64,000 nucleotides of DNA from Flavobacteriaceae bacterium (lineage in GTDB: Bacteria; Bacteroidota; Bacteroidia; Flavobacteriales; Flavobacteriaceae): positions 157,672 through 221,671 of the forward strand of contig NVXD01000018.1 in assembly GCA_002746415.1 (NCBI GenBank). Direction: 5' to 3'. Each line of letters opens with the position of its first letter. Position 1 is the first letter of the stretch. The notes beneath the pieces are model-generated. The model saw only the letters and a program-made list of their open reading frames with translations. It was not told where the DNA came from and searched no databases. Positions 1-64,000 of this stretch are shown here, one piece after another. A program made the position numbers and the translations under genes.

Positions 1-266
1 TAAGTGCCCTCCCAAGAGATTTCCAATTCTTCAAAAAGAAGACCGTATCTAACGACTAATTCGCCCCCTAGGCGATTAGCAGTTGTTAGCAAATCACGGT
101 GTTCTTGCTTTTCGTATACTATACCAAATTCGGTTTGCAAAACGTTTTTTCCAACGGCATAAGCACTCACAGATTGTCCTGGTCTATTAGAATTTATAAC
201 ATCAGTATATTGTGAAACCGTTAAAAGTGGAAGTAAAAAAAGAAGATATACTAGTTTTTTTTTCAT
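1..266 (-). CDS. Outer-membrane transporter-like protein (partial, N-terminus only)
   Basis: The gene reads leftward from an ATG at 266 and leaves the window, so only about 88 N-terminal residues are visible. They begin with a cleavable signal peptide (Lys-rich start, Leu/Val core, end near TVSQ). The mature start contains NRPGQSVSAYAVGKN and then LQTEFGIVYEKQEH. This opening is typical of Bacteroidota outer-membrane proteins related to the Phenol_MetA_deg/transporter family, which are predicted beta-barrels. Substrate is unknown. It is divergent from the gene at 377. The family call is moderate because the barrel itself is not visible. Confidence 0.6.
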   Translation of the reverse strand, partial: MKKKLVYLLFLLPLLTVSQYTDVINSNRPGQSVSAYAVGKNVLQTEFGIVYEKQEHRDLLTTANRLGGELVVRYGLLFEELEISWEGT

Positions 267-376
267 TTTTAAAAAGCTAAAAAATAGCCTTTAGGCTACT
301 ATTTATTATTATTTTAAGACTTTTGTGTTCGTAATACAGCCCTAGATTTGTATTTTTATACTAAATATTTAAACAC

Positions 377-640
377 ATGGTTTTACTAAAAACGCTTTTA
401 ATACTACTCTTAGTATATTACCTGTTTAAAATGGTTATTAGAATGTTGGCTCCAAAATTATTTAGCTATGCCGCTAAAAAAACCGAGGAACATTTTAAAG
501 AAAATTTTGAGCAGTTTACCAATAAAAACAAAGCTCCAGAAACAAAAGTAGGAGATACAACTGTCGATAAAAATTCAACTAGGAAAAGTAACACTTCAAA
601 AAAAGTTGGAGATTATATAGATTTTGAAGAAATTGATTGA
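377..640 (+). CDS. DUF4834-type small membrane protein
   Basis: An 87-residue protein with one N-terminal transmembrane helix (residues about 4-20), then a charged, Lys/Glu/Asn/Thr-rich linker and a conserved acidic tail VGDYIDFEEID. This architecture and tail match the DUF4834 family seen in Flavobacteriia, whose function is unknown. It lies 20 bases upstream of the YfhO-like gene on the same strand, so the two are probably co-transcribed. A role with the cell-surface glycan genes that follow is only a guess from position. Confidence 0.75.
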   Translation: MVLLKTLLILLLVYYLFKMVIRMLAPKLFSYAAKKTEEHFKENFEQFTNKNKAPETKVGDTTVDKNSTRKSNTSKKVGDYIDFEEID

Positions 641-660
641 TATTAGCGTAAAATCAAAAA

Positions 661-3096
661 ATGAAACCTGGCTTTAAAGCTCTTTTTACACATTTTTTTG
701 TTGTTGTGTTTTTCATTGTAGCCGCTCTGACTTATTTCCACCCTGTACTTCAAGGGAAAGTTATTCTACAGTCTGATATTGTTCAGTATAATGGAATGGC
801 CAAGGAGCAGACCGATTTTAAAAAGAACACCGGTGAAGAGCCATATTGGACCAATAGTGCATTTGGCGGCATGCCTACTTATCAATTAGGGGCCAATTAC
901 CCTCATAATTATGTAAAAAAGCTGGACAAACTTATTCGGTTTTTACCACGACCAGCAGATTATCTCTTTCTTTATTTTATAGGGTTTTATATTTTGCTTT
1001 GTTGCTTAAAAGTAGATTTTAGACTGGCAATATTGGGCGCTTTGGCTTTTGGTTTTTCCACCTATATGATTATCATTATTGGGGTCGGACATAATTCCAA
1101 AGCACATGCGCTTGGATATATGCCGATGCTTTTAGGAGGAATTCTGCTCGTTTTTCAAAAGAAATATATAAAGGGGTTTATACTCACGGCTATTGCCATG
1201 GCATTGGAAATTGTTGCCAACCATTACCAAATGACCTATTATTTTATGTTATTGGTACTAATATTGGGTGTGGTCTATTTTATCTACGCTATTAAAAACA
1301 AGGAGTACAAACATTTTTTTGTTTCTGTAGGAATTTTGCTGGTTGCCGTTGTATTGGGGATAGGTACAAATGCCACAGGTTTGTTAGCGACTAAAGAATA
1401 TGCAGATTGGAGTACTAGAGGGAAAACAGAGTTGACCATAAACCCAGATGGTACCACCAAAGAGAATACACAAGGATTAAGTAGAGAATACATTACTCAT
1501 TATAGCTATGGGGTAACAGAGTCTTTAAATTTATTTGTCCCCAGATTGTTTGGGGGTAGTAATCAAGAAAATTTGGGTAAAGATTCCAAGGCTTATGATT
1601 ATCTAGTAAGACAAGGCTTATCAAGAACAAAGGCATTAGAATTTTCTAGCGATATGCGCCTTTTATATTGGGGTGACCAACCAGGGACTTCTGCGCCTGC
1701 CTATATTGGAGCGGTAATTTTCTTCCTGTTTGTATTAGGATTGTTTATGGTAAGGGGAAAAACCAAATGGTGGCTTCTTGGAGGGGTACTAATGTCCCTC
1801 TTATTATCATGGGGAAAGAACTTTAGTCTGCTTACGGATTTTATGATAGATTACTTTCCACTATATGATAAGTTTAGAGCGGTATCTTCCATACAGACTA
1901 TTTTGGAACTCTGTGCTCCAATTTTGGGAATTTTGGCATTGGTGAAATTGTTTAAACCAGAAATTCCTAAAAAGAAGAAATTTAATTCCTTAAAAATAAG
2001 CTTCATTATTGTAGCAGGCATAGGTATTGCACTATTGGCTTTAAAAGGAATGTTCGATTTTGTAGGATTGAACGATGAAACATATAGAGGGTATTATGGA
2101 GATGAATTAATGTCCATGATACAAAGGGATAGGGAAACAGTATATACCAGTGACACCATACGCTCTTTAATTTTTGTGTTGTTGGCGGCAGTGGTCATTT
2201 GGCTATTCCTCAAAGAAAGAATTAATAAAAACATAGCTATAATAGGACTGGGATTTTTAATGCTGGTTGATTTGGTAGGCATAGATCTACGCTATGTGAC
2301 CGAGGAAGATTTTGTTAGGAAAAGACGTATGTCTGAACCTTTTCAAATCACAGCAGTTGATAAACAAATACAGCAAGACACGTCTAATTATAGGGTATTT
2401 GACCCGTCAGAAGGGTTTCAGGCAAGAACGGCTTATTTTCATCAGTCCATTAGTGGATACCATGCTGCGAAGCCAAGAGGTATGGAAGATCTCTTTGATT
2501 TTTATGTGTACCGAAATAATATTGGTGTCTTGAGTATGTTGAATGTTAAGTATATCATTCAGCAAGATGAAGAGGGTAAGTCCTACGCCACATTAAATCC
2601 AAATGCAAGCGGTAATGCTTGGTTTGTTAGGAAATTGAACGAGGTAAAAAGTGCTGATGAAGAAATTTTAGCCTTGGAAAGTTTGGATGTGAAAAATAGT
2701 GCGGTTGTAAACACAAAGGCATTTCCTGATGTGCGCCGATTCGATTTTCAAGTCGATTCCACAGCGACCATTAAATTAATGGATTATAGGCCAAATCATC
2801 TTACCTATAGTGCTACAAATCTAAATGCTGGTGTAGCGGTATTTTCAGAGATGTATTATGCCCATGGATGGAATGCTTATGTTGATGGTGAAATAAAGCC
2901 ACATTTTAAAGTCAACCATGTATTACGTGCATTGCGCATACCAGAAGGGCAACATACCATTGAATTTAAGTTTGAACCCAAAGTAGTGGAAACAGGAAGC
3001 AAGATTGCGCTGGCAAGTTCTGTTGTATTAGGGTTAATCATTATGGGCGGATTAGGATTTTCTATATGGCGCCCTCGTAAGAAAGAGCTAGCATAA
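661..3096 (+). CDS. YfhO family membrane protein
   Basis: An 811-residue polytopic membrane protein. An N-terminal helix is followed by a large loop (FGGMPTYQLG), roughly a dozen hydrophobic segments through residue about 560, a soluble region (about 560-780) and a last helix before an Arg/Lys tail. This matches the YfhO family of bacterial membrane proteins, linked in Gram-positives to lipoteichoic-acid glycosylation; in Bacteroidota it is usually considered a GT-C-like surface-glycan protein. The last A of its stop overlaps the ATG of the following glycosyltransferase, which indicates translational coupling. The acceptor and donor cannot be read from sequence. Confidence 0.85.
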   Translation: MKPGFKALFTHFFVVVFFIVAALTYFHPVLQGKVILQSDIVQYNGMAKEQTDFKKNTGEEPYWTNSAFGGMPTYQLGANYPHNYVKKLDKLIRFLPRPADYLFLYFIGFYILLCCLKVDFRLAILGALAFGFSTYMIIIIGVGHNSKAHALGYMPMLLGGILLVFQKKYIKGFILTAIAMALEIVANHYQMTYYFMLLVLILGVVYFIYAIKNKEYKHFFVSVGILLVAVVLGIGTNATGLLATKEYADWSTRGKTELTINPDGTTKENTQGLSREYITHYSYGVTESLNLFVPRLFGGSNQENLGKDSKAYDYLVRQGLSRTKALEFSSDMRLLYWGDQPGTSAPAYIGAVIFFLFVLGLFMVRGKTKWWLLGGVLMSLLLSWGKNFSLLTDFMIDYFPLYDKFRAVSSIQTILELCAPILGILALVKLFKPEIPKKKKFNSLKISFIIVAGIGIALLALKGMFDFVGLNDETYRGYYGDELMSMIQRDRETVYTSDTIRSLIFVLLAAVVIWLFLKERINKNIAIIGLGFLMLVDLVGIDLRYVTEEDFVRKRRMSEPFQITAVDKQIQQDTSNYRVFDPSEGFQARTAYFHQSISGYHAAKPRGMEDLFDFYVYRNNIGVLSMLNVKYIIQQDEEGKSYATLNPNASGNAWFVRKLNEVKSADEEILALESLDVKNSAVVNTKAFPDVRRFDFQVDSTATIKLMDYRPNHLTYSATNLNAGVAVFSEMYYAHGWNAYVDGEIKPHFKVNHVLRALRIPEGQHTIEFKFEPKVVETGSKIALASSVVLGLIIMGGLGFSIWRPRKKELA

Positions 3097-4382
3097 TGCA
3101 AAAGGTACTCATCATAACGTATTACTGGCCTCCAGCAGGTGGACCAGGAGTACAACGTTGGTTGAAATTTGTAAAATACCTGAGGGATTTTAATATAGAA
3201 CCCGTTGTTTATATTCCTGAAAACCCAAATTATCCCATTATTGATGATACGTTTTTGAACGAAATTCCAGAAGGAATTACCATTTATAAAAAACCCATTT
3301 TTGAACCATATCGTTTGGCGAGCCTGTTTTCTAAAAAGAAAACCAAAAGAATCAGTTCTGGTATTATTGCAACTAAAAATCAGTCTTTTTTAGAAAAGAC
3401 AATGTTATGGGTACGTGGTAATTTCTTTATTCCAGATGCCCGTAAATATTGGGTAAAACCCTCCATAACATTTTTGAAAAGCATAATTGAAAAAGAAGGT
3501 ATTAGGACGATTATAACCACTGGCCCACCACATTCGGTACACCTGATAGGCTTGGGTTTAAAAAAGAAGTTGAACCTTCAGTGGTTGGTAGATTTTAGAG
3601 ATCCATGGACCTCTATTGGTTATCATAAAAAATTGAAATTATCAAAAGCTTCGCAAGCAAAGCATAAGGCATTGGAATACCTGGTGCTTACTAGTGCTGA
3701 TAAAATTATTGTGACCAGCAGTACCACGAAGAGCGAGTTTGAAGTGCTTACCAAAAAACCAATTAGGGTCATTACAAATGGGTTTGATGTTGATTATGCA
3801 GAGGAAGTGGTATTGGATATTAAATTTACCCTTTCCCATATTGGCTCATTATTGGGTGGTAGAAACCCCAAAAACCTTTGGAAGGTTATATCAGAATTAA
3901 TTACTGAGGACGAAGCCTTTGAAAAAGCAATATCCATTCAATTTGCAGGTGTAGTGAGTCAGGAGGTGATGGAAAGTATAGAAGCCGCTGGACTAGCATC
4001 CTATGCCAATTTTTTGGGGTATGTATCACATGAGGAGGCCATCAGTATTCAAAGAAAGTCGCAAGTATTGCTATTGGTAGAAATTGACTCGCCCGAAACC
4101 ACAGGAATCATTCCAGGAAAGCTGTTTGAATACCTAGCCGCCAAAAGGCCTATTTTGGGGATAGGACCAAAAGAGTGGGAGGTAGTGGATATGGTAACCG
4201 ATACCAATTCTGGCCATATCTATAATTATGAAGCGGAATCAGATTTAAAAAGTGTAATTTTAGATTGGTTTTTAAAATACCAGCAACAAGACCTTAGCGT
4301 TACTTCCATACATGTGCAACAGTACAGTAGGAGGGAGCTTACAGGAAAATTAGCCGAATATATTCAATGGGAGTCGTATTAA
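3096..4382 (+). CDS. Glycosyltransferase family 4-like protein
   Basis: A 428-residue cytoplasmic glycosyltransferase of GT-B fold. The N-terminus YYWPPAGGPGVQRWLKFVKY carries the Gly-rich loop common in GT4-like enzymes acting on surface polysaccharides. A second Rossmann-like half follows, with VDFRDPW (about residue 165) and a donor-binding region ending in GIIPGKLFEYLAAKRPIL, where the Glu fits the conserved EX7E-type site. It starts inside the stop of the YfhO-like gene and ends inside the flippase gene, so the three form one operon. Sugar specificity is unknown. Confidence 0.85.
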   Translation: MQKVLIITYYWPPAGGPGVQRWLKFVKYLRDFNIEPVVYIPENPNYPIIDDTFLNEIPEGITIYKKPIFEPYRLASLFSKKKTKRISSGIIATKNQSFLEKTMLWVRGNFFIPDARKYWVKPSITFLKSIIEKEGIRTIITTGPPHSVHLIGLGLKKKLNLQWLVDFRDPWTSIGYHKKLKLSKASQAKHKALEYLVLTSADKIIVTSSTTKSEFEVLTKKPIRVITNGFDVDYAEEVVLDIKFTLSHIGSLLGGRNPKNLWKVISELITEDEAFEKAISIQFAGVVSQEVMESIEAAGLASYANFLGYVSHEEAISIQRKSQVLLLVEIDSPETTGIIPGKLFEYLAAKRPILGIGPKEWEVVDMVTDTNSGHIYNYEAESDLKSVILDWFLKYQQQDLSVTSIHVQQYSRRELTGKLAEYIQWESY

Positions 4383-5821
4383 AACAATCTTTAAAGAATA
4401 CTCTAGTAACCTATTTGGGTTTTGGTATTGGCGCTCTAAATATTCTCTTTTTATACACGAATTTTTTAACGGATGAATACTTTGGTCTTGTAGGGGTTAT
4501 TTTATCCACTGCCACTATTTTAATGCCATTGATGGCTTTTGGCGTGCCAAATACTTTAGTGAAATACTACAGTAGTTTCCAAGGTTCTAAGAACTCAAAT
4601 GGGTTTTTAACCCTAATGTTGTTGTTGCCTTTGGTCATTATAATTCCAAGTACCGTACTTACCTATTTTGCTTTTGAGGCCATTGGTAAGTTTTTATCCA
4701 AAGAAAATGCTATTGTAGAAAGTTATGTATGGTACATTTTCTTGATTGGCCTTGCTATGGGGTATTTTGAAGTATTCTATGCTTGGGCAAGGGTGCAGAT
4801 GAAAACTGTCTTCGGGAATTTTATGAAAGAGGTTTTTATACGTGTGTGCGTGACCTTATTGTTGTGCCTTGTCTATTTTAAAGTGATTACAGTAGAAGTT
4901 TTTCTTAAAGCTTTGGTTGTCGTGTATCTATTGCGGACAATTATTATGAAACTCTATGCTTATAAATTGAAATTTCCCAAACTGAGTTTCACATTTCCCA
5001 AAAATTCTAAAGAGATTATTACCTTTAGTTCTCTTATTATTTTAGGAGCCTCAGCAGGAGTAATTGTATTGGAAATAGACCGATTTATGATCAATCAGTT
5101 TATAAAAATAGAATATGTAGCATACTATAGTGTCGCCATCTTTATTGCTACAGTAATTGCGGTACCCTCTAGGGCCATGCATCAAATAACGTACCCTTTG
5201 ACAGCAGAAATACTGAATAGAAAGGACAGCTTTGCCTTAAAGGAATTATACCAAAAAAGTTCTTTAACGCTGTTTATCATTTCTGGCTTATTATTCATAT
5301 TAATTCTCCTGAATCTGAATGATTTATATACCCTAATTCCCAAAGAGTATAGTGGTGGACTTCTAGTGGTACTACTCATTGGTCTTGCTAAATTGTACGA
5401 TTCCCTCTTGGGTAACAACAATTCTATTTTGTATAATTCTGATTATTATAAAACCGTATTGGTTATGGGGGTATGTTTAGCGGCAATGACCGTCCTCTTT
5501 AATTTTTGGTTGATACCCTTATATGGATTAAATGGTGCGGCATTGGCCACATTCTTGGCTATCTGTATTTTTAATACCGCCAAACTCTTTTATGTAAAGG
5601 CTAAATTTAAAATACAGCCTTTCACTGTGGACACCCTTAAGGTATTAGGGCTTTTACTTTTAATTGGGCCTCCGCTATACTTTTTAGAGCTTCCATTTTA
5701 TGCACTACTTAATATTGCTATAAAAAGTGTCTTTGTGGTAGTAGTGTATATAAGTGTATTGTATAAGTTTAAAATCTCTGAGGATGTATTTGGGGTGTTG
5801 TCTAAGTTTTTGAAGAAGTAG
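4367..5821 (+). CDS. Polysaccharide/oligosaccharide flippase (Wzx-like, MATE/MOP superfamily)
   Basis: A 484-residue protein with about 12-14 hydrophobic helices and few loops, typical in length for Wzx/RfbX-type exporters. Members flip lipid-linked oligosaccharides across the inner membrane. The motif LEIDRFMINQF in the middle resembles the charged site between helices 7 and 8 of this family. The ATG at 4367 lies 16 bases inside the preceding glycosyltransferase, indicating coupling. With the YfhO-like protein and GT4 it suggests a short surface-glycan assembly operon, with no polymerase gene visible here. Confidence 0.85.
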   Translation: MGVVLKQSLKNTLVTYLGFGIGALNILFLYTNFLTDEYFGLVGVILSTATILMPLMAFGVPNTLVKYYSSFQGSKNSNGFLTLMLLLPLVIIIPSTVLTYFAFEAIGKFLSKENAIVESYVWYIFLIGLAMGYFEVFYAWARVQMKTVFGNFMKEVFIRVCVTLLLCLVYFKVITVEVFLKALVVVYLLRTIIMKLYAYKLKFPKLSFTFPKNSKEIITFSSLIILGASAGVIVLEIDRFMINQFIKIEYVAYYSVAIFIATVIAVPSRAMHQITYPLTAEILNRKDSFALKELYQKSSLTLFIISGLLFILILLNLNDLYTLIPKEYSGGLLVVLLIGLAKLYDSLLGNNNSILYNSDYYKTVLVMGVCLAAMTVLFNFWLIPLYGLNGAALATFLAICIFNTAKLFYVKAKFKIQPFTVDTLKVLGLLLLIGPPLYFLELPFYALLNIAIKSVFVVVVYISVLYKFKISEDVFGVLSKFLKK

Positions 5822-6102
5822 TTTTATACCTCTTTCGCCTTGAGTACTTTAATTATTTTCAGTTTTGTGTTTTAAAATCCACTAAAAGCATAAATTTCAG
5901 ATGGTGCGCTTTGGATTATTTTTGGTAAAAATTATTTCTTTTATTTTTCAGATAAGAGTGTTTTCTTTCAATTTCTTCCAAAAATGTCTTTTTGACATAC
6001 ACAGTCAATTTATTGAAAGGCTTGGTCAATTAAAACATGTAGAATTTTATTTATTTTGTTTCATTAAATAAAAAATCTAAGTATAACTTAAAAATTATTA
6101 AT
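5822..6102. other. Intergenic region without convincing gene
   Basis: About 280 AT-rich bases between the flippase and the cupin lipoprotein. A 56-codon reading frame (5901-6071) is present but its Phe-rich composition looks like translated AT-rich DNA. The last 50 bases contain a TTTATTTTG stretch close to, but not matching, the -7 consensus. Nothing else was recognised. Confidence 0.5.
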
Positions 6103-6795
6103 ATGATTAAAAATAAAATAGTAATTAAAGTAATAGCATTAGCTGTCGTATCCATTATGTTTACAATCGTCCAAGGTTGCGGTGAAAAGGAAAACAAACT
6201 TAAAAAAAGCGAGGAGCCAATAGCTGAACTATCTCTTGATGAAGGAACGGAACCTCACATTCATAGTCATTCATTACCATCAGATCCTGGCAAAAGAATA
6301 GTAAAACCAAATGAGGCAAAACAATTTTGGATTTTTCCAGAAAGCAAGGAAAATCTAGGTTCTGGAGGCTTGCTTCAAGTTTATATGGACTCCGAAAGTC
6401 ATCCCCATGCTTCTTCAGGTTTCGCAAAATATGAGTTGGGTGTAGGAGGTGCATTACCTGAGCATAAGCATAACAAAACCGAAGAGATTGCTTATTTTCT
6501 TTCAGGAAAGGGTATTGTTATAAGTTATGAGAACGATCAGCGTATAGAAACAGTTGTGGAGGAGGGATACGTATGGTATACGGCACCAGGAGAATGGCAT
6601 TCATTCAAAAATACTGGAGATATACCCTTAAAATTGGTGTTTGCCACTATACCAAATGCCAAACATGGCTTGTTGACCTTCTTTAAAAAGGTGGGGGCAG
6701 CGCCTGGGAAACTGGCCACTGTATTAAGTGCCGATGAATTTGCAAAGCTTGCATCAGAAAATGACTTGATCTTAAAGCCTGCAAAAATTGAGTAG
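6103..6795 (+). CDS. Cupin-domain lipoprotein
   Basis: A 230-residue protein with a signal peptide and lipobox ending at Cys26 (IVQGC), so it is predicted to be membrane-anchored outside the cytoplasm. Residues 27-60 are acidic and include a His cluster (HIHSH). A cupin barrel follows (about 105-190): motif 1 has HKHNKTEEIAYFLSGKG, motif 2 has YTAPGEWHSFKNTG. The His/Glu/His pattern supports binding of one metal ion. Substrate and reaction are unknown. An AraC regulator and an acyl-CoA dehydrogenase-like gene follow on the same strand, and the three may act together. Confidence 0.8.
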   Translation: MIKNKIVIKVIALAVVSIMFTIVQGCGEKENKLKKSEEPIAELSLDEGTEPHIHSHSLPSDPGKRIVKPNEAKQFWIFPESKENLGSGGLLQVYMDSESHPHASSGFAKYELGVGGALPEHKHNKTEEIAYFLSGKGIVISYENDQRIETVVEEGYVWYTAPGEWHSFKNTGDIPLKLVFATIPNAKHGLLTFFKKVGAAPGKLATVLSADEFAKLASENDLILKPAKIE

Positions 6796-6968
6796 AAACA
6801 TGGCTTGGACTTTGTGTTAGCTGGGCAAGGTGTATAAGAAATATGCACCAATCAATCAATCAATTGTAGGTGAGAAAATATAAGTTTAACCTTTGGGAAT
6901 ATTATGCTATCTTAATTGCTTTTGCTAAAAAGATGTAATTTTAAAGTACAAACCTTTATTTGAAAAAG

Positions 6969-7847
6969 ATGGAAAACGGTTACGACATAGCAAAAAACAC
7001 TCCTATATTCAAGAAAATTGAAGTATCCTCCCTTATGTTTTCGGAGTATCGATGTATGGAGGAAAAATCAATGTTCGCAGCCTGGTCACATCTTAATTAT
7101 TTTATTTATGTACTGGAAGGAAAAAAGAAATGGCGCACCTTAGATCATAGCTATATGGTTCATGCCAATGAGGTGCTTTTTGTAAAAAAAGGGGCCAATA
7201 TTATCCATAAGTTTTTTGATTCGGATTTTTGTGCCATGGTAATATTTATTCCAGATACGTACATCAGGGATTTTATTTTACAAAAACCAGAAATAGGCAT
7301 GGGTCAAAAAAATAATATTCCAAGTGACAGTGTAATTCCTTTAAAATTAGACAAGACATTAAGCACCTATTTTGCTTCCATGTTGGAGTATTTTTTTAAT
7401 AATGAAAAGCCTTCAAAATATTTAATGGAAATTAAATTTCAGGAATTGTTGGTCAATATTTTGTCACTTTCTTCTAATCCAAAAATTAGGAGTTATTTTA
7501 AGAATATAGCACAAAACGTTAAACCATCGATCAAAAATATTATGGAATCTAATTTTATTTATAATTTATCTCTGGAAGAGTTTGCCAGGTTAACGCATAG
7601 AAGCTTAAGTAGCTTTAATCGTGATTTCCATAGTACTTATGGAATATCACCAGGGAAATGGCTTATTAATAAAAGACTGCTACACGCTAAAAAGTTACTG
7701 GAGAATACACATCAAAAAATATATGAAGTCGCTTTTGATTGTGGTTTTGAAAGCCCCGCACATTTTGCAAGAGTATTCAAAAATGAAAATGGTATGACTC
7801 CTTTAAAATTTCAAAAAAACGCAGCTGTACGTTTAATGACATTATAG
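6969..7847 (+). CDS. AraC family transcriptional regulator with N-terminal cupin-like domain
   Basis: A 292-residue protein if started at the ATG at 6969; an in-frame TTG three codons upstream is less likely. The N-terminal half (about 20-130) resembles an AraC-type sensory cupin (FVLE-like segment YFIYVLEGKKKWRT). The C-terminal about 95 residues form the two helix-turn-helix units, with NLSLEEFARLTHRS in the first and IYEVAFDCGFESPAHFARVF in the second, followed by the conserved Pro of MTPLKFQ. It lies between the cupin lipoprotein and the acyl-CoA dehydrogenase-like gene and probably controls one or both. Effector unknown. Confidence 0.88.
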   Translation: MENGYDIAKNTPIFKKIEVSSLMFSEYRCMEEKSMFAAWSHLNYFIYVLEGKKKWRTLDHSYMVHANEVLFVKKGANIIHKFFDSDFCAMVIFIPDTYIRDFILQKPEIGMGQKNNIPSDSVIPLKLDKTLSTYFASMLEYFFNNEKPSKYLMEIKFQELLVNILSLSSNPKIRSYFKNIAQNVKPSIKNIMESNFIYNLSLEEFARLTHRSLSSFNRDFHSTYGISPGKWLINKRLLHAKKLLENTHQKIYEVAFDCGFESPAHFARVFKNENGMTPLKFQKNAAVRLMTL

Positions 7848-7874
7848 TAATATTTTCAACCTCTGATTATAGAT

Positions 7875-9005
7875 ATGCATAAAAATAAGACAACTAAACT
7901 TGTATCAAAAAAATTGTTGAATCTTATAGACCAGTTAGGCGAACAATTTGCAACAAATGGAATTAATCATGATCAGCGTGATACTTTTGTAGCTGATAAT
8001 TATCATTTGCTCAAAAAGAAGGGATATCTAACAGCCATGATTCCACAATCCTTAGGTGGAGCGGGTGTTTCTTATAATGATATGTGCAAAATCTTAATCA
8101 AAATTGCACAGTATTGTCCTGCTACCGCACTAGCGCTTTCCATGCATCAACATCTCATTGCAACCAACATTTGGAAATACATACATTTTAATACGGGAGG
8201 AGAATTTCTAAAAGAGGTAGTGGATAAAAATCTGGTTTTGATTAGTACAGGTGCACGTGACTGGCTAGACTCAAGTGGTAATATGATAAAAACGAATGGC
8301 GGTTATTTGGTTTCAGCAAAAAAACAATTTGCTAGTCAATCTGCAATTGGAGATATTTTGGTGACCAGCATGCCTTATAATGACCCAGAAAAGGGTTGGC
8401 AGGTATTGCACTTCACAGTACCTATGAGTTCAGATGGTCTAAAGATACTGGATGATTGGTACACACTGGGAATGCGAGGTACTGGTTCACAGACGGTAAC
8501 ACTAGAAAATGTATTTGTTCCCGATAATTCGATATCCATGACAAGAGCAAAAGGCGAGTTTCCTATGTTTTGGAATGTAGTGCTTACCGTTGCATTACCC
8601 TTGATCATGGCCCCTTATGTAGGAATTGCCGAGAAAGCATTGAAGATTACTCTAGAAAAGTTAAAAGTAAAACAGGGTAGACCACCACATATTACTTTTT
8701 TACTTGGGGAAGTCTATAATAGCCTTACATCGGCTCAAGTGTTGCATAAAGACATGATTGGAAAAGCCAACAATTTAGATTTTCAGCCTGAAAATAGATT
8801 AGGTGTCGAAATATTAGCCAGAAAGACATTGGTCGCTAGCGCATGCAAGGAAACTGTCAATAAAGCTATGGAAACAGTAGGCGGACAAAGTTATTATCGA
8901 AAAATTGAACTTGAACGACTCTTCAGGGATGTACAGGCGGCAGGTTTTCATACATTACCCGAAAAGCAACAGCTGCAATTTACAGGAGATTTTTTATTGA
9001 AATAG
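7875..9005 (+). CDS. Acyl-CoA dehydrogenase-like flavoprotein
   Basis: A 376-residue protein with the three-part acyl-CoA dehydrogenase fold: an N-terminal helical domain (IPQSLGGAGVSYNDM), a middle beta domain (MRGTGSQTVTLENVFVP, about residue 200) and a C-terminal helical bundle. The C-terminus RDVQAAGFHTLPEKQQ replaces the usual dehydrogenase end, and I see no catalytic Glu motif such as YEGT. This ending is closer to the DszC/HpaB-like monooxygenase side of the superfamily. It starts 27 bases after the AraC regulator, so co-transcription is likely. Substrate unknown. Confidence 0.78.
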   Translation: MHKNKTTKLVSKKLLNLIDQLGEQFATNGINHDQRDTFVADNYHLLKKKGYLTAMIPQSLGGAGVSYNDMCKILIKIAQYCPATALALSMHQHLIATNIWKYIHFNTGGEFLKEVVDKNLVLISTGARDWLDSSGNMIKTNGGYLVSAKKQFASQSAIGDILVTSMPYNDPEKGWQVLHFTVPMSSDGLKILDDWYTLGMRGTGSQTVTLENVFVPDNSISMTRAKGEFPMFWNVVLTVALPLIMAPYVGIAEKALKITLEKLKVKQGRPPHITFLLGEVYNSLTSAQVLHKDMIGKANNLDFQPENRLGVEILARKTLVASACKETVNKAMETVGGQSYYRKIELERLFRDVQAAGFHTLPEKQQLQFTGDFLLK

Positions 9006-9193
9006 TATTATGGCCCATAATAACTATTTGTAGTTATGACCTAGACATTATTCTTGTTTTCAGGCAGCATCATATAGGTATTACGTCTTTATTTTGAAGG
9101 TAATCAACTTCTATGGCACTACTGAACTGCGTAATTGATGCGTTTACGGAAGGAGACTCAAAACAATTATGAAATTGTTTTTGATTCAAATAG

Positions 9194-9230
9194 AAAAACC
9201 CCACGGGAACCGAAATTCGCCATGGGGCTT
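9194..9230 (-). terminator. Rho-independent terminator after the Arg-rich protein gene
   Basis: Read on the minus strand, a GC-rich stem (GCCCCATGG pairing with CCGTGGGG, one mismatch) is followed by a run of T. It lies just downstream of the gene ending at 9258. Confidence 0.6.
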
Positions 9231-9257
9231 TACAACCAACCAACCTAAAAACTATTG

Positions 9258-10430
9258 TTATTGTCTTCTAGAACTTCTAGCTGACCCTGTTTTATTACTT
9301 CTTGGAGCACTACTTCTACTAGCTACCCCTTTATTTCTAGAGGTAGCACTACGACTTGTAGTAGCAACCCTCTTTTGTGTTCTTGCACGTGGCGCTACCT
9401 TTCTTTGTGTATTTCTAGTTACAGGTTTTCTGTAAGTAGTTGTACTTCTGGTAACAGTTCTGCTATTAGGAGCCTTGGTAACCGTTCTTTTAGTTACCGT
9501 TCTACTATTAGCTGATGGCCTTTTAACCTGCGTGCTTCTTTTTACAGTAGTGTTACGGTTAACCCCTCTGTTTCTATCAATAGACGTTCTTGTTGTAGTC
9601 TTTCTATTGACATTAGGACGTGTCGTTGTACGTGTAACACTTCTGTTTGTTTTAGCAGCATTATTTCTATGTGAAACTGACCTATTGGATCTAGCTACAT
9701 CATTGTATCCTCTTCTGTTGTTATCTCTTGTAGCCACTCTTTTATCGTTTCTATAAATAGTGCTTCTTTTATGCTTACTGTTACCATGCTTATAAGCCTT
9801 TCCATATTTTACATAAGACCTTCTATGGTTATGCTTATAAGGTTTGTAGTACGTATATCTTACAGGACTATAATAACTTCTGTACGGTCTATTATACACC
9901 AAGCATAAGCTTAATGATGGTCTTGCAAAATAGCTGTGAAAAGAGTTGTATACATAATATCTGTTGTATCTGTTTATGTACCCAGTATGATGGCTATAGA
10001 ACCCTCTATGGTTATAATAAGCATACATCCCACCAATTCTATGAACCCTACCGTTTCGGTACCATACATTCACATCTCCAAATTGAGTTACACGACCATA
10101 TGAATCGTAATACACAGGAACATTCTCAACCTGAATAACTGCACCGTAATCATCATACTGCACATATGCATTGTAATCGCGACCTGAATTAAAAGTTATT
10201 TGCGTATTTCTTGAGCGATAAGAAATACTTCTGTTTCTGTTGTTGTCAATATAAAAGTCAAATTCGCCATCCGGATATACTGAAAACGTAACGCCATTTT
10301 CAACAAAAATGAATGAGTTGTTGTAATTATAAGCATTGCGTATTGCAACCTTATCTTCTGTTGTGTTAGCCATGGTACTTGTAGTACCCAAAACTAATGC
10401 TGTTAAAAGAAATAGTATGTTTTTCATCAT
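9258..10430 (-). CDS. Exported Tyr-rich/Arg-Thr-Ser-rich protein of unknown function
   Basis: A 390-residue protein started at the ATG at 10430, because MMKNILFLLTALVLGTTSTM is a clear signal peptide; a frame 11 codons longer would bury it. Three zones follow. About 25-130 is beta-rich with short repeats such as VYPDGEFDFYIDNNRN. About 130-230 is rich in Tyr, Arg and His. The last about 150 residues are low-complexity Arg/Thr/Ser/Asn/Lys with repeated RTVTR/RSTT-like units and a very high positive charge. No enzyme motif was seen. It may bind an acidic envelope polymer, but that is inference. A hairpin sits in its 5' leader. Confidence 0.75.
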   Translation of the reverse strand: MMKNILFLLTALVLGTTSTMANTTEDKVAIRNAYNYNNSFIFVENGVTFSVYPDGEFDFYIDNNRNRSISYRSRNTQITFNSGRDYNAYVQYDDYGAVIQVENVPVYYDSYGRVTQFGDVNVWYRNGRVHRIGGMYAYYNHRGFYSHHTGYINRYNRYYVYNSFHSYFARPSLSLCLVYNRPYRSYYSPVRYTYYKPYKHNHRRSYVKYGKAYKHGNSKHKRSTIYRNDKRVATRDNNRRGYNDVARSNRSVSHRNNAAKTNRSVTRTTTRPNVNRKTTTRTSIDRNRGVNRNTTVKRSTQVKRPSANSRTVTKRTVTKAPNSRTVTRSTTTYRKPVTRNTQRKVAPRARTQKRVATTSRSATSRNKGVASRSSAPRSNKTGSARSSRRQ

Positions 10431-10446
10431 ATAAGGTTTTAGTTTC

Positions 10447-10468
10447 CGAATGTAACTGTTCACATTCG
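10447..10468 (-). promoter_or_regulatory. Inverted repeat in the leader of the Arg-rich protein gene
   Basis: CGAATGT and ACATTCG form perfect 7-base arms around an 8-base centre, 17 bases upstream of the chosen start. It could be an operator or an RNA hairpin near the start codon. No factor can be assigned. Confidence 0.35.
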
Positions 10469-10678
10469 ATTAGGATAGAGCAAACAGCGTGCCATAAAAT
10501 TTGGACACCTTATAATCAACTGATTATCAATGATTTATTTTTAATTAAATTGAAGAAATATCTGTTTGAGCAAAACTAAAAACTACTTATAAAAAGAAAA
10601 TTATTCTAAAAAAGGTCTTTCCATTGACCCTAGGGTGCACAACTTGAAAGGAAAGAAATAAGGGTGTATTTAAATGAT

Positions 10679-11509
10679 TTATATTGAAATAGGAAGTCCA
10701 TTTTCCTGTCCCCATTCGGCCCAGGAAGCATCATAAATTGACTTCTCATTGGTATTGACAAGAGCACATGCCAGGAGCACAATACAAGCCGTCATGCCCG
10801 AACCACAACTAAAAATAAGGGGTGTCTCTTCAAGATTGTGCTTGCCGATAACCTTTTCTAGTTCTGGTTTAGGAAGAAACATACCTTCATTTAATAAAGT
10901 GGAGTAGGGTAGGCTGATGGAATTTGGAATATGTCCACTTCTATAACCAGTTCTTGGTTCTGGGACTTCGGCATAGAACCGTGCTTTTGATCGGGCATCT
11001 AGCACCAATGCTTTCTTTTCTGCTATATTTTTAAGGACATCATCTTTATCAACTACCAAATGACTCTGATATGTAGCTGTAAAATTTCCATTTGGATATG
11101 TTTTTACTTCTTTGGGTTCTGTACGTAGTCCATTTTTCACCCAAGCGGGTAGTCCACCATCTAAAACTGCCACATTTTGGAACCCCATGATATGGAATAG
11201 ACACCATGCTCTAGGGCTGGAATAAATACCAAGGTTATCATAGACAACAATTTTACTGTCTTTGTTGATGCCTAATTTTCTACATGCTTCCGTAAATGCT
11301 TTCGGAGCCGGTATGGTATTGGGTAAATCACTTTCTTGGTCTGAAAAAGATTTTTTAATATCAAAAAAGCGCGCGTTTTTAATTTGGATTCCTGGATATT
11401 CAGTTTCAATATTTTTGATGGTGTTTTTTACACTTGCATCCAATAGTATCAATTTTGGGTCGGTAAAATTTTCCCGAAGCCATTCAATTGATACCAAGGG
11501 TTCTTCCAT
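10679..11509 (-). CDS. Sulfurtransferase (tandem rhodanese, 3-mercaptopyruvate type)
   Basis: A 276-residue protein with two rhodanese domains, the expected length for SseA/TST enzymes. The C-terminal active loop reads CGSGMTA with the catalytic Cys at residue 235. The CGSG[VM]TA form is characteristic of 3-mercaptopyruvate sulfurtransferases, as opposed to CRKGVTA in thiosulfate-preferring rhodaneses. The inactive N-terminal domain keeps YDNLGIYSSPRAWCLFHIMG. It moves sulfur from a donor to a thiol or cyanide acceptor in the cytoplasm. It starts 2 bases after the uvrA stop, so the two are likely co-transcribed. Confidence 0.88.
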   Translation of the reverse strand: MEEPLVSIEWLRENFTDPKLILLDASVKNTIKNIETEYPGIQIKNARFFDIKKSFSDQESDLPNTIPAPKAFTEACRKLGINKDSKIVVYDNLGIYSSPRAWCLFHIMGFQNVAVLDGGLPAWVKNGLRTEPKEVKTYPNGNFTATYQSHLVVDKDDVLKNIAEKKALVLDARSKARFYAEVPEPRTGYRSGHIPNSISLPYSTLLNEGMFLPKPELEKVIGKHNLEETPLIFSCGSGMTACIVLLACALVNTNEKSIYDASWAEWGQENGLPISI

Positions 11510-11511
11510 TA

Positions 11512-14289
11512 CTATAATTTTTCTTTGAGATATGGTGTGGTAACAGACCTCTTGTTTTTGATTACCTCCTCAGGTGTTCCTTGAACAATTAACTGTCCAC
11601 CTTTATCACCACCTTCTAACCCAAGATCAATAATATAATCGGCACATTTTATAAGCTCAATATTATGTTCAATCACAATTATGGAATGCCCTGTGTCGAT
11701 TAATGCGTCAAACGACTTCAATAATTTTTTAATATCATGGAAATGCAGACCAGTGGTGGGCTCATCAAAAATAAACAAGGCTTTTTCTTTAGATTTTCCT
11801 TTAACTAGAAAGGAAGCAAGTTTTATACGCTGGGCTTCACCACCAGAAAGAGTCGAAGAGGATTGTCCTAAAGTAACATACCCTAAGCCAACATCCTGCA
11901 AAGGTTTTAGTTTAGCCATTATTTTGTTCTGCGCATGTTCTTGGAAAAAGGCAACGGCATTGTCAATGGTCATATTAAGGATGTCATCTATTGAGGCATC
12001 CTGAAACTTTACTTCTAGCACTTCTTTTTTAAAGCGTTTGCCTTTACAGACATCACACTCTAAATGTACATCGGCCATAAACTGCATTTCTACAGTGATT
12101 TCTCCTTCTCCCTTACATTTCTCACACCTGCCACCATCCACATTAAATGAAAAATGCTTGGGTTGGTAGCCTCTTATTTTACTTAATTTTTGAGATGAAA
12201 ATAACGCACGAATGTCATCATATGCCTTAATATAGGTCACTGGGTTGGAACGAGAAGATCTACCAATAGGATTTTGATCCACAAACTCCACATGTTTCAC
12301 GGACTCATATTTTCCTCCTACAGCTGTGTATTGGCCCGCTTTTTGGCCATATCCACCCACTTCTTTAAGGATAATAGGGTACAGTATCTTTTTAACTAAG
12401 GTGCTTTTTCCACTCCCAGAAACGCCTGTAACCACTGTGAGCATGTTCAAAGGGAAGGTAACATCTATGTTTTTAAGGTTGTTTTCCCTAGCTCCTTTAA
12501 TTTCAATATAGTTTTTTGATGCTCTCCTTATTTTCGGAACTTCAATTTTTTTCGTGCCATTGAGGTAACCCGCTGTGAGTGATGATGACTTTAATATTTC
12601 ATTTAAAGTACCATAAGCCACCACTTCACCACCATTGGTGCCGGCTTCTGGACCAATATCTATTACGGCATCGGCTGCTTTCATGATGTCTTCATCATGT
12701 TCTACAACAATAACAGTATTTCCTAAATCTCTGAGCGATTTTAATACATCTATTAAATTTTCCGTATCCTTTGGATGCAAACCAATACTAGGTTCGTCCA
12801 AAATGTACATGGAGCCTACCAGGCTACTCCCTAAAGAAGTTGCTAGATTTATCCGTTGACTCTCCCCGCCAGATAGCGTATTGGATTTTCTATTTAAGGT
12901 CAAATAACTTAAACCTACCTTAAAGAGAAATCCCAAACGGGTATTTATTTCGGTTAGGAGCCTTGATGCAATTTTAGCATCATGCTGGTTAAGAGACAGT
13001 TTTTCAAAAAATGCAATAAGTTTTGTTATAGGTAGTTCTACCAAATCAGATATGGATTTTCCATCCACTAAAACATAATCTGTTTCTTTTCGCAATCGTT
13101 TCCCCTTGCATTGGTTGCATTTGGTTTTTCCACGATAGCGAGAAAGCATTACCCTATTTTGAATTTTATAGCTTTTATCCTCTAATTCTTTAAAGAACAG
13201 GCTTAGACCTGTAAAATGTTCATTCCCATCCCAGACAAGATATTTTTGCTCATCCGTAAGCTCAAACCAAGGTTTATGAATAGGAAAATCAAATTTATAG
13301 GCAGCTTTTACTAATTGGTCTTTATACCAACTCATACTTTCTCCTCTCCAAGGAAATATAGCACTCTCATAAACAGATAAAGAACTATTGGGCACTACCA
13401 AATCTTGATCAATACCTATAACATCCCCATAACCTTCGCATTTGGGGCATGCGCCATAAGGATTATTAAAACTGAACAAATGCGTGTTGGGCTCTAGGAA
13501 TTTCATCCCGTCCAACTCAAATTTATTACTAAACCCTTTTTCAATTTTGGTTGCCAATTCTTCAATAATACATTCGCCATCTCCCTCAAAGAAGGCGGTA
13601 TCTATGGCATTGGCTAATCTATTGAAAAAATCTTCATCGTCCTTGGTGATGATTCTATCTACCACTAAATGGAACTTTCTATCTATTTTTGTGATGGAAT
13701 CATTTATGCGCACAATTTCTCCCTTGTACTTTATTCTTGCATACCCTTGTTTGGATAATATTTGTAAAGATTTTATTGGATCTCTATCTTTTCTAATTGT
13801 AATTGGTGCCAATAGTAAAAGTTTAGTTCCTATTGGAAACTCTTTTATATAGGACATTACATCAGTTACGGTATGTTTTTTTACTTCCTTTCCTGATATT
13901 GGTGAAACGGTTCTTCCAATACGAGCAAATACTAATTTAAGATAATCATATATTTCCGTGGTAGTGCCTACTGTGGAACGTGGGTTGGTGGAGTTTACTT
14001 TTTGCTCAATGGCTATGGCAGGAGCGATACCTTTTATATAATCTACTTTTGGTTTGTTTAGTTTTCCCAAAAACTGACGTGCATATGAAGAAAGACTTTC
14101 CACATAACGCCTTTGCCCTTCTGCATATAAGGTGTCAAACGCTAAGGTAGACTTTCCTGAACCAGACAAACCCGTTATTACAACTAGTTTGTTTCTAGGG
14201 ATTACAACATCAATATTCTTTAAATTGTGCAGTTTTGCACCCTTAATAATGATGTTTTCTTTCGGATTTACTTCTGAAATTGATGGCAT
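11512..14289 (-). CDS. uvrA: Excinuclease ABC subunit A (UvrA)
   Basis: The damage-recognition ATPase of nucleotide excision repair. I start it at the ATG at 14289 (925 residues) because the conserved KENIIIKGAKLHNLKNI follows directly; a frame 14 codons longer lacks support. It has two ABC modules with Walker A motifs GLSGSGKSTLAFDTL and GVSGSGKSTLVKKIL, signatures LSGGESQRINLA and LSGGEAQRIKLA, and zinc-finger Cys pairs CPKCEGYG, CNQCKGKRL, CEKCKGEG and CDVCKGKRF. A -7 element at 14307-14314 supports a short leader. No key residue appears missing. Confidence 0.97.
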   Translation of the reverse strand: MPSISEVNPKENIIIKGAKLHNLKNIDVVIPRNKLVVITGLSGSGKSTLAFDTLYAEGQRRYVESLSSYARQFLGKLNKPKVDYIKGIAPAIAIEQKVNSTNPRSTVGTTTEIYDYLKLVFARIGRTVSPISGKEVKKHTVTDVMSYIKEFPIGTKLLLLAPITIRKDRDPIKSLQILSKQGYARIKYKGEIVRINDSITKIDRKFHLVVDRIITKDDEDFFNRLANAIDTAFFEGDGECIIEELATKIEKGFSNKFELDGMKFLEPNTHLFSFNNPYGACPKCEGYGDVIGIDQDLVVPNSSLSVYESAIFPWRGESMSWYKDQLVKAAYKFDFPIHKPWFELTDEQKYLVWDGNEHFTGLSLFFKELEDKSYKIQNRVMLSRYRGKTKCNQCKGKRLRKETDYVLVDGKSISDLVELPITKLIAFFEKLSLNQHDAKIASRLLTEINTRLGFLFKVGLSYLTLNRKSNTLSGGESQRINLATSLGSSLVGSMYILDEPSIGLHPKDTENLIDVLKSLRDLGNTVIVVEHDEDIMKAADAVIDIGPEAGTNGGEVVAYGTLNEILKSSSLTAGYLNGTKKIEVPKIRRASKNYIEIKGARENNLKNIDVTFPLNMLTVVTGVSGSGKSTLVKKILYPIILKEVGGYGQKAGQYTAVGGKYESVKHVEFVDQNPIGRSSRSNPVTYIKAYDDIRALFSSQKLSKIRGYQPKHFSFNVDGGRCEKCKGEGEITVEMQFMADVHLECDVCKGKRFKKEVLEVKFQDASIDDILNMTIDNAVAFFQEHAQNKIMAKLKPLQDVGLGYVTLGQSSSTLSGGEAQRIKLASFLVKGKSKEKALFIFDEPTTGLHFHDIKKLLKSFDALIDTGHSIIVIEHNIELIKCADYIIDLGLEGGDKGGQLIVQGTPEEVIKNKRSVTTPYLKEKL

Positions 14290-14306
14290 TGTTATTCTTA
14301 AGTGTG

Positions 14307-14314
14307 CAAAGATA
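14307..14314 (-). promoter_or_regulatory. Predicted -7 element for uvrA
   Basis: On the minus strand this reads TATCTTTG, a full match to the Bacteroidota -7 consensus TAnnTTTG. It predicts a transcript start about 10 bases before the chosen uvrA ATG. No clear -33 element was found. Confidence 0.45.
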
Positions 14315-14406
14315 CAATATGTCCAATTCAATTGCTAAGGGACGTCATTCCCGAATATTTTTATGTAAAGAAATGGTGTTGAATGCCCTATATTTTATTT
14401 TTTTTA

Positions 14407-14414
14407 TATATTTG
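14407..14414 (+). promoter_or_regulatory. Predicted -7 element for the first sigma factor gene
   Basis: TATATTTG matches TAnnTTTG and would give a leader of about 115 bases before the ATG at 14536. The -33 position is T-rich without a clean TTTG. Confidence 0.4.
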
Positions 14415-14535
14415 ACATTGAATATAAAAATAGAATAGCCTATACCGCACAATTACTTTTTAAAAGTTAACCTATAAAAATCTAAATCTTTCCAATAGTG
14501 GAAAGACGGTGATTTTAGCTAAAAAAAGTAATTAC

Positions 14536-15120
14536 ATGGAACTTCAAATTGATGATTCGGTATTAGTAAAAAATTATATTCAAGGAGATGAAAGATCTCT
14601 AGAAATCCTTATCAACAGGCATAATCAACGAATCAGTAGCTTTATTTATTCCAAGGTATTAAACCAGAGTATCACAGATGATATTTTTCAGGATACCTTC
14701 ATTAAGGTCATTAGAACCCTAAAGAGGGGCTCATATAGCGAAGAAGGTAAGTTCTTGCCTTGGGTTATGCGGATAGCCCATAACCTTATTATAGATTACT
14801 TTAGAAAGAAAAACAGACTTCCCAAATTTGAATGCAATGACAATTTCAATATTTTCTCCATTATTGGTGATGGAAAATTGAATGCGGAAAAGCAGTTGAT
14901 TAAGAATCAAATAGATTTTGATATCAAGCTAATGATAGAAGAATTGCCGGGTGACCAACAAGAGGTTATTACAATGCGCATGTACAAGGATATGAGTTTT
15001 AAAGAAATATCTGAGAATACTGGAGTAAGTATCAATACTGCATTGGGTAGAATGCGTTATGGATTAATCAATCTAAGAAAGATGATTGAGAAGCATAATA
15101 TCGTTTTAACGAATTATTAG
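14536..15120 (+). CDS. ECF-like RNA polymerase sigma-70 factor, copy 1
   Basis: A 194-residue sigma factor containing region 2 (DIFQDTFIKV and FLPWVMRIAHNLIIDYFR, about residues 45-100) and region 4 (MRMYKDMSFKEISENTGV, then TALGRMRYGL, about 145-185). Lacking regions 1 and 3, it is ECF-like. I chose the ATG at 14536 over a GTG 27 bases upstream because it aligns exactly with the second copy at 15640. Sequence and order match that copy, so this is one half of a tandem duplication. No membrane anti-sigma gene is adjacent; a 47-residue ORF follows after 71 bases. Confidence 0.92.
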   Translation: MELQIDDSVLVKNYIQGDERSLEILINRHNQRISSFIYSKVLNQSITDDIFQDTFIKVIRTLKRGSYSEEGKFLPWVMRIAHNLIIDYFRKKNRLPKFECNDNFNIFSIIGDGKLNAEKQLIKNQIDFDIKLMIEELPGDQQEVITMRMYKDMSFKEISENTGVSINTALGRMRYGLINLRKMIEKHNIVLTNY

Positions 15121-15191
15121 GTCATAGGACGAACAAGGTAAATACATCCGTATACGCTACGTTATCTTAAAACATAGCAAACCAAAATAAT

Positions 15192-15335
15192 ATGGAAAAA
15201 ATTTACGCTAAGAAAAAACAGACTTGTGAATTAGTTAATGCTCAACCAAAGACGGTACAGTTTTTATTGAACTACTCTAAATCACTACACATTGTAGATT
15301 ATAATGGTTTAAAGTTTGAAAGTAACAAGAATTAG
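15192..15335 (+). CDS. 47-residue conserved small protein, copy 1 (downstream of sigma factor)
   Basis: A short ORF beginning MEKIYAKKKQTCELV and containing the core TVQFLLNYSKSLHIV, ending in FESNKN. A second ORF of exactly the same length follows the paralogous sigma gene at 16289 and shares MEKIY, a Cys at residue 12, the core FLLNYSKSL and an N-terminal spacing with no gaps. Conservation of protein length and sequence between duplicates argues that it is translated. It has no signal peptide or membrane helix. A role in controlling the partner sigma factor is plausible but unproven. Confidence 0.75.
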   Translation: MEKIYAKKKQTCELVNAQPKTVQFLLNYSKSLHIVDYNGLKFESNKN

Positions 15336-15407
15336 ACCTTTAAAATTTATTGGCAACGTAGCACAAGGCAATTAATTGTCTTTTACAATGCGTTCTTATA
15401 TAGTATG

Positions 15408-15436
15408 AGCCCCATCTTTTTGATGGGGCTTTTTTA
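15408..15436 (+). terminator. Rho-independent terminator after the first sigma/47-aa module
   Basis: AGCCCCATC and GATGGGGCT form a perfect 9-base stem around a T-rich loop, followed by seven T. It lies 72 bases after the 47-residue ORF. Confidence 0.85.
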
Positions 15437-15452
15437 TTAGAGAAATATAAAA

Positions 15453-15491
15453 CCGCTGTTTGACATCATAAATCCGTTGTTTGACAACATA
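15453..15491 (+). repeat. Pair of direct repeats upstream of the second sigma factor gene
   Basis: CCGCTGTTTGACATCATA (15453) and CCGTTGTTTGACAACATA (15474) differ at three positions and start 21 bases apart, two helical turns. This spacing suits two protein dimers on the same face of DNA. The second copy contains the imperfect palindrome TTGTTTGACAA. Confidence 0.6.
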
Positions 15492-15639
15492 CTTTTTTGC
15501 AGACTTCCCTATTTATATACTTTTAAAATGTAATTGAGAATCAAATAGATAGCAAAGCAGTTACATATTAGAATAATATAACATCAAAAAATAGCAACCC
15601 TTTAAATAGGAAACTCATTTAACTAAAAAAATAATTTAC

Positions 15640-16221
15640 ATGGAAGTTCAAATAGAAGATTCAGTATTAGTAAGAGAGTACATAAGCGGAAATGAAAAAG
15701 CTTTAGAAGCTCTTGTTAATAGACACAATCAGAGAATAAGTAGCTTTATTTACTCTAAAGTGTTGAATCGTGACATTACAGAAGATATTTTCCAAGATAC
15801 TTTCATTAAAGTAATCAATACATTAAAGAAGGGTTCCTATAGTGAAGAGGGTAAGTTTTTACCATGGGTAATGAGAATTGCACATAATTTGATTATTGAT
15901 CATTTCAGAAAAAATAAAAGAATGCCAATGTTTGAAGGCAATGATGATTTTAATATTTTTTCGGTTATAAGTGATGATAAATTGAATGCAGAGAAACTGA
16001 TTATAAAAGAACAGATTGATTCAGATTTAAGAGTGTTGGTTGATGAATTGCCAGAGGATCAAAGAGAAGTACTTCTTATGCGTATCTATAAAGACATGAG
16101 TTTTAAAGAAATATCTGAAAACACGGGAGTTAGTATAAACACTGCCTTGGGAAGAATGAGATATGCTTTAATCAACCTTAGAAAAATAATTGAGAAAAAT
16201 AATATTGTATTGACAAGCTAA
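15640..16221 (+). CDS. ECF-like RNA polymerase sigma-70 factor, copy 2
   Basis: A 193-residue sigma factor with region 2 (DIFQDTFIKV, FLPWVMRIAHNLIIDHFR) and region 4 (MRIYKDMSFKEISENTGV, INTALGRMRYALINL). Most residues are identical to copy 1 at 14536, with differences concentrated at the N-terminus, the linker between regions 2 and 4, and the last residues. The pair therefore arose by tandem duplication followed by divergence. It carries its own control region with direct repeats and its own 47-residue partner at 16289, so the two copies may respond to different inputs. Target promoters are unknown. Confidence 0.93.
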   Translation: MEVQIEDSVLVREYISGNEKALEALVNRHNQRISSFIYSKVLNRDITEDIFQDTFIKVINTLKKGSYSEEGKFLPWVMRIAHNLIIDHFRKNKRMPMFEGNDDFNIFSVISDDKLNAEKLIIKEQIDSDLRVLVDELPEDQREVLLMRIYKDMSFKEISENTGVSINTALGRMRYALINLRKIIEKNNIVLTS

Positions 16222-16288
16222 AGTCAAAAACCTTATAAAGCAATATATCCATGTTAGTGGCGTTATTATGACATAACAATACTATTAT

Positions 16289-16432
16289 ATGGAAAAAATT
16301 TACTCTGAACAACACAATACATGTAGACTGGCTAAAGCCTGTCCTGAAACTGTTTCGTTTCTTTTGAATTACTCCAAGTCACTGTATATTACGCAGTACA
16401 ATAATATAAGATTCGAAGGAAATCTAAATTAA
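16289..16432 (+). CDS. 47-residue conserved small protein, copy 2 (downstream of sigma factor)
   Basis: An ORF of the same length as the one at 15192, starting MEKIYSEQHNTCRLA and containing TVSFLLNYSKSLYIT, ending FEGNLN. It keeps the shared MEKIY start, Cys12, the core FLLNYSKSL and the Phe-Glu near the C-terminus, but differs at many positions between, as expected for a coding sequence under selection. It begins 67 bases after sigma copy 2, versus 71 for the other pair. Its stop codon forms the left end of a large terminator hairpin. Function unknown; cytoplasmic by composition. Confidence 0.75.
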   Translation: MEKIYSEQHNTCRLAKACPETVSFLLNYSKSLYITQYNNIRFEGNLN

Positions 16433-16473
16433 AAAACAAAAAGAACTCCTAATTAGGAGTTCTTTTTGTTTTT
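16432..16473. terminator. Bidirectional terminator, 42-base perfect palindrome
   Basis: Bases 16432-16473 form a perfect inverted repeat centred between 16452 and 16453, with an A-run on the left and a T-run on the right, so it can terminate transcription from both sides. It overlaps the last codons of nth (whose stop is 16453-16455) and the stop of the 47-residue ORF. Confidence 0.8.
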
Positions 16474-17115
16474 ACTATAGTCATCCAATACCGTTTTTCT
16501 ACCAATTGTCTTGGTAATAGGGTCTTTTTCAAGATTCCAGCCTCTAGCTGGTGAATATTCGCGGCCATACCATATAATTTGTAAGTGAAGGTCGTTCCAT
16601 ATCTCTTTTGGAAACAATCTTTTTGCATCTTTTTCTGTCTGTACAACATTTTTGCCATTTGTAAATCCCCACCTATATAGTAACCTATGTATGTGCGTAT
16701 CTACTGGAAAAGCTGGAATTCCAAAAGCTTGGGAAACTACAACGCTGGCAGTTTTATGACCTACTGAAGGAAATTCTTCCAACAATTTAATATCAGTCGG
16801 CACAATTCCATTATATTTTTCAATCAGAATTTTAGAAAGCCCAAATATTCCTTTAGATTTCATAGGGGAAAGCCCTACAGGTCTTATAATATCCCTAATT
16901 TCTTCAACAGTTAATTTTACCATATCATAAGGATTATCTGCTTTTGCAAAAAGTAAAGGTGTAATTTTGTTTACCCTAACATCTGTACTTTGAGCTGAAA
17001 GCAGCACAGCAATTAACAAGGTGTATGGGTCCTTGTGTTCAAGAGGTACTGGTATTGTAGGATATATTTTTTGAAGTGTTTTTATAACAAATGCTACTTT
17101 TTCTACCTTCGTCAT
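16453..17115 (-). CDS. nth: Endonuclease III-like DNA glycosylase without iron-sulfur cluster
   Basis: A 220-residue base-excision-repair glycosylase/AP lyase. The helix-hairpin-helix ends in FPSVGHKTA with the catalytic Lys at 121, and the catalytic Asp139 lies in FPVDTHIHR, so the active site is intact. The C-terminal region that in Escherichia coli Nth carries a four-Cys [4Fe-4S] loop reads YGREYSPARGWNLEKDPI, and the whole protein contains no cysteine. Clusterless relatives are known in Bacteroidota. Its 3' end lies in a bidirectional terminator, and it is divergent from bcp, with 51 bases between the two starts. Confidence 0.92.
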   Translation of the reverse strand: MTKVEKVAFVIKTLQKIYPTIPVPLEHKDPYTLLIAVLLSAQSTDVRVNKITPLLFAKADNPYDMVKLTVEEIRDIIRPVGLSPMKSKGIFGLSKILIEKYNGIVPTDIKLLEEFPSVGHKTASVVVSQAFGIPAFPVDTHIHRLLYRWGFTNGKNVVQTEKDAKRLFPKEIWNDLHLQIIWYGREYSPARGWNLEKDPITKTIGRKTVLDDYSKNKKNS

Positions 17116-17166
17116 TTATGCTTAATTTAGTGCTGGATAGTAATTCAAATTTAATAAAAGATATCA

Positions 17167-17619
17167 ATGAATACATTAAAAGTAGGGGATAAGGTAGCTG
17201 AATTTTCAGTAAAGGACCAAGACGGCAATATCGTTTCATTAGAAGACTATAAAGGAAAAAAATTGATTGTATTTTTCTACCCTAAAGCCAACACACCGGG
17301 TTGTACAGTGGAAGCATGTAATCTTAGAGATCATTACGAAGAACTTCAAAATGCTGGATATGAGCTTCTTGGAGTAAGTGCAGACTCTCAAAAAAAGCAA
17401 GCCAGTTTTAGGAATAAATTTAACTTCCCTTTTCCATTATTGGCGGACGAAGACCATACCGTACTCAATATTTTTGGCGTTTGGGGACTTAAAAAATTTA
17501 TGGGTAGGGAATTTGACGGAATTCATAGAAAGACATTTGTAATTGATGAAAATGGAACAATTACCAAAGTTATTGATAAGGTTAAGACAAAAGACCATGC
17601 GCAACAATTATTGGAATAA
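17167..17619 (+). CDS. bcp: Thioredoxin-dependent thiol peroxidase (Bcp/PrxQ)
   Basis: A 150-residue peroxiredoxin reducing hydrogen and organic peroxides in the cytoplasm with electrons from thioredoxin. The signature YPKANTPGCTVEACNLRD places the peroxidatic Cys at 46 and a second Cys at 51, the usual spacing for atypical two-Cys Bcp enzymes. Length is normal for the family. It is divergent from nth, a common arrangement in Flavobacteriia, and is followed by its own terminator. Confidence 0.95.
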   Translation: MNTLKVGDKVAEFSVKDQDGNIVSLEDYKGKKLIVFFYPKANTPGCTVEACNLRDHYEELQNAGYELLGVSADSQKKQASFRNKFNFPFPLLADEDHTVLNIFGVWGLKKFMGREFDGIHRKTFVIDENGTITKVIDKVKTKDHAQQLLE

Positions 17620-17622
17620 AAA

Positions 17623-17649
17623 ATCCTCACATTGTGAGGCTTTTTTATT
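17623..17649 (+). terminator. Rho-independent terminator after bcp
   Basis: CCTCAC and GTGAGG pair around a short loop and are followed by a T-rich run. An A-run on the left side lets it also serve the convergent gene ending at 17668. Confidence 0.75.
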
Positions 17650-17667
17650 TATAATACGATAAAAGCT

Positions 17668-19122
17668 TTATTCTTCATTCTGTATTACTGGTTTTTTTTG
17701 AAATAAATGCTCTTTTTTAATAATTTGTGAAATCCCTTCTGGTAGCATTTCTTCCCAGCCTTCTTCACCATTGGAGATTTTCTTAAGGACATCCCTAGAA
17801 AAAACATGCATGATTTCTGGATCATAATCAATAATGTCCATAACCTTACTGTTATACTTAAAAAATTTATATAATTCCTTCATTCTGGGGTGCACTTGAA
17901 TATTATTACTGGTCATAATTTGCCCAGTTTCATTATTCTTCATTGGATAGAGGTAGACTCTAAGGTTTTTAAAGAATAATTTTCCAAATGCCTCCAATAT
18001 GCCACCACTTAAATGCTTGTAATATTGTTCGTCAAATATATCTACCAAATTATTGACGCCCATGGTAAGTCCGATTCTCTTTTTGGTATAATTATTAAAA
18101 TATTCTACCAATTTATAATATTCTTGAAATTTGGATATCATTACTGTATGCCCTAAAGAGCATAATAATTTGGCCCTGTCCATAAAATCCTGCTCATCTA
18201 TTTCACCTGAGGCTTTTAAATTGGAAAGGGTTATTTCAAAAATAACTATGGTTTTTGCCTCTACAACTGTTTGCTCCCTTATAAAAATATCATAAGATTT
18301 TTCAAGCATGTCTACATTGACCTTGGTTACCGGTCTAAAACTTCCCCTTAAGGCGAGAATGTTCTTTTTGTACAAAATTGCAGCCGGTAAGAGGTTGTTG
18401 CCATCTGGACCAAACATAACCGCATCGGTCATATCATTCTTAATAAGTTGAAGGCTAATCAACCTATTGTCCACATTCTTAAAATTAGGACCTGAGAAGT
18501 TTACCATGTCAATTTCCACAGTATCCGTATCTATATGGTCATATAAATATTTAATTAATTTCCTTGGCTTATTGTATTTGTAAAAAGCGCCATAAATAAG
18601 ATTAACACCCATTATTCCGAGCGTTTCTTGTTGCAACCTAGCTTCGTTCTGCTTAAAGCGCACATGTAAGATTATCTCATCATATTCTTTTTGGTTCTGG
18701 TCTAACTGAAACCGTAGCCCTACCCATCCATGACCTTTATATCTTTTAGAAAAATCTATGGTAGCCACAGTATTGGCATAGGAAAAGAAAAGCCTATCTG
18801 GCTGGTCTTCCCGGTTAATACGTTCTTCCATGAGTCGCATTTCGTGGGAAAGCATTTTCTTTAGCCTTGATTGTGATACATATCTATTATTATCTTCAAC
18901 CCCATATATAGCATCACTAAAATCTTTGTCATAGGCGCTCATTGCTTTAGCAATGGTACCAGAAGCACCACCCGACCTAAAGAAATGCCGAGCTGTTTCT
19001 TGTCCAGCCCCAATTTCTGCAAATGTTCCGTAAATATTTGGGTTTAGATTTATCCTAAGCGTTTTTGCTTTTATGGAAGGGACGTTTTCAAAACCTACAT
19101 CCTTTTTTAAGACTGAAGCCAT
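17668..19122 (-). CDS. Conserved protein of unknown function (484 aa)
   Basis: A 484-residue, apparently cytoplasmic protein without signal peptide or clear membrane helices. The N-terminus includes NPNIYGTFAEIGAGQETARH and FRSGGASGTIAKAMSAYDKD, Gly-rich stretches that look conserved. Related proteins in databases carry inconsistent names, such as nicotinate-nucleotide adenylyltransferase or TonB receptor; I see neither an (H/T)xGH nucleotidyltransferase motif nor a beta-barrel signature, so I would not use them. It is followed by the bcp terminator and divergent from the MBL-fold gene. A -7-like element (19142-19149) lies upstream. Confidence 0.7.
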   Translation of the reverse strand: MASVLKKDVGFENVPSIKAKTLRINLNPNIYGTFAEIGAGQETARHFFRSGGASGTIAKAMSAYDKDFSDAIYGVEDNNRYVSQSRLKKMLSHEMRLMEERINREDQPDRLFFSYANTVATIDFSKRYKGHGWVGLRFQLDQNQKEYDEIILHVRFKQNEARLQQETLGIMGVNLIYGAFYKYNKPRKLIKYLYDHIDTDTVEIDMVNFSGPNFKNVDNRLISLQLIKNDMTDAVMFGPDGNNLLPAAILYKKNILALRGSFRPVTKVNVDMLEKSYDIFIREQTVVEAKTIVIFEITLSNLKASGEIDEQDFMDRAKLLCSLGHTVMISKFQEYYKLVEYFNNYTKKRIGLTMGVNNLVDIFDEQYYKHLSGGILEAFGKLFFKNLRVYLYPMKNNETGQIMTSNNIQVHPRMKELYKFFKYNSKVMDIIDYDPEIMHVFSRDVLKKISNGEEGWEEMLPEGISQIIKKEHLFQKKPVIQNEE

Positions 19123-19141
19123 TCTATATGTTTTGCTTTGG

Positions 19142-19149
19142 CAAAGTTA
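19142..19149 (-). promoter_or_regulatory. Predicted -7 element for the 484-aa protein gene
   Basis: On the minus strand this reads TAACTTTG, matching TAnnTTTG, about 20 bases upstream of the start at 19122. No clear -33 element was seen. Confidence 0.4.
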
Positions 19150-19183
19150 CTAAGATCATCTAATCTTTTAATTAAATATGTTA

Positions 19184-19191
19184 TAAATTTG
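19184..19191 (+). promoter_or_regulatory. Predicted -7 element for the MBL-fold gene
   Basis: TAAATTTG matches TAnnTTTG and ends only 6 bases before the ATG at 19198. The predicted transcript start would coincide with the start codon, so the mRNA could be leaderless. Confidence 0.4.
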
Positions 19192-19197
19192 ACTTAA

Positions 19198-19974
19198 ATG
19201 GGGAATGAGGTTAAAATTACTTTTCTGGGAACGGGCACATCCCAAGGAATTCCGGTTATAGGAAGCAATCACCCAGTTTGTTTAAGCAAAAATCCAAAGG
19301 ATAAACGTCTGCGAGTATCTGTTATGGTTTCTTGGGATGATTATAATTATGTAATTGATTGTGGTCCAGATTTCAGGCAGCAAATGCTTACACATAAAGT
19401 GACCAAAATGGACGGTATACTTTTTACCCACGAGCATGCAGATCATACCTCCGGGATAGATGATATACGCCCATTTTTTTTTAGACAAGGTGATATTCCT
19501 ATTTATGCTCACAAACAAGTAGTAGCTTCCTTAAAACATAGGTTCGATTATATTTTTGCCAATAAAAATAGATACCCAGGTGCTCCAGCAGTGCAAGTGA
19601 ACCTAGTTGATAACAACCATCCTTTTAAATTGGGAAATATGGAGGTAATCCCTGTTGAAGCCTATCATAATAGGTTACAAGTGTTTGGTTATAGAATTCA
19701 GGATTTTGCATATTTAACTGACATAAAAACTATTTCTGATCAAGAAATTGAGAAAATAAAAGGCGTTAAGGTGTTGACAGTAAATGCCTTGAGAGTGGAG
19801 CCCCATCATTCTCATTTTAATTTGGAAGAGGCACTTCATTTTATTGAAAAGGTAAAACCTGAAAAGGCCTACTTAACACATATTAGTCATATGCTGGGTT
19901 TTCATGATGAAGTAGAGAAAAAATTGCCAAATAATGTACATTTGGCTTATGATAATTTAATTATAAATATATAG
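19198..19974 (+). CDS. MBL-fold metallo-hydrolase (PhnP-like)
   Basis: A 258-residue metallo-beta-lactamase-fold enzyme. The metal motif is THEHADH with His78, His80, Asp82 and His83. Further ligands are likely in VEAYHNR, YLTDIK and HISHMLG. The opening FLGTGTSQGIP is characteristic of the PhnP-like branch (phosphoribosyl 1,2-cyclic phosphate phosphodiesterase and relatives). No phosphonate genes are nearby, so the substrate is uncertain. The following small gene starts 3 bases after its stop, pointing to an operon. Confidence 0.87.
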   Translation: MGNEVKITFLGTGTSQGIPVIGSNHPVCLSKNPKDKRLRVSVMVSWDDYNYVIDCGPDFRQQMLTHKVTKMDGILFTHEHADHTSGIDDIRPFFFRQGDIPIYAHKQVVASLKHRFDYIFANKNRYPGAPAVQVNLVDNNHPFKLGNMEVIPVEAYHNRLQVFGYRIQDFAYLTDIKTISDQEIEKIKGVKVLTVNALRVEPHHSHFNLEEALHFIEKVKPEKAYLTHISHMLGFHDEVEKKLPNNVHLAYDNLIINI

Positions 19975-19977
19975 TTG

Positions 19978-20472
19978 ATGAGAGGTAAAATATTTTTATA
20001 CTTGTTTGTATTCGTTTCTTTAATAGCACTTTATCTATTTGTAAGTTCTGGTAAGATGGTTGCTGAAAAAACCGATAGAATAGAAAAGTTAAAAACCCAA
20101 ATAGGTACATTAGAAGATTCTGTACAAACTTTACAGCTCAAGGTATTGGATATGCAATATTTCTCTTTGGAAAACAATGATGATGCTTTGGCTTATTATG
20201 AACATTTAAATCTTAAAGATCCTTCATTGTATATTTCTGATAAATTATTAGAAACTAATGAAAAGAAAGGGGACAACCCATTGATTCCATATGCAGGAAT
20301 GGAAGGTGATTTTAAAATCAATAAAATTAAAATGCTAAATCACAAATGGATTATTGCCGATTTTTCAGACGGGAAATATTGGGGAGAAATTCTGGTGAAG
20401 TACGAATTAAAAGATGATATGGCTGTAGATTTTACTTTAATTGACCATTTACTGTATACACGGAGCAATTAA
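19978..20472 (+). CDS. Membrane-anchored coiled-coil protein of unknown function
   Basis: A 164-residue protein. I use the ATG at 19978; the TTG one codon earlier is less likely. An N-terminal transmembrane helix (about 5-24) precedes a coiled-coil segment (about 30-60, Lys/Glu/Leu heptads around IEKLKTQIGTLEDSVQTLQL), then a soluble domain with WIIADFSDGKYWGEILVKYE. Topology suggests a periplasmic C-terminus. It follows the MBL-fold gene directly. Its stop codon overlaps the stop of the convergent esterase gene within one TTAA. No family was recognised. Confidence 0.7.
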   Translation: MRGKIFLYLFVFVSLIALYLFVSSGKMVAEKTDRIEKLKTQIGTLEDSVQTLQLKVLDMQYFSLENNDDALAYYEHLNLKDPSLYISDKLLETNEKKGDNPLIPYAGMEGDFKINKIKMLNHKWIIADFSDGKYWGEILVKYELKDDMAVDFTLIDHLLYTRSN

Positions 20473-21128
20473 GTTTTTTGTTCCAACCACTTCTTAAAGG
20501 AGTAAAAGTTTTGTGGGGATACTCCATGGCCAATTGGGAATTCTTCATACTGATGTTTAATGCCCAGTTTTTTTAGAAATTCTGGAGCTTTTTGAGCCCA
20601 TTCTACAGGAATCACTTGGTCTACGGATCCATGTGATGCATATATGCTTAAGTCATTAAATGCGTTATTTTCATAGTTATCTACAAGAATATTTTCATTG
20701 ATATAACCACTTAGAGCAATAATGTTTTTTATTTTATTGGGAAAAGATAACCCAATGGCATAACTTAAAATAGTGCCTTGACTAAAGCCTAACAATGTAA
20801 TATTAGCTGTATCTAAATGATAGGTAGCACAGGCTTCATCTATAAAAGCAGCAATTTTAGTGCGAGATTCCACTGCCTGTTCTTCATCACTCCATTTTCC
20901 TTTTTCAGCATCAAAATTAATGGCATACCAAGCATAGCCATAAGGCTGTAGGTTATAGGGCGCTCTCATAGAGATGATGCAAAATTCCTCAGGTAATTCA
21001 TTGGCAAATGAGAAAAGATCATCTTCATTACTGCCATAACCATGAAGCATGAATATGACAGGGGGTTTTCCATCTTTCAATGTTGATGGGCGAATAATGT
21101 GTTCTAAGGATAGGGGAGCGGTAGTCAT
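20469..21128 (-). CDS. Alpha/beta hydrolase (phospholipase/carboxylesterase family)
   Basis: A 219-residue serine esterase of the Abhydrolase_2 (carboxylesterase/LysoPLA) type. The nucleophile elbow GFSQG holds Ser116. The Asp is likely in ASHGSVDQVIP and the His in FPIGHGVSPQ, completing a triad. The oxyanion region is FMLHGYGSNEDD. There is no signal peptide, so it is cytoplasmic. It ends the minus-strand run that begins at 24691, one base after the small membrane protein gene. Natural substrate unknown. Confidence 0.85.
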   Translation of the reverse strand: MTTAPLSLEHIIRPSTLKDGKPPVIFMLHGYGSNEDDLFSFANELPEEFCIISMRAPYNLQPYGYAWYAINFDAEKGKWSDEEQAVESRTKIAAFIDEACATYHLDTANITLLGFSQGTILSYAIGLSFPNKIKNIIALSGYINENILVDNYENNAFNDLSIYASHGSVDQVIPVEWAQKAPEFLKKLGIKHQYEEFPIGHGVSPQNFYSFKKWLEQKT

Positions 21129-21129
21129 A

Positions 21130-21453
21130 TTAAGGGATAAATGTGAACCATTTTTGAAAGTAACTTCCCAAAATGGGTACTTCTTGTTCTTTGTTGCTTA
21201 ATGCGCCTACAAATCCATAAACCCACAATACGATATAAAAAGTATACAAGCCATACCAAGCATAATCATTGTACCATTGGCTTAAAAAAAGAGCGCAACC
21301 TAAAAAAATTAAGTGTAATCCAAATGCTTGTCTTGTATGAAAGCGCGCAAACTTATGTTTGGGATCTGAATTCATGCTAATAGCAATGAGCGCACCAACG
21401 ATTGTTAAGTATGCAATAACGGCAGTAGTTTTACCCGCTTTGGTATCGGTCAT
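21130..21453 (-). CDS. Small polytopic membrane protein (DUF4870/Tic20-like)
   Basis: A 107-residue protein with three hydrophobic segments and the motif HKFARFHTRQAFGLHL. Similar motifs mark DUF4870/Tic20-like bacterial proteins, some of which are labelled import component proteins by homology to the chloroplast Tic20. The bacterial function is not established. It lies between the dihydroorotase-like gene and the esterase in the same operon, separated from the latter by one base. Confidence 0.7.
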   Translation of the reverse strand: MTDTKAGKTTAVIAYLTIVGALIAISMNSDPKHKFARFHTRQAFGLHLIFLGCALFLSQWYNDYAWYGLYTFYIVLWVYGFVGALSNKEQEVPILGSYFQKWFTFIP

Positions 21454-21515
21454 AAATAAACTTAGATAGAATTAATAATTTGTATTGTTCAATGCTTACA
21501 AGGCCCTAAAGATAC

Positions 21516-22769
21516 TTAATTTATAATTTGATTATTAGCAACAACTCCAAGAGCTTTACCTTTTAAGCCAACACCTAAGAACATGCTGTTTTTAGAAGTA
21601 GAGTGCATATGTTCTTTGGTGAATTTATATGCTATATCTGGATCAAACAGGGTGATGTTAGCCACTTCTCCTTCTGCAATTTTCTGTGCTGTAATACCAT
21701 ATAAGTCTTTGTTCTTTGTAAGCAATTCAATGGTTTTTTCTAATCCGAATAGTTGGGTTAGAATTCCAAAAGCATTTTCTAATCCTATGGTACCATAAGT
21801 TGCATTATCAAATTCTACTTGTTTTAATTCAATGTTTAACGGAGTATGGTCTGTGGTTACAAAATCTATAATACCATCTTTTACACCTTTTATAAGTGAT
21901 TTTATATCATTTTTGGTTCTAAGAGGAGGCATTACCTTGTAGTTAGAGTCAAACTCTTCCAAGACTTCATCAGTAAACCATAAATTGTGGATTGCCACGC
22001 TACAACTTACATGTAAGCCTTTCTTTTTGGCTTCGGATATTAATTTTACTGAATTAGAGGTAGAAATGGTAGGTATATGTAGTTTACCACCTGTGTATTC
22101 CAGAATAAAAAGGTCTCTTGCAATTTGAAGCTCTTCAGCCAAAGCCGGAATTCCTTTAAGACCAAGGGTAGTTGACACTTCTCCTTCATTTACGTTTCCT
22201 TTTCCCGCGATTCCTGTATCCAGTGGAAAAGAATACACCAACCCATCAAAGTTCTGGGCATAAAGCAATGCTATTTTTACTAAGTTGGAATTTTTGGTTG
22301 GGCTTTTATAATCATAGAACCCCACGGCTCCAGCATTTTTCATATCATAAAGTTCCGCTAAATCCTTGCCTTCTCCATTAGAAGTCAACATTCCCAAAGG
22401 ATGCAATTTCGTTGCCTGTCCCAGAGCGGTATTTTTCAGAAAAACAATATTGGAACTACTATCAGGCACAGGATTACTGTTGGAATTAAGGACTATATCC
22501 GTAAAGCCACTCTTTGCAGCGACAATAAGACCACTGGCAATAGTTTCTCTTTCCTCGTATCCTGGTTCTCCAAAACTAACACTAGTATCTAGCCAACCTT
22601 GAGATATGTGCAAATTTTTATAGTCAAAAACTTGCGTTTTACCAGTAGGCTGAATTTTTGCTGCTATTTTTTCAATAACACCATTTTTAATGAGAATATC
22701 GCGCTTTTTTTGATGCAATGAGGTATTGCTCTTGTCAATGATTGTTGCCGATTTTAGGAGTATATTCAT
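21516..22769 (-). CDS. Dihydroorotase-like protein, probably non-catalytic
   Basis: A 417-residue amidohydrolase-fold protein with the length and overall order of class I dihydroorotase (PyrC). The family metal motif DxHxHxR is replaced by DTSVSFGEPG at residues 61-70, and the second His motif is degenerate (LHIPTIST where HICHxST is expected). The C-terminal TTDHTP is kept. The zinc site therefore appears lost, as in inactive pDHO partners of aspartate transcarbamoylase. It may be structural or regulatory in pyrimidine synthesis. Its start overlaps the end of the BatA-like gene by 4 bases. Confidence 0.82.
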   Translation of the reverse strand: MNILLKSATIIDKSNTSLHQKKRDILIKNGVIEKIAAKIQPTGKTQVFDYKNLHISQGWLDTSVSFGEPGYEERETIASGLIVAAKSGFTDIVLNSNSNPVPDSSSNIVFLKNTALGQATKLHPLGMLTSNGEGKDLAELYDMKNAGAVGFYDYKSPTKNSNLVKIALLYAQNFDGLVYSFPLDTGIAGKGNVNEGEVSTTLGLKGIPALAEELQIARDLFILEYTGGKLHIPTISTSNSVKLISEAKKKGLHVSCSVAIHNLWFTDEVLEEFDSNYKVMPPLRTKNDIKSLIKGVKDGIIDFVTTDHTPLNIELKQVEFDNATYGTIGLENAFGILTQLFGLEKTIELLTKNKDLYGITAQKIAEGEVANITLFDPDIAYKFTKEHMHSTSKNSMFLGVGLKGKALGVVANNQIIN

Positions 22770-24691
22770 TTAAAAACTTTTTGTATAAAAATTTCAATCA
22801 GTATAAAAAGCAATGCTAAAATAACAAACCATTTCCAAAGGTCTGTAACCCTATTGTCATTTTTCAACTCATTAAAAAGATTGGTAATGGAACTTTGCTT
22901 AGATACTGCATCTAATGTATTGATGTCTAAATATGTCAAATCGCTTTCAATTCTTGAATGATTAAAGCTTATGTTTTTTAATACCGCTTCTCCATTTTGA
23001 ATACTATAGGTCCCATTCTTTTCAATATTTTCATTGAATAACAAAGTAACTTTATTAGCGTATGATTGTTGTTGAGGAATAAATTCATACGCCCCTTGTA
23101 CAAGCTTTAAAATATTATCTTTTGCCAGCGTAATGGGAATATCTGTATTTGAAACAGCTTCTATTACAGTATATAGCTTCGATGATTTAAGGCTATTGGC
23201 GCCCATATTATAAAATGTAGGTACTATTAGTGGTGAGCCCTTAAAGTTTGTATTGTTTTTTGTAAGTGAGCTAGTAAAAACATACAAGCCATTTGCGCCT
23301 GTCAAGAAAGCATCCCCGTTTTCAAAAGAGAGTATTTTGGGCAATGAAGAACTTATTTTATAATATTGTGAAATACTGGGATATTGAAAATTGGTTACCT
23401 TTTTTTCAAATACATCTGCATACAATTGGTGGGAGAAATTGATATTGGTTACGTTCTGGGTGCCCAAGATTGGTTCTCCAAATGAGGTGTTGTTACTACC
23501 AATGGTCAATTGATTGTAGGATGCAATGTTTGTTGTTACTGATGGGATGATAACTAAGTGGCCTCCATTGCTTTTAAAAGACCTTAATGCATTTTGAAGT
23601 GAATTTGAAATTGCGATTAACTCATTTAAGACAATTAAATGCTGTCCTTCTATGATGCTATAATTTAAATTTTGTTGGGTATTGGAGGTATATTGAAATT
23701 CATCTTCGGTAAAAATCCGTTCAAGGAAGCCTGATGCTGCTTCTGATATAACCAATACCTTAATTTTTTCTTTTTTATTGATATTGAAATAAAGCGTATT
23801 GTCATAAATTAATCCATTATCAGACACCTCAATTTTACCATTAATAATTTCATTTCTGGGCAAGGTAAAAATGACATTTGCCTTTTTATTCACATCAAAA
23901 CTAGCAGCAGTTTTGGCAATTAAATTTACATTGTCATATAAGGAAACGGGTGTGTTTTCTATTGTACTGGCACTAGAAAGCTCCACAGTAAGTTCAATAC
24001 TGTTGGCTTGTGTGGAACTAATGTAAGCGGTGTCAATTGCAATATTCTCCTTTTTTTCGGGTAAAATTTGCACTAAATGCTTCTGAACACCCGTGGTGAT
24101 TGTATCCTTGTTGTTGGAACCTATACGTTGTTGGAAATCAGAAATCAGGATTAGGTTTTTTATAACCGCCTGATTTTTGGAAAAAAGCGTATTTGCCTTT
24201 AATTCCACTTCATTTAATTCCAATTGTTTTGTGGCAAATGGTAAAGACAATAAATCATTCTGAATATCTTTTAGTTCCACATCCTTAAAAACACGATCAT
24301 TGGTGAAAAGTGAAAATGTATGCTCTTTTGGAATAGCCTTTATTAATTCCTGTACGGCGTCCTCTAACAAGGAGGTGGTTGTGTTTTTGGCTTGCATGCT
24401 AAAGGAGTCATCCAAATAGATAACCGTTTCTTTTTTTGCAAGTGCTGTTTCTTCAGCAAAAAAGGGTTGGGCAAATGCCAATATCAACGCAACCATGAGC
24501 AATAGCCTGGTAAACAGTAATAACCATTTTTTTAAGCTATTGCTTTTACGTGATTCTACAACTACTTTTTGCAACAACTTTACGTTGGTGAAAGGTGTTT
24601 TTTTAAATCTACGGAGTTGAAAAAGATGGATAAATAGCGGAATGAGTAGTAAGAATAAGGCCCAAAGGAGTTCTGGATGTTTAAACTGCAT
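22766..24691 (-). CDS. BatA-type membrane protein with vWA-like domain
   Basis: A 641-residue protein starting with HPELLWALFLLLIPLFIHLF and a second helix (about 57-77), the double-transmembrane BatA N-terminal domain (PF07584/TIGR02226). A vWA-like region follows (VIYLDDSFSMQ, with a DxSxS-like metal site altered to DDSFS), then a long extracytoplasmic part and one C-terminal helix (about 620-637) ending in a short basic tail. Such proteins are found across Bacteroidota; aerotolerance roles proposed for Bat proteins are not proven for this branch. It heads the five-gene minus-strand run to 20469. Confidence 0.85.
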   Translation of the reverse strand: MQFKHPELLWALFLLLIPLFIHLFQLRRFKKTPFTNVKLLQKVVVESRKSNSLKKWLLLFTRLLLMVALILAFAQPFFAEETALAKKETVIYLDDSFSMQAKNTTTSLLEDAVQELIKAIPKEHTFSLFTNDRVFKDVELKDIQNDLLSLPFATKQLELNEVELKANTLFSKNQAVIKNLILISDFQQRIGSNNKDTITTGVQKHLVQILPEKKENIAIDTAYISSTQANSIELTVELSSASTIENTPVSLYDNVNLIAKTAASFDVNKKANVIFTLPRNEIINGKIEVSDNGLIYDNTLYFNINKKEKIKVLVISEAASGFLERIFTEDEFQYTSNTQQNLNYSIIEGQHLIVLNELIAISNSLQNALRSFKSNGGHLVIIPSVTTNIASYNQLTIGSNNTSFGEPILGTQNVTNINFSHQLYADVFEKKVTNFQYPSISQYYKISSSLPKILSFENGDAFLTGANGLYVFTSSLTKNNTNFKGSPLIVPTFYNMGANSLKSSKLYTVIEAVSNTDIPITLAKDNILKLVQGAYEFIPQQQSYANKVTLLFNENIEKNGTYSIQNGEAVLKNISFNHSRIESDLTYLDINTLDAVSKQSSITNLFNELKNDNRVTDLWKWFVILALLFILIEIFIQKVFK

Positions 24692-24990
24692 TCCTTAATT
24701 TGATTTGGCAAATATACTTCAAAAGTTATAGAGATGAAAGTTCCTTGATATAAGTTTAAGAATTGAGATGTTAAAAGGCTTATTATGAAGTATGAAATAT
24801 GATTTTCGAAGTACGCAAGATGAAATAAGATTGTCGAAGTGCGAAGTTTGGCATTGAGTTCATTTCGAAATTCTAACTTCTAACCTCTTATAATGAAGTA
24901 CGAAGTATGATTTTAGAAGTACGAAGTGCGGTATTGAGTTGCTAACCTCTAACCTCTAACTTCTCACTTTCAACTTCTAATTATTTTTTT
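24692..24990. repeat. Intergenic degenerate heptanucleotide repeat region
   Basis: No gene here. Bases 24787-24977 consist largely of 7-base units. GAAGTAC/GAAGTAT-like units change to TTCTAAC/TAACCTC-like units on the same strand. The pattern occurs twice, the second copy starting 108 bases after the first (CTTATTATGAAG at 24779, CTTATAATGAAG at 24887). A similar 7-base-phased stretch lies at 35757-35889. Confidence 0.65.
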
Positions 24991-25998
24991 TCAACAAAAG
25001 AAAAAATAATCTACTCTATGGACTTGATTGATTTCAGTAAAGTAGTTTTTGATAAATGCCTGCGCATCCTCATTGGCTACAGTAATAATGCTTTGTGTAT
25101 TTCCTAAAGTGTTTAATGCTGAAAAATGAAAAAGTTCTTTACCATATATTTTTATTCCAATTTTCTTTGGGTTGTCACATAGCCAATGAAAGTCAATATT
25201 TTTCTCTAACAAGCTTTTGGCGATTGCTTTGCCTTTACGTCCCGCTCCCCATACGGTTAGTGTTTTGGTTGGGTTATGCTCTAATTTTAAAAAATAATGC
25301 AGTTTTATTTCCAGAAAATAGTTGTGCGCATAATGTTCACTTGTTCTAGAGGTACGGGTGTCATAATCCCTCCAACGAAGCAATATCTTATTGCATGGAA
25401 TACATGTTAGCCCTTTTTCATAAAACCGAAATGCAAGGTCATAATCTTCTGGATACCTGTCTGGTAAAAAGGCGCCACACAAATCCAAATCTTCTCTTCG
25501 AACCATCCAGCAAGGAGAGGGGATAACACACTCCTTATATATTTCTGAATAATTAGTGCCTTCTTTTGTCAATTGGTTCAACCATTCTTCATACCGTTTA
25601 TAGCCGCTTTTAATTCCTTCCTTGGAGAAGTATTGTACCTGTCCAACAGCAAGATGACTAGGGCCTTTTGCCAGTAATGAGTCTAGCATGGTATGTAATC
25701 TTTCAGGTAGCATAATATCATCAGAATCCATTCTGGTTATAAACATGCCATTGCTATGGGAATATGCTGTTCTGAGTGCATCTATGATTCCATTGCCTTC
25801 GTTGTCATATACTTTTATTCTTGGGTCATTTAAAGCATAGGTACTAAGGATAGATGTGCTATTGTCATTAGAATGGTCATTAACAGCCAAAACCTCCCAG
25901 TTGGTGTACTGCTGTTGCACAATAGAGTCTAAACACTCATTTAAAAACGATACCGTGTTTTTAAAAGGAATGAGGATGCTTACCAATGGGTTTTGCAT
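24991..25998 (-). CDS. Glycosyltransferase family 2 protein with C-terminal Rossmann-like extension
   Basis: A 335-residue protein. Residues 1-230 form a GT-A fold family 2 glycosyltransferase with SILIPFKNTVSFLNECLDSI, the metal-binding TRMDSDD (DxD) near residue 115 and an acceptor region YPEDYDLAFRF. Residues about 245-335 contain TVWGAGRKGKAIAKSLLE, a GxGxxG nucleotide-binding-like loop. This is not part of the minimal GT2 domain. Acceptor and donor are unknown; no other glycan genes are adjacent. It lies beside the 7-base repeat region. Confidence 0.85.
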   Translation of the reverse strand: MQNPLVSILIPFKNTVSFLNECLDSIVQQQYTNWEVLAVNDHSNDNSTSILSTYALNDPRIKVYDNEGNGIIDALRTAYSHSNGMFITRMDSDDIMLPERLHTMLDSLLAKGPSHLAVGQVQYFSKEGIKSGYKRYEEWLNQLTKEGTNYSEIYKECVIPSPCWMVRREDLDLCGAFLPDRYPEDYDLAFRFYEKGLTCIPCNKILLRWRDYDTRTSRTSEHYAHNYFLEIKLHYFLKLEHNPTKTLTVWGAGRKGKAIAKSLLEKNIDFHWLCDNPKKIGIKIYGKELFHFSALNTLGNTQSIITVANEDAQAFIKNYFTEINQVHRVDYFFFC

Positions 25999-26045
25999 GA
26001 TTACTAAAGGCTAATATTTTTGGTTTTAGGCAGTTTGGGTATACA

Positions 26046-26747
26046 TTATTTTTGTAATGCTTTTTTTATTGCTTCTTCAGCCAATGGCTCCATAATTGCA
26101 TACCCTTCTTTGTTTGGGTGTACACCATCATAAGTGAGTTCAGTTCGCAATCCATTATTCCCGTCAGTCATTGCAGAGAAATAGTCCAAATACACAATAC
26201 TGTGTGCATCAGCATATTTTTTAATTTCCCCATTCAATTCTGGAATTCTCTCGTTTGGAGCTAATCCTTTGCTCCAAGGATAATCAAAAGCTGGGTGAAC
26301 AGAAGCCAATACCACTTTTATGTCATTGGCTTGGGCAATTTCTACCATGGAGCTAAGATTGTCCATAATCATTTGGATACTCGCATAGCCGGTATTTCCT
26401 GCTATGTCATTTGTGCCTGCACATATGACTACTACTTTTGGATTTAACTGTACTACATCTTGCTTAAATCTAAGCAACATTTGTGGAGTAGTTTGCCCAC
26501 TAATACCCCTATTTACATAGGGTTTTCCTTCAAAAAATTCTGGATGATGACTGCTCCAACCTATAGTAATTGAATTTCCCATAAAGACAATTCTATTTTG
26601 GCCGTCTTTTGGTTGTTTTAGTTCTTTATTGTCTTTTTGAAACCTATTCAAATTAGGCCAGTCTTTAGAATCATCTTGAGCAACGGAAGTATTGATGCTG
26701 AATAGGAATGCCATCAATGTTAGCAACGTTATTTTCATACTTTTCAT
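26046..26747 (-). CDS. Exported SGNH/GDSL hydrolase
   Basis: A 233-residue protein with a signal peptide ending near VAQDD. The four SGNH blocks are visible: FMGNSITIGW (Ser59, block I), RGISGQTT (Gly, II), CAGTNDIAGN (Asn, III) and YDGVHPNKEGY (Asp and His, V). The enzyme is therefore an esterase or acetylhydrolase acting outside the cytoplasm, often on acylated sugars or glycans. It is 24 bases downstream of the sugar dehydrogenase gene on the same strand, so an extracellular carbohydrate substrate is plausible but unproven. Confidence 0.9.
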   Translation of the reverse strand: MKSMKITLLTLMAFLFSINTSVAQDDSKDWPNLNRFQKDNKELKQPKDGQNRIVFMGNSITIGWSSHHPEFFEGKPYVNRGISGQTTPQMLLRFKQDVVQLNPKVVVICAGTNDIAGNTGYASIQMIMDNLSSMVEIAQANDIKVVLASVHPAFDYPWSKGLAPNERIPELNGEIKKYADAHSIVYLDYFSAMTDGNNGLRTELTYDGVHPNKEGYAIMEPLAEEAIKKALQK

Positions 26748-26771
26748 TTTCTAGGTTTTTATTTACTATTT

Positions 26772-28421
26772 CTATTGAAGTCCTTTACGCTGGTGCAGCA
26801 CATCGGCAGCTATGATATTTCCATTGGTTTCTCCAAATTCTATCCGAATGAAATTCAAGATATCCCTTATTTCTTCATCTTCCAAATTTTGATAGGAAGG
26901 CATTTCATCTTGATATTCCACACCATTTACAATAATGGGAGCGCTTAACCCTTTTAGCATAACATCTATTAATCTTTGATTGTCTCCAGAAACCCATTCA
27001 CTATTAACTAAAGGTGGAATTTGCCCTATATTTCCTTTACCATCTGGTCTATGGCATGCAGCACATTGTACCATGTACAAATTTTGACCACTTAATAATT
27101 CATCATCTGTAGCATTGAATCCCCAATCCTCAGAAGGTAAGGCATAGGCCTCCGCGTCTTCCGTCAGTTCAATAGGGTTTTCTATTTGCGTCAATTGATC
27201 TAACATGGCATCGTTTGCTCTTTCCAGTTTTATTATCCTATCGCCCCTAGAGGTAGGCAAAGAATCATACATCCATGGTTGGTGTCCAGGATGCCAATCC
27301 AAATTACTGATGGCCACATAAACTTCCCCATGGTTACCCATAGTTACATCGCGAATTCTGCCCAAGAACTTTTGGAGTAAAATGTGTTCTTCAGTTACTT
27401 CACTACCATTTTCATTAAGATTCAATACACGAAGTGATTGTCCTTTTAAGGTGCTTTGTAAAAGGCTGTTTTTCCATTCAGGAATGGCAGTATGATTATA
27501 ATATGCTAGACCAGATGTTGCCACAGTTGGGGTCCATGCTTTAATTGGTTCAACGATTATAGAATCTTTACAATAGGCTTTTTCAGATGCCAAATCACAG
27601 TATCCATGGACATTGGGCCATCCATAATTACTGCCTTTTGTTATGATGTTTATTTCATCATCAGTAATTGGCCCATGCTCAGATGCATACAATTTTCCAT
27701 TAGCAAAAGTAATGCCTTGCACGTTTCTATGTCCCATGCTCCAAACGGGATTATTGGGGTAGGGATTATCTGATGGAATTGAGCCATCTAAATTGATACG
27801 GATTATTTTTCCGTTTAAAACTTGATTGTTCTGTGTCAAATTTGTTCCACCACCTGCATCTCCGAGGCCTAGAAACAATTTATAATCTTTGGTAATTAAC
27901 ATTCTAGAACCGTTATGAAAGGTTCTTCCAGGAATGGCATCCAGAATTAATATTTGGTCTGTAAGCTGTTGTTTTTTTAGGGTATACCTGACAATTTTGG
28001 AGAAAATATGGTCCATTAAATTAGCATCTGTGATGGCGTAAGTATAGTGAACAAAAACATGTGGACTGTTCTCAAAATCAGGATGCAGCGCCATACTGAA
28101 TAAGCCTGTAGACTTTCTATAAAAAACATCATCAATTGTAACTAGTTTTTGTATTTCACTTGTTTCTGAATGTACACGTTTAATGGACCCTTTTTGTTCT
28201 GTAAACCAAATCCAACCTTCATGGTCAACCACAAGATCCCATGGAACTTCCAGATCATGGGCTATCTCTGTAGCGACTAAAACGGAAGTATCCAATTTTA
28301 GATGTGCTATATAGTTGTTTTCATTAAACTTTATTGTAGCGGATTGACAACTCCAAAGCAGAATTGTAATAAAAAACATGCTTGTCAATTTGATAAATAA
28401 TCTTAACATCATCTTTTTCAT
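26772..28421 (-). CDS. PQQ-type sugar dehydrogenase fused to cytochrome c (lipoprotein)
   Basis: A 549-residue protein started at the ATG at 28421; the TTG three codons upstream is less likely. A signal sequence ends in a lipobox (LLWSC). The main part is a six-bladed glucose/sorbosone dehydrogenase-like beta-propeller (GSDH, PF07995) with EVPWDLVVDHEGWIWFTEQ and EHGPITDDEINII. The C-terminal about 90 residues form a cytochrome c domain with heme motif CAACH and a distal Met likely in QDEMPSY. It probably oxidises a sugar or aldose outside the inner membrane and passes electrons to its own heme. Confidence 0.88.
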   Translation of the reverse strand: MKKMMLRLFIKLTSMFFITILLWSCQSATIKFNENNYIAHLKLDTSVLVATEIAHDLEVPWDLVVDHEGWIWFTEQKGSIKRVHSETSEIQKLVTIDDVFYRKSTGLFSMALHPDFENSPHVFVHYTYAITDANLMDHIFSKIVRYTLKKQQLTDQILILDAIPGRTFHNGSRMLITKDYKLFLGLGDAGGGTNLTQNNQVLNGKIIRINLDGSIPSDNPYPNNPVWSMGHRNVQGITFANGKLYASEHGPITDDEINIITKGSNYGWPNVHGYCDLASEKAYCKDSIIVEPIKAWTPTVATSGLAYYNHTAIPEWKNSLLQSTLKGQSLRVLNLNENGSEVTEEHILLQKFLGRIRDVTMGNHGEVYVAISNLDWHPGHQPWMYDSLPTSRGDRIIKLERANDAMLDQLTQIENPIELTEDAEAYALPSEDWGFNATDDELLSGQNLYMVQCAACHRPDGKGNIGQIPPLVNSEWVSGDNQRLIDVMLKGLSAPIIVNGVEYQDEMPSYQNLEDEEIRDILNFIRIEFGETNGNIIAADVLHQRKGLQ

Positions 28422-28507
28422 TAGGTACAAATGTTTAATAAATATATAGGGAGTTTTAATTCAAAAGCATATGCCTTAAAAATAATAATTTAAGACATAT
28501 TATGGAC

Positions 28508-28954
28508 TTATAAGGATAGCGCTTTTTTAATTTTATCTTCCGTAGGCCGTTGCGTAAAAAAATAAATAATTAGGGTTACTGCGATGGTTAAGTATAGTGC
28601 ATTGGAACTTTGTAAAAATGCAAAAAGTGCTAAGAATGCAGGGGCTTCCAATATAGCATATTTAATAAGGGAGGCACTTTGGTACCTCGCCAGCTTACTT
28701 TGTAAAGGTAGTTTCATTGGTATTTTATCTATCATTTTCTTAAAGACAGAATTGCTTATGAAATAACCGATTATTGCGCCTATAGGAACTAGGTAGAAAA
28801 AAACATCTCCATTGGGATAACTTTCTGTTTTAAGGGCATCCCCAGTATAATATGCAAAAAAAGTGAAGGCTACTAGGCCAATTAAAAGGCCTATGTGCAG
28901 CATGGATAAGGTCTGTAGAAAAGGTTTGGGAATGGTATTTTGTTCAGTTGGCAT
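28508..28954 (-). CDS. Polytopic membrane protein of unknown function (148 aa)
   Basis: A 148-residue protein with about four hydrophobic helices (residues 18-38, 50-68, 98-115, 120-135) and a cytoplasmic basic segment between the second and third (FKKMIDKIPMKLPLQSKLAR). No motif was recognised. It sits between the sugar dehydrogenase and another small membrane protein on the same strand with gaps of 36-86 bases. The gene looks real by length and hydropathy only. Confidence 0.65.
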   Translation of the reverse strand: MPTEQNTIPKPFLQTLSMLHIGLLIGLVAFTFFAYYTGDALKTESYPNGDVFFYLVPIGAIIGYFISNSVFKKMIDKIPMKLPLQSKLARYQSASLIKYAILEAPAFLALFAFLQSSNALYLTIAVTLIIYFFTQRPTEDKIKKALSL

Positions 28955-28990
28955 TTATGAGTGGTTATTAGTTTTAGCCAAGATACCATT

Positions 28991-29266
28991 TTATGATAGA
29001 AGCGACCAATAGACACCATAAATCACAATAATGGACAACACAAGACATACTGCAGAAATAAGAATTCCCTGTTTTCTGTCTTTTTTACATTGCACAATAA
29101 TTTTATCGCGAATTCTCTTTTTTTCAAATTCGCTCAATTCTTTAAATTCCAGTTTTGTCTCTCCAGATAAGGTAATATAGTCCTTTCTAAGCTCCTTAAA
29201 ACTTTTTTTCTTTTTTAATAAAGATCTATTGTATTTTACTGCTAACATTGGTCCTCCTAATCCCAT
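28991..29266 (-). CDS. Small protein with C-terminal membrane helix
   Basis: A 91-residue protein with the ATG at 29266; the TTG 39 bases upstream has little support. The first 65 residues are charged and basic (SLLKKKKSFKELRKDY) and the end is a single transmembrane helix (about 68-87) followed by a short tail. The topology is that of a tail-anchored or C-terminally anchored protein with a cytoplasmic N-terminus. No family recognised. Confidence 0.6.
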   Translation of the reverse strand: MGLGGPMLAVKYNRSLLKKKKSFKELRKDYITLSGETKLEFKELSEFEKKRIRDKIIVQCKKDRKQGILISAVCLVLSIIVIYGVYWSLLS

Positions 29267-29316
29267 AAGTTCTTGCTTTATATATGAGTAGTGAAAAACC
29301 AACAAATGTTACATGG

Positions 29317-29898
29317 CTATTCTTTTGGTGGAGTAATCATGATATGTGCACGGTGTGTACCAGGATCCATCAACCATGCATGACCAGGAGGGGTTGGTTT
29401 GGTAGGCAAACCTGTGGATTCTCCTGTAGCGAAGGGCACATAAAACACATAACGAACATAGCCATTTTCTATTTCTTGGGTTTCTTTATTTACAACACCA
29501 GTGAACACACATAAAGTAGCTTTGTCTGGCATTTTTAAGGTGCCTTCCTTTACTTCTTTCTCTCTTGTATCAAATATTTCTTTAAAGTTGAACCCTTCTT
29601 TTTTTAATTCCCTGCCCCGTGCCATAAATTCGTCCAAATCTATATGGTAAGCAGCGGTTGAAAAATTATCATTATTTGGGTCATCTGCTAAAGAAACATA
29701 GGTATTGGTACCCTCTCTTAGGGTGATAAATTCTCCAGCACTATCATATCCATATACTTTTGCTTCTTCCCTAAATTCTTCTGGCACAGCCATAGTTGCT
29801 GTTTTAATTTGCCATTCCTTGGAGGGAATGTTCTGAGCAGAGAGCAACAATGTTATAAGGAGTAGGGGAATGCTGAATAATGTTCTTTTATTTTTCAT
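29317..29898 (-). CDS. Exported protein of unknown function (193 aa)
   Basis: A signal peptide ends near LLSAQ. The mature protein contains ATMAVPEEFREEAKVYGYDS and a C-terminal segment HAWLMDPGTHRAHIMITPPKE-like, with several His residues near the end. No family was recognised. It lies 12 bases from the S10 peptidase gene and is likely in the same transcript, so a shared extracytoplasmic function is possible. Confidence 0.65.
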   Translation of the reverse strand: MKNKRTLFSIPLLLITLLLSAQNIPSKEWQIKTATMAVPEEFREEAKVYGYDSAGEFITLREGTNTYVSLADDPNNDNFSTAAYHIDLDEFMARGRELKKEGFNFKEIFDTREKEVKEGTLKMPDKATLCVFTGVVNKETQEIENGYVRYVFYVPFATGESTGLPTKPTPPGHAWLMDPGTHRAHIMITPPKE

Positions 29899-29910
29899 GT
29901 TTTTTTTTAT

Positions 29911-31404
29911 TTAATATTTTGCACTTTTTCCATTTGCCAAGGTCCTCTGAATAAACTGACGGATATCATTATTGGCATTCTTTAAATCCTCACGACGTAA
30001 ATACATCATATGACCACTGCGATATCCTTTAAAACTAAAACGGTCTTTTAGCCGTCCACTAGGATCTATTTGCCACATGGTGTATTTAGCATTAAAATAG
30101 GTGGTTGCCCCATCAAAATACCCCGATTGGAACATCACATTTAAATAAGGATTTTGTGCCATGGCCTGGCGTAAGTTGTCTCTTGTATTGTCATCTTCAT
30201 TGTTCCATGGGTGTACAGGGCCAAACATATTATATTTTACATCGGTCTTAAAATTAAGCTCTTCCTGTAAATAATAATTAATTGCTGGGGTAAAACTATG
30301 TAACCATGAAGTGAGTTCCGCACTATAATCTGGTACTGTCCCTAATAATTGTCTATCTACGCCCAAATAGCGACTGTCTAACCGACCAGTTGTATATCCA
30401 TTTTTATTTTTTAATAAGTTCTTCCAAAAATATTGAGTAGGCACCACCAGATTCTGGTCTAAAATTTCTTTTTCTGATAGGCCAGAGTAATAGGCCATTT
30501 TTTGAGCCACATTATTTTTTTCAGTTTCTCCAATAAAACCACCTTTTGCAATCGCTGGAATTAGGGAGTTAACCGTATATGCCTCAGATTCTGGTAAAAT
30601 TTCCAATAAGTCCTTTTCCTGTAATTCAGCAGGCAAAACTTTATGATACCATGCAGCTGCAGTATAATAGGGAAGGTTTAGGGCCGATGCCACTGGACCA
30701 TCATTACGGATTACTTTATAATCAGCAGGAGAAACCATAATCACTCCGTTTAAATACATCCATTGTTGGTTTTGTAAGGCAAGAGCTAATCCCATGACCC
30801 GAGTACCCCCATAACTTTCACCAATGATGTATTTTGGGGAACGCCAACGGTTGTTCCTAGTCACAAAAGTGTTTAGCCATTCGGCCAAATAGGTGATATC
30901 TGCATTGATGCCAAAAAAGGTATCTCTATTCACTTCCTTTCCGGTTTCAGGAATGGTACGGGAATAACCAGTATTTGCGGGATTTACATAAACAATATCC
31001 GCCATATCCAATACAGAATATGGATTTTCCTTTACCCCATAAGGTTGAACGGGATAGCCTTCATCATCAATCTTTAAAATACGAGGCCCCGTATAAGCAA
31101 GGTGCATCCAAACGGAAGCGGAACCAGGCCCACCATTGAAAGAAATCAATAAAGGTCTTGCCGCTCTATTTTTAATATTGTTGCGTGTATAATAGGTATA
31201 ATGTAATGCGGCAATAGGTTCGCCTAATTCATCCCATACCGGTTGCGTACCTGTTGTAGCTGTATACGTAAAACTACTACCATTGACTGTTACACTATGT
31301 TGCGTGACAATAGTGGTATCTACAGGAATAGTTCTGCTTTGGGCGAACATTGTAGTTGCAAAACAAAATATAGCAAGGATTATTAAAGGTGTTTTTTTAA
31401 TCAT
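29911..31404 (-). CDS. Exported serine carboxypeptidase-like protein (peptidase family S10)
   Basis: A 497-residue alpha/beta hydrolase with a signal peptide (ends near MFAQS). It carries FNGGPGSASVW, the NGGPG hallmark of family S10, and the nucleophile motif GESYGG (Ser near residue 193). Acid and base residues of the triad fit FQSGYFDGATTY and YRSGHMMYLR. Family members remove C-terminal residues from peptides outside the cytoplasm; bacterial versions are poorly characterised. The length is normal. It probably forms an operon with the downstream exported protein. Confidence 0.9.
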   Translation of the reverse strand: MIKKTPLIILAIFCFATTMFAQSRTIPVDTTIVTQHSVTVNGSSFTYTATTGTQPVWDELGEPIAALHYTYYTRNNIKNRAARPLLISFNGGPGSASVWMHLAYTGPRILKIDDEGYPVQPYGVKENPYSVLDMADIVYVNPANTGYSRTIPETGKEVNRDTFFGINADITYLAEWLNTFVTRNNRWRSPKYIIGESYGGTRVMGLALALQNQQWMYLNGVIMVSPADYKVIRNDGPVASALNLPYYTAAAWYHKVLPAELQEKDLLEILPESEAYTVNSLIPAIAKGGFIGETEKNNVAQKMAYYSGLSEKEILDQNLVVPTQYFWKNLLKNKNGYTTGRLDSRYLGVDRQLLGTVPDYSAELTSWLHSFTPAINYYLQEELNFKTDVKYNMFGPVHPWNNEDDNTRDNLRQAMAQNPYLNVMFQSGYFDGATTYFNAKYTMWQIDPSGRLKDRFSFKGYRSGHMMYLRREDLKNANNDIRQFIQRTLANGKSAKY

Positions 31405-31647
31405 TTCAAACAGGTTTTGTAATTTGATTAAAAGTAGGAATTTTGAATGAAATATTTGGGGTTAACGCTTTCTTTTAATGCTAGGAATGATGCTTTGTAT
31501 TCCATTTGATTTATTAATAAATCAATCAACTCCATGGTATTAAGAAATTCTTAACTAAAAGAAAAGAGCAGCAATTCTACTGTTTCTTAACTTTATATGC
31601 TTTAGTATAAAGGACTTAATCTTAATCGACCAATAAAAACCAAAACC

Positions 31648-32784
31648 ATGAAAAAAATTGATAGAAGAACATTTAACAACAAAATTGTAAAAGGAGTAGT
31701 AGCGGCTGCTTTAATGGGCGGTATGCCTTTGGCATGTGGAATGGGCGCTGCAAGTAAAAAGAAAAAGTTAGGGTATGCCTTAGTAGGATTGGGAAGCTAT
31801 AGTGAGTATCAATTAGCACCTTCACTGGCGGAGGCAGAACACTGTTATTTAGCTGGCATTGTGACAGGAACACCAGAAAAGGAAAAAATATGGATGGATA
31901 AGTATGATATCCCTAAAGAGAATGTCTACAATTATGAGAATTTTGATGCTATAGCGAAAAACTCGGATATTGATATTGTTTATGTGGTATTGCCTAATTC
32001 CATGCATGCGGAATTTTGTATTCGCGCTGCCAAAGCCGGCAAACATGTAGTCTGCGAAAAACCCATGGCCATAAATGTTGATGAGTGCAATGCCATTATT
32101 GCTGCTTGCGATGATGCGGGAGTAAAATTAGGGATGGGATATCGGTTACAATCGGAACCTTATACCAATGAATTAAAGCGTTTTGTACGTGAAAAAACTT
32201 TTGGAAAGGTTCGTTATATAACTGCTGAAATGGGATATTATTCGGGTAGTAACCCTGACCAATGGCGTTTAAACAAGGCATTATCTGGAGGAGGGGCTTT
32301 AGGAAATATGGGTGTTTATGCCATACAAGCTGCTATTTATGGAACTGGAGAAAACCCTATTTCCGTAACAGCTCAAGAATATAGTACCCGCCCAGAATAT
32401 TTTAAAGATACGGATGAAACAATAATGGCACAGTTTGAGTTTCCAAGTGGAGCTGTAGGTAACATTATGACATCGCATAATATCAGTATGAACAGGGTGC
32501 ATGCCTCCTGTGAAAAAGGATGGTATGCCTTAGACCCCGGATCTAATTATGGGCCTTTAGCAGGAGAGACTTCTAAGGGTAAAATTGAATTTCCACATGA
32601 GCGCCAGCAAAAATTACAAATGGACGATTTTGTGCAGCATATACAAGTCGGTGCTCCAAATAGGGCTCCCGGAGAAATGGGATTGCGGGACATGATGATT
32701 ATGGAGGCTATTTATACATCGATAGCAGAAGGTGGTAAAAAAGTACTGATGGATTTAGCTCCTGGTTTTGGGTTTGAAGGGTGA
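31648..32784 (+). CDS. Gfo/Idh/MocA family oxidoreductase with Tat-like signal
   Basis: A 378-residue protein. The N-terminus has a twin-arginine-like motif (DRRTF) and a hydrophobic core ending in LAC, suggesting Tat export and possible lipid attachment. The Rossmann domain follows (LGYALVGLGSYSEYQ, then CEKPMA with the conserved Lys of EKP near residue 137), then the Gfo/Idh/MocA C-terminal domain. Related enzymes act on sugars, inositols or glycans using tightly bound NAD(P). Neighbouring sugar dehydrogenase and hydrolases fit carbohydrate use, but the substrate is unknown. Confidence 0.88.
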   Translation: MKKIDRRTFNNKIVKGVVAAALMGGMPLACGMGAASKKKKLGYALVGLGSYSEYQLAPSLAEAEHCYLAGIVTGTPEKEKIWMDKYDIPKENVYNYENFDAIAKNSDIDIVYVVLPNSMHAEFCIRAAKAGKHVVCEKPMAINVDECNAIIAACDDAGVKLGMGYRLQSEPYTNELKRFVREKTFGKVRYITAEMGYYSGSNPDQWRLNKALSGGGALGNMGVYAIQAAIYGTGENPISVTAQEYSTRPEYFKDTDETIMAQFEFPSGAVGNIMTSHNISMNRVHASCEKGWYALDPGSNYGPLAGETSKGKIEFPHERQQKLQMDDFVQHIQVGAPNRAPGEMGLRDMMIMEAIYTSIAEGGKKVLMDLAPGFGFEG

Positions 32785-32864
32785 AAATTACTTTTTTTTT
32801 TAGTTTGATACTAATTTTCTTTTCGGCAGGAATTTGTTTTTTGCCCTTAATAGCAAAATAAATT

Positions 32865-32903
32865 AATGAGAAATCTTATACTGTTTTTATGAGATTTCTC
32901 ATT
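32865..32903. terminator. Long stem-loop between convergent genes
   Basis: AATGAGAAATCT and AGATTTCTCATT form a perfect 12-base stem with a 15-base loop. There is no good T-run, so termination is uncertain. It lies between convergent genes. Confidence 0.4.
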
Positions 32904-32969
32904 GCTCTTATAGGCGCTTTCGAAATGACATTTTTTATAAACAAACTAAGGTGGGGAAGTAATGTGAGG

Positions 32970-33734
32970 TTAGAATTTTTCAAAAACTCCAAGTCCAAAG
33001 AGGGCAAAGTCATATTTAACAGGATCAATTGGGTCTAAAGCACGAAGGTTCCTGTCTAATTCAGCCAGTGCTTTGCCATCATTTTGCTTACGGTTTAGCA
33101 ATCCTAATTTACGGGCAACGTTACCTGAGTGTACATCTAAAGGGCAAGAAAGCTGACTTGGGCTTATTTTTTTCCATAGACCAAAATCTACTCCAGTGGC
33201 AGCATCCCTGACCATCCATCGCAAAAACATATTGATGCGTTTTGCGGCAGAACCTTTTTTTGGGTCTGAAATATGTTTGGTGGTTCTAAGAGGGTGGTTC
33301 ATTTCAAAAAAAATAGATTTAAAATCTGAAATGGCAGTCTGTAATGAGTTTTCTTCATTTTTGATTGCGAATACTTGTTCTAGACCTTGATGGTTTTGGT
33401 AGATGTTTTTTAAACTTTTTATAAAATAGATTAAGTCTACATCTTTAAATGTGCGGTGTACAAATCCTGTAAGTGCCTCTAAATCGTTCTCACTATGATT
33501 CATTACAAAGTCATAGGGATTATTATCCAAAAGTTCCATTAATCGGGTAGCATTGTTGATAATGCTTTTTCGATTTCCCCACGCAATAGTGGCAGTTAAG
33601 AATGCACTGATCTCTATATCTTCTTTTTCGGTAAATAAATGAGGGATTTGTATGGGGTCACTATCCAAAAATTTTGGATTGTTGTACTGTATCACCTTTG
33701 CATCCAAAAATTCTTTTAATTCAGTTTGATTCAT
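32970..33734 (-). CDS. TIGR02757 (DUF2400) family protein
   Basis: A 254-residue protein recognised by family-typical segments: AFLTATIAWGNRKSI, LMELLDNNPYDFVMNH, KGSAAKRINMFLRWMVR and CPLDVHSGNVARKLGL. The family is common in Bacteroidota, has no known function, and its helical fold has been compared to DNA-glycosylase-like HhH proteins. It overlaps the start of the CPBP gene by 4 bases, which supports co-translation with that gene and the ABC ATPase upstream. Confidence 0.85.
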   Translation of the reverse strand: MNQTELKEFLDAKVIQYNNPKFLDSDPIQIPHLFTEKEDIEISAFLTATIAWGNRKSIINNATRLMELLDNNPYDFVMNHSENDLEALTGFVHRTFKDVDLIYFIKSLKNIYQNHQGLEQVFAIKNEENSLQTAISDFKSIFFEMNHPLRTTKHISDPKKGSAAKRINMFLRWMVRDAATGVDFGLWKKISPSQLSCPLDVHSGNVARKLGLLNRKQNDGKALAELDRNLRALDPIDPVKYDFALFGLGVFEKF

Positions 33735-34285
33735 TCTAAAGGTATCTCTAACAATTTTACCAAAACCACGGGTAAAAACAAAACGGTATTATAAGCAGCA
33801 TGCAATAAAATGGACCATAAAAGGCCAAGTTTTACACGAATATAGCCCAAGAAAAAGCCAATAAATATTTGAGGAGCCACTAGGAGAGGAGTGAGCCATA
33901 CTATTTGCTGCCAGTCTTCATAATTTGCAATATGTATGGCTCCAAATGCCAATGCAGAAACATAGTATGCATATTTAAAGTGTGGAGATTTTTCAAATAA
34001 TTTTAAAGGCCCTCTAAATATAAGTTCCTCTATTACGGGAGCTACTATTGCCACTAAAAGAAATACAACCCCTATGGATTTAGAGAAAAGTTCTTCAGAT
34101 GCATGTCCTCCAACTTCTATATCAAATAAAAGCGTAACTGCTCCACTAAGTATTACTAATGCCACACCTATAACCAAGCACCAAATGAGTGAATAAAAGA
34201 ATATTTTTCTCTTATACCATGAAGGGGCGTTTTTGTATTCTTTGTAAACAGGATTTTTTATATAACCCCACAATTTATGAAGCAT
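33731..34285 (-). CDS. CPBP family intramembrane metalloprotease (Abi-like)
   Basis: A 184-residue protein with about five hydrophobic segments. Motif 1 reads EELIFRG (EExxxR) near residue 90, and the conserved His residues appear in FGAIHIANYED and LLHAAYN, the pattern of CAAX prenyl protease 2/CPBP. Related proteins process peptides or membrane proteins. It lies between the LolD-like ATPase gene (1 base gap) and the TIGR02757 gene (4-base overlap), forming a tight operon. The substrate is unknown. Confidence 0.87.
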   Translation of the reverse strand: MLHKLWGYIKNPVYKEYKNAPSWYKRKIFFYSLIWCLVIGVALVILSGAVTLLFDIEVGGHASEELFSKSIGVVFLLVAIVAPVIEELIFRGPLKLFEKSPHFKYAYYVSALAFGAIHIANYEDWQQIVWLTPLLVAPQIFIGFFLGYIRVKLGLLWSILLHAAYNTVLFLPVVLVKLLEIPLE

Positions 34286-34286
34286 A

Positions 34287-34949
34287 TTAATTTGTTATTT
34301 GGCCATCAACCATAATTAATTTTCTATCGGCCATATTTGCTAATTCATCATTATGGGTAACAATTATAAAAGTTTGCCCAAATTGGTCTCTAAGTTTAAA
34401 GAATAGCTGATGCAAATTGTCCGCACTTTCAGAATCTAAGTTTCCACTGGGTTCGTCTGCAAAAATTATAGAGGGATTATTTATCAATGCCCTTGCTACC
34501 GCAACGCGTTGTTGTTCTCCACCAGATAAGGCATTAGGTTTATGGTCAAATCTATCAGCAAGTCCTAGAAAACTCAGCAATTCTTTGGCCTTCTTTTCTG
34601 CTTCTGCTCTAGGTGTTTTTTTGATAAAAGCTGGAATACATACATTTTCTAATGCTGTAAACTCAGGTAGTAATTGATGAAACTGAAAAATGAAACCAAT
34701 ATGTTCATTTCTAAATTTCGCCAATACTTTATCCGATAAATTAGTAACGTCCGTATTATTTATCAATAATGAACTATCTGACGAATTGGATTGGGTATCT
34801 AAAGTCCCCAAAATTTGCAATAAAGTGGTCTTTCCTGCTCCAGAAGGGCCCACAATAGAGACAATTTCACCTTTCTTTATGTGTAAATTAACTCCTTTTA
34901 ATACTTGGAGCTCTCCATAATATTTTTGAATATTACTGACTTGTATCAT
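34287..34949 (-). CDS. ABC transporter ATP-binding protein (LolD/MacB-like)
   Basis: A 220-residue ABC ATPase with Walker [10 protein letters not shown] (residues 34-42), Q-loop [16 protein letters not shown], signature [15 protein letters not shown] and Walker [10 protein letters not shown]. The sequence after the Q-loop and the length are typical of the LolD/MacB/FtsE branch. No permease (LolC/E-like) gene is adjacent in this window, so partner and cargo are unclear. It likely works in lipoprotein release or peptide export. Confidence 0.88.
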
Positions 34950-35136
34950 TAAAATTTATTTTCTGGATGAAATTAATCATATCTATAGACATGGCAAAAA
35001 TTAATGATATAACTACATTAATGTGTATTTTTGAGTTCTTGCCTATTTGTGATGTTTATTTAAAAAATATTAGCAAATAGAATGATAATTTTACATGAAA
35101 GTTTCGACTTAGATAATTGAACAATATATTTAAAGC

Positions 35137-35736
35137 ATGTCACCATATAAGAATTTAGAAGAGTACAATATAGAAATCACTCAGGAAGTTAAGGGTGGTT
35201 TCTCTAGAATTATAGATGAAATAGGGGAGGATGCCACTAGGGAAGGCTTATTGAAAACCCCAGAAAGAGCAGCTAAAGCCATGTTGTTCTTAACACAAGG
35301 ATACCAGCAAGATGCCGTGGAAATCCTAAAAAGCGCCATGTTTAAGGAGGATTATGATGATATGGTCATTATTAAGGATATAGAGCTATATTCTCTTTGT
35401 GAACATCATATGTTGCCCTTTTTTGGTAAAGCCCACGTGGCTTACATTCCAAACGGACATATTGTTGGGTTGAGTAAAATACCACGCATTGTAGATGTAT
35501 TTGCAAGGCGATTACAAGTACAAGAACGGTTGACCCATGATATATTGGAATGTTTGAATGAAACGATTAAGCCTAAGGGTGTGGCAGTAGTGATTGAAGC
35601 TTCTCATATGTGCATGATGATGCGTGGCGTACAAAAACAAAACTCAGTAACCACAACCTCTGGATTTAGAGGACAGTTCGAAAAGATTGAAACTAGAAAC
35701 GAATTTTTAAAATTAATAAGTTCTAATTTATCATAA
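35137..35736 (+). CDS. folE: GTP cyclohydrolase I
   Basis: A 199-residue enzyme making 7,8-dihydroneopterin triphosphate from GTP, the first step of folate and pterin synthesis. Family motifs: [15 protein letters not shown] (N-terminal), [20 protein letters not shown] with zinc Cys and His residues, [20 protein letters not shown], and [13 protein letters not shown] with the remaining zinc Cys. Length is slightly below that of Escherichia coli FolE, mainly at the N-terminus. No genes of the same pathway are adjacent. The upstream region has a TATTTTTG element (35026-35033). Confidence 0.95.
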
Positions 35737-35756
35737 GCATTTGGCAAAGGGTAATT

Positions 35757-35889
35757 TCAAGAGTCATGTTTAAGTCTGATGTGTCAAGAGTCAAGTTCAA
35801 GAATCAAGTGTCGTGTCCTAGTAATTCAAACTTCGTAATTCTAATTTCATAATTCTTAGTTCGTATTTCTTAGTTCGTATTTCTAATTT
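35757..35889. repeat. In-phase degenerate heptanucleotide repeats
   Basis: Nineteen consecutive 7-base units keep phase across 133 bases. The first part is made of CAAGAGT/CAAGTTC-like units, the second of CGTAATT, CTAATTT, CATAATT, CTTAGTT, CGTATTT units. No reading frame uses it; a period of 7 is not codon based. It lies between folE and the next gene. Confidence 0.65.
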
Positions 35890-35936
35890 CTGGCATCTTT
35901 ATTGTTTTATTTGAATTGAATCTATATTTTCACGAC

Positions 35937-36239
35937 ATGTCCAAACTAAAAGATAAAAAAATTCAAAACCTATTCCTAGGGTTGCTTTTCGATGCCCTTG
36001 GGATGCTATCATTTGTAATTCCTGGTATTGGGGAATTTTCAGATATTATTTGGGCGCCTATATCTGCATGGTTAATGACAAGAATGTATAAAGGAAAAAT
36101 AGGGCAAATTGCCGGGTTGGTCACTTTTGTTGAAGAATTGATTCCAGGTACAGATTTTGTACCATCTTTTACCCTTATGTGGTTGTACACCTATGTTTTT
36201 AAAGGGAAAAAGAAAGAAAAAATAGTAAAAATAGATTGA
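35937..36239 (+). CDS. Small membrane protein of unknown function (100 aa)
   Basis: A 100-residue protein with the ATG at 35937, chosen because MSKLKDKKIQNLF follows; seven codons upstream of it in the same frame lack support. Two hydrophobic segments (residues 13-35 and 62-86) flank the motif IPGIGEFSDIIWAPISAW and FVEELIPGTDFVPSFTLMW. Pro and Asp inside the membrane segments are unusual. Such sequences occur in flavobacteria without known function. It ends at a terminator shared with the TonB receptor gene. Confidence 0.7.
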   Translation: MSKLKDKKIQNLFLGLLFDALGMLSFVIPGIGEFSDIIWAPISAWLMTRMYKGKIGQIAGLVTFVEELIPGTDFVPSFTLMWLYTYVFKGKKKEKIVKID

Positions 36240-36250
36240 TAACAGAAGGT

Positions 36251-36287
36251 ATTGAAGCATCTAAACGAAATGAGAAGATGCTTCAAT
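36251..36287. terminator. Bidirectional stem-loop between convergent genes
   Basis: ATTGAAGCATCT and AGATGCTTCAAT form a perfect 12-base stem with a 13-base loop, followed by a short T-rich stretch. It sits between the small membrane protein gene and the TonB receptor gene, ending the former and possibly both. Confidence 0.6.
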
Positions 36288-36298
36288 TTTAAATACTA

Positions 36299-38527
36299 TT
36301 ACAACGGCAAGCTCAAACCAATATTAATATTTCTTCCAATATTGGGAATTCCATCAGTTTTTAATCTAGATAAGTGAGACACATAACTCTTGTTCAAAAT
36401 ATTGGCACCACTGATATGGACCTTCATTTTTTGTCCAAGAACTTCTAAATCTCCACCTATTCCAATATTCAATAGACTATACCCACTTGTTTCACTTTCA
36501 AAAGCACTTATATTATTTTGGTTGAAAACGGATTTTAAGCTTATAAAAACATAGCCATCATGAATACAACTTTCTTTCCTATTAGTAAATTCTATTTTTA
36601 CTGTATTGGTCAGGTTATTTGCAGGAATCATTGGTAGATATTGGCCATCTTTTAATTTTCCTTTTACTGTTTCATAACTACTTCTTATGTGCAACCAATC
36701 TAATGGATGTGGATGTAAATGAAAGCCCATCTCCCCACCAAAAAGAGTGGCATTTTGTTGGCTGTATAGAAATACATCATCTTCCCCAATAATTTCTCCA
36801 GTGGGAGCTATGAAAATAAAATCACTCACACTATTATGAAACCCATTTATAAAAAAGGCAATATGTTCTGATTTGTATTCCAAACCAATATCAGTTTGTA
36901 AATTCTGCTCTCGCCCTAAGTTGGCGTTGCCAATTTCATATCTACTAGTACCTTCATGTACCCCATTAGAAGTTAACTCCGCCAAATTTGGCGCTCTAAA
37001 GCCCGTTGCGATATTTAATCTTGCAATCATCTTTTCCGTAAGGTTAAACTTGTACCCAAAAGCTGCATTAAGACTTTCAAAATTTCTATTTATTACTGGA
37101 ATATAACCCTCTTCAGCTGCTGAACCAGATGCCTCTCCAGCAATCTTTCTATGGTCATAGCGAAACCCTATCTGAATATCACTCTTATGGATATGCAGGT
37201 GCGATGTTGCAAGAAAACCAATGTCATTTGTAATCGCATTTGGAATCAAGACTTCCTCACCAAAGTTCTCATTGTTTTGCCTCAAACCTTGTACAGCTGT
37301 AATGATTTCCCAATTCCCCAATGTTGGAAGATGGTATTGTACATTATAACTTAAGGTAGCCAATTCCATATGTAGTGCTGCCAATTCTTTGCTTTCCTCA
37401 AGCTCTTTTCGGGTATTAAAAGTATACCCAACTGTAGCTTCCAAACTGGAATTATTAAAAAATAGATTGGTTTTTGAACTTAAAATATGATTGTCTATTT
37501 GCTGAAAGGGAACGTTTGGAGCGTGTTTTTTAGTTTGTTCTCCAATTTCCTCAGGTATACCCAAGTCTGCAGTATTATAATTGTAACGCAGTTCTGTTTT
37601 AAAATTAGAAAGTTGATATCCTATCCCTGTTTTAAAATCGTACTCCTGAAACCTAGAATTGGTTACTCTAAAATCATTCCCGGTATTGTAATCTGCATGT
37701 GTGGTAATGCCTCCTCTAATTAAAAATTTTAGTGTGTTATTGGATGATTTAAAACCAACATTTGCATTTACACCTTCTGTATTGGTAAAATAGTCCAGAT
37801 TTACATCACTTGACATTGAATTAGGCAGGCTAAATTTTTCTGGGTTAATATAGAGTACACCACCCATGGCATCTGAGCCATAGAGTAGGGAAGCGGGACC
37901 TTTAATAACTTCAACACTTTCAATACCAGCATCATTGATACCGAGACCATGTTCATCACCAAATTGTTGGTTTTCTATTCGTATTCCCTGACTATAGACC
38001 AAAACCCTATTGCCACTTAGTCCTCTAATAACGGGCTTTCCAATTCCCATACCAGTGGAAACACTTTCTACTCCTGCAATTGTGGTTATTCCCTGGGCTA
38101 AAGTAGTAGCTCCCATAGTTTTTAAATCTGATACTTTAGCCGTTTCTACCTTCATGACATTCTCACTTTGGAGCTTATGAAAGGGGGTGGATAAAATAAC
38201 TTCTTCCATTTCTATAACGCTTGGTACCAATTCAATATCTAGAACATTGTTTCCAGAAATAATTGTAATGGATTTTGAATAGGTTTGATAGCCTAAATAG
38301 GATGCTATAATCGTATACGTTCCATTGGGTAGATGGGTAATGCTATAGGTTCCTTCTTTATTGGTTATTCCTCCTTTTTCCAATTGAGAAAGATAAACGT
38401 TTACCTGTTCTAGGGGATTTTTATCATTAGTGTTGGTAATAGTCCCTGATAGTGTGTTTTGTGAGTAAGTTTTAGAAATATGTAATACAAGCATTGCTAG
38501 TAGCAATGCACAAAGTTTTTTATTCAT
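36299..38527 (-). CDS. TonB-dependent receptor, ZnuD-like
   Basis: A 742-residue outer-membrane receptor started at the ATG at 38527, where a signal peptide begins (KKLCALLLAMLVLHIS). After it come a carboxypeptidase-regulatory-like beta domain (about 22-110, GTITNTNDKNPLEQVNVYL), the plug (MGIGKPVIRGLSGNRVLVYS, then KGPASLLYGSDAMGG) and a 22-strand-size barrel ending in a hydrophobic Leu. The plug resembles the ZnuD metal-receptor group. The gene directly upstream encodes a His/Cys-rich exported protein, which supports a transition-metal role, by inference. Confidence 0.85.
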   Translation of the reverse strand: MNKKLCALLLAMLVLHISKTYSQNTLSGTITNTNDKNPLEQVNVYLSQLEKGGITNKEGTYSITHLPNGTYTIIASYLGYQTYSKSITIISGNNVLDIELVPSVIEMEEVILSTPFHKLQSENVMKVETAKVSDLKTMGATTLAQGITTIAGVESVSTGMGIGKPVIRGLSGNRVLVYSQGIRIENQQFGDEHGLGINDAGIESVEVIKGPASLLYGSDAMGGVLYINPEKFSLPNSMSSDVNLDYFTNTEGVNANVGFKSSNNTLKFLIRGGITTHADYNTGNDFRVTNSRFQEYDFKTGIGYQLSNFKTELRYNYNTADLGIPEEIGEQTKKHAPNVPFQQIDNHILSSKTNLFFNNSSLEATVGYTFNTRKELEESKELAALHMELATLSYNVQYHLPTLGNWEIITAVQGLRQNNENFGEEVLIPNAITNDIGFLATSHLHIHKSDIQIGFRYDHRKIAGEASGSAAEEGYIPVINRNFESLNAAFGYKFNLTEKMIARLNIATGFRAPNLAELTSNGVHEGTSRYEIGNANLGREQNLQTDIGLEYKSEHIAFFINGFHNSVSDFIFIAPTGEIIGEDDVFLYSQQNATLFGGEMGFHLHPHPLDWLHIRSSYETVKGKLKDGQYLPMIPANNLTNTVKIEFTNRKESCIHDGYVFISLKSVFNQNNISAFESETSGYSLLNIGIGGDLEVLGQKMKVHISGANILNKSYVSHLSRLKTDGIPNIGRNINIGLSLPL

Positions 38528-38571
38528 AACAAAAAAATTAATTAATAAATAATTGATTTTCAATAAGATAG

Positions 38572-38901
38572 TTATGAAATAGTAGGGGGTCCCCTGAGGG
38601 AAAAATGTAATTTTTGAAAGTTACTTAAAAAGAAATAGTAGTTGTTATTTCCTTTTTTGATTATCCTAGGAGGATGTAATACGTATTCTTGTAATTGCGA
38701 ATAAGACTCAGATGACAGATTAAATTTATGGAAATCACAATCAAGTTCCACTTCGTGAAGGTGTAATGCACCTAGTTCTTCGCATGTTTGTTCTTGATGC
38801 TCATGAATGGCGTGGAAAAGTTTAACAAATGAAGGCGCGTTTATTGCCCCAACCAAAAGTATGGAAGTGAAAGAAAGTAATAATTTGATATACTTGTTCA
38901 C
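38572..38901 (-). CDS. Exported His/Cys-rich small protein
   Basis: A 109-residue protein with an N-terminal hydrophobic signal (about 5-22). Residues 30-60 hold eight His or Cys in a short space: FHAIHEHQEQTCEELGALH and LHEVELDCDFHKF. This density of soft and borderline ligands is typical of metal-binding proteins. It lies 44 bases before the TonB receptor gene and 6 bases after the DUF6787 gene on the same strand. I recognise no named family. A metal chaperone, buffer or sensor for the receptor is a reasonable inference. Confidence 0.7.
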   Translation of the reverse strand: MNKYIKLLLSFTSILLVGAINAPSFVKLFHAIHEHQEQTCEELGALHLHEVELDCDFHKFNLSSESYSQLQEYVLHPPRIIKKGNNNYYFFLSNFQKLHFSLRGPPTIS

Positions 38902-38907
38902 ACTTTT

Positions 38908-39399
38908 TTATAAAAACCTTTTAAAACCCATACGGGCTAACATTTTCTTTTCGAAAGCCCAGAAAAATTTAAACTGTCCAAATAACCAACCATAGGCAAC
39001 CAATAAAATTTGATAAAAAACCAGGCTGATAAAAATAAATAGACACCAGTAGATAAATACATTTAAATTCTCTTTGGTGATCCCAATAGCCTTAATAAAA
39101 GGCCGACCAATTAAAACACTAGAACTTCCAGTAATTGCAAATACAATAAAGATTCTTATTATTTCCCATTTTTGTTCCACAATCCATTTTTGTTCCAATT
39201 TCTTAAAGAAGAAAAGACACAATTTCAATAAAACATAAAAAATCAGTAAACAAATTAGTATTGTGAAGCCTACATTTAAAGTACCAGAAATCAACCTTGC
39301 TAATTTGAATGAACTATACAATAATCCAACGATACCAAGAAAAGGAAAAATAAGCTGCCAATTATGAGTAATTTGCCATTGCTGCTTAAAGTTTTGCAT
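38908..39399 (-). CDS. DUF6787-type membrane protein
   Basis: A 163-residue membrane protein, ATG at 39399, chosen because MQNFKQQWQITHNWQLIFPF begins the conserved part. Two halves each carry hydrophobic helices; the second half contains IIRIFIVFAITGSSSVLIGRP and IGITKENLNVFIYWCLFI, characteristic of DUF6787. Some database entries mislabel relatives as prolipoprotein diacylglyceryl transferase, but the Lgt signature is absent. Its upstream neighbour is a DUF6146 lipoprotein, an arrangement often seen in Flavobacteriia. Function unknown. Confidence 0.8.
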   Translation of the reverse strand: MQNFKQQWQITHNWQLIFPFLGIVGLLYSSFKLARLISGTLNVGFTILICLLIFYVLLKLCLFFFKKLEQKWIVEQKWEIIRIFIVFAITGSSSVLIGRPFIKAIGITKENLNVFIYWCLFIFISLVFYQILLVAYGWLFGQFKFFWAFEKKMLARMGFKRFL

Positions 39400-39436
39400 A
39401 TAAGAGTATTTACAATGCAAATATACTACGCTCTCT

Positions 39437-39895
39437 TTAAATCCTTGGCACAAAAAGCCCTAAACGTTGTTCGTACTTTCTTTGAAAGTAAATAAAATAA
39501 TTATATAATTGATAGTTGACATCATATCCATAATTAGTAAAGGAATCATAACTTATTTGTAGTTCATATAAGTTTGAATCATACCGCAGTGGTTGTACAA
39601 CTCTACTGTTCCATTCTGTCACATAAATAGCATTTCTAGTTTCCATAAAAGATTGGGAATAATATCCCTCAGGTTTTGCAATGCTCTTGAGCCAAGTATA
39701 AAAACCTGTGTCTATGATGGTTATTTCATATTCTGTGACATCACCTTCAATAGTATGCGCACTCCCTTCTTCTTGGTTGAATATCGTTTTTTCTTCTTCA
39801 GAAAGGACAACTGCTTCTTTTGTGCTCTTGCAACTACTAAATAACAGCGTTACAGCAAAAGAAGCTAGTAAGATGTTATGGATATATGTTTTCAT
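39437..39895 (-). CDS. DUF6146 family lipoprotein
   Basis: A 152-residue protein started at the ATG at 39895; a TTG-type upstream frame is less likely. The signal peptide ends in a lipobox LLFSSC, so it is a lipoprotein. The mature part contains IDTGFYTWLKSIAKPEGYYS, YVTEWNSRVVQPLRY and YQLYNYFIYFQRKYEQRLG, the hallmark of DUF6146. Function is unknown. It is 37 bases upstream of the DUF6787 gene. Confidence 0.85.
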   Translation of the reverse strand: MKTYIHNILLASFAVTLLFSSCKSTKEAVVLSEEEKTIFNQEEGSAHTIEGDVTEYEITIIDTGFYTWLKSIAKPEGYYSQSFMETRNAIYVTEWNSRVVQPLRYDSNLYELQISYDSFTNYGYDVNYQLYNYFIYFQRKYEQRLGLFVPRI

Positions 39896-39910
39896 AAGTA
39901 TAAGGTACAA

Positions 39911-39942
39911 AAAAAGCCGTTTGCAACTGCAAACGGCTTTGT
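39911..39942 (-). terminator. Rho-independent terminator after the DUF937 gene
   Basis: AAAGCCGTTTGC and GCAAACGGCTTT form a perfect 12-base stem with a 4-base loop. A run of A at 39908-39915 gives a U-run on the minus-strand transcript. Confidence 0.85.
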
Positions 39943-39960
39943 TAAAATAAGTTAAGGATT

Positions 39961-40593
39961 TTATTTTCTGAATAAACCTCCAAGAAGTCCACCTAGACCA
40001 CCGGTTTTTTTACCGCCTCCAAGTACCATTCCTGCAACATCATCCAATACACTTCCATCACCATCAGCATCAATAAGGCTTTCAATAAGACTTTGATTTT
40101 GTTTGGGCTGCCCTCCTAAAAGACCACCAAGCAAACCATTTAATCCATTGGCATCACTCACATTATTTTGTGCTTTTTGTTTTCCTAAATAACCCATTAA
40201 TAAGGGAGCCGCAATTTTTAATATGCTGGCTATTGAACCTATGTCCATTCCAGATTTTTGACTTAAGGCACTTTCTACCTGTGGTTGTTTATTACCTAAA
40301 ATATGTCCTAAAATCCCAGCACCATCATCCATTACGGTCTGATCAACGCCTCCACCAAACAAACCACCTAAATCATCTAAAATACCCCCACTATGTTTTG
40401 ATGAAAGGGCACTTAAAAGACCTTCTGCTCCTTGTGGGGAAGAAACATTTTTTTTCATGGCCCCCATTAATAGTGGCATGGCCATGCTCAATACGTCTGC
40501 TGTTTTGTTGGTAGATTGACCAGTTTGTCCAGCCACTCCTTGAATTAATTGTTTGCCCATTGGGCTGCCTAATAAATCTAATAATCCTGACAT
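39961..40593 (-). CDS. DUF937 domain-containing protein
   Basis: A 210-residue protein with Gly/Leu-rich repeats: two DUF937-like halves (LSMAMPLLMGAMKKNVSSP and LKIAAPLLMGYLGKQKAQN) each followed by Gly-rich linkers such as LGGLFGGGVDQ. The C-terminus DADGDGSVLDDVAG looks like an EF-hand-type loop. There is no signal peptide. DUF937 relates to YidB, function unclear. It ends at a strong terminator and begins 70 bases after serA. Confidence 0.88.
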   Translation of the reverse strand: MSGLLDLLGSPMGKQLIQGVAGQTGQSTNKTADVLSMAMPLLMGAMKKNVSSPQGAEGLLSALSSKHSGGILDDLGGLFGGGVDQTVMDDGAGILGHILGNKQPQVESALSQKSGMDIGSIASILKIAAPLLMGYLGKQKAQNNVSDANGLNGLLGGLLGGQPKQNQSLIESLIDADGDGSVLDDVAGMVLGGGKKTGGLGGLLGGLFRK

Positions 40594-40663
40594 GCTATAT
40601 TTTAATTAGTTAATGTTTTGTAATGTATCAAAAAAAATATGACCAAGAAATTTTTATTAAAAA

Positions 40664-41614
40664 TTATTTTAGCAAGGTGATTATTTGAGAAGCAAGCTCA
40701 CTTCCAATTCTACCTTGAGCTTCTTTAGTTGCAGCACCAATATGTGGAGTCAATGATATCTGTGGATGCATGAGTATTTTTATTTCTGGAATAGGTTCCG
40801 ATTCAAATACGTCCAAAGCTGCAAATGCCACCTTATTGCTTTCTAAGGCATCTATTAAAGCCACCTCATCCAACACTCCACCACGAGCCGCATTAACTAT
40901 GGCAACTCCGTCTTTCATTAAACCAAATTCTTTTTTCCCAATAACATATTCTTTTTGTGCAGGAACATGTATTGTAATAAAATCTGATGCCTTCAAAACC
41001 TCTTCCTTACTGATGCTTTCTAAAGCGAAGGATAGCTGTTGCCCATCATAAAATGTAACTTTTATTGTTGATTCCTCTAAAAATGGGTCAAAATAAATGA
41101 CTTTCATTCCTATACCCAGTGCAATTTTTGCAGTAGCTTGTCCTATACGTCCAAAGCCGATAACACCAAGTACTTTTCCGCGTAATTCTATTCCGCCAGC
41201 ATAGGCCTTTTTTAATGCCTTGAATTTGGTATCACCATCTAGAGGCATGTTTCTATTGGAATCATACAAAAAACGAACACCACCAAATAAGTGGGCAAAT
41301 ACCAATTCTGCCACTGATTCAGATGAAGCAGCGGGTGTATTGATGACATGCAGTCCTTTTTCCTTGGCATAGGCTACATCAATATTATCCATTCCAACAC
41401 CACCACGACCAATTAACTTAAGAGTAGGGCAGTTGTCTATAATATCCTTTCTTACTTGTGTAGCACTACGAACAAGTAAAGCAACAATTTCATTTTCATT
41501 GATATAAGGTATCAATTGTTCCTGAGCAACTTTAGTGGTAATGACCTCAAAACCGCCATCTTCCATTGCTAAAACCCCGGTTTGTGCTATTCCATCATTT
41601 GCTAGTACTTTCAT
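40664..41614 (-). CDS. serA: D-3-phosphoglycerate dehydrogenase
   Basis: A 316-residue D-2-hydroxyacid dehydrogenase, first step of serine synthesis from 3-phosphoglycerate. The NAD motif GFGRIGQATAKIALGIGMKV, substrate-site region GGVGMDNIDVAYAKEKG and catalytic Arg/Glu/His stretches (NAARGGVLDE, LTPHIGAAT) are present. It lacks the C-terminal ACT domain of longer SerA forms, so it should not be feedback-regulated in that way. The downstream order with serC upstream at 41716 supports the assignment. Confidence 0.9.
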   Translation of the reverse strand: MKVLANDGIAQTGVLAMEDGGFEVITTKVAQEQLIPYINENEIVALLVRSATQVRKDIIDNCPTLKLIGRGGVGMDNIDVAYAKEKGLHVINTPAASSESVAELVFAHLFGGVRFLYDSNRNMPLDGDTKFKALKKAYAGGIELRGKVLGVIGFGRIGQATAKIALGIGMKVIYFDPFLEESTIKVTFYDGQQLSFALESISKEEVLKASDFITIHVPAQKEYVIGKKEFGLMKDGVAIVNAARGGVLDEVALIDALESNKVAFAALDVFESEPIPEIKILMHPQISLTPHIGAATKEAQGRIGSELASQIITLLK

Positions 41615-41620
41615 ATGTAA

Positions 41621-41653
41621 GTTTTAAATGTTGCTTTATAGTTTTAAATGTTG
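41621..41653. repeat. Short direct repeat between serA and serC
   Basis: GTTTTAAATGTTG occurs at 41621-41633 and 41641-41653, 20 bases apart, with a partial third copy near 41661. It lies in the serC-serA spacer. It could be an operator or simple AT-rich duplication. Confidence 0.35.
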
Positions 41654-41715
41654 AATGCTGCTTTTAAAGATTCCTTTGACTTGCTTTACAATATACGTTT
41701 AAAACTTAAAAAAAA

Positions 41716-42780
41716 TTAAGCCGTTCTTTCCAATTCACTCATTACATCTACCAATGTCCCAACACTTTCTAAGGGTAGTGCATTGTACATAGAAGCTCTG
41801 TAGCCACCAACAGAACGGTGTCCATTAACTCCATTTATTCCTGCTTCTTTGCACATGGCTTCAAAAGAATCTTTTAAGGCATCATCAGTAAGGGTAAAGG
41901 TTGCATTCATATTTGAACGGTCTTCCACAGCGGCAAAGCCTTTGAACAGGGGATTAAGCTCAACTTCAGAATAAATTAACCTTGCTTTTTTATCGTTAAT
42001 TTTTTCAATAGCTGCAATGCCACCCAAATCTTTTAGCCACTGTAAGGTAAGCATTGACACATAGATAGGGAAAACAGGAGGCGTATTGAACATGCTGTCT
42101 TTTCCTATGTGGACTTTATAATCTAACATTGACGGAATTTGACGGGATACTTTTCCTAAAATATCTTCTTTTATTACTACTAGAGTAGTACCAGCTGGTC
42201 CCATATTCTTTTGGGCTCCTGCATAAATCAAATCAAATTGGGAAAAATCTAATTGTCTTGAAAAGATATCAGAACTCATATCACACACCAATGGAACATT
42301 TGTTTTTGGAAATTTCTTTATTTGGGTACCAAAAATAGTATTGTTAGATGTGATATGTAAATAATCTAAATCCGTAGGAATAGCATATCCTTTAGGAATA
42401 TAATTAAAGTTTTTATCCGCAGAAGACGCCAATTCTATTACTTCACCAAACAATTTAGCTTCTTTAATGGCTTTGGCACTCCAAGCACCTGTATTGGTAT
42501 AACCCGCTTTTTTTTCCAATAGGTTATAGGCAGTCATAAGAAACTCCGTACTTGCCCCACCTTGTAAAAAAAGTGCCTGGTATCCTTTCCCTTCTAAACC
42601 CATTAATTCTAACACCAAGGAACGTGCATTTTCCATAATGCCTATAAATTCTTTGCTTCGGTGAGAGATTTCAATCAAAGAAAGTCCAATGCCATCTAAC
42701 TCAATAACAGCCTCTGAGGCTTTTTTCATTACTTCTTGTGGCAATATACATGGACCTGCACTAAAATTATGTTTTTTCAT
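41716..42780 (-). CDS. serC: Phosphoserine aminotransferase
   Basis: A 354-residue PLP enzyme of class V, making phosphoserine from 3-phosphohydroxypyruvate and glutamate. The N-terminus is MKKHNFSAGPCILP; the PLP Lys is in LIYAGAQKNMGPAGTT near residue 190; HRSVGGYRASMYNALP near the C-terminus is family specific. It is upstream of serA on the same strand, so both steps to phosphoserine are encoded together. Spacer to serA is about 100 bases. Confidence 0.95.
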   Translation of the reverse strand: MKKHNFSAGPCILPQEVMKKASEAVIELDGIGLSLIEISHRSKEFIGIMENARSLVLELMGLEGKGYQALFLQGGASTEFLMTAYNLLEKKAGYTNTGAWSAKAIKEAKLFGEVIELASSADKNFNYIPKGYAIPTDLDYLHITSNNTIFGTQIKKFPKTNVPLVCDMSSDIFSRQLDFSQFDLIYAGAQKNMGPAGTTLVVIKEDILGKVSRQIPSMLDYKVHIGKDSMFNTPPVFPIYVSMLTLQWLKDLGGIAAIEKINDKKARLIYSEVELNPLFKGFAAVEDRSNMNATFTLTDDALKDSFEAMCKEAGINGVNGHRSVGGYRASMYNALPLESVGTLVDVMSELERTA

Positions 42781-42869
42781 TTGTTTCGTTTTTTTTGACA
42801 GAATAGAATTAAGCGGCTAAAGGTCATAAATTAAGTTGAAAGATTATAGTGGAATCTTCATAAATTCTA

Positions 42870-44370
<1,501 letters not shown>

Positions 44371-44404
44371 TTTATAGATGCCTCAACTAATAATAATTAT
44401 TTGA

Positions 44405-44430
44405 CCCGAGCAATTTGCTCGGGCTTTTTG
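44405..44430 (+). terminator. Rho-independent terminator after the ferredoxin gene
   Basis: CCCGAGCAA and TTGCTCGGG pair in a GC-rich hairpin followed by TTTTT. It lies 34 bases after the stop. Confidence 0.85.
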
Positions 44431-44440
44431 TTTTAAATCG

Positions 44441-44472
44441 TTTTAGCACTATATATCTATGGTCTATATTTG
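44441..44472 (+). promoter_or_regulatory. Predicted promoter of ychF
   Basis: TATATTTG at 44465-44472 is a full -7 match; TTTTA at 44441-44445 is an imperfect -33 with about the right spacing. The start codon is at 44492. Confidence 0.5.
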
Positions 44473-44491
44473 CACTCCAAAATAATATAAC

Positions 44492-45586
44492 ATGAAAGCT
44501 GGTATTGTAGGATTGCCAAACGTGGGTAAATCCACTCTTTTTAATTGCTTGTCAAACGCTAAAGCACAAAGCGCAAATTTTCCTTTTTGTACTATTGAAC
44601 CTAATATTGGTGTGGTGAATGTACCAGACAATAGATTGGAGAAATTAGAAGAATTAGTCAATCCGGAAAGGGTTTTGCATGCCACAGTTGAAATTGTTGA
44701 TATCGCAGGCTTGGTAAAAGGAGCCAGTAAAGGGGAAGGTCTAGGGAATCAGTTTCTAGGAAATATTAGAGAAACGGACGCTATTTTACATGTGCTCCGT
44801 TGTTTTGATGATGATAATATTGTGCATGTAGAAACTTCTATAGATCCTATTAGGGATAAAGAAATTATAGACATGGAGTTGCAATTGAAAGACTTGGAAA
44901 CGGTTGATAAAAAACTGGACAAAGTCAAACGAGCAGCTAAAACAGGAAACAAAGAAGCTCAAAAAGAAGAAGCGATACTGTTGAAAATAAAAAATGGCCT
45001 TGAATCTGGAACATCAGTTAGGGCTATTGAAATTGAAAACGATGATAGAACTGAGTACGTTAAACCGCTACAGTTTATTACAGATAAACCTGTATTGTAC
45101 GTTTGTAATGTAGATGAGGCATCTGCAACAGAGGGTAATGCCTATGTAACCAAAGTTATAGAAGCTGTAGCCAATGAGAATGTAGAAGTGATTTTCTTGG
45201 CAATAGGCACCGAGGCCGATATTACGGAATTGGACACCTATGAAGAGCGACAAATGTTTTTGGAAGATTTAGGCTTAACAGAACCTGGGTCTGCCAAATT
45301 GATTAGAAGTGCTTATAAATTGTTGAATTTGGAAACTTATTTTACAGCAGGGGTAAAAGAAGTTCGAGCTTGGACCATACCTATTGGTGCAACGGCTCCA
45401 CAAGCTGCTGGTGTTATTCATACCGATTTTGAAAAAGGATTTATTCGTGCGGAAGTAATTGGGTATAATGATTTTGTTTCCTATGGTAGTGAAGCCAAAG
45501 TAAAGGAAGCTGGGAAAATGAAAGTAGAAGGAAAAGAATATATCGTTAAAGATGGTGATGTGATGCATTTTAGGTTTAATGTATAG
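44492..45586 (+). CDS. ychF: Redox-regulated ATPase YchF (Obg family)
   Basis: A 364-residue P-loop NTPase. Walker A is GLPNVGKSTLFNCL, followed by the Obg-family segment IVDIAGLVKGASKGEGLGN. The G4 position reads NVDE in place of NKxD, which in this family explains a preference for ATP over GTP. The C-terminus is a TGS-like domain ending YIVKDGDVMHFRFNV. It binds ribosomes and is linked to stress responses in other bacteria. No odd features were seen. Confidence 0.96.
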   Translation: MKAGIVGLPNVGKSTLFNCLSNAKAQSANFPFCTIEPNIGVVNVPDNRLEKLEELVNPERVLHATVEIVDIAGLVKGASKGEGLGNQFLGNIRETDAILHVLRCFDDDNIVHVETSIDPIRDKEIIDMELQLKDLETVDKKLDKVKRAAKTGNKEAQKEEAILLKIKNGLESGTSVRAIEIENDDRTEYVKPLQFITDKPVLYVCNVDEASATEGNAYVTKVIEAVANENVEVIFLAIGTEADITELDTYEERQMFLEDLGLTEPGSAKLIRSAYKLLNLETYFTAGVKEVRAWTIPIGATAPQAAGVIHTDFEKGFIRAEVIGYNDFVSYGSEAKVKEAGKMKVEGKEYIVKDGDVMHFRFNV

Positions 45587-45625
45587 GTATTAAACAACAC
45601 TTATTTTCAGTTGAAGAAATCATTT

Positions 45626-45656
45626 TTTGTTCTTCATGTTTATTGTGCTAGTTTAG
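45626..45656 (+). promoter_or_regulatory. Predicted promoter of the GlxA-type regulator gene
   Basis: TTTG at 45626-45629, 19 bases, then TAGTTTAG at 45649-45656 (one mismatch to TAnnTTTG). The predicted transcript would start near 45663, 13 bases before the ATT at 45676 and long before the first standard start codon at 45781. Confidence 0.45.
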
Positions 45657-45675
45657 TTGTTACAATAGCATAGTC

Positions 45676-46635
45676 ATTAAAAGAATAGTATTTGTCATAC
45701 CGCCAAAAGCACATCTGTTAGATGTCAATGGACCAGCTCATATTTTTTATGAAGCAATAGAATATGGCGCTTCTATTGAATTGCATTTTATATCCCTAAA
45801 TAATGAAACGGAGGTTGAAAGTAGCGCAGGGCTTCATTTTTCTAAACTAACTCCATTTCATGAATTTAAATTATCCAAAGATGATTATGTCTTCATACCA
45901 GGACTAACATATGAACTCCTCTCCAATACTGAATTTTTAAGAGAATGCACCCCCTTTTTGAATTGGTTGAATATCCAATTCAAAAACGAAGCTAATATTT
46001 GCTCAGTCTGCACAGGTACTTTTTTATTAGCTGAAGCTGGAATATTAAATGGCAAAAGTTGTACAACACATTGGAGGTTTTTTACCAAATTTATTGAAAA
46101 ATATCCGGAAATTGCACTAAAGAAAAACAGGCTCTTTGTGCATGATGCATCGTTGTATAGCAGTGCCGGAGTCTGTTCAGGGATAGATTTGGCGCTTTAT
46201 ATTCTAGAATCTCAATTTGATGCTAAATTGGCTGCTGATGTTGCGAAAGAAGTAGTTATCTATTTTAGAAGGAGTGAATCTGACCCGCAGTTGAGCATCT
46301 TTCTTCAATATAGAAATCATTTAGATACTCGGATTCATGATGCTCAAGATTATCTGATGAAGCATATATCTGACAGGTTTAAAATGGAAAATGTGGCAGA
46401 AAAAGTACATATGAGTGTGAGAAACTTGACCCGACTTTTTAAAAAAACTACAGGAATTACACTGGGTCATTATCTTGAAAAGTTAAGAGTAGAAAAAGCC
46501 GTGGATTTATTATCTGATAAGCATAAAGTTGAATTTGTAGCACATCAATGCGGGCTTAAAAGCGCGAACCAATTGCGAACATTGCTAAAAAAACACAAAG
46601 ACATATTGCCAACGGACATATCTTCATTAAAATAG
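45676..46635 (+). CDS. GlxA-type transcriptional regulator (DJ-1/PfpI + AraC), probable ATT start
   Basis: A 319-residue regulator if translation starts at ATT 45676. Frame and homology expectation favour this: the 35 codons before the first standard start (TTG 45781) read KRIVFVIPPKAHLLDVNGP and YEAIEYGASIELHF, the normal first strands of a GlxA-type DJ-1 domain; no ATG, GTG or TTG lies among them. The DJ-1 Cys sits in CSVCTGTFLLAEAGIL. Two HTH units follow (MSVRNLTRLFKKTTG and KVEFVAHQCGLKSAN). It precedes an exported DJ-1 protein gene it may control. Alternative: a shorter protein from 45781 would lack the first strands. Confidence 0.75.
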   Translation: MKRIVFVIPPKAHLLDVNGPAHIFYEAIEYGASIELHFISLNNETEVESSAGLHFSKLTPFHEFKLSKDDYVFIPGLTYELLSNTEFLRECTPFLNWLNIQFKNEANICSVCTGTFLLAEAGILNGKSCTTHWRFFTKFIEKYPEIALKKNRLFVHDASLYSSAGVCSGIDLALYILESQFDAKLAADVAKEVVIYFRRSESDPQLSIFLQYRNHLDTRIHDAQDYLMKHISDRFKMENVAEKVHMSVRNLTRLFKKTTGITLGHYLEKLRVEKAVDLLSDKHKVEFVAHQCGLKSANQLRTLLKKHKDILPTDISSLK

Positions 46636-46665
46636 GTTTTGTCTTGATAGTGAGTATGGTTGTCC

Positions 46666-46696
46666 TTTTAAAGGGTTAATTATAGGGTTATTTTTG
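46666..46696 (+). promoter_or_regulatory. Predicted promoter of the exported DJ-1 fusion gene
   Basis: TATTTTTG at 46689-46696 fully matches the -7 consensus. TTTTA at 46666-46670 with a spacing near 19 is a weak -33. The ATG is at 46721. Confidence 0.5.
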
Positions 46697-46720
46697 TGGA
46701 ACAATCAAAAACATTTTATA

Positions 46721-47779
46721 ATGAAACGAATAGTCCTTTTAATGATGATGGTGTGTGTAACCAATTCATCTTTTGCTTCCCAAGAATCGAAACCAATTTA
46801 TGTTTGTCCACCATGCAATAATCAATGTGATGATTTAAAATTTGATGCATCAGGAGTTTGCTCCCACTGCAATATGACATTACAAATAGAGAACGAATTA
46901 AAAATTACGATGACACAAATGAAAAAAACAATTGCCTTTTACTTACAGTCTGGTGTAGAGGTATTAGATTTTGCTGGTCCAATGGAGGTTTTTGCATATG
47001 CGGGTTATGAGGTATTTACAGTATCAAAAACAAAAGACCCAATTGTTTCTCAGGGAATTCTAAAAATTATTCCAGATTATGATATAAATGACGCCCCTCA
47101 AGCAGACATTCTCGCTTTCTTTGGTGGCAATTCAGGAGCTGCTTCCGATGATCCTGATGTCATAAATTGGGTAAAGTCACAACAACATCTTGATTATCAT
47201 TTTTCAGTATGTACAGGTGCTCTAGTTCTTGCTAAAGCAGGAATTTTAGAGAATAAAACGGCTACTACTTTTCATGATGCATTGGATTATTTAGAGCAAA
47301 ATTATCCAAAAACAAAAGTATTGAGAAATGCTCGCTATGTCGACAATGGAACTATTATTACTACGGCAGGTATTTCCGCTGGAATAGATGGAGCATTACA
47401 TTTAGTGGCTAGATTAAATGGATTTAATGCAGCAAGAAAGGTTGCATATTATATGGAGTATGATAAATGGTTTCCTGGAGAAGGGGTTATGTTATCTGGG
47501 GAAAATCCTTATGCAATTATTGAGAATGTAGACCATTTAATTGACTATGTAGGTGTTTATGAAATAGTGGGTGGTCAAAAAATAGAACTAAAAATTTCTG
47601 AAAGAGAAAAATCGCTTTATGCTATAATCAATGAAATGAAATATCCTCTTTTTTATAATAAAAAAGACCTATTTGAGGATGTAAGCAAAAATGAAGTTGT
47701 TTTTAAAAGAGATAAAAACAATAAAATAATAGGCTGTGAATCATCTGGTGACAGCAATTATTATAAAAAATTGAATTAA
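46721..47779 (+). CDS. Exported DJ-1/PfpI fusion protein with Cys-rich N-terminal domain
   Basis: A 352-residue protein with the ATG at 46721, where a signal peptide starts (KRIVLLMMMVCVTNSSFAS). Three parts follow. Residues about 25-55 carry YVCPPCNNQCDD and GVCSHCNMTL, resembling heavy-metal-binding HMBD/YHS-like zinc ribbons. About 70-265 is a DJ-1/PfpI domain with FGGNSGAASDDPDV and the nucleophile Cys in FSVCTGALVLAKAGIL. The last about 90 residues contain VGVYEIVGGQKIELKISERE, a DUF3471-like beta domain. Domain order is unusual. It directly follows a DJ-1-containing regulator gene. Reaction unknown. Confidence 0.8.
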   Translation: MKRIVLLMMMVCVTNSSFASQESKPIYVCPPCNNQCDDLKFDASGVCSHCNMTLQIENELKITMTQMKKTIAFYLQSGVEVLDFAGPMEVFAYAGYEVFTVSKTKDPIVSQGILKIIPDYDINDAPQADILAFFGGNSGAASDDPDVINWVKSQQHLDYHFSVCTGALVLAKAGILENKTATTFHDALDYLEQNYPKTKVLRNARYVDNGTIITTAGISAGIDGALHLVARLNGFNAARKVAYYMEYDKWFPGEGVMLSGENPYAIIENVDHLIDYVGVYEIVGGQKIELKISEREKSLYAIINEMKYPLFYNKKDLFEDVSKNEVVFKRDKNNKIIGCESSGDSNYYKKLN

Positions 47780-47869
47780 ACAATTAAGGGTGATTTTAAT
47801 GAGATATGGGCATCGTAATTCCGTAACATTGAACCACCTTTTTTTATAGTTTGAGGTTACTTTAGCAGC

Positions 47870-48769
47870 ATGAGTAAAAATTCATCTGTAACGCTTGGTA
47901 TTGTCTTTGCAATTGTAGGCGTTGTCTTGTTTTCTGCAAAAGCAATCATGGTAAAACTGGCCTATCAATATGATGTAGACACAGTAACCTTATTGTTTTT
48001 TAGAATGATTTTTGCGCTACCATTCTATGTTGTAATTGCTTTTTGGAAAAAACCATTGTATCCGAAAGAAATTAAGAGAAAGGATTACCTATGGCTTGTT
48101 TTCTTTGGTTTTATAGGCTACTATTTGGCTAGTTTGTTCGATTTTGAAGGCTTGCAATATATTAAAGCTGGTTTGGAAAGAATCATTTTGTTTGTTTACC
48201 CAACCATGGTGGTGCTATTATCTTGGATATTTTTCAGGAAGAAAATCAGTAAAAAGCAGACTATCGCTATTATCACAACTTATTTTGGTATTCTTATAGT
48301 TTTCTGGAATGAAATGGGTGTTAGTGATGACCATATATATTGGGGCGGGTTTTTAATCTTTTTAAGCGCACTTACGTATGCCATGTATTTAGTGGGCAGT
48401 GGGTGGCTTATCCCAAAATTTGGCTCCGTTACGTTTACAGCTTATGCCATGATTGTTTCAACAGTATGCGTAGTAGTTCATTACATTTTTATATCACCTG
48501 AAACGTCCTTGTTAGAATACCCCTTACAAGTGTATTTGTTGGGATTGGCCATGGCTATTTTTTCAACACTAATACCTTCTTTTTTAGTATCTGCAGCAAT
48601 TGAGCGATTAGGAGCATCCACTTTTTCCATATTTGGAAGCTTGGGGCCTATATCAACAATTATTTTAGCATATCTATTTTTAGAGGAAGCAATAACTTTG
48701 ATTCAAATGATTGGTATGTTGGTTGTTATTTTTGGTGTTGTGATGGTTTCTAGAAAAAAAAGAGCCTAA
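47870..48769 (+). CDS. EamA/DMT family transporter
   Basis: A 299-residue protein with about ten hydrophobic helices in two EamA repeats, the standard layout of the drug/metabolite transporter superfamily. Repeat 1 includes LLFFRMIFALPFYVVIAFWK and IGYYLASLFDFEGLQYIKAG; repeat 2 includes GASTFSIFGSLGPISTIILA. It ends with RKKRA. Substrate cannot be assigned. It stands alone between the DJ-1 fusion gene and parE. Confidence 0.88.
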   Translation: MSKNSSVTLGIVFAIVGVVLFSAKAIMVKLAYQYDVDTVTLLFFRMIFALPFYVVIAFWKKPLYPKEIKRKDYLWLVFFGFIGYYLASLFDFEGLQYIKAGLERIILFVYPTMVVLLSWIFFRKKISKKQTIAIITTYFGILIVFWNEMGVSDDHIYWGGFLIFLSALTYAMYLVGSGWLIPKFGSVTFTAYAMIVSTVCVVVHYIFISPETSLLEYPLQVYLLGLAMAIFSTLIPSFLVSAAIERLGASTFSIFGSLGPISTIILAYLFLEEAITLIQMIGMLVVIFGVVMVSRKKRA

Positions 48770-48882
48770 AATAATCCTATCAACAAAATAATTGGTTGTT
48801 TTGTTAATTACTTTAGCGAGTAAGGGTTTTATTTTTTTGCAACACTTCCTATATTAGCAGACCTACATTGCAAAATTATTTA

Positions 48883-50745
48883 ATGGCTCAAGATTCACAA
48901 TATACCGAAGACAATATTCGCTCCTTGGACTGGAAGGAGCATATCCGTATGCGTCCGGGGATGTATATTGGAAAATTAGGAGATGGTTCTTCTGCAGATG
49001 ATGGCATCTATATTCTTCTAAAAGAGGTGTTGGATAATTGTATTGATGAGTTTGTGATGGGAGCAGGAAAAACCATTGAAATCATTATCAAGGACAATGT
49101 AGTAAGTGTTAGAGATTATGGTAGAGGCATACCTTTAGGAAAGGTAGTGGATGTTGTTTCTAAGATGAATACTGGTGGAAAATATGATTCCAAAGCATTT
49201 AAAAAATCTGTAGGTTTAAATGGTGTTGGTACGAAAGCGGTGAATGCACTGTCCTCATTTTTTAAAGTAGAATCCAATAGGGAGGACAAAATGAAGACTG
49301 CGGAGTTCAGCCAAGGAGAATTGGTTGTTGAAGAAGGTCCTATTGATTCTTCCAGGAGAAAAGGGACAAAAGTTTCCTTTATTCCCGATGAAATCATTTT
49401 TAAAAAGTATAAATATAGGAATGAGTATGTAGAACGCATGCTTAAGAACTATGTGTATCTAAACTTAGGGCTGACCATCGTTTTTAATGGTGAAAAATTT
49501 CAGTCGGAAAATGGATTAAAAGATCTTTTAGAAGATAACAACAGCAAAGAAGATATGTTGTACCCTATCATTCATTTAAAAGGGGATGATATAGAAGTAG
49601 CCATAACACATAGCAAGACACAATATAGTGAGGAATACCATTCTTTTGTAAATGGCCAGCATACCACCCAAGGAGGTACGCATCATGCTGCTTTTAGGGA
49701 ATCATTGGTGAAAACCATACGAGATTTTTATGGTAAAAATTATGAAGCTTCGGATATACGGAAATCAGTGATTTCAGCCATTTCAATTAAAGTAATGGAG
49801 CCGATTTTTGAGAGTCAGACCAAAACAAAATTGGGTTCAACAGATATGGGTGGGAATTTCCCAACGGTACGGACTTATATCAATGATTTTGTTGGAAAAT
49901 ATTTGGATAACTATTTGCATAAGAATCCAGATACGGCGGAAAAATTGCTTTCAAAGATTCTGCAAGCAGAACGGGAGCGAAAAGATTTATCAGGTATCCG
50001 AAAGTTAGCCAAAGAAAGAGCTAAAAAATCTAATTTACACAATAAGAAATTAAGGGATTGTCGTGTTCATTTAGGGGATATGAAAAAGGATAGACGCTTG
50101 GAATCTACACTGTTCATTACAGAAGGAGATTCTGCCTCTGGTTCCATAACCAAATCCCGCGATGTAAATACCCAAGCTGTCTTTAGTCTTAGAGGAAAAC
50201 CCTTGAATTGCTATGCAATGTCTAAAAAGATTGTGTATGAAAATGAGGAGTTTAATTTGTTACAAGCAGCATTGAACATTGAGGAGTCTATGGATAACCT
50301 TAGATATAACAATATTGTTATTGCTACGGATGCCGATGTAGATGGAATGCATATACGCCTGTTGCTCATTACCTTCTTTCTTCAATTTTTCCCTGAATTG
50401 ATAAAAGAAAATCATTTATACATTTTACAGACACCACTGTTTAGGGTGCGCAACAAGAAAGAAACGCACTACTGTTATAGTATGGAAGAAAAAAACATTG
50501 CAATAAAAAAACTCTCAGGTAAACCTGAAATCACACGATTTAAAGGTTTGGGTGAAATATCTCCGGATGAATTCAAATATTTTATAGGAGATGATATTCG
50601 GTTAGAGCCTATAATGTTAGACAAAACAATGTCTATAGAAAAGCTACTGGAATTTTATATGGGTAAAAACACTCCAGACAGGCAGAAGTTTATTATTGAA
50701 AATCTAAAAGTAGAATTAGATTTAATTGAAGAAGACCAAGTTTAA
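48883..50745 (+). CDS. parE: DNA topoisomerase IV subunit B
   Basis: A 620-residue type IIA topoisomerase ATPase subunit, started at the ATG at 48883 (a TTG five codons upstream is less likely). GHKL ATPase motifs: [20 protein letters not shown] and [13 protein letters not shown]. Transducer-region [12 protein letters not shown] and TOPRIM residues EGDSASGS and DADVDGMHI are present, with the PLRGKxLN-like [11 protein letters not shown]. Next to parC (25-base gap), it functions as the ATPase half of topoisomerase IV, decatenating daughter chromosomes. A gyrB assignment is unlikely since the parC-type partner is adjacent. Confidence 0.93.
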
Positions 50746-50770
50746 CCAAAAATAAGACGAACCTTTCTTT

Positions 50771-53398
50771 ATGGAAGAAAGTGAAGAAATAAACGAAGAA
50801 CATATAGATCAATCAGAGAACAATCAAGATTCCTTGGTCAAAGTTACTGGTATGTACAAGGAATGGTTTTTGGACTATGCTTCCTATGTTATATTAGAAC
50901 GTGCCGTACCAGCAATTGAAGATGGTTTTAAACCAGTGCAGCGAAGAATAATGCATTCGCTAAAAGAGTTGGATGATGGCAGGTACAACAAAGTGGCTAA
51001 TGTTGTAGGGCACACTATGCAGTATCACCCACATGGAGATGCAAGTATTGCTGATGCCATGGTGCAGATTGGTCAAAAAGAACTGTTGATAGACACCCAA
51101 GGAAACTGGGGGAACATTTTAACAGGGGATAGGGCAGCGGCTTCTAGATATATAGAAGCTAGACTTTCCAAGTTTGCCTTAGAAGTTATTTTTAGTCCTA
51201 AAATTACGGAATGGCAACAATCCTATGACGGTAGAAAAAAAGAACCAGTTAACCTTCCCGTTAAATTTCCTTTGCTATTGGCACAAGGAGCGGAAGGGAT
51301 TGCTGTTGGTCTTTCTACAAAAGTATTGCCCCATAATTTCATTGAATTAATAGATGCTTCAATTAAACACCTAAAAGGACAGGGATTTACGATATTTCCA
51401 GACTTTGCTACATCAGGAATCATTGATATTAGCAATTATAATGACGGCATTAGGGGTGGGAAAATACGAGTACGTGCCAAAATATCTCAGTTTGATAAGA
51501 ATACACTGGTAATCAATGAAATTCCATATGGTACAAATACGTCTTCACTAATAGATTCTATTCTTAAAGCCAATGATAAGGGTAAGATTAAAATCAAAAA
51601 AATTGAAGATAATACTGCAGCTGATGTAGAGATTCTGGTGCATTTGCCAAGTGGTATCTCTCCTGACAAAACTATTGATGCGCTCTATGCATTTACATCA
51701 TGTGAATCTTCTATTTCTCCATTAGGCTGTATCATTGAGGATAACAAACCATTGTTTATTGGTGTAACAGAAATGTTGAAACGCTCAGCTGATCTAACAG
51801 TACAATTATTAAAAGCGGAGCTTGAAATTCAACTAAAAGAGTTAGAAGAGCAATGGCATTTTTCTTCTTTGGAGCGTATTTTTATTGAAAATAGAATCTA
51901 TAGGGATATTGAAGAAGAGGAGACATGGGAGGGAGTTATAAGTGCTATAGACAAAGGATTAAAGCCATTTACCAAACATTTAAAACGAGCGGTTACAGAA
52001 GATGATATCACTCGTTTAACTGAAATCAGAATTAAACGTATTTCTAAATTTGACAAGGATAAGGCACAACAGCTTTTAGATACGCTTGATGAGAAAATAG
52101 CAGAGGTTAAACACCATTTGGCCAATTTGATTGATTTTGCCATTGCTTATTTTAAAAACTTGAAAAAGACGTACGGTAAGGGAAGGGAACGGAAATCTGA
52201 GATTCGGGTTTTTGATGATATTGAAGCGACTAAAGTGGCTATTAGGAATACAAAACTATATGTAAACAGGGAAGAAGGTTTTATAGGAACTTCCTTAAAG
52301 AGAGATGAGTATGTAACCGATTGTAGTGATATAGATGATATTATTGTGTTCACTACAGATGGCAAAATGATGGTCACCAAAGTAGATTCCAAAACCTTTA
52401 TTGGAAAAAATATTATCCATGTGGCTGTATTTAAAAAGAAAGACTCACGCACTACATACAATATGGTCTATAAAGATGGTAAAGGTGGTGCAAGTTATGT
52501 GAAGCGTTTTAATGTAACAGGAACCACTAGGGATAAGCTATATGATCTCACCGCTGGTAAACCTAATTCTTTATTATTGTATTTTACAGCAAACCAAAAT
52601 GGTGAAGCAGAGGTAGTGACTGTGTTATTGAGACAGGTAGGCAGTATTAAGAAATTAAAATGGGATATAGATTTTGCAGATGTTTTAATTAAAGGAAGAT
52701 CATCTAAAGGAAATATTGTTTCTAAGTATTCCGTAAAGCGCATCGAGTTGAAAGAAAAGGGTGTTTCTACCTTAAAGCCACGTAAAATATGGTTCGATGA
52801 TGTTGTGAGAAGATTGAATGTGGATGGACGAGGAGATGTATTGGGTGAATTTAGAGGTGATGACTTATTATTGATTGTAACTCAAAAAGGAATTGCAAAA
52901 ACCATTGAGCCTAAACTAACGACACATTTTGAGGAGGACATGATTGTCTTGGAAAAATGGAATCCAAAGAAACCACTTTCTGCAATCTATTACGATGGGG
53001 AAAAAGAAAGATACTATATAAAAAGGTTCCAAATTGAAAGCGGTAATAAGGAAGAACTATTTATTTCTGATAACCCTAAATCATTCTTAGAGCTTATTTC
53101 TACAGATTGGCGACCCGTTGCAGAAATTGAATTTGCTAAACCAAGAGGTAAAGAAGCAAAACCAAACCAGATAGTGGACATAGAGAACTTTATTACTATA
53201 AAAGGAATAAAGGCGATGGGGAATCAATTGACCTCAGAAAAAGTAAAGAATATGAATGCTTTGGAAGCATTACCCTTTGAAGAACCTAAAGAAAATGAGC
53301 CCAAAGACATAGAAGTAATAGATGAAGAGAATATTTTACCAAAACAAGAAAATGCTGGTGCTAAAGATGGAGATTCTGAACAGCCTACTTTATTTTGA
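50771..53398 (+). CDS. parC: DNA topoisomerase IV subunit A
   Basis: An 875-residue DNA-cleaving subunit. The winged-helix motif GFKPVQRRIMHSL leads to HPHGDASIADAMVQI and the catalytic Tyr127 in RAAASRYIEARLS. The quinolone-interaction position that is Ser in Escherichia coli GyrA/ParC is Ala91 here, with Asp95 four residues on. A C-terminal beta-pinwheel-like part follows, and the end is a low-complexity acidic tail rich in Glu and Lys. It lies 25 bases after parE, forming an operon. Confidence 0.93.
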   Translation: MEESEEINEEHIDQSENNQDSLVKVTGMYKEWFLDYASYVILERAVPAIEDGFKPVQRRIMHSLKELDDGRYNKVANVVGHTMQYHPHGDASIADAMVQIGQKELLIDTQGNWGNILTGDRAAASRYIEARLSKFALEVIFSPKITEWQQSYDGRKKEPVNLPVKFPLLLAQGAEGIAVGLSTKVLPHNFIELIDASIKHLKGQGFTIFPDFATSGIIDISNYNDGIRGGKIRVRAKISQFDKNTLVINEIPYGTNTSSLIDSILKANDKGKIKIKKIEDNTAADVEILVHLPSGISPDKTIDALYAFTSCESSISPLGCIIEDNKPLFIGVTEMLKRSADLTVQLLKAELEIQLKELEEQWHFSSLERIFIENRIYRDIEEEETWEGVISAIDKGLKPFTKHLKRAVTEDDITRLTEIRIKRISKFDKDKAQQLLDTLDEKIAEVKHHLANLIDFAIAYFKNLKKTYGKGRERKSEIRVFDDIEATKVAIRNTKLYVNREEGFIGTSLKRDEYVTDCSDIDDIIVFTTDGKMMVTKVDSKTFIGKNIIHVAVFKKKDSRTTYNMVYKDGKGGASYVKRFNVTGTTRDKLYDLTAGKPNSLLLYFTANQNGEAEVVTVLLRQVGSIKKLKWDIDFADVLIKGRSSKGNIVSKYSVKRIELKEKGVSTLKPRKIWFDDVVRRLNVDGRGDVLGEFRGDDLLLIVTQKGIAKTIEPKLTTHFEEDMIVLEKWNPKKPLSAIYYDGEKERYYIKRFQIESGNKEELFISDNPKSFLELISTDWRPVAEIEFAKPRGKEAKPNQIVDIENFITIKGIKAMGNQLTSEKVKNMNALEALPFEEPKENEPKDIEVIDEENILPKQENAGAKDGDSEQPTLF

Positions 53399-53464
53399 TG
53401 GATATTACAATTTATAACAGAATGTTTTTTATTATCAAGTATATTTACAAAAATTAGAAATTAA

Positions 53465-54421
53465 ATGGATTTCACTAACCCCCTGGTATATGGCGCACCC
53501 TGTTTTATTGCGTTTATATTATTAGAATTAGCATATAGTAAAACTCATGGCAAAGAAAATTTGTACGTGTGGAAAGATTTAGCTGCCAGTGGTTTTATGG
53601 GCGTGGGATCAGCAATTATTGCTCCTTTGTTAAAAGTAGTCTACACCATTGCTCTTTTTAAATTTGTATATGCATTGTGCAATCCTATAGTAGATGGAGT
53701 TGCGACCAATATTTTAGGGTACAAATCATTTGGTTATGCTTGGTTTTTATGGTTGTTGTGTCAATTGGCTGATGATTTTACTTATTATTGGTTTCATAGA
53801 GCAAACCACGAAATAAGGATTCTTTGGGCAGCACACATTGTACACCATTCCTCCGATAATTTTAATTTAGGAACAGCTGTCCGTAATGGTTGGTTTACAA
53901 TTTTATATAAACCTTTATTTTATATGTGGATGCCAGCTATAGGATTTCCTGTTGAAATGGTTGTAGTATGTTTGGGAATAGAAGCATTGTGGCAATTTCA
54001 ATTGCATTCAGTTTATGTTCCAAAAATGGGTTTTATAGAAAAGTTTATGAATACGCACACTATGCACCAAGCACATCATGCACAAAATGTGGAGTATTTG
54101 GATAAAAACCACGGCGGATTTTTAAATATTTTTGATAGGCTGTTTGGAACATGGATAGAGTTGGATGATAATATTGATGTGAAATATGGCGTTATTCATG
54201 CACCAGATTCGCACAATCCAATTGTGATACTTACACATGAGTTTAAAGATATTTTTAACGATGTAAGAAAATCTAAAAAGTTTTCTCATGCCCTCATGTA
54301 TATATTTGGCCCCCCAGGATGGAGCCCAGATGGCAGTACGCTTACCGTAAAACAACAGCAACGTTTGTTTTTTAAACAAAAAGAGAAAAATCCGGAAGGA
54401 ACTTTTGATAGACCAAACTAA
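53465..54421 (+). CDS. Sterol desaturase/fatty acid hydroxylase family protein
   Basis: A 318-residue integral membrane di-iron enzyme. Its His boxes HRANHE, HIVHH and HTMHQAHHAQ fit the FA_hydroxylase pattern HxxxH, HxxHH and HxxHH, with further His at the C-terminal side (YGVIHAPDSHN). Four or five hydrophobic helices surround them. Substrate could be a lipid, sterol-like molecule or carotenoid. It is 66 bases after parC on the same strand but has no evident functional link to it. Confidence 0.88.
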   Translation: MDFTNPLVYGAPCFIAFILLELAYSKTHGKENLYVWKDLAASGFMGVGSAIIAPLLKVVYTIALFKFVYALCNPIVDGVATNILGYKSFGYAWFLWLLCQLADDFTYYWFHRANHEIRILWAAHIVHHSSDNFNLGTAVRNGWFTILYKPLFYMWMPAIGFPVEMVVVCLGIEALWQFQLHSVYVPKMGFIEKFMNTHTMHQAHHAQNVEYLDKNHGGFLNIFDRLFGTWIELDDNIDVKYGVIHAPDSHNPIVILTHEFKDIFNDVRKSKKFSHALMYIFGPPGWSPDGSTLTVKQQQRLFFKQKEKNPEGTFDRPN

Positions 54422-54596
54422 AGAGGGTTTAATTCAATTCCCATATAAAACAGTATACTAGTCGAGTCCTGCTTTCATTGGCTTCATATAAAAGGCATTC
54501 TCTACCTACGTAGGTGTATGAGAAAGAACTTATATGTCATTCCTAACTTTGAGTAAGAACCTTGAAAAAGTGTGTTGGATAGTCTTATGATGCTAT
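54422..54596. other. Convergent intergenic region with short palindrome
   Basis: A 175-base spacer between two convergent genes. It contains the 12-base palindrome ACCTACGTAGGT at 54504-54515. I see no good terminator or gene. Confidence 0.4.
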
Positions 54597-55394
54597 TTAA
54601 TCAAAATTATTTTTCCTCTTTCTCACTCTCATATTTAAAAACTCTACCATAAGGGAGAATGAAATTGCAAAGTATAGATATCCTTTAGGGATAACACCAA
54701 CCTCATTGTCAAATACATTTAAATGAGAAATATGGGCAGCTTCTGCAATTAGCATAAAACCGATTAAAATTAAAAATGCTAAGCCAAGCACTTGAACGGA
54801 TGGATGTTTGTTTACAAAGTCTCCAACTGGGTTGGCAAAAAGCATCATTATAATTACGGAAATAACAACGGCCACAACCATTAGAATTAGTGCATCATTT
54901 GGATTTGGTGAGATGCCATTGGTCATGCCTATAGCTGTTAGGATAGAGTCAAATGAAAAGACAATATTAATAACAGTTATTTGTAAAATGGCATTGGTCA
55001 ATGTAGAGGATCTATGCTTTTTAACTTCCCTTTCATCGTGTCCTTTGTCTTCTATCTTTTCATGAATCTCTTTGGTGCTTTTATATAAGAGAAACAATCC
55101 GCCTCCAAAAAGAATTAATGCTTGTCCGCTTATTCCTCCTGATATCCATGACTTATCAATCACCCAAAAAGGATTTTTTAAAGAAGCTAGAAGGGAAATA
55201 GCAAATAATAATAGAATTCTCATTGCCATAGCTAAGAACAAACCTATAGTGGTTGCTTTTTTACGCAAGCCTTTTTCCAATTTCCCTGCTGCTATAGAAA
55301 TAAAGATAATATTGTCTATACCTAAAACAATTTCTAAAAAAGTAAGTGTTAATAAGGCAACCCAAGCATCCGGGCTTGCAAAAATTTCAAACAT
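54597..55394 (-). CDS. TerC family integral membrane protein
   Basis: A 265-residue protein with about seven hydrophobic helices. The N-terminal FLEIVLGIDNIIFISIAAGK and the later INIVFSFDSILTAIGMT carry the conserved acidic residues of TerC, which are thought to bind Mn2+ or related ions; the family includes manganese exporters. The loop between the repeats is Lys/Glu/Asp rich. It overlaps no neighbour, and a small lipoprotein gene ends just upstream. No tellurite genes are nearby. Confidence 0.9.
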   Translation of the reverse strand: MFEIFASPDAWVALLTLTFLEIVLGIDNIIFISIAAGKLEKGLRKKATTIGLFLAMAMRILLLFAISLLASLKNPFWVIDKSWISGGISGQALILFGGGLFLLYKSTKEIHEKIEDKGHDEREVKKHRSSTLTNAILQITVINIVFSFDSILTAIGMTNGISPNPNDALILMVVAVVISVIIMMLFANPVGDFVNKHPSVQVLGLAFLILIGFMLIAEAAHISHLNVFDNEVGVIPKGYLYFAISFSLMVEFLNMRVRKRKNNFD

Positions 55395-55396
55395 GG

Positions 55397-55771
55397 TTAG
55401 TTAGTTTTAAATACAGTTCCTTTAGATTTATTAGCATCCCCTACAATATTATATTCAAAAAAATACGAATCATTTGTAGTAGACAGTATTTTCATGTGTA
55501 TGGCTTTTTCTTCAGCCATTGATTTAGGATGTAGCTTTTTTAAAATATACTCGCAATTGTTTATCCACCTTACTGACGAAGTATCTACTTTTCCATCAAA
55601 ATAATCTATTTCAATTTTATCGTTTCTAAAAAAAGTAGTAGTTTTTTCTTCTCCATTAATTACTGTGGTGAAACTAAATTCACCCGTTTTAAAATGTTCA
55701 CAATCCCTTTTGGGTTCATAACAGGATGTAAGCAATAATATGCTACAAATAAAAAAAATTCTTAGAATCAT
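55397..55771 (-). CDS. Small lipoprotein of unknown function (124 aa)
   Basis: A 124-residue protein with a signal peptide and lipobox LLLTSC, then mature residues CYEPKRDCEHFKTGEFSF and IEIDYFDGKVDTSSVRW. Beta-rich by appearance. Related flavobacterial proteins are sometimes labelled DNA topoisomerase IV, which the sequence does not support: it is far too short and exported. It lies 2 bases from terC on the same strand, so co-transcription is likely. Confidence 0.75.
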   Translation of the reverse strand: MILRIFFICSILLLTSCYEPKRDCEHFKTGEFSFTTVINGEEKTTTFFRNDKIEIDYFDGKVDTSSVRWINNCEYILKKLHPKSMAEEKAIHMKILSTTNDSYFFEYNIVGDANKSKGTVFKTN

Positions 55772-55832
55772 AAATACAAATAAAGCAAATTGTTAGAGTT
55801 ATTACAAAAGGATTGTAATGTTTAAATGATTT

Positions 55833-56198
55833 TTATTTGGGAGTAAAAGATTCAAAACTATTATCCGTATAAAAGATTACAATTTTATCAATAGGCTTTG
55901 AGTCGCTCACTGGACTGCTTATTTTCTTTTTAATTTTTGGAGTAATGGGGGTAGAAGGTGATTTCTCAATAACAGTCGGAAAAGTGTTTTGCCCTAGGAG
56001 TAACCAATAAAGATTTACTTCTTGGAATGTAGCGACAACTTTAAGAACAAAATCTAAACTGGGCTTGTTTCTGCCTGTTAGTAAGTGGGATATACTAGAG
56101 CGTTGTACCTTCACTTTATCTGCGAAAGCTGAGGCTGAAAGACCATAAAACTTTAGAATTTTTTCTAGCCTTTCAATAAATTTTTCCGTGTTCACCAT
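55833..56198 (-). CDS. Helix-turn-helix (XRE-type) regulator
   Basis: A 121-residue protein. An N-terminal HTH (about 8-65) reads LSASAFADKVKVQRSSISHL with the recognition helix around RSSISHLLTGRNKPS. The C-terminal half is a Pro/Lys/Ser-rich linker and a short end IVIFYTDNSFESFTPK that may be a small dimerisation or sensor strand. It is divergent from the M14 peptidase gene, across 261 bases that contain a TTACAATTGTAA palindrome; autoregulation or control of that gene is possible. Confidence 0.85.
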   Translation of the reverse strand: MVNTEKFIERLEKILKFYGLSASAFADKVKVQRSSISHLLTGRNKPSLDFVLKVVATFQEVNLYWLLLGQNTFPTVIEKSPSTPITPKIKKKISSPVSDSKPIDKIVIFYTDNSFESFTPK

Positions 56199-56404
56199 TG
56201 TATATGAATTTAGCTATGTTTGACTCGTTTTGAAGGATACAATACCATTAATTACTTGAACTATAAGTTTAAATATGTTGCCATAAAATGCTGATTTCAT
56301 TAAATATAATAATATTTTGTTGAGTTTTCATTAGATTCTTCACTTGTTGGTTACAATGTTATATAAACTTGTTCATAAACTGTATACAAATGTAAATAAT
56401 TAAA

Positions 56405-56416
56405 TTACAATTGTAA
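56405..56416. promoter_or_regulatory. Palindrome TTACAATTGTAA upstream of the M14 peptidase gene
   Basis: A perfect 12-base palindrome lies 55 bases before the peptidase start, with a matching -7 element TACTTTTG at 56430-56437 just downstream of it. It could be an operator for the divergent HTH regulator. Confidence 0.4.
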
Positions 56417-56459
56417 CCTAAAATGAATTTACTTTTGCATAGTAGAAAACACATCCAAT

Positions 56460-57569
56460 ATGCAGGAATTTGAAGTAGATTATTTATCAATAAAGGAGAC
56501 ATCAGTTAGTGGACGTTATGTTATCAATGAAGATGTTTTTTCATTTATGGATGACATTACTGGGCAATTTAATATCAAAACAATAGGGAAATCTGTGGAT
56601 GACAAACCAATTAAAATGGTTGTATTTGGCTCTGGAAAAAGCAAGATTTTAATGTGGTCTCAAATGCATGGTAATGAATCTACAACCACTAAGGCTATTT
56701 TGGATTTAATTAATTTTTTAAATCAGCCCAGTGAAATAGTTGGCGCAATTAAAAAGAATTGCACGTTATACATGATACCTATATTAAACCCAGATGGCGC
56801 AGCAGCATATACTCGTATTAATGCAAATGAGGTAGATTTAAATAGGGATGCTCAAAATCTTAGTCAGCCAGAAAGTAAAGTGCTAAGGGGTATCTATGAT
56901 GAAATTAAGCCTGACTTTTGTTTTAACCTTCATGGACAACGCACAATTTTTAATGTTGGCAGTTCCCCAAAACCAGCTACAATTTCTTTTTTAACACCTT
57001 CGCAGGATATAGAGCGAAGCATTACACCAAGTCGAATTCTAAGCATGCAAGTAATTGCCGCAATGAATGAAAAGCTTCAAAAGTTTATTCCAGGGCATAT
57101 TGGTAGATATGATGATTCGTTCAATGCAAATTGTGTTGGCGATACATTTCAGATATTAAATACTCCAACAGTTTTGTTTGAAGCAGGGCATTCTCCTAAT
57201 GATTATGATAGGGAAATAACTAGGGAGTATATATGGCATGCCTTAATTTTTGGTATCATTGCCATAACAACAAAGCAGTACGAAAGCTATACAAATAAAG
57301 ATTATTTTAAAATTCCTGAAAACAATAAGTTGTTCTTTGATATTTTGATTGAAAACGCACATTTAATTAATGATAAGTTTGAGGAAGGAGATAGAGTAGG
57401 TGTTTTGTATAAAGAAATTTTAAAGAATAAAAAGATACAATTTGAACCAAGAGTTGATAAAGTAGGTGAATTGTCCCAATATTATGGACATGTGACGTAT
57501 GATTGTTCTAATAAGGAAGGATTAAAAAAATTGAAGAATAATCCACACCTTTTTGAACTTTTAAAATAA
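56460..57569 (+). CDS. M14 family zinc carboxypeptidase-like protein
   Basis: A 369-residue protein without signal peptide, hence cytoplasmic. The zinc site HGNE is at residues 70-73 (SQMHGNEST), the third ligand is likely in FNLHGQRT, and the catalytic Glu in VLFEAGHSPNDYD. NPDGAAAYTRINANEVDLNRD holds the substrate-binding Arg. These fit the M14 carboxypeptidase fold. The length is close to family average. It may cleave peptides, gamma-glutamyl or amide-linked substrates. Flanked by a divergent regulator and an AsnC-type regulator. Confidence 0.85.
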   Translation: MQEFEVDYLSIKETSVSGRYVINEDVFSFMDDITGQFNIKTIGKSVDDKPIKMVVFGSGKSKILMWSQMHGNESTTTKAILDLINFLNQPSEIVGAIKKNCTLYMIPILNPDGAAAYTRINANEVDLNRDAQNLSQPESKVLRGIYDEIKPDFCFNLHGQRTIFNVGSSPKPATISFLTPSQDIERSITPSRILSMQVIAAMNEKLQKFIPGHIGRYDDSFNANCVGDTFQILNTPTVLFEAGHSPNDYDREITREYIWHALIFGIIAITTKQYESYTNKDYFKIPENNKLFFDILIENAHLINDKFEEGDRVGVLYKEILKNKKIQFEPRVDKVGELSQYYGHVTYDCSNKEGLKKLKNNPHLFELLK

Positions 57570-57626
57570 TTCGTTTTATTCAACTTAATTCGAGTTATTT
57601 TGCATTTTTTATAAAAAAAAGGCAGT

Positions 57627-57661
57627 TTTGTTGAATTTAATTCTTTTAAGTGTTATTTTTG
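57627..57661 (+). promoter_or_regulatory. Predicted promoter and operator of the AsnC-type regulator gene
   Basis: TTTTGTTG at 57626-57633 and TATTTTTG at 57654-57661 give a -33/-7 pair with suitable spacing. GAATTTAATTC (57633-57643), a perfect palindrome around one central T, lies between them and suits autoregulation. Confidence 0.5.
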
Positions 57662-57679
57662 CTTAAAATATCATTAATA

Positions 57680-58159
57680 ATGAGTAAAGTAAGATTAGAC
57701 GAAATAGACCACCAAATTCTGGATATGTTAATTGACAATACCAGAACTCCATTTACAGATATAGCCAAAAAATTATTGATTTCAGCAGGTACTGTACATG
57801 TTAGGGTTAAGAAAATGGAGGAGGCGCAAATAATTAAAGGCTCCTCATTAACAGTTGATTACGTTAAGCTTGGATATGCTTTTATAGCTTATGTTGGTAT
57901 ATATTTAGAGAAAACACATCAAACCAAATTTGTTTTGGAGCGATTAAATCAAATTCCATTTGTAACTGTAGCACATATTACAACTGGGAAATTCAATATA
58001 TTTTGCAAAATAAGAGCCAAAGATACGACTCATGCAAAAAACATTATTTTTACAATAGATGATATTGATGGTATCAGTAGGACAGAAACTATGATATCAT
58101 TAGAAGAGAGCATTAATGATAAAAAACGTTTGATGCACACTATTTTTAATGAATTATAG
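57680..58159 (+). CDS. Lrp/AsnC family transcriptional regulator
   Basis: A 159-residue regulator, ATG at 57680; an upstream extension lacks support. The N-terminal HTH (DEIDHQILDMLIDNTRTPFT, then ISAGTVHVRVKKMEEAQI) is followed by the RAM ligand-binding domain (about 75-150) with YVGIYLEKTHQTKF and HITTGKFNIFCKIRAKD, the amino-acid-sensing region. It is autoregulated in many relatives, and a palindrome lies in its promoter. A terminator follows. Ligand and targets unknown. Confidence 0.92.
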   Translation: MSKVRLDEIDHQILDMLIDNTRTPFTDIAKKLLISAGTVHVRVKKMEEAQIIKGSSLTVDYVKLGYAFIAYVGIYLEKTHQTKFVLERLNQIPFVTVAHITTGKFNIFCKIRAKDTTHAKNIIFTIDDIDGISRTETMISLEESINDKKRLMHTIFNEL

Positions 58160-58176
58160 AACACCAAATTAGATAT

Positions 58177-58211
58177 TAAAAAATCCTACGCTTTTTGTGT
58201 AGGATTTTTTA
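58177..58211 (+). terminator. Rho-independent terminator after the AsnC-type gene
   Basis: AAAAATCCTAC pairs with GTAGGATTTTT around a 9-base loop, followed by T residues. It lies between the AsnC-type and DinB genes. Confidence 0.8.
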
Positions 58212-58264
58212 TTTCTATCCATGTGAATTATATTATTTGTCCTTTGGTATTAAAATGGAATTAT

Positions 58265-58783
58265 ATGAGATTATCAGAATTGGAAGAGTATGAATTTGAA
58301 GCTTTCTATGGTACATATTTAACTACTTTAGATAATACATCAGAAGTACTAGATGAATTGCAAAATGGAAAAAAGGCATTACTTGCACTTATGGATACTT
58401 TGTCACCCAAAGCCTTACAGCATCAATATAAAGAAGGAAAATGGACCGTAGCAGAGGTGATTGTGCATATCATGGACACAGAACGGGTTTTTACACATAG
58501 AGCATTACGCTTTTCCAGAGGCGATAACACCCCTTTGCCTGGTTTTGAACAAGATGGCTATGTATTGGAATGCAATGCCAGTGATAGGACTATTGACCAG
58601 CTAAAGACCGAGTTTGTAGCGGTTAGAGAAGCATCAATAACCCTATTTGCTCATATGACGAAGGAGCAATTAAAGTATACAGGTGATGTCGGGGATTTAA
58701 AATGGAGTGTGGCTGGCATAGGATTCACAATTTCTGGGCACCAGAAACATCATGTAAATATTTTAAAGGAAAGATATTTATAG
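58265..58783 (+). CDS. DinB family protein
   Basis: A 172-residue four-helix-bundle protein, ATG at 58265 (an in-frame extension of 14 codons upstream is unlikely). DinB_2-type metal His residues appear in EVIVHIMDTERVFTHRA and GHQKHHVNIL near the C-terminus, giving a three-His site. Such proteins are thiol transferases or maleylpyruvate isomerase-like; the substrate is unknown. The gene is convergent with the small gene at 58788, separated by 4 bases. Confidence 0.87.
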   Translation: MRLSELEEYEFEAFYGTYLTTLDNTSEVLDELQNGKKALLALMDTLSPKALQHQYKEGKWTVAEVIVHIMDTERVFTHRALRFSRGDNTPLPGFEQDGYVLECNASDRTIDQLKTEFVAVREASITLFAHMTKEQLKYTGDVGDLKWSVAGIGFTISGHQKHHVNILKERYL

Positions 58784-58787
58784 CCGC

Positions 58788-59087
58788 TTAATCTATATTT
58801 TCTTCGAATACATGTTCTTGGCTAGCATTTACAATGGCTTCAGAATCAACCTTCAATTCTTTTTCAATGGTATCATCAAAATTGGCGATAAAATTGGAGA
58901 GACTTTTACTGATTTTCACAAGGTAAAGCGTGTCCTCTGTTTTTAATTCAACAGTTTCAATAATATCCCCATTTAAATTTTTAAAAGCAATGATATCATC
59001 ATCACCATATCCATAAGGATAATTCTCAATTAATAAGGAAGCAAGCTTGTGATCTAGTTTTTTATAATCAATTAAAATTCGTTTCAT
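58788..59087 (-). CDS. Conserved small protein of unknown function (99 aa)
   Basis: A 99-residue acidic protein: YPYGYGDDDIIAFKNLNGDI then VELKTEDTLYLVKISKSLSN and an acidic tail HVFEENID. No signal or helix in the membrane, so it is cytoplasmic. The length, composition and compact context suggest a real gene, but I recognise no family. It precedes, on the same strand, nothing else within 96 bases of the aroB stop. Confidence 0.65.
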   Translation of the reverse strand: MKRILIDYKKLDHKLASLLIENYPYGYGDDDIIAFKNLNGDIIETVELKTEDTLYLVKISKSLSNFIANFDDTIEKELKVDSEAIVNASQEHVFEENID

Positions 59088-59183
59088 AGTTTAGTTGGTT
59101 TGTTTGTGTCAAACTAAACTATAAATAATTCTGTTTCAGGGGTATAAAGAGTTGTAAAAGCTCGTTTTTAGTATATGTAGTCC

Positions 59184-60245
59184 TTATTCTTTGTAGTAAG
59201 CGAACGCTTCATTGAACAATTCTTGTGGAACTTGAACATCTATAATTGTTTCGCCTATGTCCTTGAGGAGCACAAAGTTAATATTTCCATGGGAGTTCTT
59301 CTTATCAAACTTCAATAGGCCAAGAATGTTTTTGATGTCATCATTTGAGAAAGCAACTTTGTCATAGACAGAAGAGAAGGTGTTTTTAATATCCTTTAAG
59401 GCTTCCTCAGGGAGATTGGTTAGTTTATGAGATAGATAACCCTCCAGTACCATTCCAATGGCAATTGCTTCTCCATGCAACAATAGCTCATGATTGTCAT
59501 TCTCAAGAAAATATGATTCTACCGCATGACCCAAAGTATGCCCATAGTTTAAGATTTTACGCAAATTTTGTTCTGTAGGATCTTGCAACACCACTTCGTT
59601 TTTCATGACAACTGATTTATAAATCAGTTGGTCTATATTATTATAAGAGGTAAGCCTTTTTAATTCGTCCCAATAGGTTTCATTTTTAATTAGGCCATGC
59701 TTGAGCATTTCAGCAAACCCACTCCTTAACTGCCTTTCTTCCAAAGTTTTAAGAAAACTAGAAATTACTAAGACCATTACAGGTTGGTTGATGACGCCAA
59801 TTTGATTTTTTAACATTCCTAAATCCACCCCAGTTTTACCACCAACTGAAGCATCTACCATAGCCAATAGGGTAGTGGGGATGTTTATGAAAGCTATCCC
59901 TCTTTTAAAGGTAGAGGCCACAAATCCTCCCAAATCAGTAACTACGCCACCACCAAGGTTTATCATTAAACTTTTTCTATCCGCATCTAACTCAGACATG
60001 GCTTCCCAAACCTGTGTGCAGGTATGTATGTTTTTATTGATTTCACCCGCTTCAATTTCAATGATTTCAAAATCGCATTCCACATGAATGTTGGCCATGA
60101 AATTTGGTAAACAATGCTCATGGGTATTTTCATCAACCATGATGAATACTTTGGAGTATTGGGTTTTTTCCAAGTGGTCATTTAAAGAGGTATATGCAGT
60201 GTTATTAAAATGTACAGCATACGAAGCAGAGACAATAGATTCCAT
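59184..60245 (-). CDS. aroB: 3-dehydroquinate synthase
   Basis: A 353-residue NAD-dependent enzyme converting DAHP to 3-dehydroquinate in the shikimate pathway. Typical motifs: NLGGGVVTDLGGFVASTFKR, IPTTLLAMVDASVGGKTGVD, and the zinc-binding YGHTLGHAVES with His residues near 250. The preceding metal ligand Glu is likely in FAEMLKHG. Length is normal. It is divergent from the proline dehydrogenase gene, across a region holding a TATATTTG element. Confidence 0.96.
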   Translation of the reverse strand: MESIVSASYAVHFNNTAYTSLNDHLEKTQYSKVFIMVDENTHEHCLPNFMANIHVECDFEIIEIEAGEINKNIHTCTQVWEAMSELDADRKSLMINLGGGVVTDLGGFVASTFKRGIAFINIPTTLLAMVDASVGGKTGVDLGMLKNQIGVINQPVMVLVISSFLKTLEERQLRSGFAEMLKHGLIKNETYWDELKRLTSYNNIDQLIYKSVVMKNEVVLQDPTEQNLRKILNYGHTLGHAVESYFLENDNHELLLHGEAIAIGMVLEGYLSHKLTNLPEEALKDIKNTFSSVYDKVAFSNDDIKNILGLLKFDKKNSHGNINFVLLKDIGETIIDVQVPQELFNEAFAYYKE

Positions 60246-60308
60246 TTAATAAATTTAATCATACAAAATAAAGGTTATTTTTTGCGATAAGAATACTATT
60301 TCTATAAT

Positions 60309-60316
60309 TATATTTG
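60309..60316 (+). promoter_or_regulatory. Predicted -7 element for the proline dehydrogenase gene
   Basis: TATATTTG fully matches TAnnTTTG, 22 bases before the ATG at 60338. A TTTG at 60281-60284 is a possible -33 but the spacing of 24 is wide. Confidence 0.4.
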
Positions 60317-60337
60317 ATTCGTCACAAATTTTAGAAA

Positions 60338-61504
60338 ATGGAAAAGATTTTTGAAAACACCAAAACCGCGTTTGCACTAAAAACAGATTCAGAATTGGAA
60401 CGCGCATTCTTCTTGTTCAAGATGATATCTAATGAACCATTAGTAAAAATGGGGACCTTGGTCACTAATTTTGCAATCAAGGCCCATCTCCCTGTTGAGG
60501 GATTGATTAGAGCAACTGTCTTTGATCATTTCTGTGGAGGTATAAATGAAGAAGATTGCATGGGGCTTATAGATCGAATGTATGATAAAGGGGTGTGTGC
60601 TGTGTTGGATTATTCTGTTGAGGGAAAAGAAGAGGATGCTCAATTTGATTTGGCTTTGGAAAAAACATTGGACACCTTAGATTTTGTAAAAGAAAAAAAT
60701 GCTATCCCGTTTGCGGTGTTTAAACCTTCTGGATTTGGTAGGCTTAAACTTTATGAAAAACTGAGTGGAACATCAATACTTACAAATGAAGAGGAGGAAG
60801 AATGGGCTCGTGTTGTTGACCGGTTTGATAAAGCGTGTAAAAAAGCCTACGATTTAGACGTTGCTCTATTGATTGACGCAGAAGAAAGTTGGATGCAAGA
60901 CGCCGCAGATCAATTAACGGAGGAAATGATGCTGAAATACAACATAGAGAAAGCTATTGTTTTTAACACCTTGCAGATGTATCGTTGGGATAGAATGGAC
61001 TATTTGGAAAAATTATATAAAAAGGCAATCAAGGATAATTTTAAAATAGGGGTAAAGGTAGTGAGAGGGGCTTATATGGAAAAAGAAAACCATAGGGCAG
61101 AAGAAGGCAATTACCCTACACCCATATGCGTATCAAAGAAAGCAACAGATGATAATTTTAATACAGGGGTGTCCTTTATATTGGAACATTTAAATGTGAT
61201 TTCTCTTTTTGTAGGCACACATAATGAAGAAAGTTCCTATGCCTTAATTGATTTAATGGAAAAGAAAGGGATTTCCAACAATGACAACAGTGTTTGGTTT
61301 GGACAGTTGTTTGGTATGAGTGATCATATATCCTTTAATTTGGCAAGTAAAGGATATAATGTGGCTAAATATTTACCATTTGGTCCGGTAAGGGATGTAA
61401 TGCCTTACTTAATTAGAAGAGCAGAGGAAAACACATCTGTAGCCGGGCAGACCAATAGAGAGTTAGAATTATTGAAAACTGAAAGAAAAAGAAGGAAAAT
61501 TTAA
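60338..61504 (+). CDS. Proline dehydrogenase family protein
   Basis: A 388-residue FAD-binding beta/alpha-barrel related to the PRODH domain of PutA, which oxidises proline to pyrroline-5-carboxylate. Core motifs: VFDHFCGGINEEDCMG, LLIDAEESWMQDAADQLTEE, VKVVRGAYMEKE and GTHNEESSYALIDLM, then FGQLFGMSDHISFNLASKGY and KYLPFGPVRDVMPYLIRRAEEN. The last motif carries the Arg pair that binds the substrate carboxylate. It lacks the aldehyde dehydrogenase half of PutA. Its stop overlaps the convergent gene's stop in one TTAA. Confidence 0.93.
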   Translation: MEKIFENTKTAFALKTDSELERAFFLFKMISNEPLVKMGTLVTNFAIKAHLPVEGLIRATVFDHFCGGINEEDCMGLIDRMYDKGVCAVLDYSVEGKEEDAQFDLALEKTLDTLDFVKEKNAIPFAVFKPSGFGRLKLYEKLSGTSILTNEEEEEWARVVDRFDKACKKAYDLDVALLIDAEESWMQDAADQLTEEMMLKYNIEKAIVFNTLQMYRWDRMDYLEKLYKKAIKDNFKIGVKVVRGAYMEKENHRAEEGNYPTPICVSKKATDDNFNTGVSFILEHLNVISLFVGTHNEESSYALIDLMEKKGISNNDNSVWFGQLFGMSDHISFNLASKGYNVAKYLPFGPVRDVMPYLIRRAEENTSVAGQTNRELELLKTERKRRKI

Positions 61505-61890
61505 TCTTCTGAATAGCTCAAGCTTTTCACCTGTAGTTTGGAGGGGCAATTAACGACTTCCATAATGGCAAGTGCTCCTTTTATTTCATTTTCAATAAGG
61601 TAGGTTTTGCAAGGAGCAGTTTTTGTTTTGCTTTTGGAAAAGTCAACATCTCCATCGATAAAAAAAGAAACAATTTCTAAAGAATCCAGTGTTTGCTCTT
61701 GTAGCATTTTGCTAATTTCATCAGAGTAGGACAATGGTTTGGAGCGCATATCTTTAAGCGTCCTGCAGTTTGGAAAATAGCAGAACTCAACTCCAGTTGC
61801 TTCAGATTTTTTCTTTAAAAAAATAGTTAGGAAAACAATCCCAATGGACAAGCCAAATAAATAAAAGCCAATTCTTTTTAATAATGCCAT
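61501..61890 (-). CDS. Membrane-anchored protein of unknown function, downstream of alanine dehydrogenase
   Basis: A 129-residue protein with an N-terminal hydrophobic anchor (about 6-24) followed by a soluble part containing GVEFCYFPNCRTLKDMRS and KTAPCKTYLIENEIKGALAI. Conserved Cys pairs are visible. Some relatives may be assigned to DUF4258, which I cannot confirm by eye. The gene starts 2 bases from the stop of ald and is probably co-transcribed with it. Confidence 0.65.
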   Translation of the reverse strand: MALLKRIGFYLFGLSIGIVFLTIFLKKKSEATGVEFCYFPNCRTLKDMRSKPLSYSDEISKMLQEQTLDSLEIVSFFIDGDVDFSKSKTKTAPCKTYLIENEIKGALAIMEVVNCPSKLQVKSLSYSED

Positions 61891-61892
61891 TT

Positions 61893-63092
61893 CTAAAAAA
61901 TAAGGAAGTTGATATCGCTATAGGTAAGATCAAACCATTCACCTACAGATTTATTGGTTAATATGCCATGGTACATATATAGTCCATTTCTAAGACCTTT
62001 ATCAAATCGTAAGGAATTTTCTAAACCACCATTTTCTCCAATTTTCAATAAATAGGGTGTAAAAATATTACTGATGGAAATTGATGAAGTCTTAGGGTAA
62101 CGAGATGGAATATTGGGTACAGCATAATGGATTACGCCATATTTGGTTCTAGTTGGTTTGTCATGGGTTGTTACTTCACTGGTTTCAAAACATCCACCCA
62201 TATCAATACTTACATCAATAATAACGGCCCCTTTTTTCATGTGTTCTACCATGGTGCAAGAAACCACTACAGGAGAGCGGTCTTTTCCCCTTGTTGCTCC
62301 AATGGCTACATCACAGCGTTTTAGGGCCTTTAATAAATTTTTTGGTTGTATAGTAGAAGTATATATGGTCTGTTTTAAATTGGTCTGTATATTTCTAAGT
62401 TTTGTGATTGAATTATCAAACACCTTGACGTTTGCTCCTAAGCCAATCGCAGATCGTGCGGCAAACTCCCCAACGGTACCGGCACCTATGATGACTACTT
62501 CTATAGGCGGCACACCACTAATGTTACCAAACATTAGCCCATTGCCATTATTGGTATCGGCCATTATTTCAGAAGCAATCAAGACAGAAGAAATACCAGC
62601 TATTTCACTTAGGGATCTTACTGCCGGATATTTTCCTTCTTCATCTTTTATATATTCAAAAGCAACTGCAGTAATTCTTTTTTTTGCCAGCTCCTTAAAG
62701 TATTCCTTGGATTGAGTTTTGATTTGAAGGGCAGAGATGACAGTTGCCTGTGGGTTGATCATTTGAATCTCAGCAATGGAAGGCGGTTCAACCTTTAAAA
62801 GTAAGGGGCAAGAAAATACCTTTTTAGTGTCCTTAGTTATTTTGGCGCCAGCATCTGTATAATTTATATCTGAATAATTGGCACCTTCACCAGCTCCAGA
62901 TTCAATAAGTACTCTGTGTCCATTTGCCGTAATGGCATTAATGGCATCTGGTGTTAAACAAATTCGCTTCTCTTGGTATTGGTTTTCTTTCGGGATACCT
63001 ATAAAAAGTTCCCCTTTTTGTTTTAGAATCTCCAAGGTTTCCTCTTGGGGTAGCAATTGGTCTTTGCTGAAAGGTGAAGTGGGTTGGTTCAT
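61893..63092 (-). CDS. ald: Alanine dehydrogenase
   Basis: A 399-residue NAD-dependent enzyme interconverting L-alanine and pyruvate plus ammonia. Family motifs: IGIPKENQYQEKRICLTPDA, the substrate-site KVEPPS (Lys near 105), Rossmann VVIGAGTVGEFAARSAIGLG, VIDVSIDMGGCFETSEVT and HYAVPNIPSRYPKTSS. It is somewhat longer than the common about 370 residues, with extra sequence at the N- and C-termini. Operon partner is the small membrane-anchored protein downstream. Confidence 0.92.
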   Translation of the reverse strand: MNQPTSPFSKDQLLPQEETLEILKQKGELFIGIPKENQYQEKRICLTPDAINAITANGHRVLIESGAGEGANYSDINYTDAGAKITKDTKKVFSCPLLLKVEPPSIAEIQMINPQATVISALQIKTQSKEYFKELAKKRITAVAFEYIKDEEGKYPAVRSLSEIAGISSVLIASEIMADTNNGNGLMFGNISGVPPIEVVIIGAGTVGEFAARSAIGLGANVKVFDNSITKLRNIQTNLKQTIYTSTIQPKNLLKALKRCDVAIGATRGKDRSPVVVSCTMVEHMKKGAVIIDVSIDMGGCFETSEVTTHDKPTRTKYGVIHYAVPNIPSRYPKTSSISISNIFTPYLLKIGENGGLENSLRFDKGLRNGLYMYHGILTNKSVGEWFDLTYSDINFLIF

Positions 63093-63152
63093 GAGTGCAA
63101 TGCTGTAATAAGTGAGCCTTTTACGAAATAAAGATACTCACTAAATACAAAA

Positions 63153-63677
63153 TTACAATTTATTTTCTTCTTCTTGCCGTAAACGATCGCGCTCTTTAAG
63201 TTCTTTGAGCTCTGCATCCATGGCATCAAGATCAATTCCATGTACGTGTTTGTCGTAAAGTTTAACCCTAATAAAATAGACAAAAGGGATGATAGCCATA
63301 CAGATAGGCAAAATCCATAGAATGTTTTCAGAATCGATATTTTGATCTGAATCAAAAAACTCTTCAAATAATTGAAAAGCATACATGGTAATCGGAATCA
63401 AAATAATATGATACCACCAATCTTTAGAAGTTAAAAACCACAGTGTTAATAAATATAAAGGAATGATTTTACTCATCATAAACCATATATATGTAGAAAC
63501 GCTATGAAATCCGTTACTGCCAATAGTAATTCCTAAAATTGAAAATGATGAACCTTCCTCTTTTGGGAGATAATCATAAAATTTAAATAAAAATGGGGAA
63601 ACAGCTATAAAGAAAACGACAAGCGATTCAATTATAATTTTCTTCTTGACCTTTCTTTTTTTTTCCCTATCAGACAT
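63153..63677 (-). CDS. Polytopic membrane protein of unknown function (174 aa)
   Basis: A 174-residue protein, ATG at 63677, with a basic N-terminus (SDREKKRKVKKKIIIES), three or four hydrophobic helices (about 17-35, 60-80, 83-101, 118-136) and a cytoplasmic charged C-terminus (DAELKELKERDRLRQEEE) that may be helical or coiled. Flavobacterial relatives are known as hypothetical proteins. It lies 61 bases upstream of ald on the same strand. Confidence 0.7.
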   Translation of the reverse strand: MSDREKKRKVKKKIIIESLVVFFIAVSPFLFKFYDYLPKEEGSSFSILGITIGSNGFHSVSTYIWFMMSKIIPLYLLTLWFLTSKDWWYHIILIPITMYAFQLFEEFFDSDQNIDSENILWILPICMAIIPFVYFIRVKLYDKHVHGIDLDAMDAELKELKERDRLRQEEENKL

Positions 63678-63730
63678 ATACAAGAATAATTTACTCTATG
63701 CTCTAACGTTAAAATTCTAATAAAATTATA

Positions 63731-63760
63731 CAAAAAAAAAGCAACTCCAAAAGAGTTGCT
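63731..63760 (-). terminator. Rho-independent terminator after the small lipoprotein gene
   Basis: GCAACTC and GAGTTGC form a stem with a CAAAA loop, and nine A at 63732-63740 make the U-run on the minus-strand transcript. Confidence 0.8.
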
Positions 63761-63816
63761 TTCATATTAGTTAAGAATAATAAAGTTCTAATTAAAAAAA
63801 GAAGAAAATATCATTA

Positions 63817-63960
63817 TTATCTCTTGCTGCTTCCAGGTTTGATATGCTTTTTGTCAATACCTTGCTCATAAGCTTCGTCATCACCTGTATTAGGAGTGCA
63901 AGAAACTGCAACAAGCATTAAACATGCCATCATTCCAAATAAAATTCTTTTCGTGTTCAT
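63817..63960 (-). CDS. Small lipoprotein (47 aa)
   Basis: A short ORF reading MNTKRILFGMMACLMLVAVS followed by the lipobox Cys21 (VAVSC), then CTPNTGDDEAYEQGIDKKH and a basic end PGSSKR. Signal peptide and lipobox are convincing, so it is predicted to be a lipid-anchored exported peptide of 27 mature residues. It has its own terminator downstream. No other gene is close, and no function is known. Confidence 0.65.
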   Translation of the reverse strand: MNTKRILFGMMACLMLVAVSCTPNTGDDEAYEQGIDKKHIKPGSSKR

Positions 63961-64000
63961 CGTCAAGAGGGTTTTAAATTTAATATTTGATTAGTTATTC

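Follow-up and report, generated by a model that had tools for sequence, protein, structure and literature searches.

A sigma factor directs RNA polymerase to chosen genes, and a locus at which two ECF sigma genes stand in a row, each followed by a reading frame of 47 codons, raises the question of what the short protein does and what the duplication has changed. In the window (the whole stretch of 64,000 nucleotides analysed here) the order is uvrA (minus strand), sigma1, small1, sigma2, small2 and nth (minus strand); uvrA and nth, like bcp, which flanks the locus in relatives, are presumed names, read from the sequences. An earlier note on this DNA had reported the two modules with spacers of 71 nt (module 1) and 67 nt (module 2) between sigma gene and short ORF, and these coordinates were confirmed (Table 1). 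Both sigma proteins carry Sigma70_r2 and Sigma70_r4_2 over cut-off with no sigma3 family listed, which places them among the ECF factors. They are 77% identical (149/193), not near-identical as first described; the small proteins, equal in length, are the more diverged pair at 60% (28/47), as the same note had observed. Searches of the 47-aa proteins or their profile against Pfam, NCBIfam and PDB sequences returned nothing credible.

Table 1. Features of the tandem modules and their control elements in the window
Feature	Position	Strand	Evidence
TATATTTG, flavobacterial sigmaA-type -7 box (TAnnTTTG), 5' of the sigma1 leader	14407..14414	+	Sequence; consensus in the accessible text of PMC9723704
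sigma1 leader RNA	14438..14544	+	Covariation, fold z -3.54, covariance-model matches in relatives
Parts of the sigma1 leader: GCCTATA motif; AATTACTTTTT arm 14451-14461; apical hairpin; AAAAAGTAATT arm 14523-14533		+	
sigma1, ECF sigma factor, first copy, 194 aa	14536..15120	+	Pfam Sigma70_r2 and r4_2, NCBIfam sigma70-ECF, all over cut-off
CGTTAT, -10-like element of the small1 promoter, without a -35 CAAT 20 nt upstream	15160..15165	+	
small1, 47 aa, predicted helix-4-only anti-sigma factor	15192..15335	+	Homologues, profile alignment, pN/pS
Intrinsic terminator 3' of small1	15407..15431	+	Terminator scan
sigma2, ECF sigma factor, second copy, 193 aa, closer to single-copy orthologues	15640..16221	+	Pfam, NCBIfam, trees
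Predicted ECF-type promoter of small2: CAATA (16241), N15, CGTTAT (16261)	16241..16266	+	
small2, 47 aa, predicted helix-4-only anti-sigma factor	16289..16432	+	Homologues, profile alignment, pN/pS
Inverted repeat between small2 and nth, likely two-way terminator, AAAAAGAACTCCT / AGGAGTTCTTTTT	16438..16467	.	Read in the sequence

The pair has relatives across the class Bacteroidia, most of them at the same locus, a recurrence far greater than chance would produce. Within the family, sigma matches were found in 240 of 249 genomes (E up to 1e-35) and small-protein profile matches in 226 (E up to 0.01). Among the best 80 of at least 560 relatives, picked by sigma similarity, a 45-50 aa homologue lies behind all 104 sigma copies (103 within 150 nt), so that the small gene stands beside an ECF sigma gene as anti-sigma genes do, and uvrA, nth and bcp flank the locus in 76 of these 80. 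The usual arrangement is a single copy, uvrA-sigma-small-nth-bcp. At the level of the order, the sigma gene is present in 117 of 148 genomes as 121 copies, 93 of them with a small-profile match directly behind, and at the level of the class, 134 of 149 genomes have a sigma relative (E up to 1e-22), almost all of them just one. The small gene was not found behind sigma in 17 of the 141 rows of the sigma tree described below. Seven family genomes (G009, G108, G128, G213, G236, G255 and G260) have more small-protein than sigma matches. Outside the family (L215, L216, L220-L228), the locus often extends past bcp to one more conserved gene, which looks like recA from its sequence.

The earlier note took the short protein for a co-evolving regulator or accessory subunit, and held that its absence behind single-copy orthologues, or a lack of coding constraint, would speak against this. 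The ORF is present behind the single-copy genes, and purifying selection acts on it (pN/pS of 0.15 pooled over 19 pairs; 0.05 for sigma). In its broad lines the proposal holds, with the short protein as a conserved partner of sigma. Pooled pS is lower in the small ORF (0.37) than in sigma (0.55), a hint of RNA-level constraint or high expression, and this would suit a conserved stretch whose role is that of a small RNA or a terminator, with an incidental ORF. Given the pN/pS, an ORF intact in 104 of 104 modules and a conserved C-terminus, we regard that account as highly improbable.

The partner gene is longer in some lineages, at 72-96 aa, or, in a few, at 173-194 aa with a hydrophobic segment following the domain. 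An AF2 model of an 88-aa relative has helices at residues 7-14, 20-32, 34-52 and 59-71, and the top 17 Foldseek matches of this model in PDB are all anti-sigma factors, singly at E 0.9 or worse and none significant, and helical bundles reach such Z by chance. Class I anti-sigma domains are defined by a three-helix bundle followed by helix 4; the 88-aa relatives show this arrangement in the AF2 model, with Foldseek matches that are singly non-significant. The 47-aa proteins have no room for helices 1-3, so that neither their sequence nor their length makes them an anti-sigma domain; only their helix-4 core aligns with the class I domain, and the optional zinc motif HxxxCxxC is absent from both sequences.

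Profile alignments nevertheless connect the forms, short to intermediate at 98% and intermediate to long at 93.9%. Aligned directly, short and long profiles match at the last helix with P 3.5e-5, a score reached by none of 300 column shuffles; a first run with other settings was weak (4.7% probability, P 0.0026). The shared core reads P-x-x-x-I-x-x-I-L-x-[YF]-S-[KR]. Among the forms tallied, the C-terminal residue is Asn in all 92 that are short or intermediate, in 14 of 25 with the full domain and in none of four of the membrane type; this Asn may serve as a signal for degradation or folding.

On a sigma tree of 141 rows, with four duplicate loci left out, the partner types need 23 changes; bootstrap is not settled and some branches are long. 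The domain-bearing form occupies a class clade, 9/9 genomes of f8 and 2/2 of f14, the latter standing beside a helix-only genome of f4. Partner types were assigned by hand at L125, L192, L271, L215 and L292 (upstream ATG or chance ORF). Twelve loci with long-ORF matches were examined, and L351 was rejected as a chance match. The class A/B loci L292-L321 were picked by long-form match and are therefore uninformative on frequency. The simplest reading of these sequences is that the ancestor would have had a whole anti-sigma domain, from which helices 1-3 were lost several times independently, with helix 4 spared each time.

We therefore consider it reasonably probable that each module consists of an ECF sigma factor and a 47-residue protein, likely a class I anti-sigma descendant, that is predicted still to be an anti-sigma factor and is reduced to helix 4. 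The statement of the earlier note that no anti-sigma factor is present here is thus likely wrong, the short protein itself being most likely the reduced one. Class I factors (ASDI: RseA, MucA, RskA, ChrR, RsiW, RslA) likewise stand beside an ECF sigma gene, and the long relatives share with them the predicted three-helix bundle and helix 4, whose core is kept. In contrast to ASDI, the 47-aa proteins of the window have neither helices 1-3 nor the zinc motif nor a membrane segment, and their length is below the 50-aa limit of the ASDI survey (PMC7406223). The PDB sequence search with the 47-aa proteins or their profile listed no match to the class II inhibitor CnrY. CnrY, also a very short inhibitor, has a cytosolic part of about 45 residues and a membrane anchor. 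Its second helix binds sigma2 like ASDI helix 4, and its first helix lies on sigma4 (PMC7406223). For the short proteins here, one helix and a beta-hairpin are predicted.

Structures of known complexes show helix 4 over sigma regions 2.1-2.2, the core polymerase binding site, and helix 1 over sigma4 (PMC7406223, PMC4598750). The short proteins have lost the sigma4 contact and have a tail added, with the C-terminal Asn noted above and a beta-hairpin predicted in one model; known anti-sigma factors use both contacts, helix 1 with sigma4 and helix 4 with sigma2 (PMC7406223). These features would suit a protein that comes from an anti-sigma factor and no longer inhibits, acting as co-activator, chaperone or stabiliser of the sigma factor, or as an adaptor that passes it to another regulator. 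We think this unlikely, since 12 of the 14 top contacts in known anti-sigma/sigma pairs lie in helix 4 (PMC7406223), so that contact with sigma2 alone could plausibly inhibit, and since an ECF-type promoter ahead of the small gene (below) fits negative feedback. On the preferred reading, helix 4 alone would inhibit, covering regions 2.1-2.2 and keeping core polymerase off.

Couplings between sigma and small protein that depend on the pairing exceed those in within-group shuffles (0/60 shuffles reach them; 208 of 213 pairs passed the core filter). They are not enriched in sigma region 2 (17 of the top 40, against 15.9 in within-group shuffles); the top coupled pair, N60-Tyr, falls post hoc in region 2.2. 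A model of the sigma-small read-through protein at L151 has a mean pLDDT of 73 and a pTM of 0.48. Its small part is predicted as one helix and a beta-hairpin (block pLDDT 71-87), and the stretch between the domains has a pLDDT of 38-52.

A separate promoter-like element precedes the small gene. CGTT lies 26-57 nt ahead of the small ATG in all 106 modules (shuffle mean 12.6), and CAAT exactly 20 nt upstream of CGTT in 69 of them (0.085). Across order and class (112 modules, after dropping those without a small gene or with a gap <25 nt), 111 have CGTT, against a shuffle mean of 17.1, and 42 have CAAT at the 20-nt distance (0.07); in the f8 loci the distance reads as 21 nt. Where the small gene is relocated or far behind sigma, five of six genes keep AAT-N16/17-CGTT (shuffle mean 0.06) and the sixth CGTT alone. 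In the f7 genomes (L212, L213, L214), the small gene is far from sigma and the CGTT element is kept ahead of it. ECF promoters of Flavobacterium psychrophilum are recognisable by a CGT box (PMC9723704), and we infer that the sigma factor reads the CAAT-N16-CGTT element. An ordinary regulon member that stands beside sigma by chance and acts elsewhere in the cell could also have such an element, and the small gene is apart from sigma in 5 of 83 matches (order, E<1e-3). The likely anti-sigma descent, the adjacency across the whole class and the couplings with the cognate sigma make this improbable.

A regulon search with the promoter motif gave as many sites in the window's own genome as the control (4 and 4), thus no clear regulon, and counts above control in some relatives. 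CAAT-N16-CGTTAT was found before mltD (lytic transglycosylase, SLT and LysM) in five of seven tandem-clade genomes (L397, L399, L401, L402 and L403) and in 1 of 21 other genomes examined, two loci without an ORF having been dropped; the exact site is absent from the window's own genome. This makes mltD a possible second target of the sigma factor. The -35 of the site lies within the end of the upstream gene, which reads like pgk, and mltD therefore remains a lead.

A second layer of control may lie in the RNA ahead of sigma. Leader 1 folds strongly (z -3.54), whereas leader 2 (15535-15649) does not (z 0.11). The conserved leaders described in the earlier note are thus alike in the last ~20 nt before both ATGs and differ as wholes. 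GC[CGT]TAT is found in the leaders of 52 of 56 single copies and 25/25 first copies, the inverted repeat TTACTTT...AAAGTAA in 43 of 56 and 22/25, and TAnnTTTG followed by GC[CG]TAT in 33 of 56 and 25/25; none of the three occurs in any of 25 second copies. In an alignment of 32 leaders (23 first copies and nine related single ones), a helix pairs the sigma start codon, as does the outer helix in sigma1, and 28 cells are changed on both sides, against 14.1 in shuffles and 0-2 in slid versions. The consensus of 25 more distant single-copy leaders is an 8-pair stem without the start codon, with one pair covarying; two of these leaders, folded singly, do close over the start codon. The covariance model R1 matched ahead of sigma in 30 of another 42 family loci (E up to 0.01). 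In a set of 48 loci from family, order and class it matched in four at E up to 0.001, all of them class loci. Rfam gave no match on the sigma1 leader up to E 1, and the matches listed elsewhere in the stretch were all below cut-offs.

Taken as a mechanism, a signal would open the leader hairpin so that sigma is made, sigma would drive the promoter of the small gene, and the small protein would close a negative feedback loop. More tentatively, and with confidence a little short of even, we extend this to a switch near-universal in the class Bacteroidia: an RNA hairpin would gate sigma translation, and sigma would drive, from an internal promoter, its own inhibitor, repeatedly reduced to one sigma2-binding helix; this would be the smallest anti-sigma factor, missed by a <50-residue cut. 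In a survey that excluded domains of fewer than 50 residues, only 6% of the ECF sigma genes of Bacteroidetes had an anti-sigma domain beside them, compared with 32% over all phyla (PMC7406223). One answer to this gap is that the inhibitor is likely present but shrunk below detection, which would explain the control of sigma factors that seemed to be without one. As the forms grade naturally from a membrane-type anti-sigma factor down to a single helix, the minimal size of an anti-sigma factor becomes testable. The locus also adds a leader RNA and a likely feedback promoter to the description of a sigma factor that most genomes in a major class retain.

In the accessible text of the open-licence PMC papers searched, no description of a sigma factor with a 47-aa partner was found. 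EcfO-Reo of Bacteroides/Phocaeicola is also a Bacteroidota ECF sigma factor with an anti-sigma gene, but was rejected as a counterpart; Reo crosses the whole envelope (PMC13114119), and the 47-aa protein has no membrane segment. SigP of Porphyromonas gingivalis (PorX-SigP, type IX secretion), compared by description only, is also a 193-aa ECF sigma factor, with one homologue reported in Flavobacterium johnsoniae; the accessible parts of its descriptions mention no small partner.

Judged by their trees, both genes were duplicated together, long ago. With 65 of 106 modules included, first copies need three label changes and second copies five on the sigma tree, and two and four on the small-protein tree. 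The copies are largely separate in both, and starred branches force only one change; there may have been more than one duplication, or some mixing. First-copy sigma factors evolve faster, being further from outgroups in 25/25 pairs, and the small proteins show no faster first copy (13/25). Among the 25 tandem pairs, region 4.2 (97%) and regions 2.3-2.4 (88%) are the best-conserved parts between copies. As these regions read the promoter, a change of target is unlikely and was not favoured.

Control, by contrast, differs: the leader motif is present in 25/25 first and 0/25 second copies, and the -35 CAAT in 0/25 first and 25/25 second copies. The two elements are thus kept in opposite copies, which argues for divided control rather than changed targets; the earlier suggestion was a divergence in input or target, and the difference seen lies in control. 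In the tandem clade, the RNA element would have stayed with copy 1 and the promoter element with copy 2, or copy 2 may have lacked the leader from the outset, if the segment that was duplicated started after the leader. With an intrinsic terminator after small1, the modules look like separate transcription units; the inverted repeat after small2 was not returned by the terminator scan. Ahead of the sigma2 leader, positions 15456-15500 hold direct repeats (CCGYTGTTTGACAWCATA), and GTTTGACAACATACTTTTT is found again ahead of second copies in Maribacter loci.
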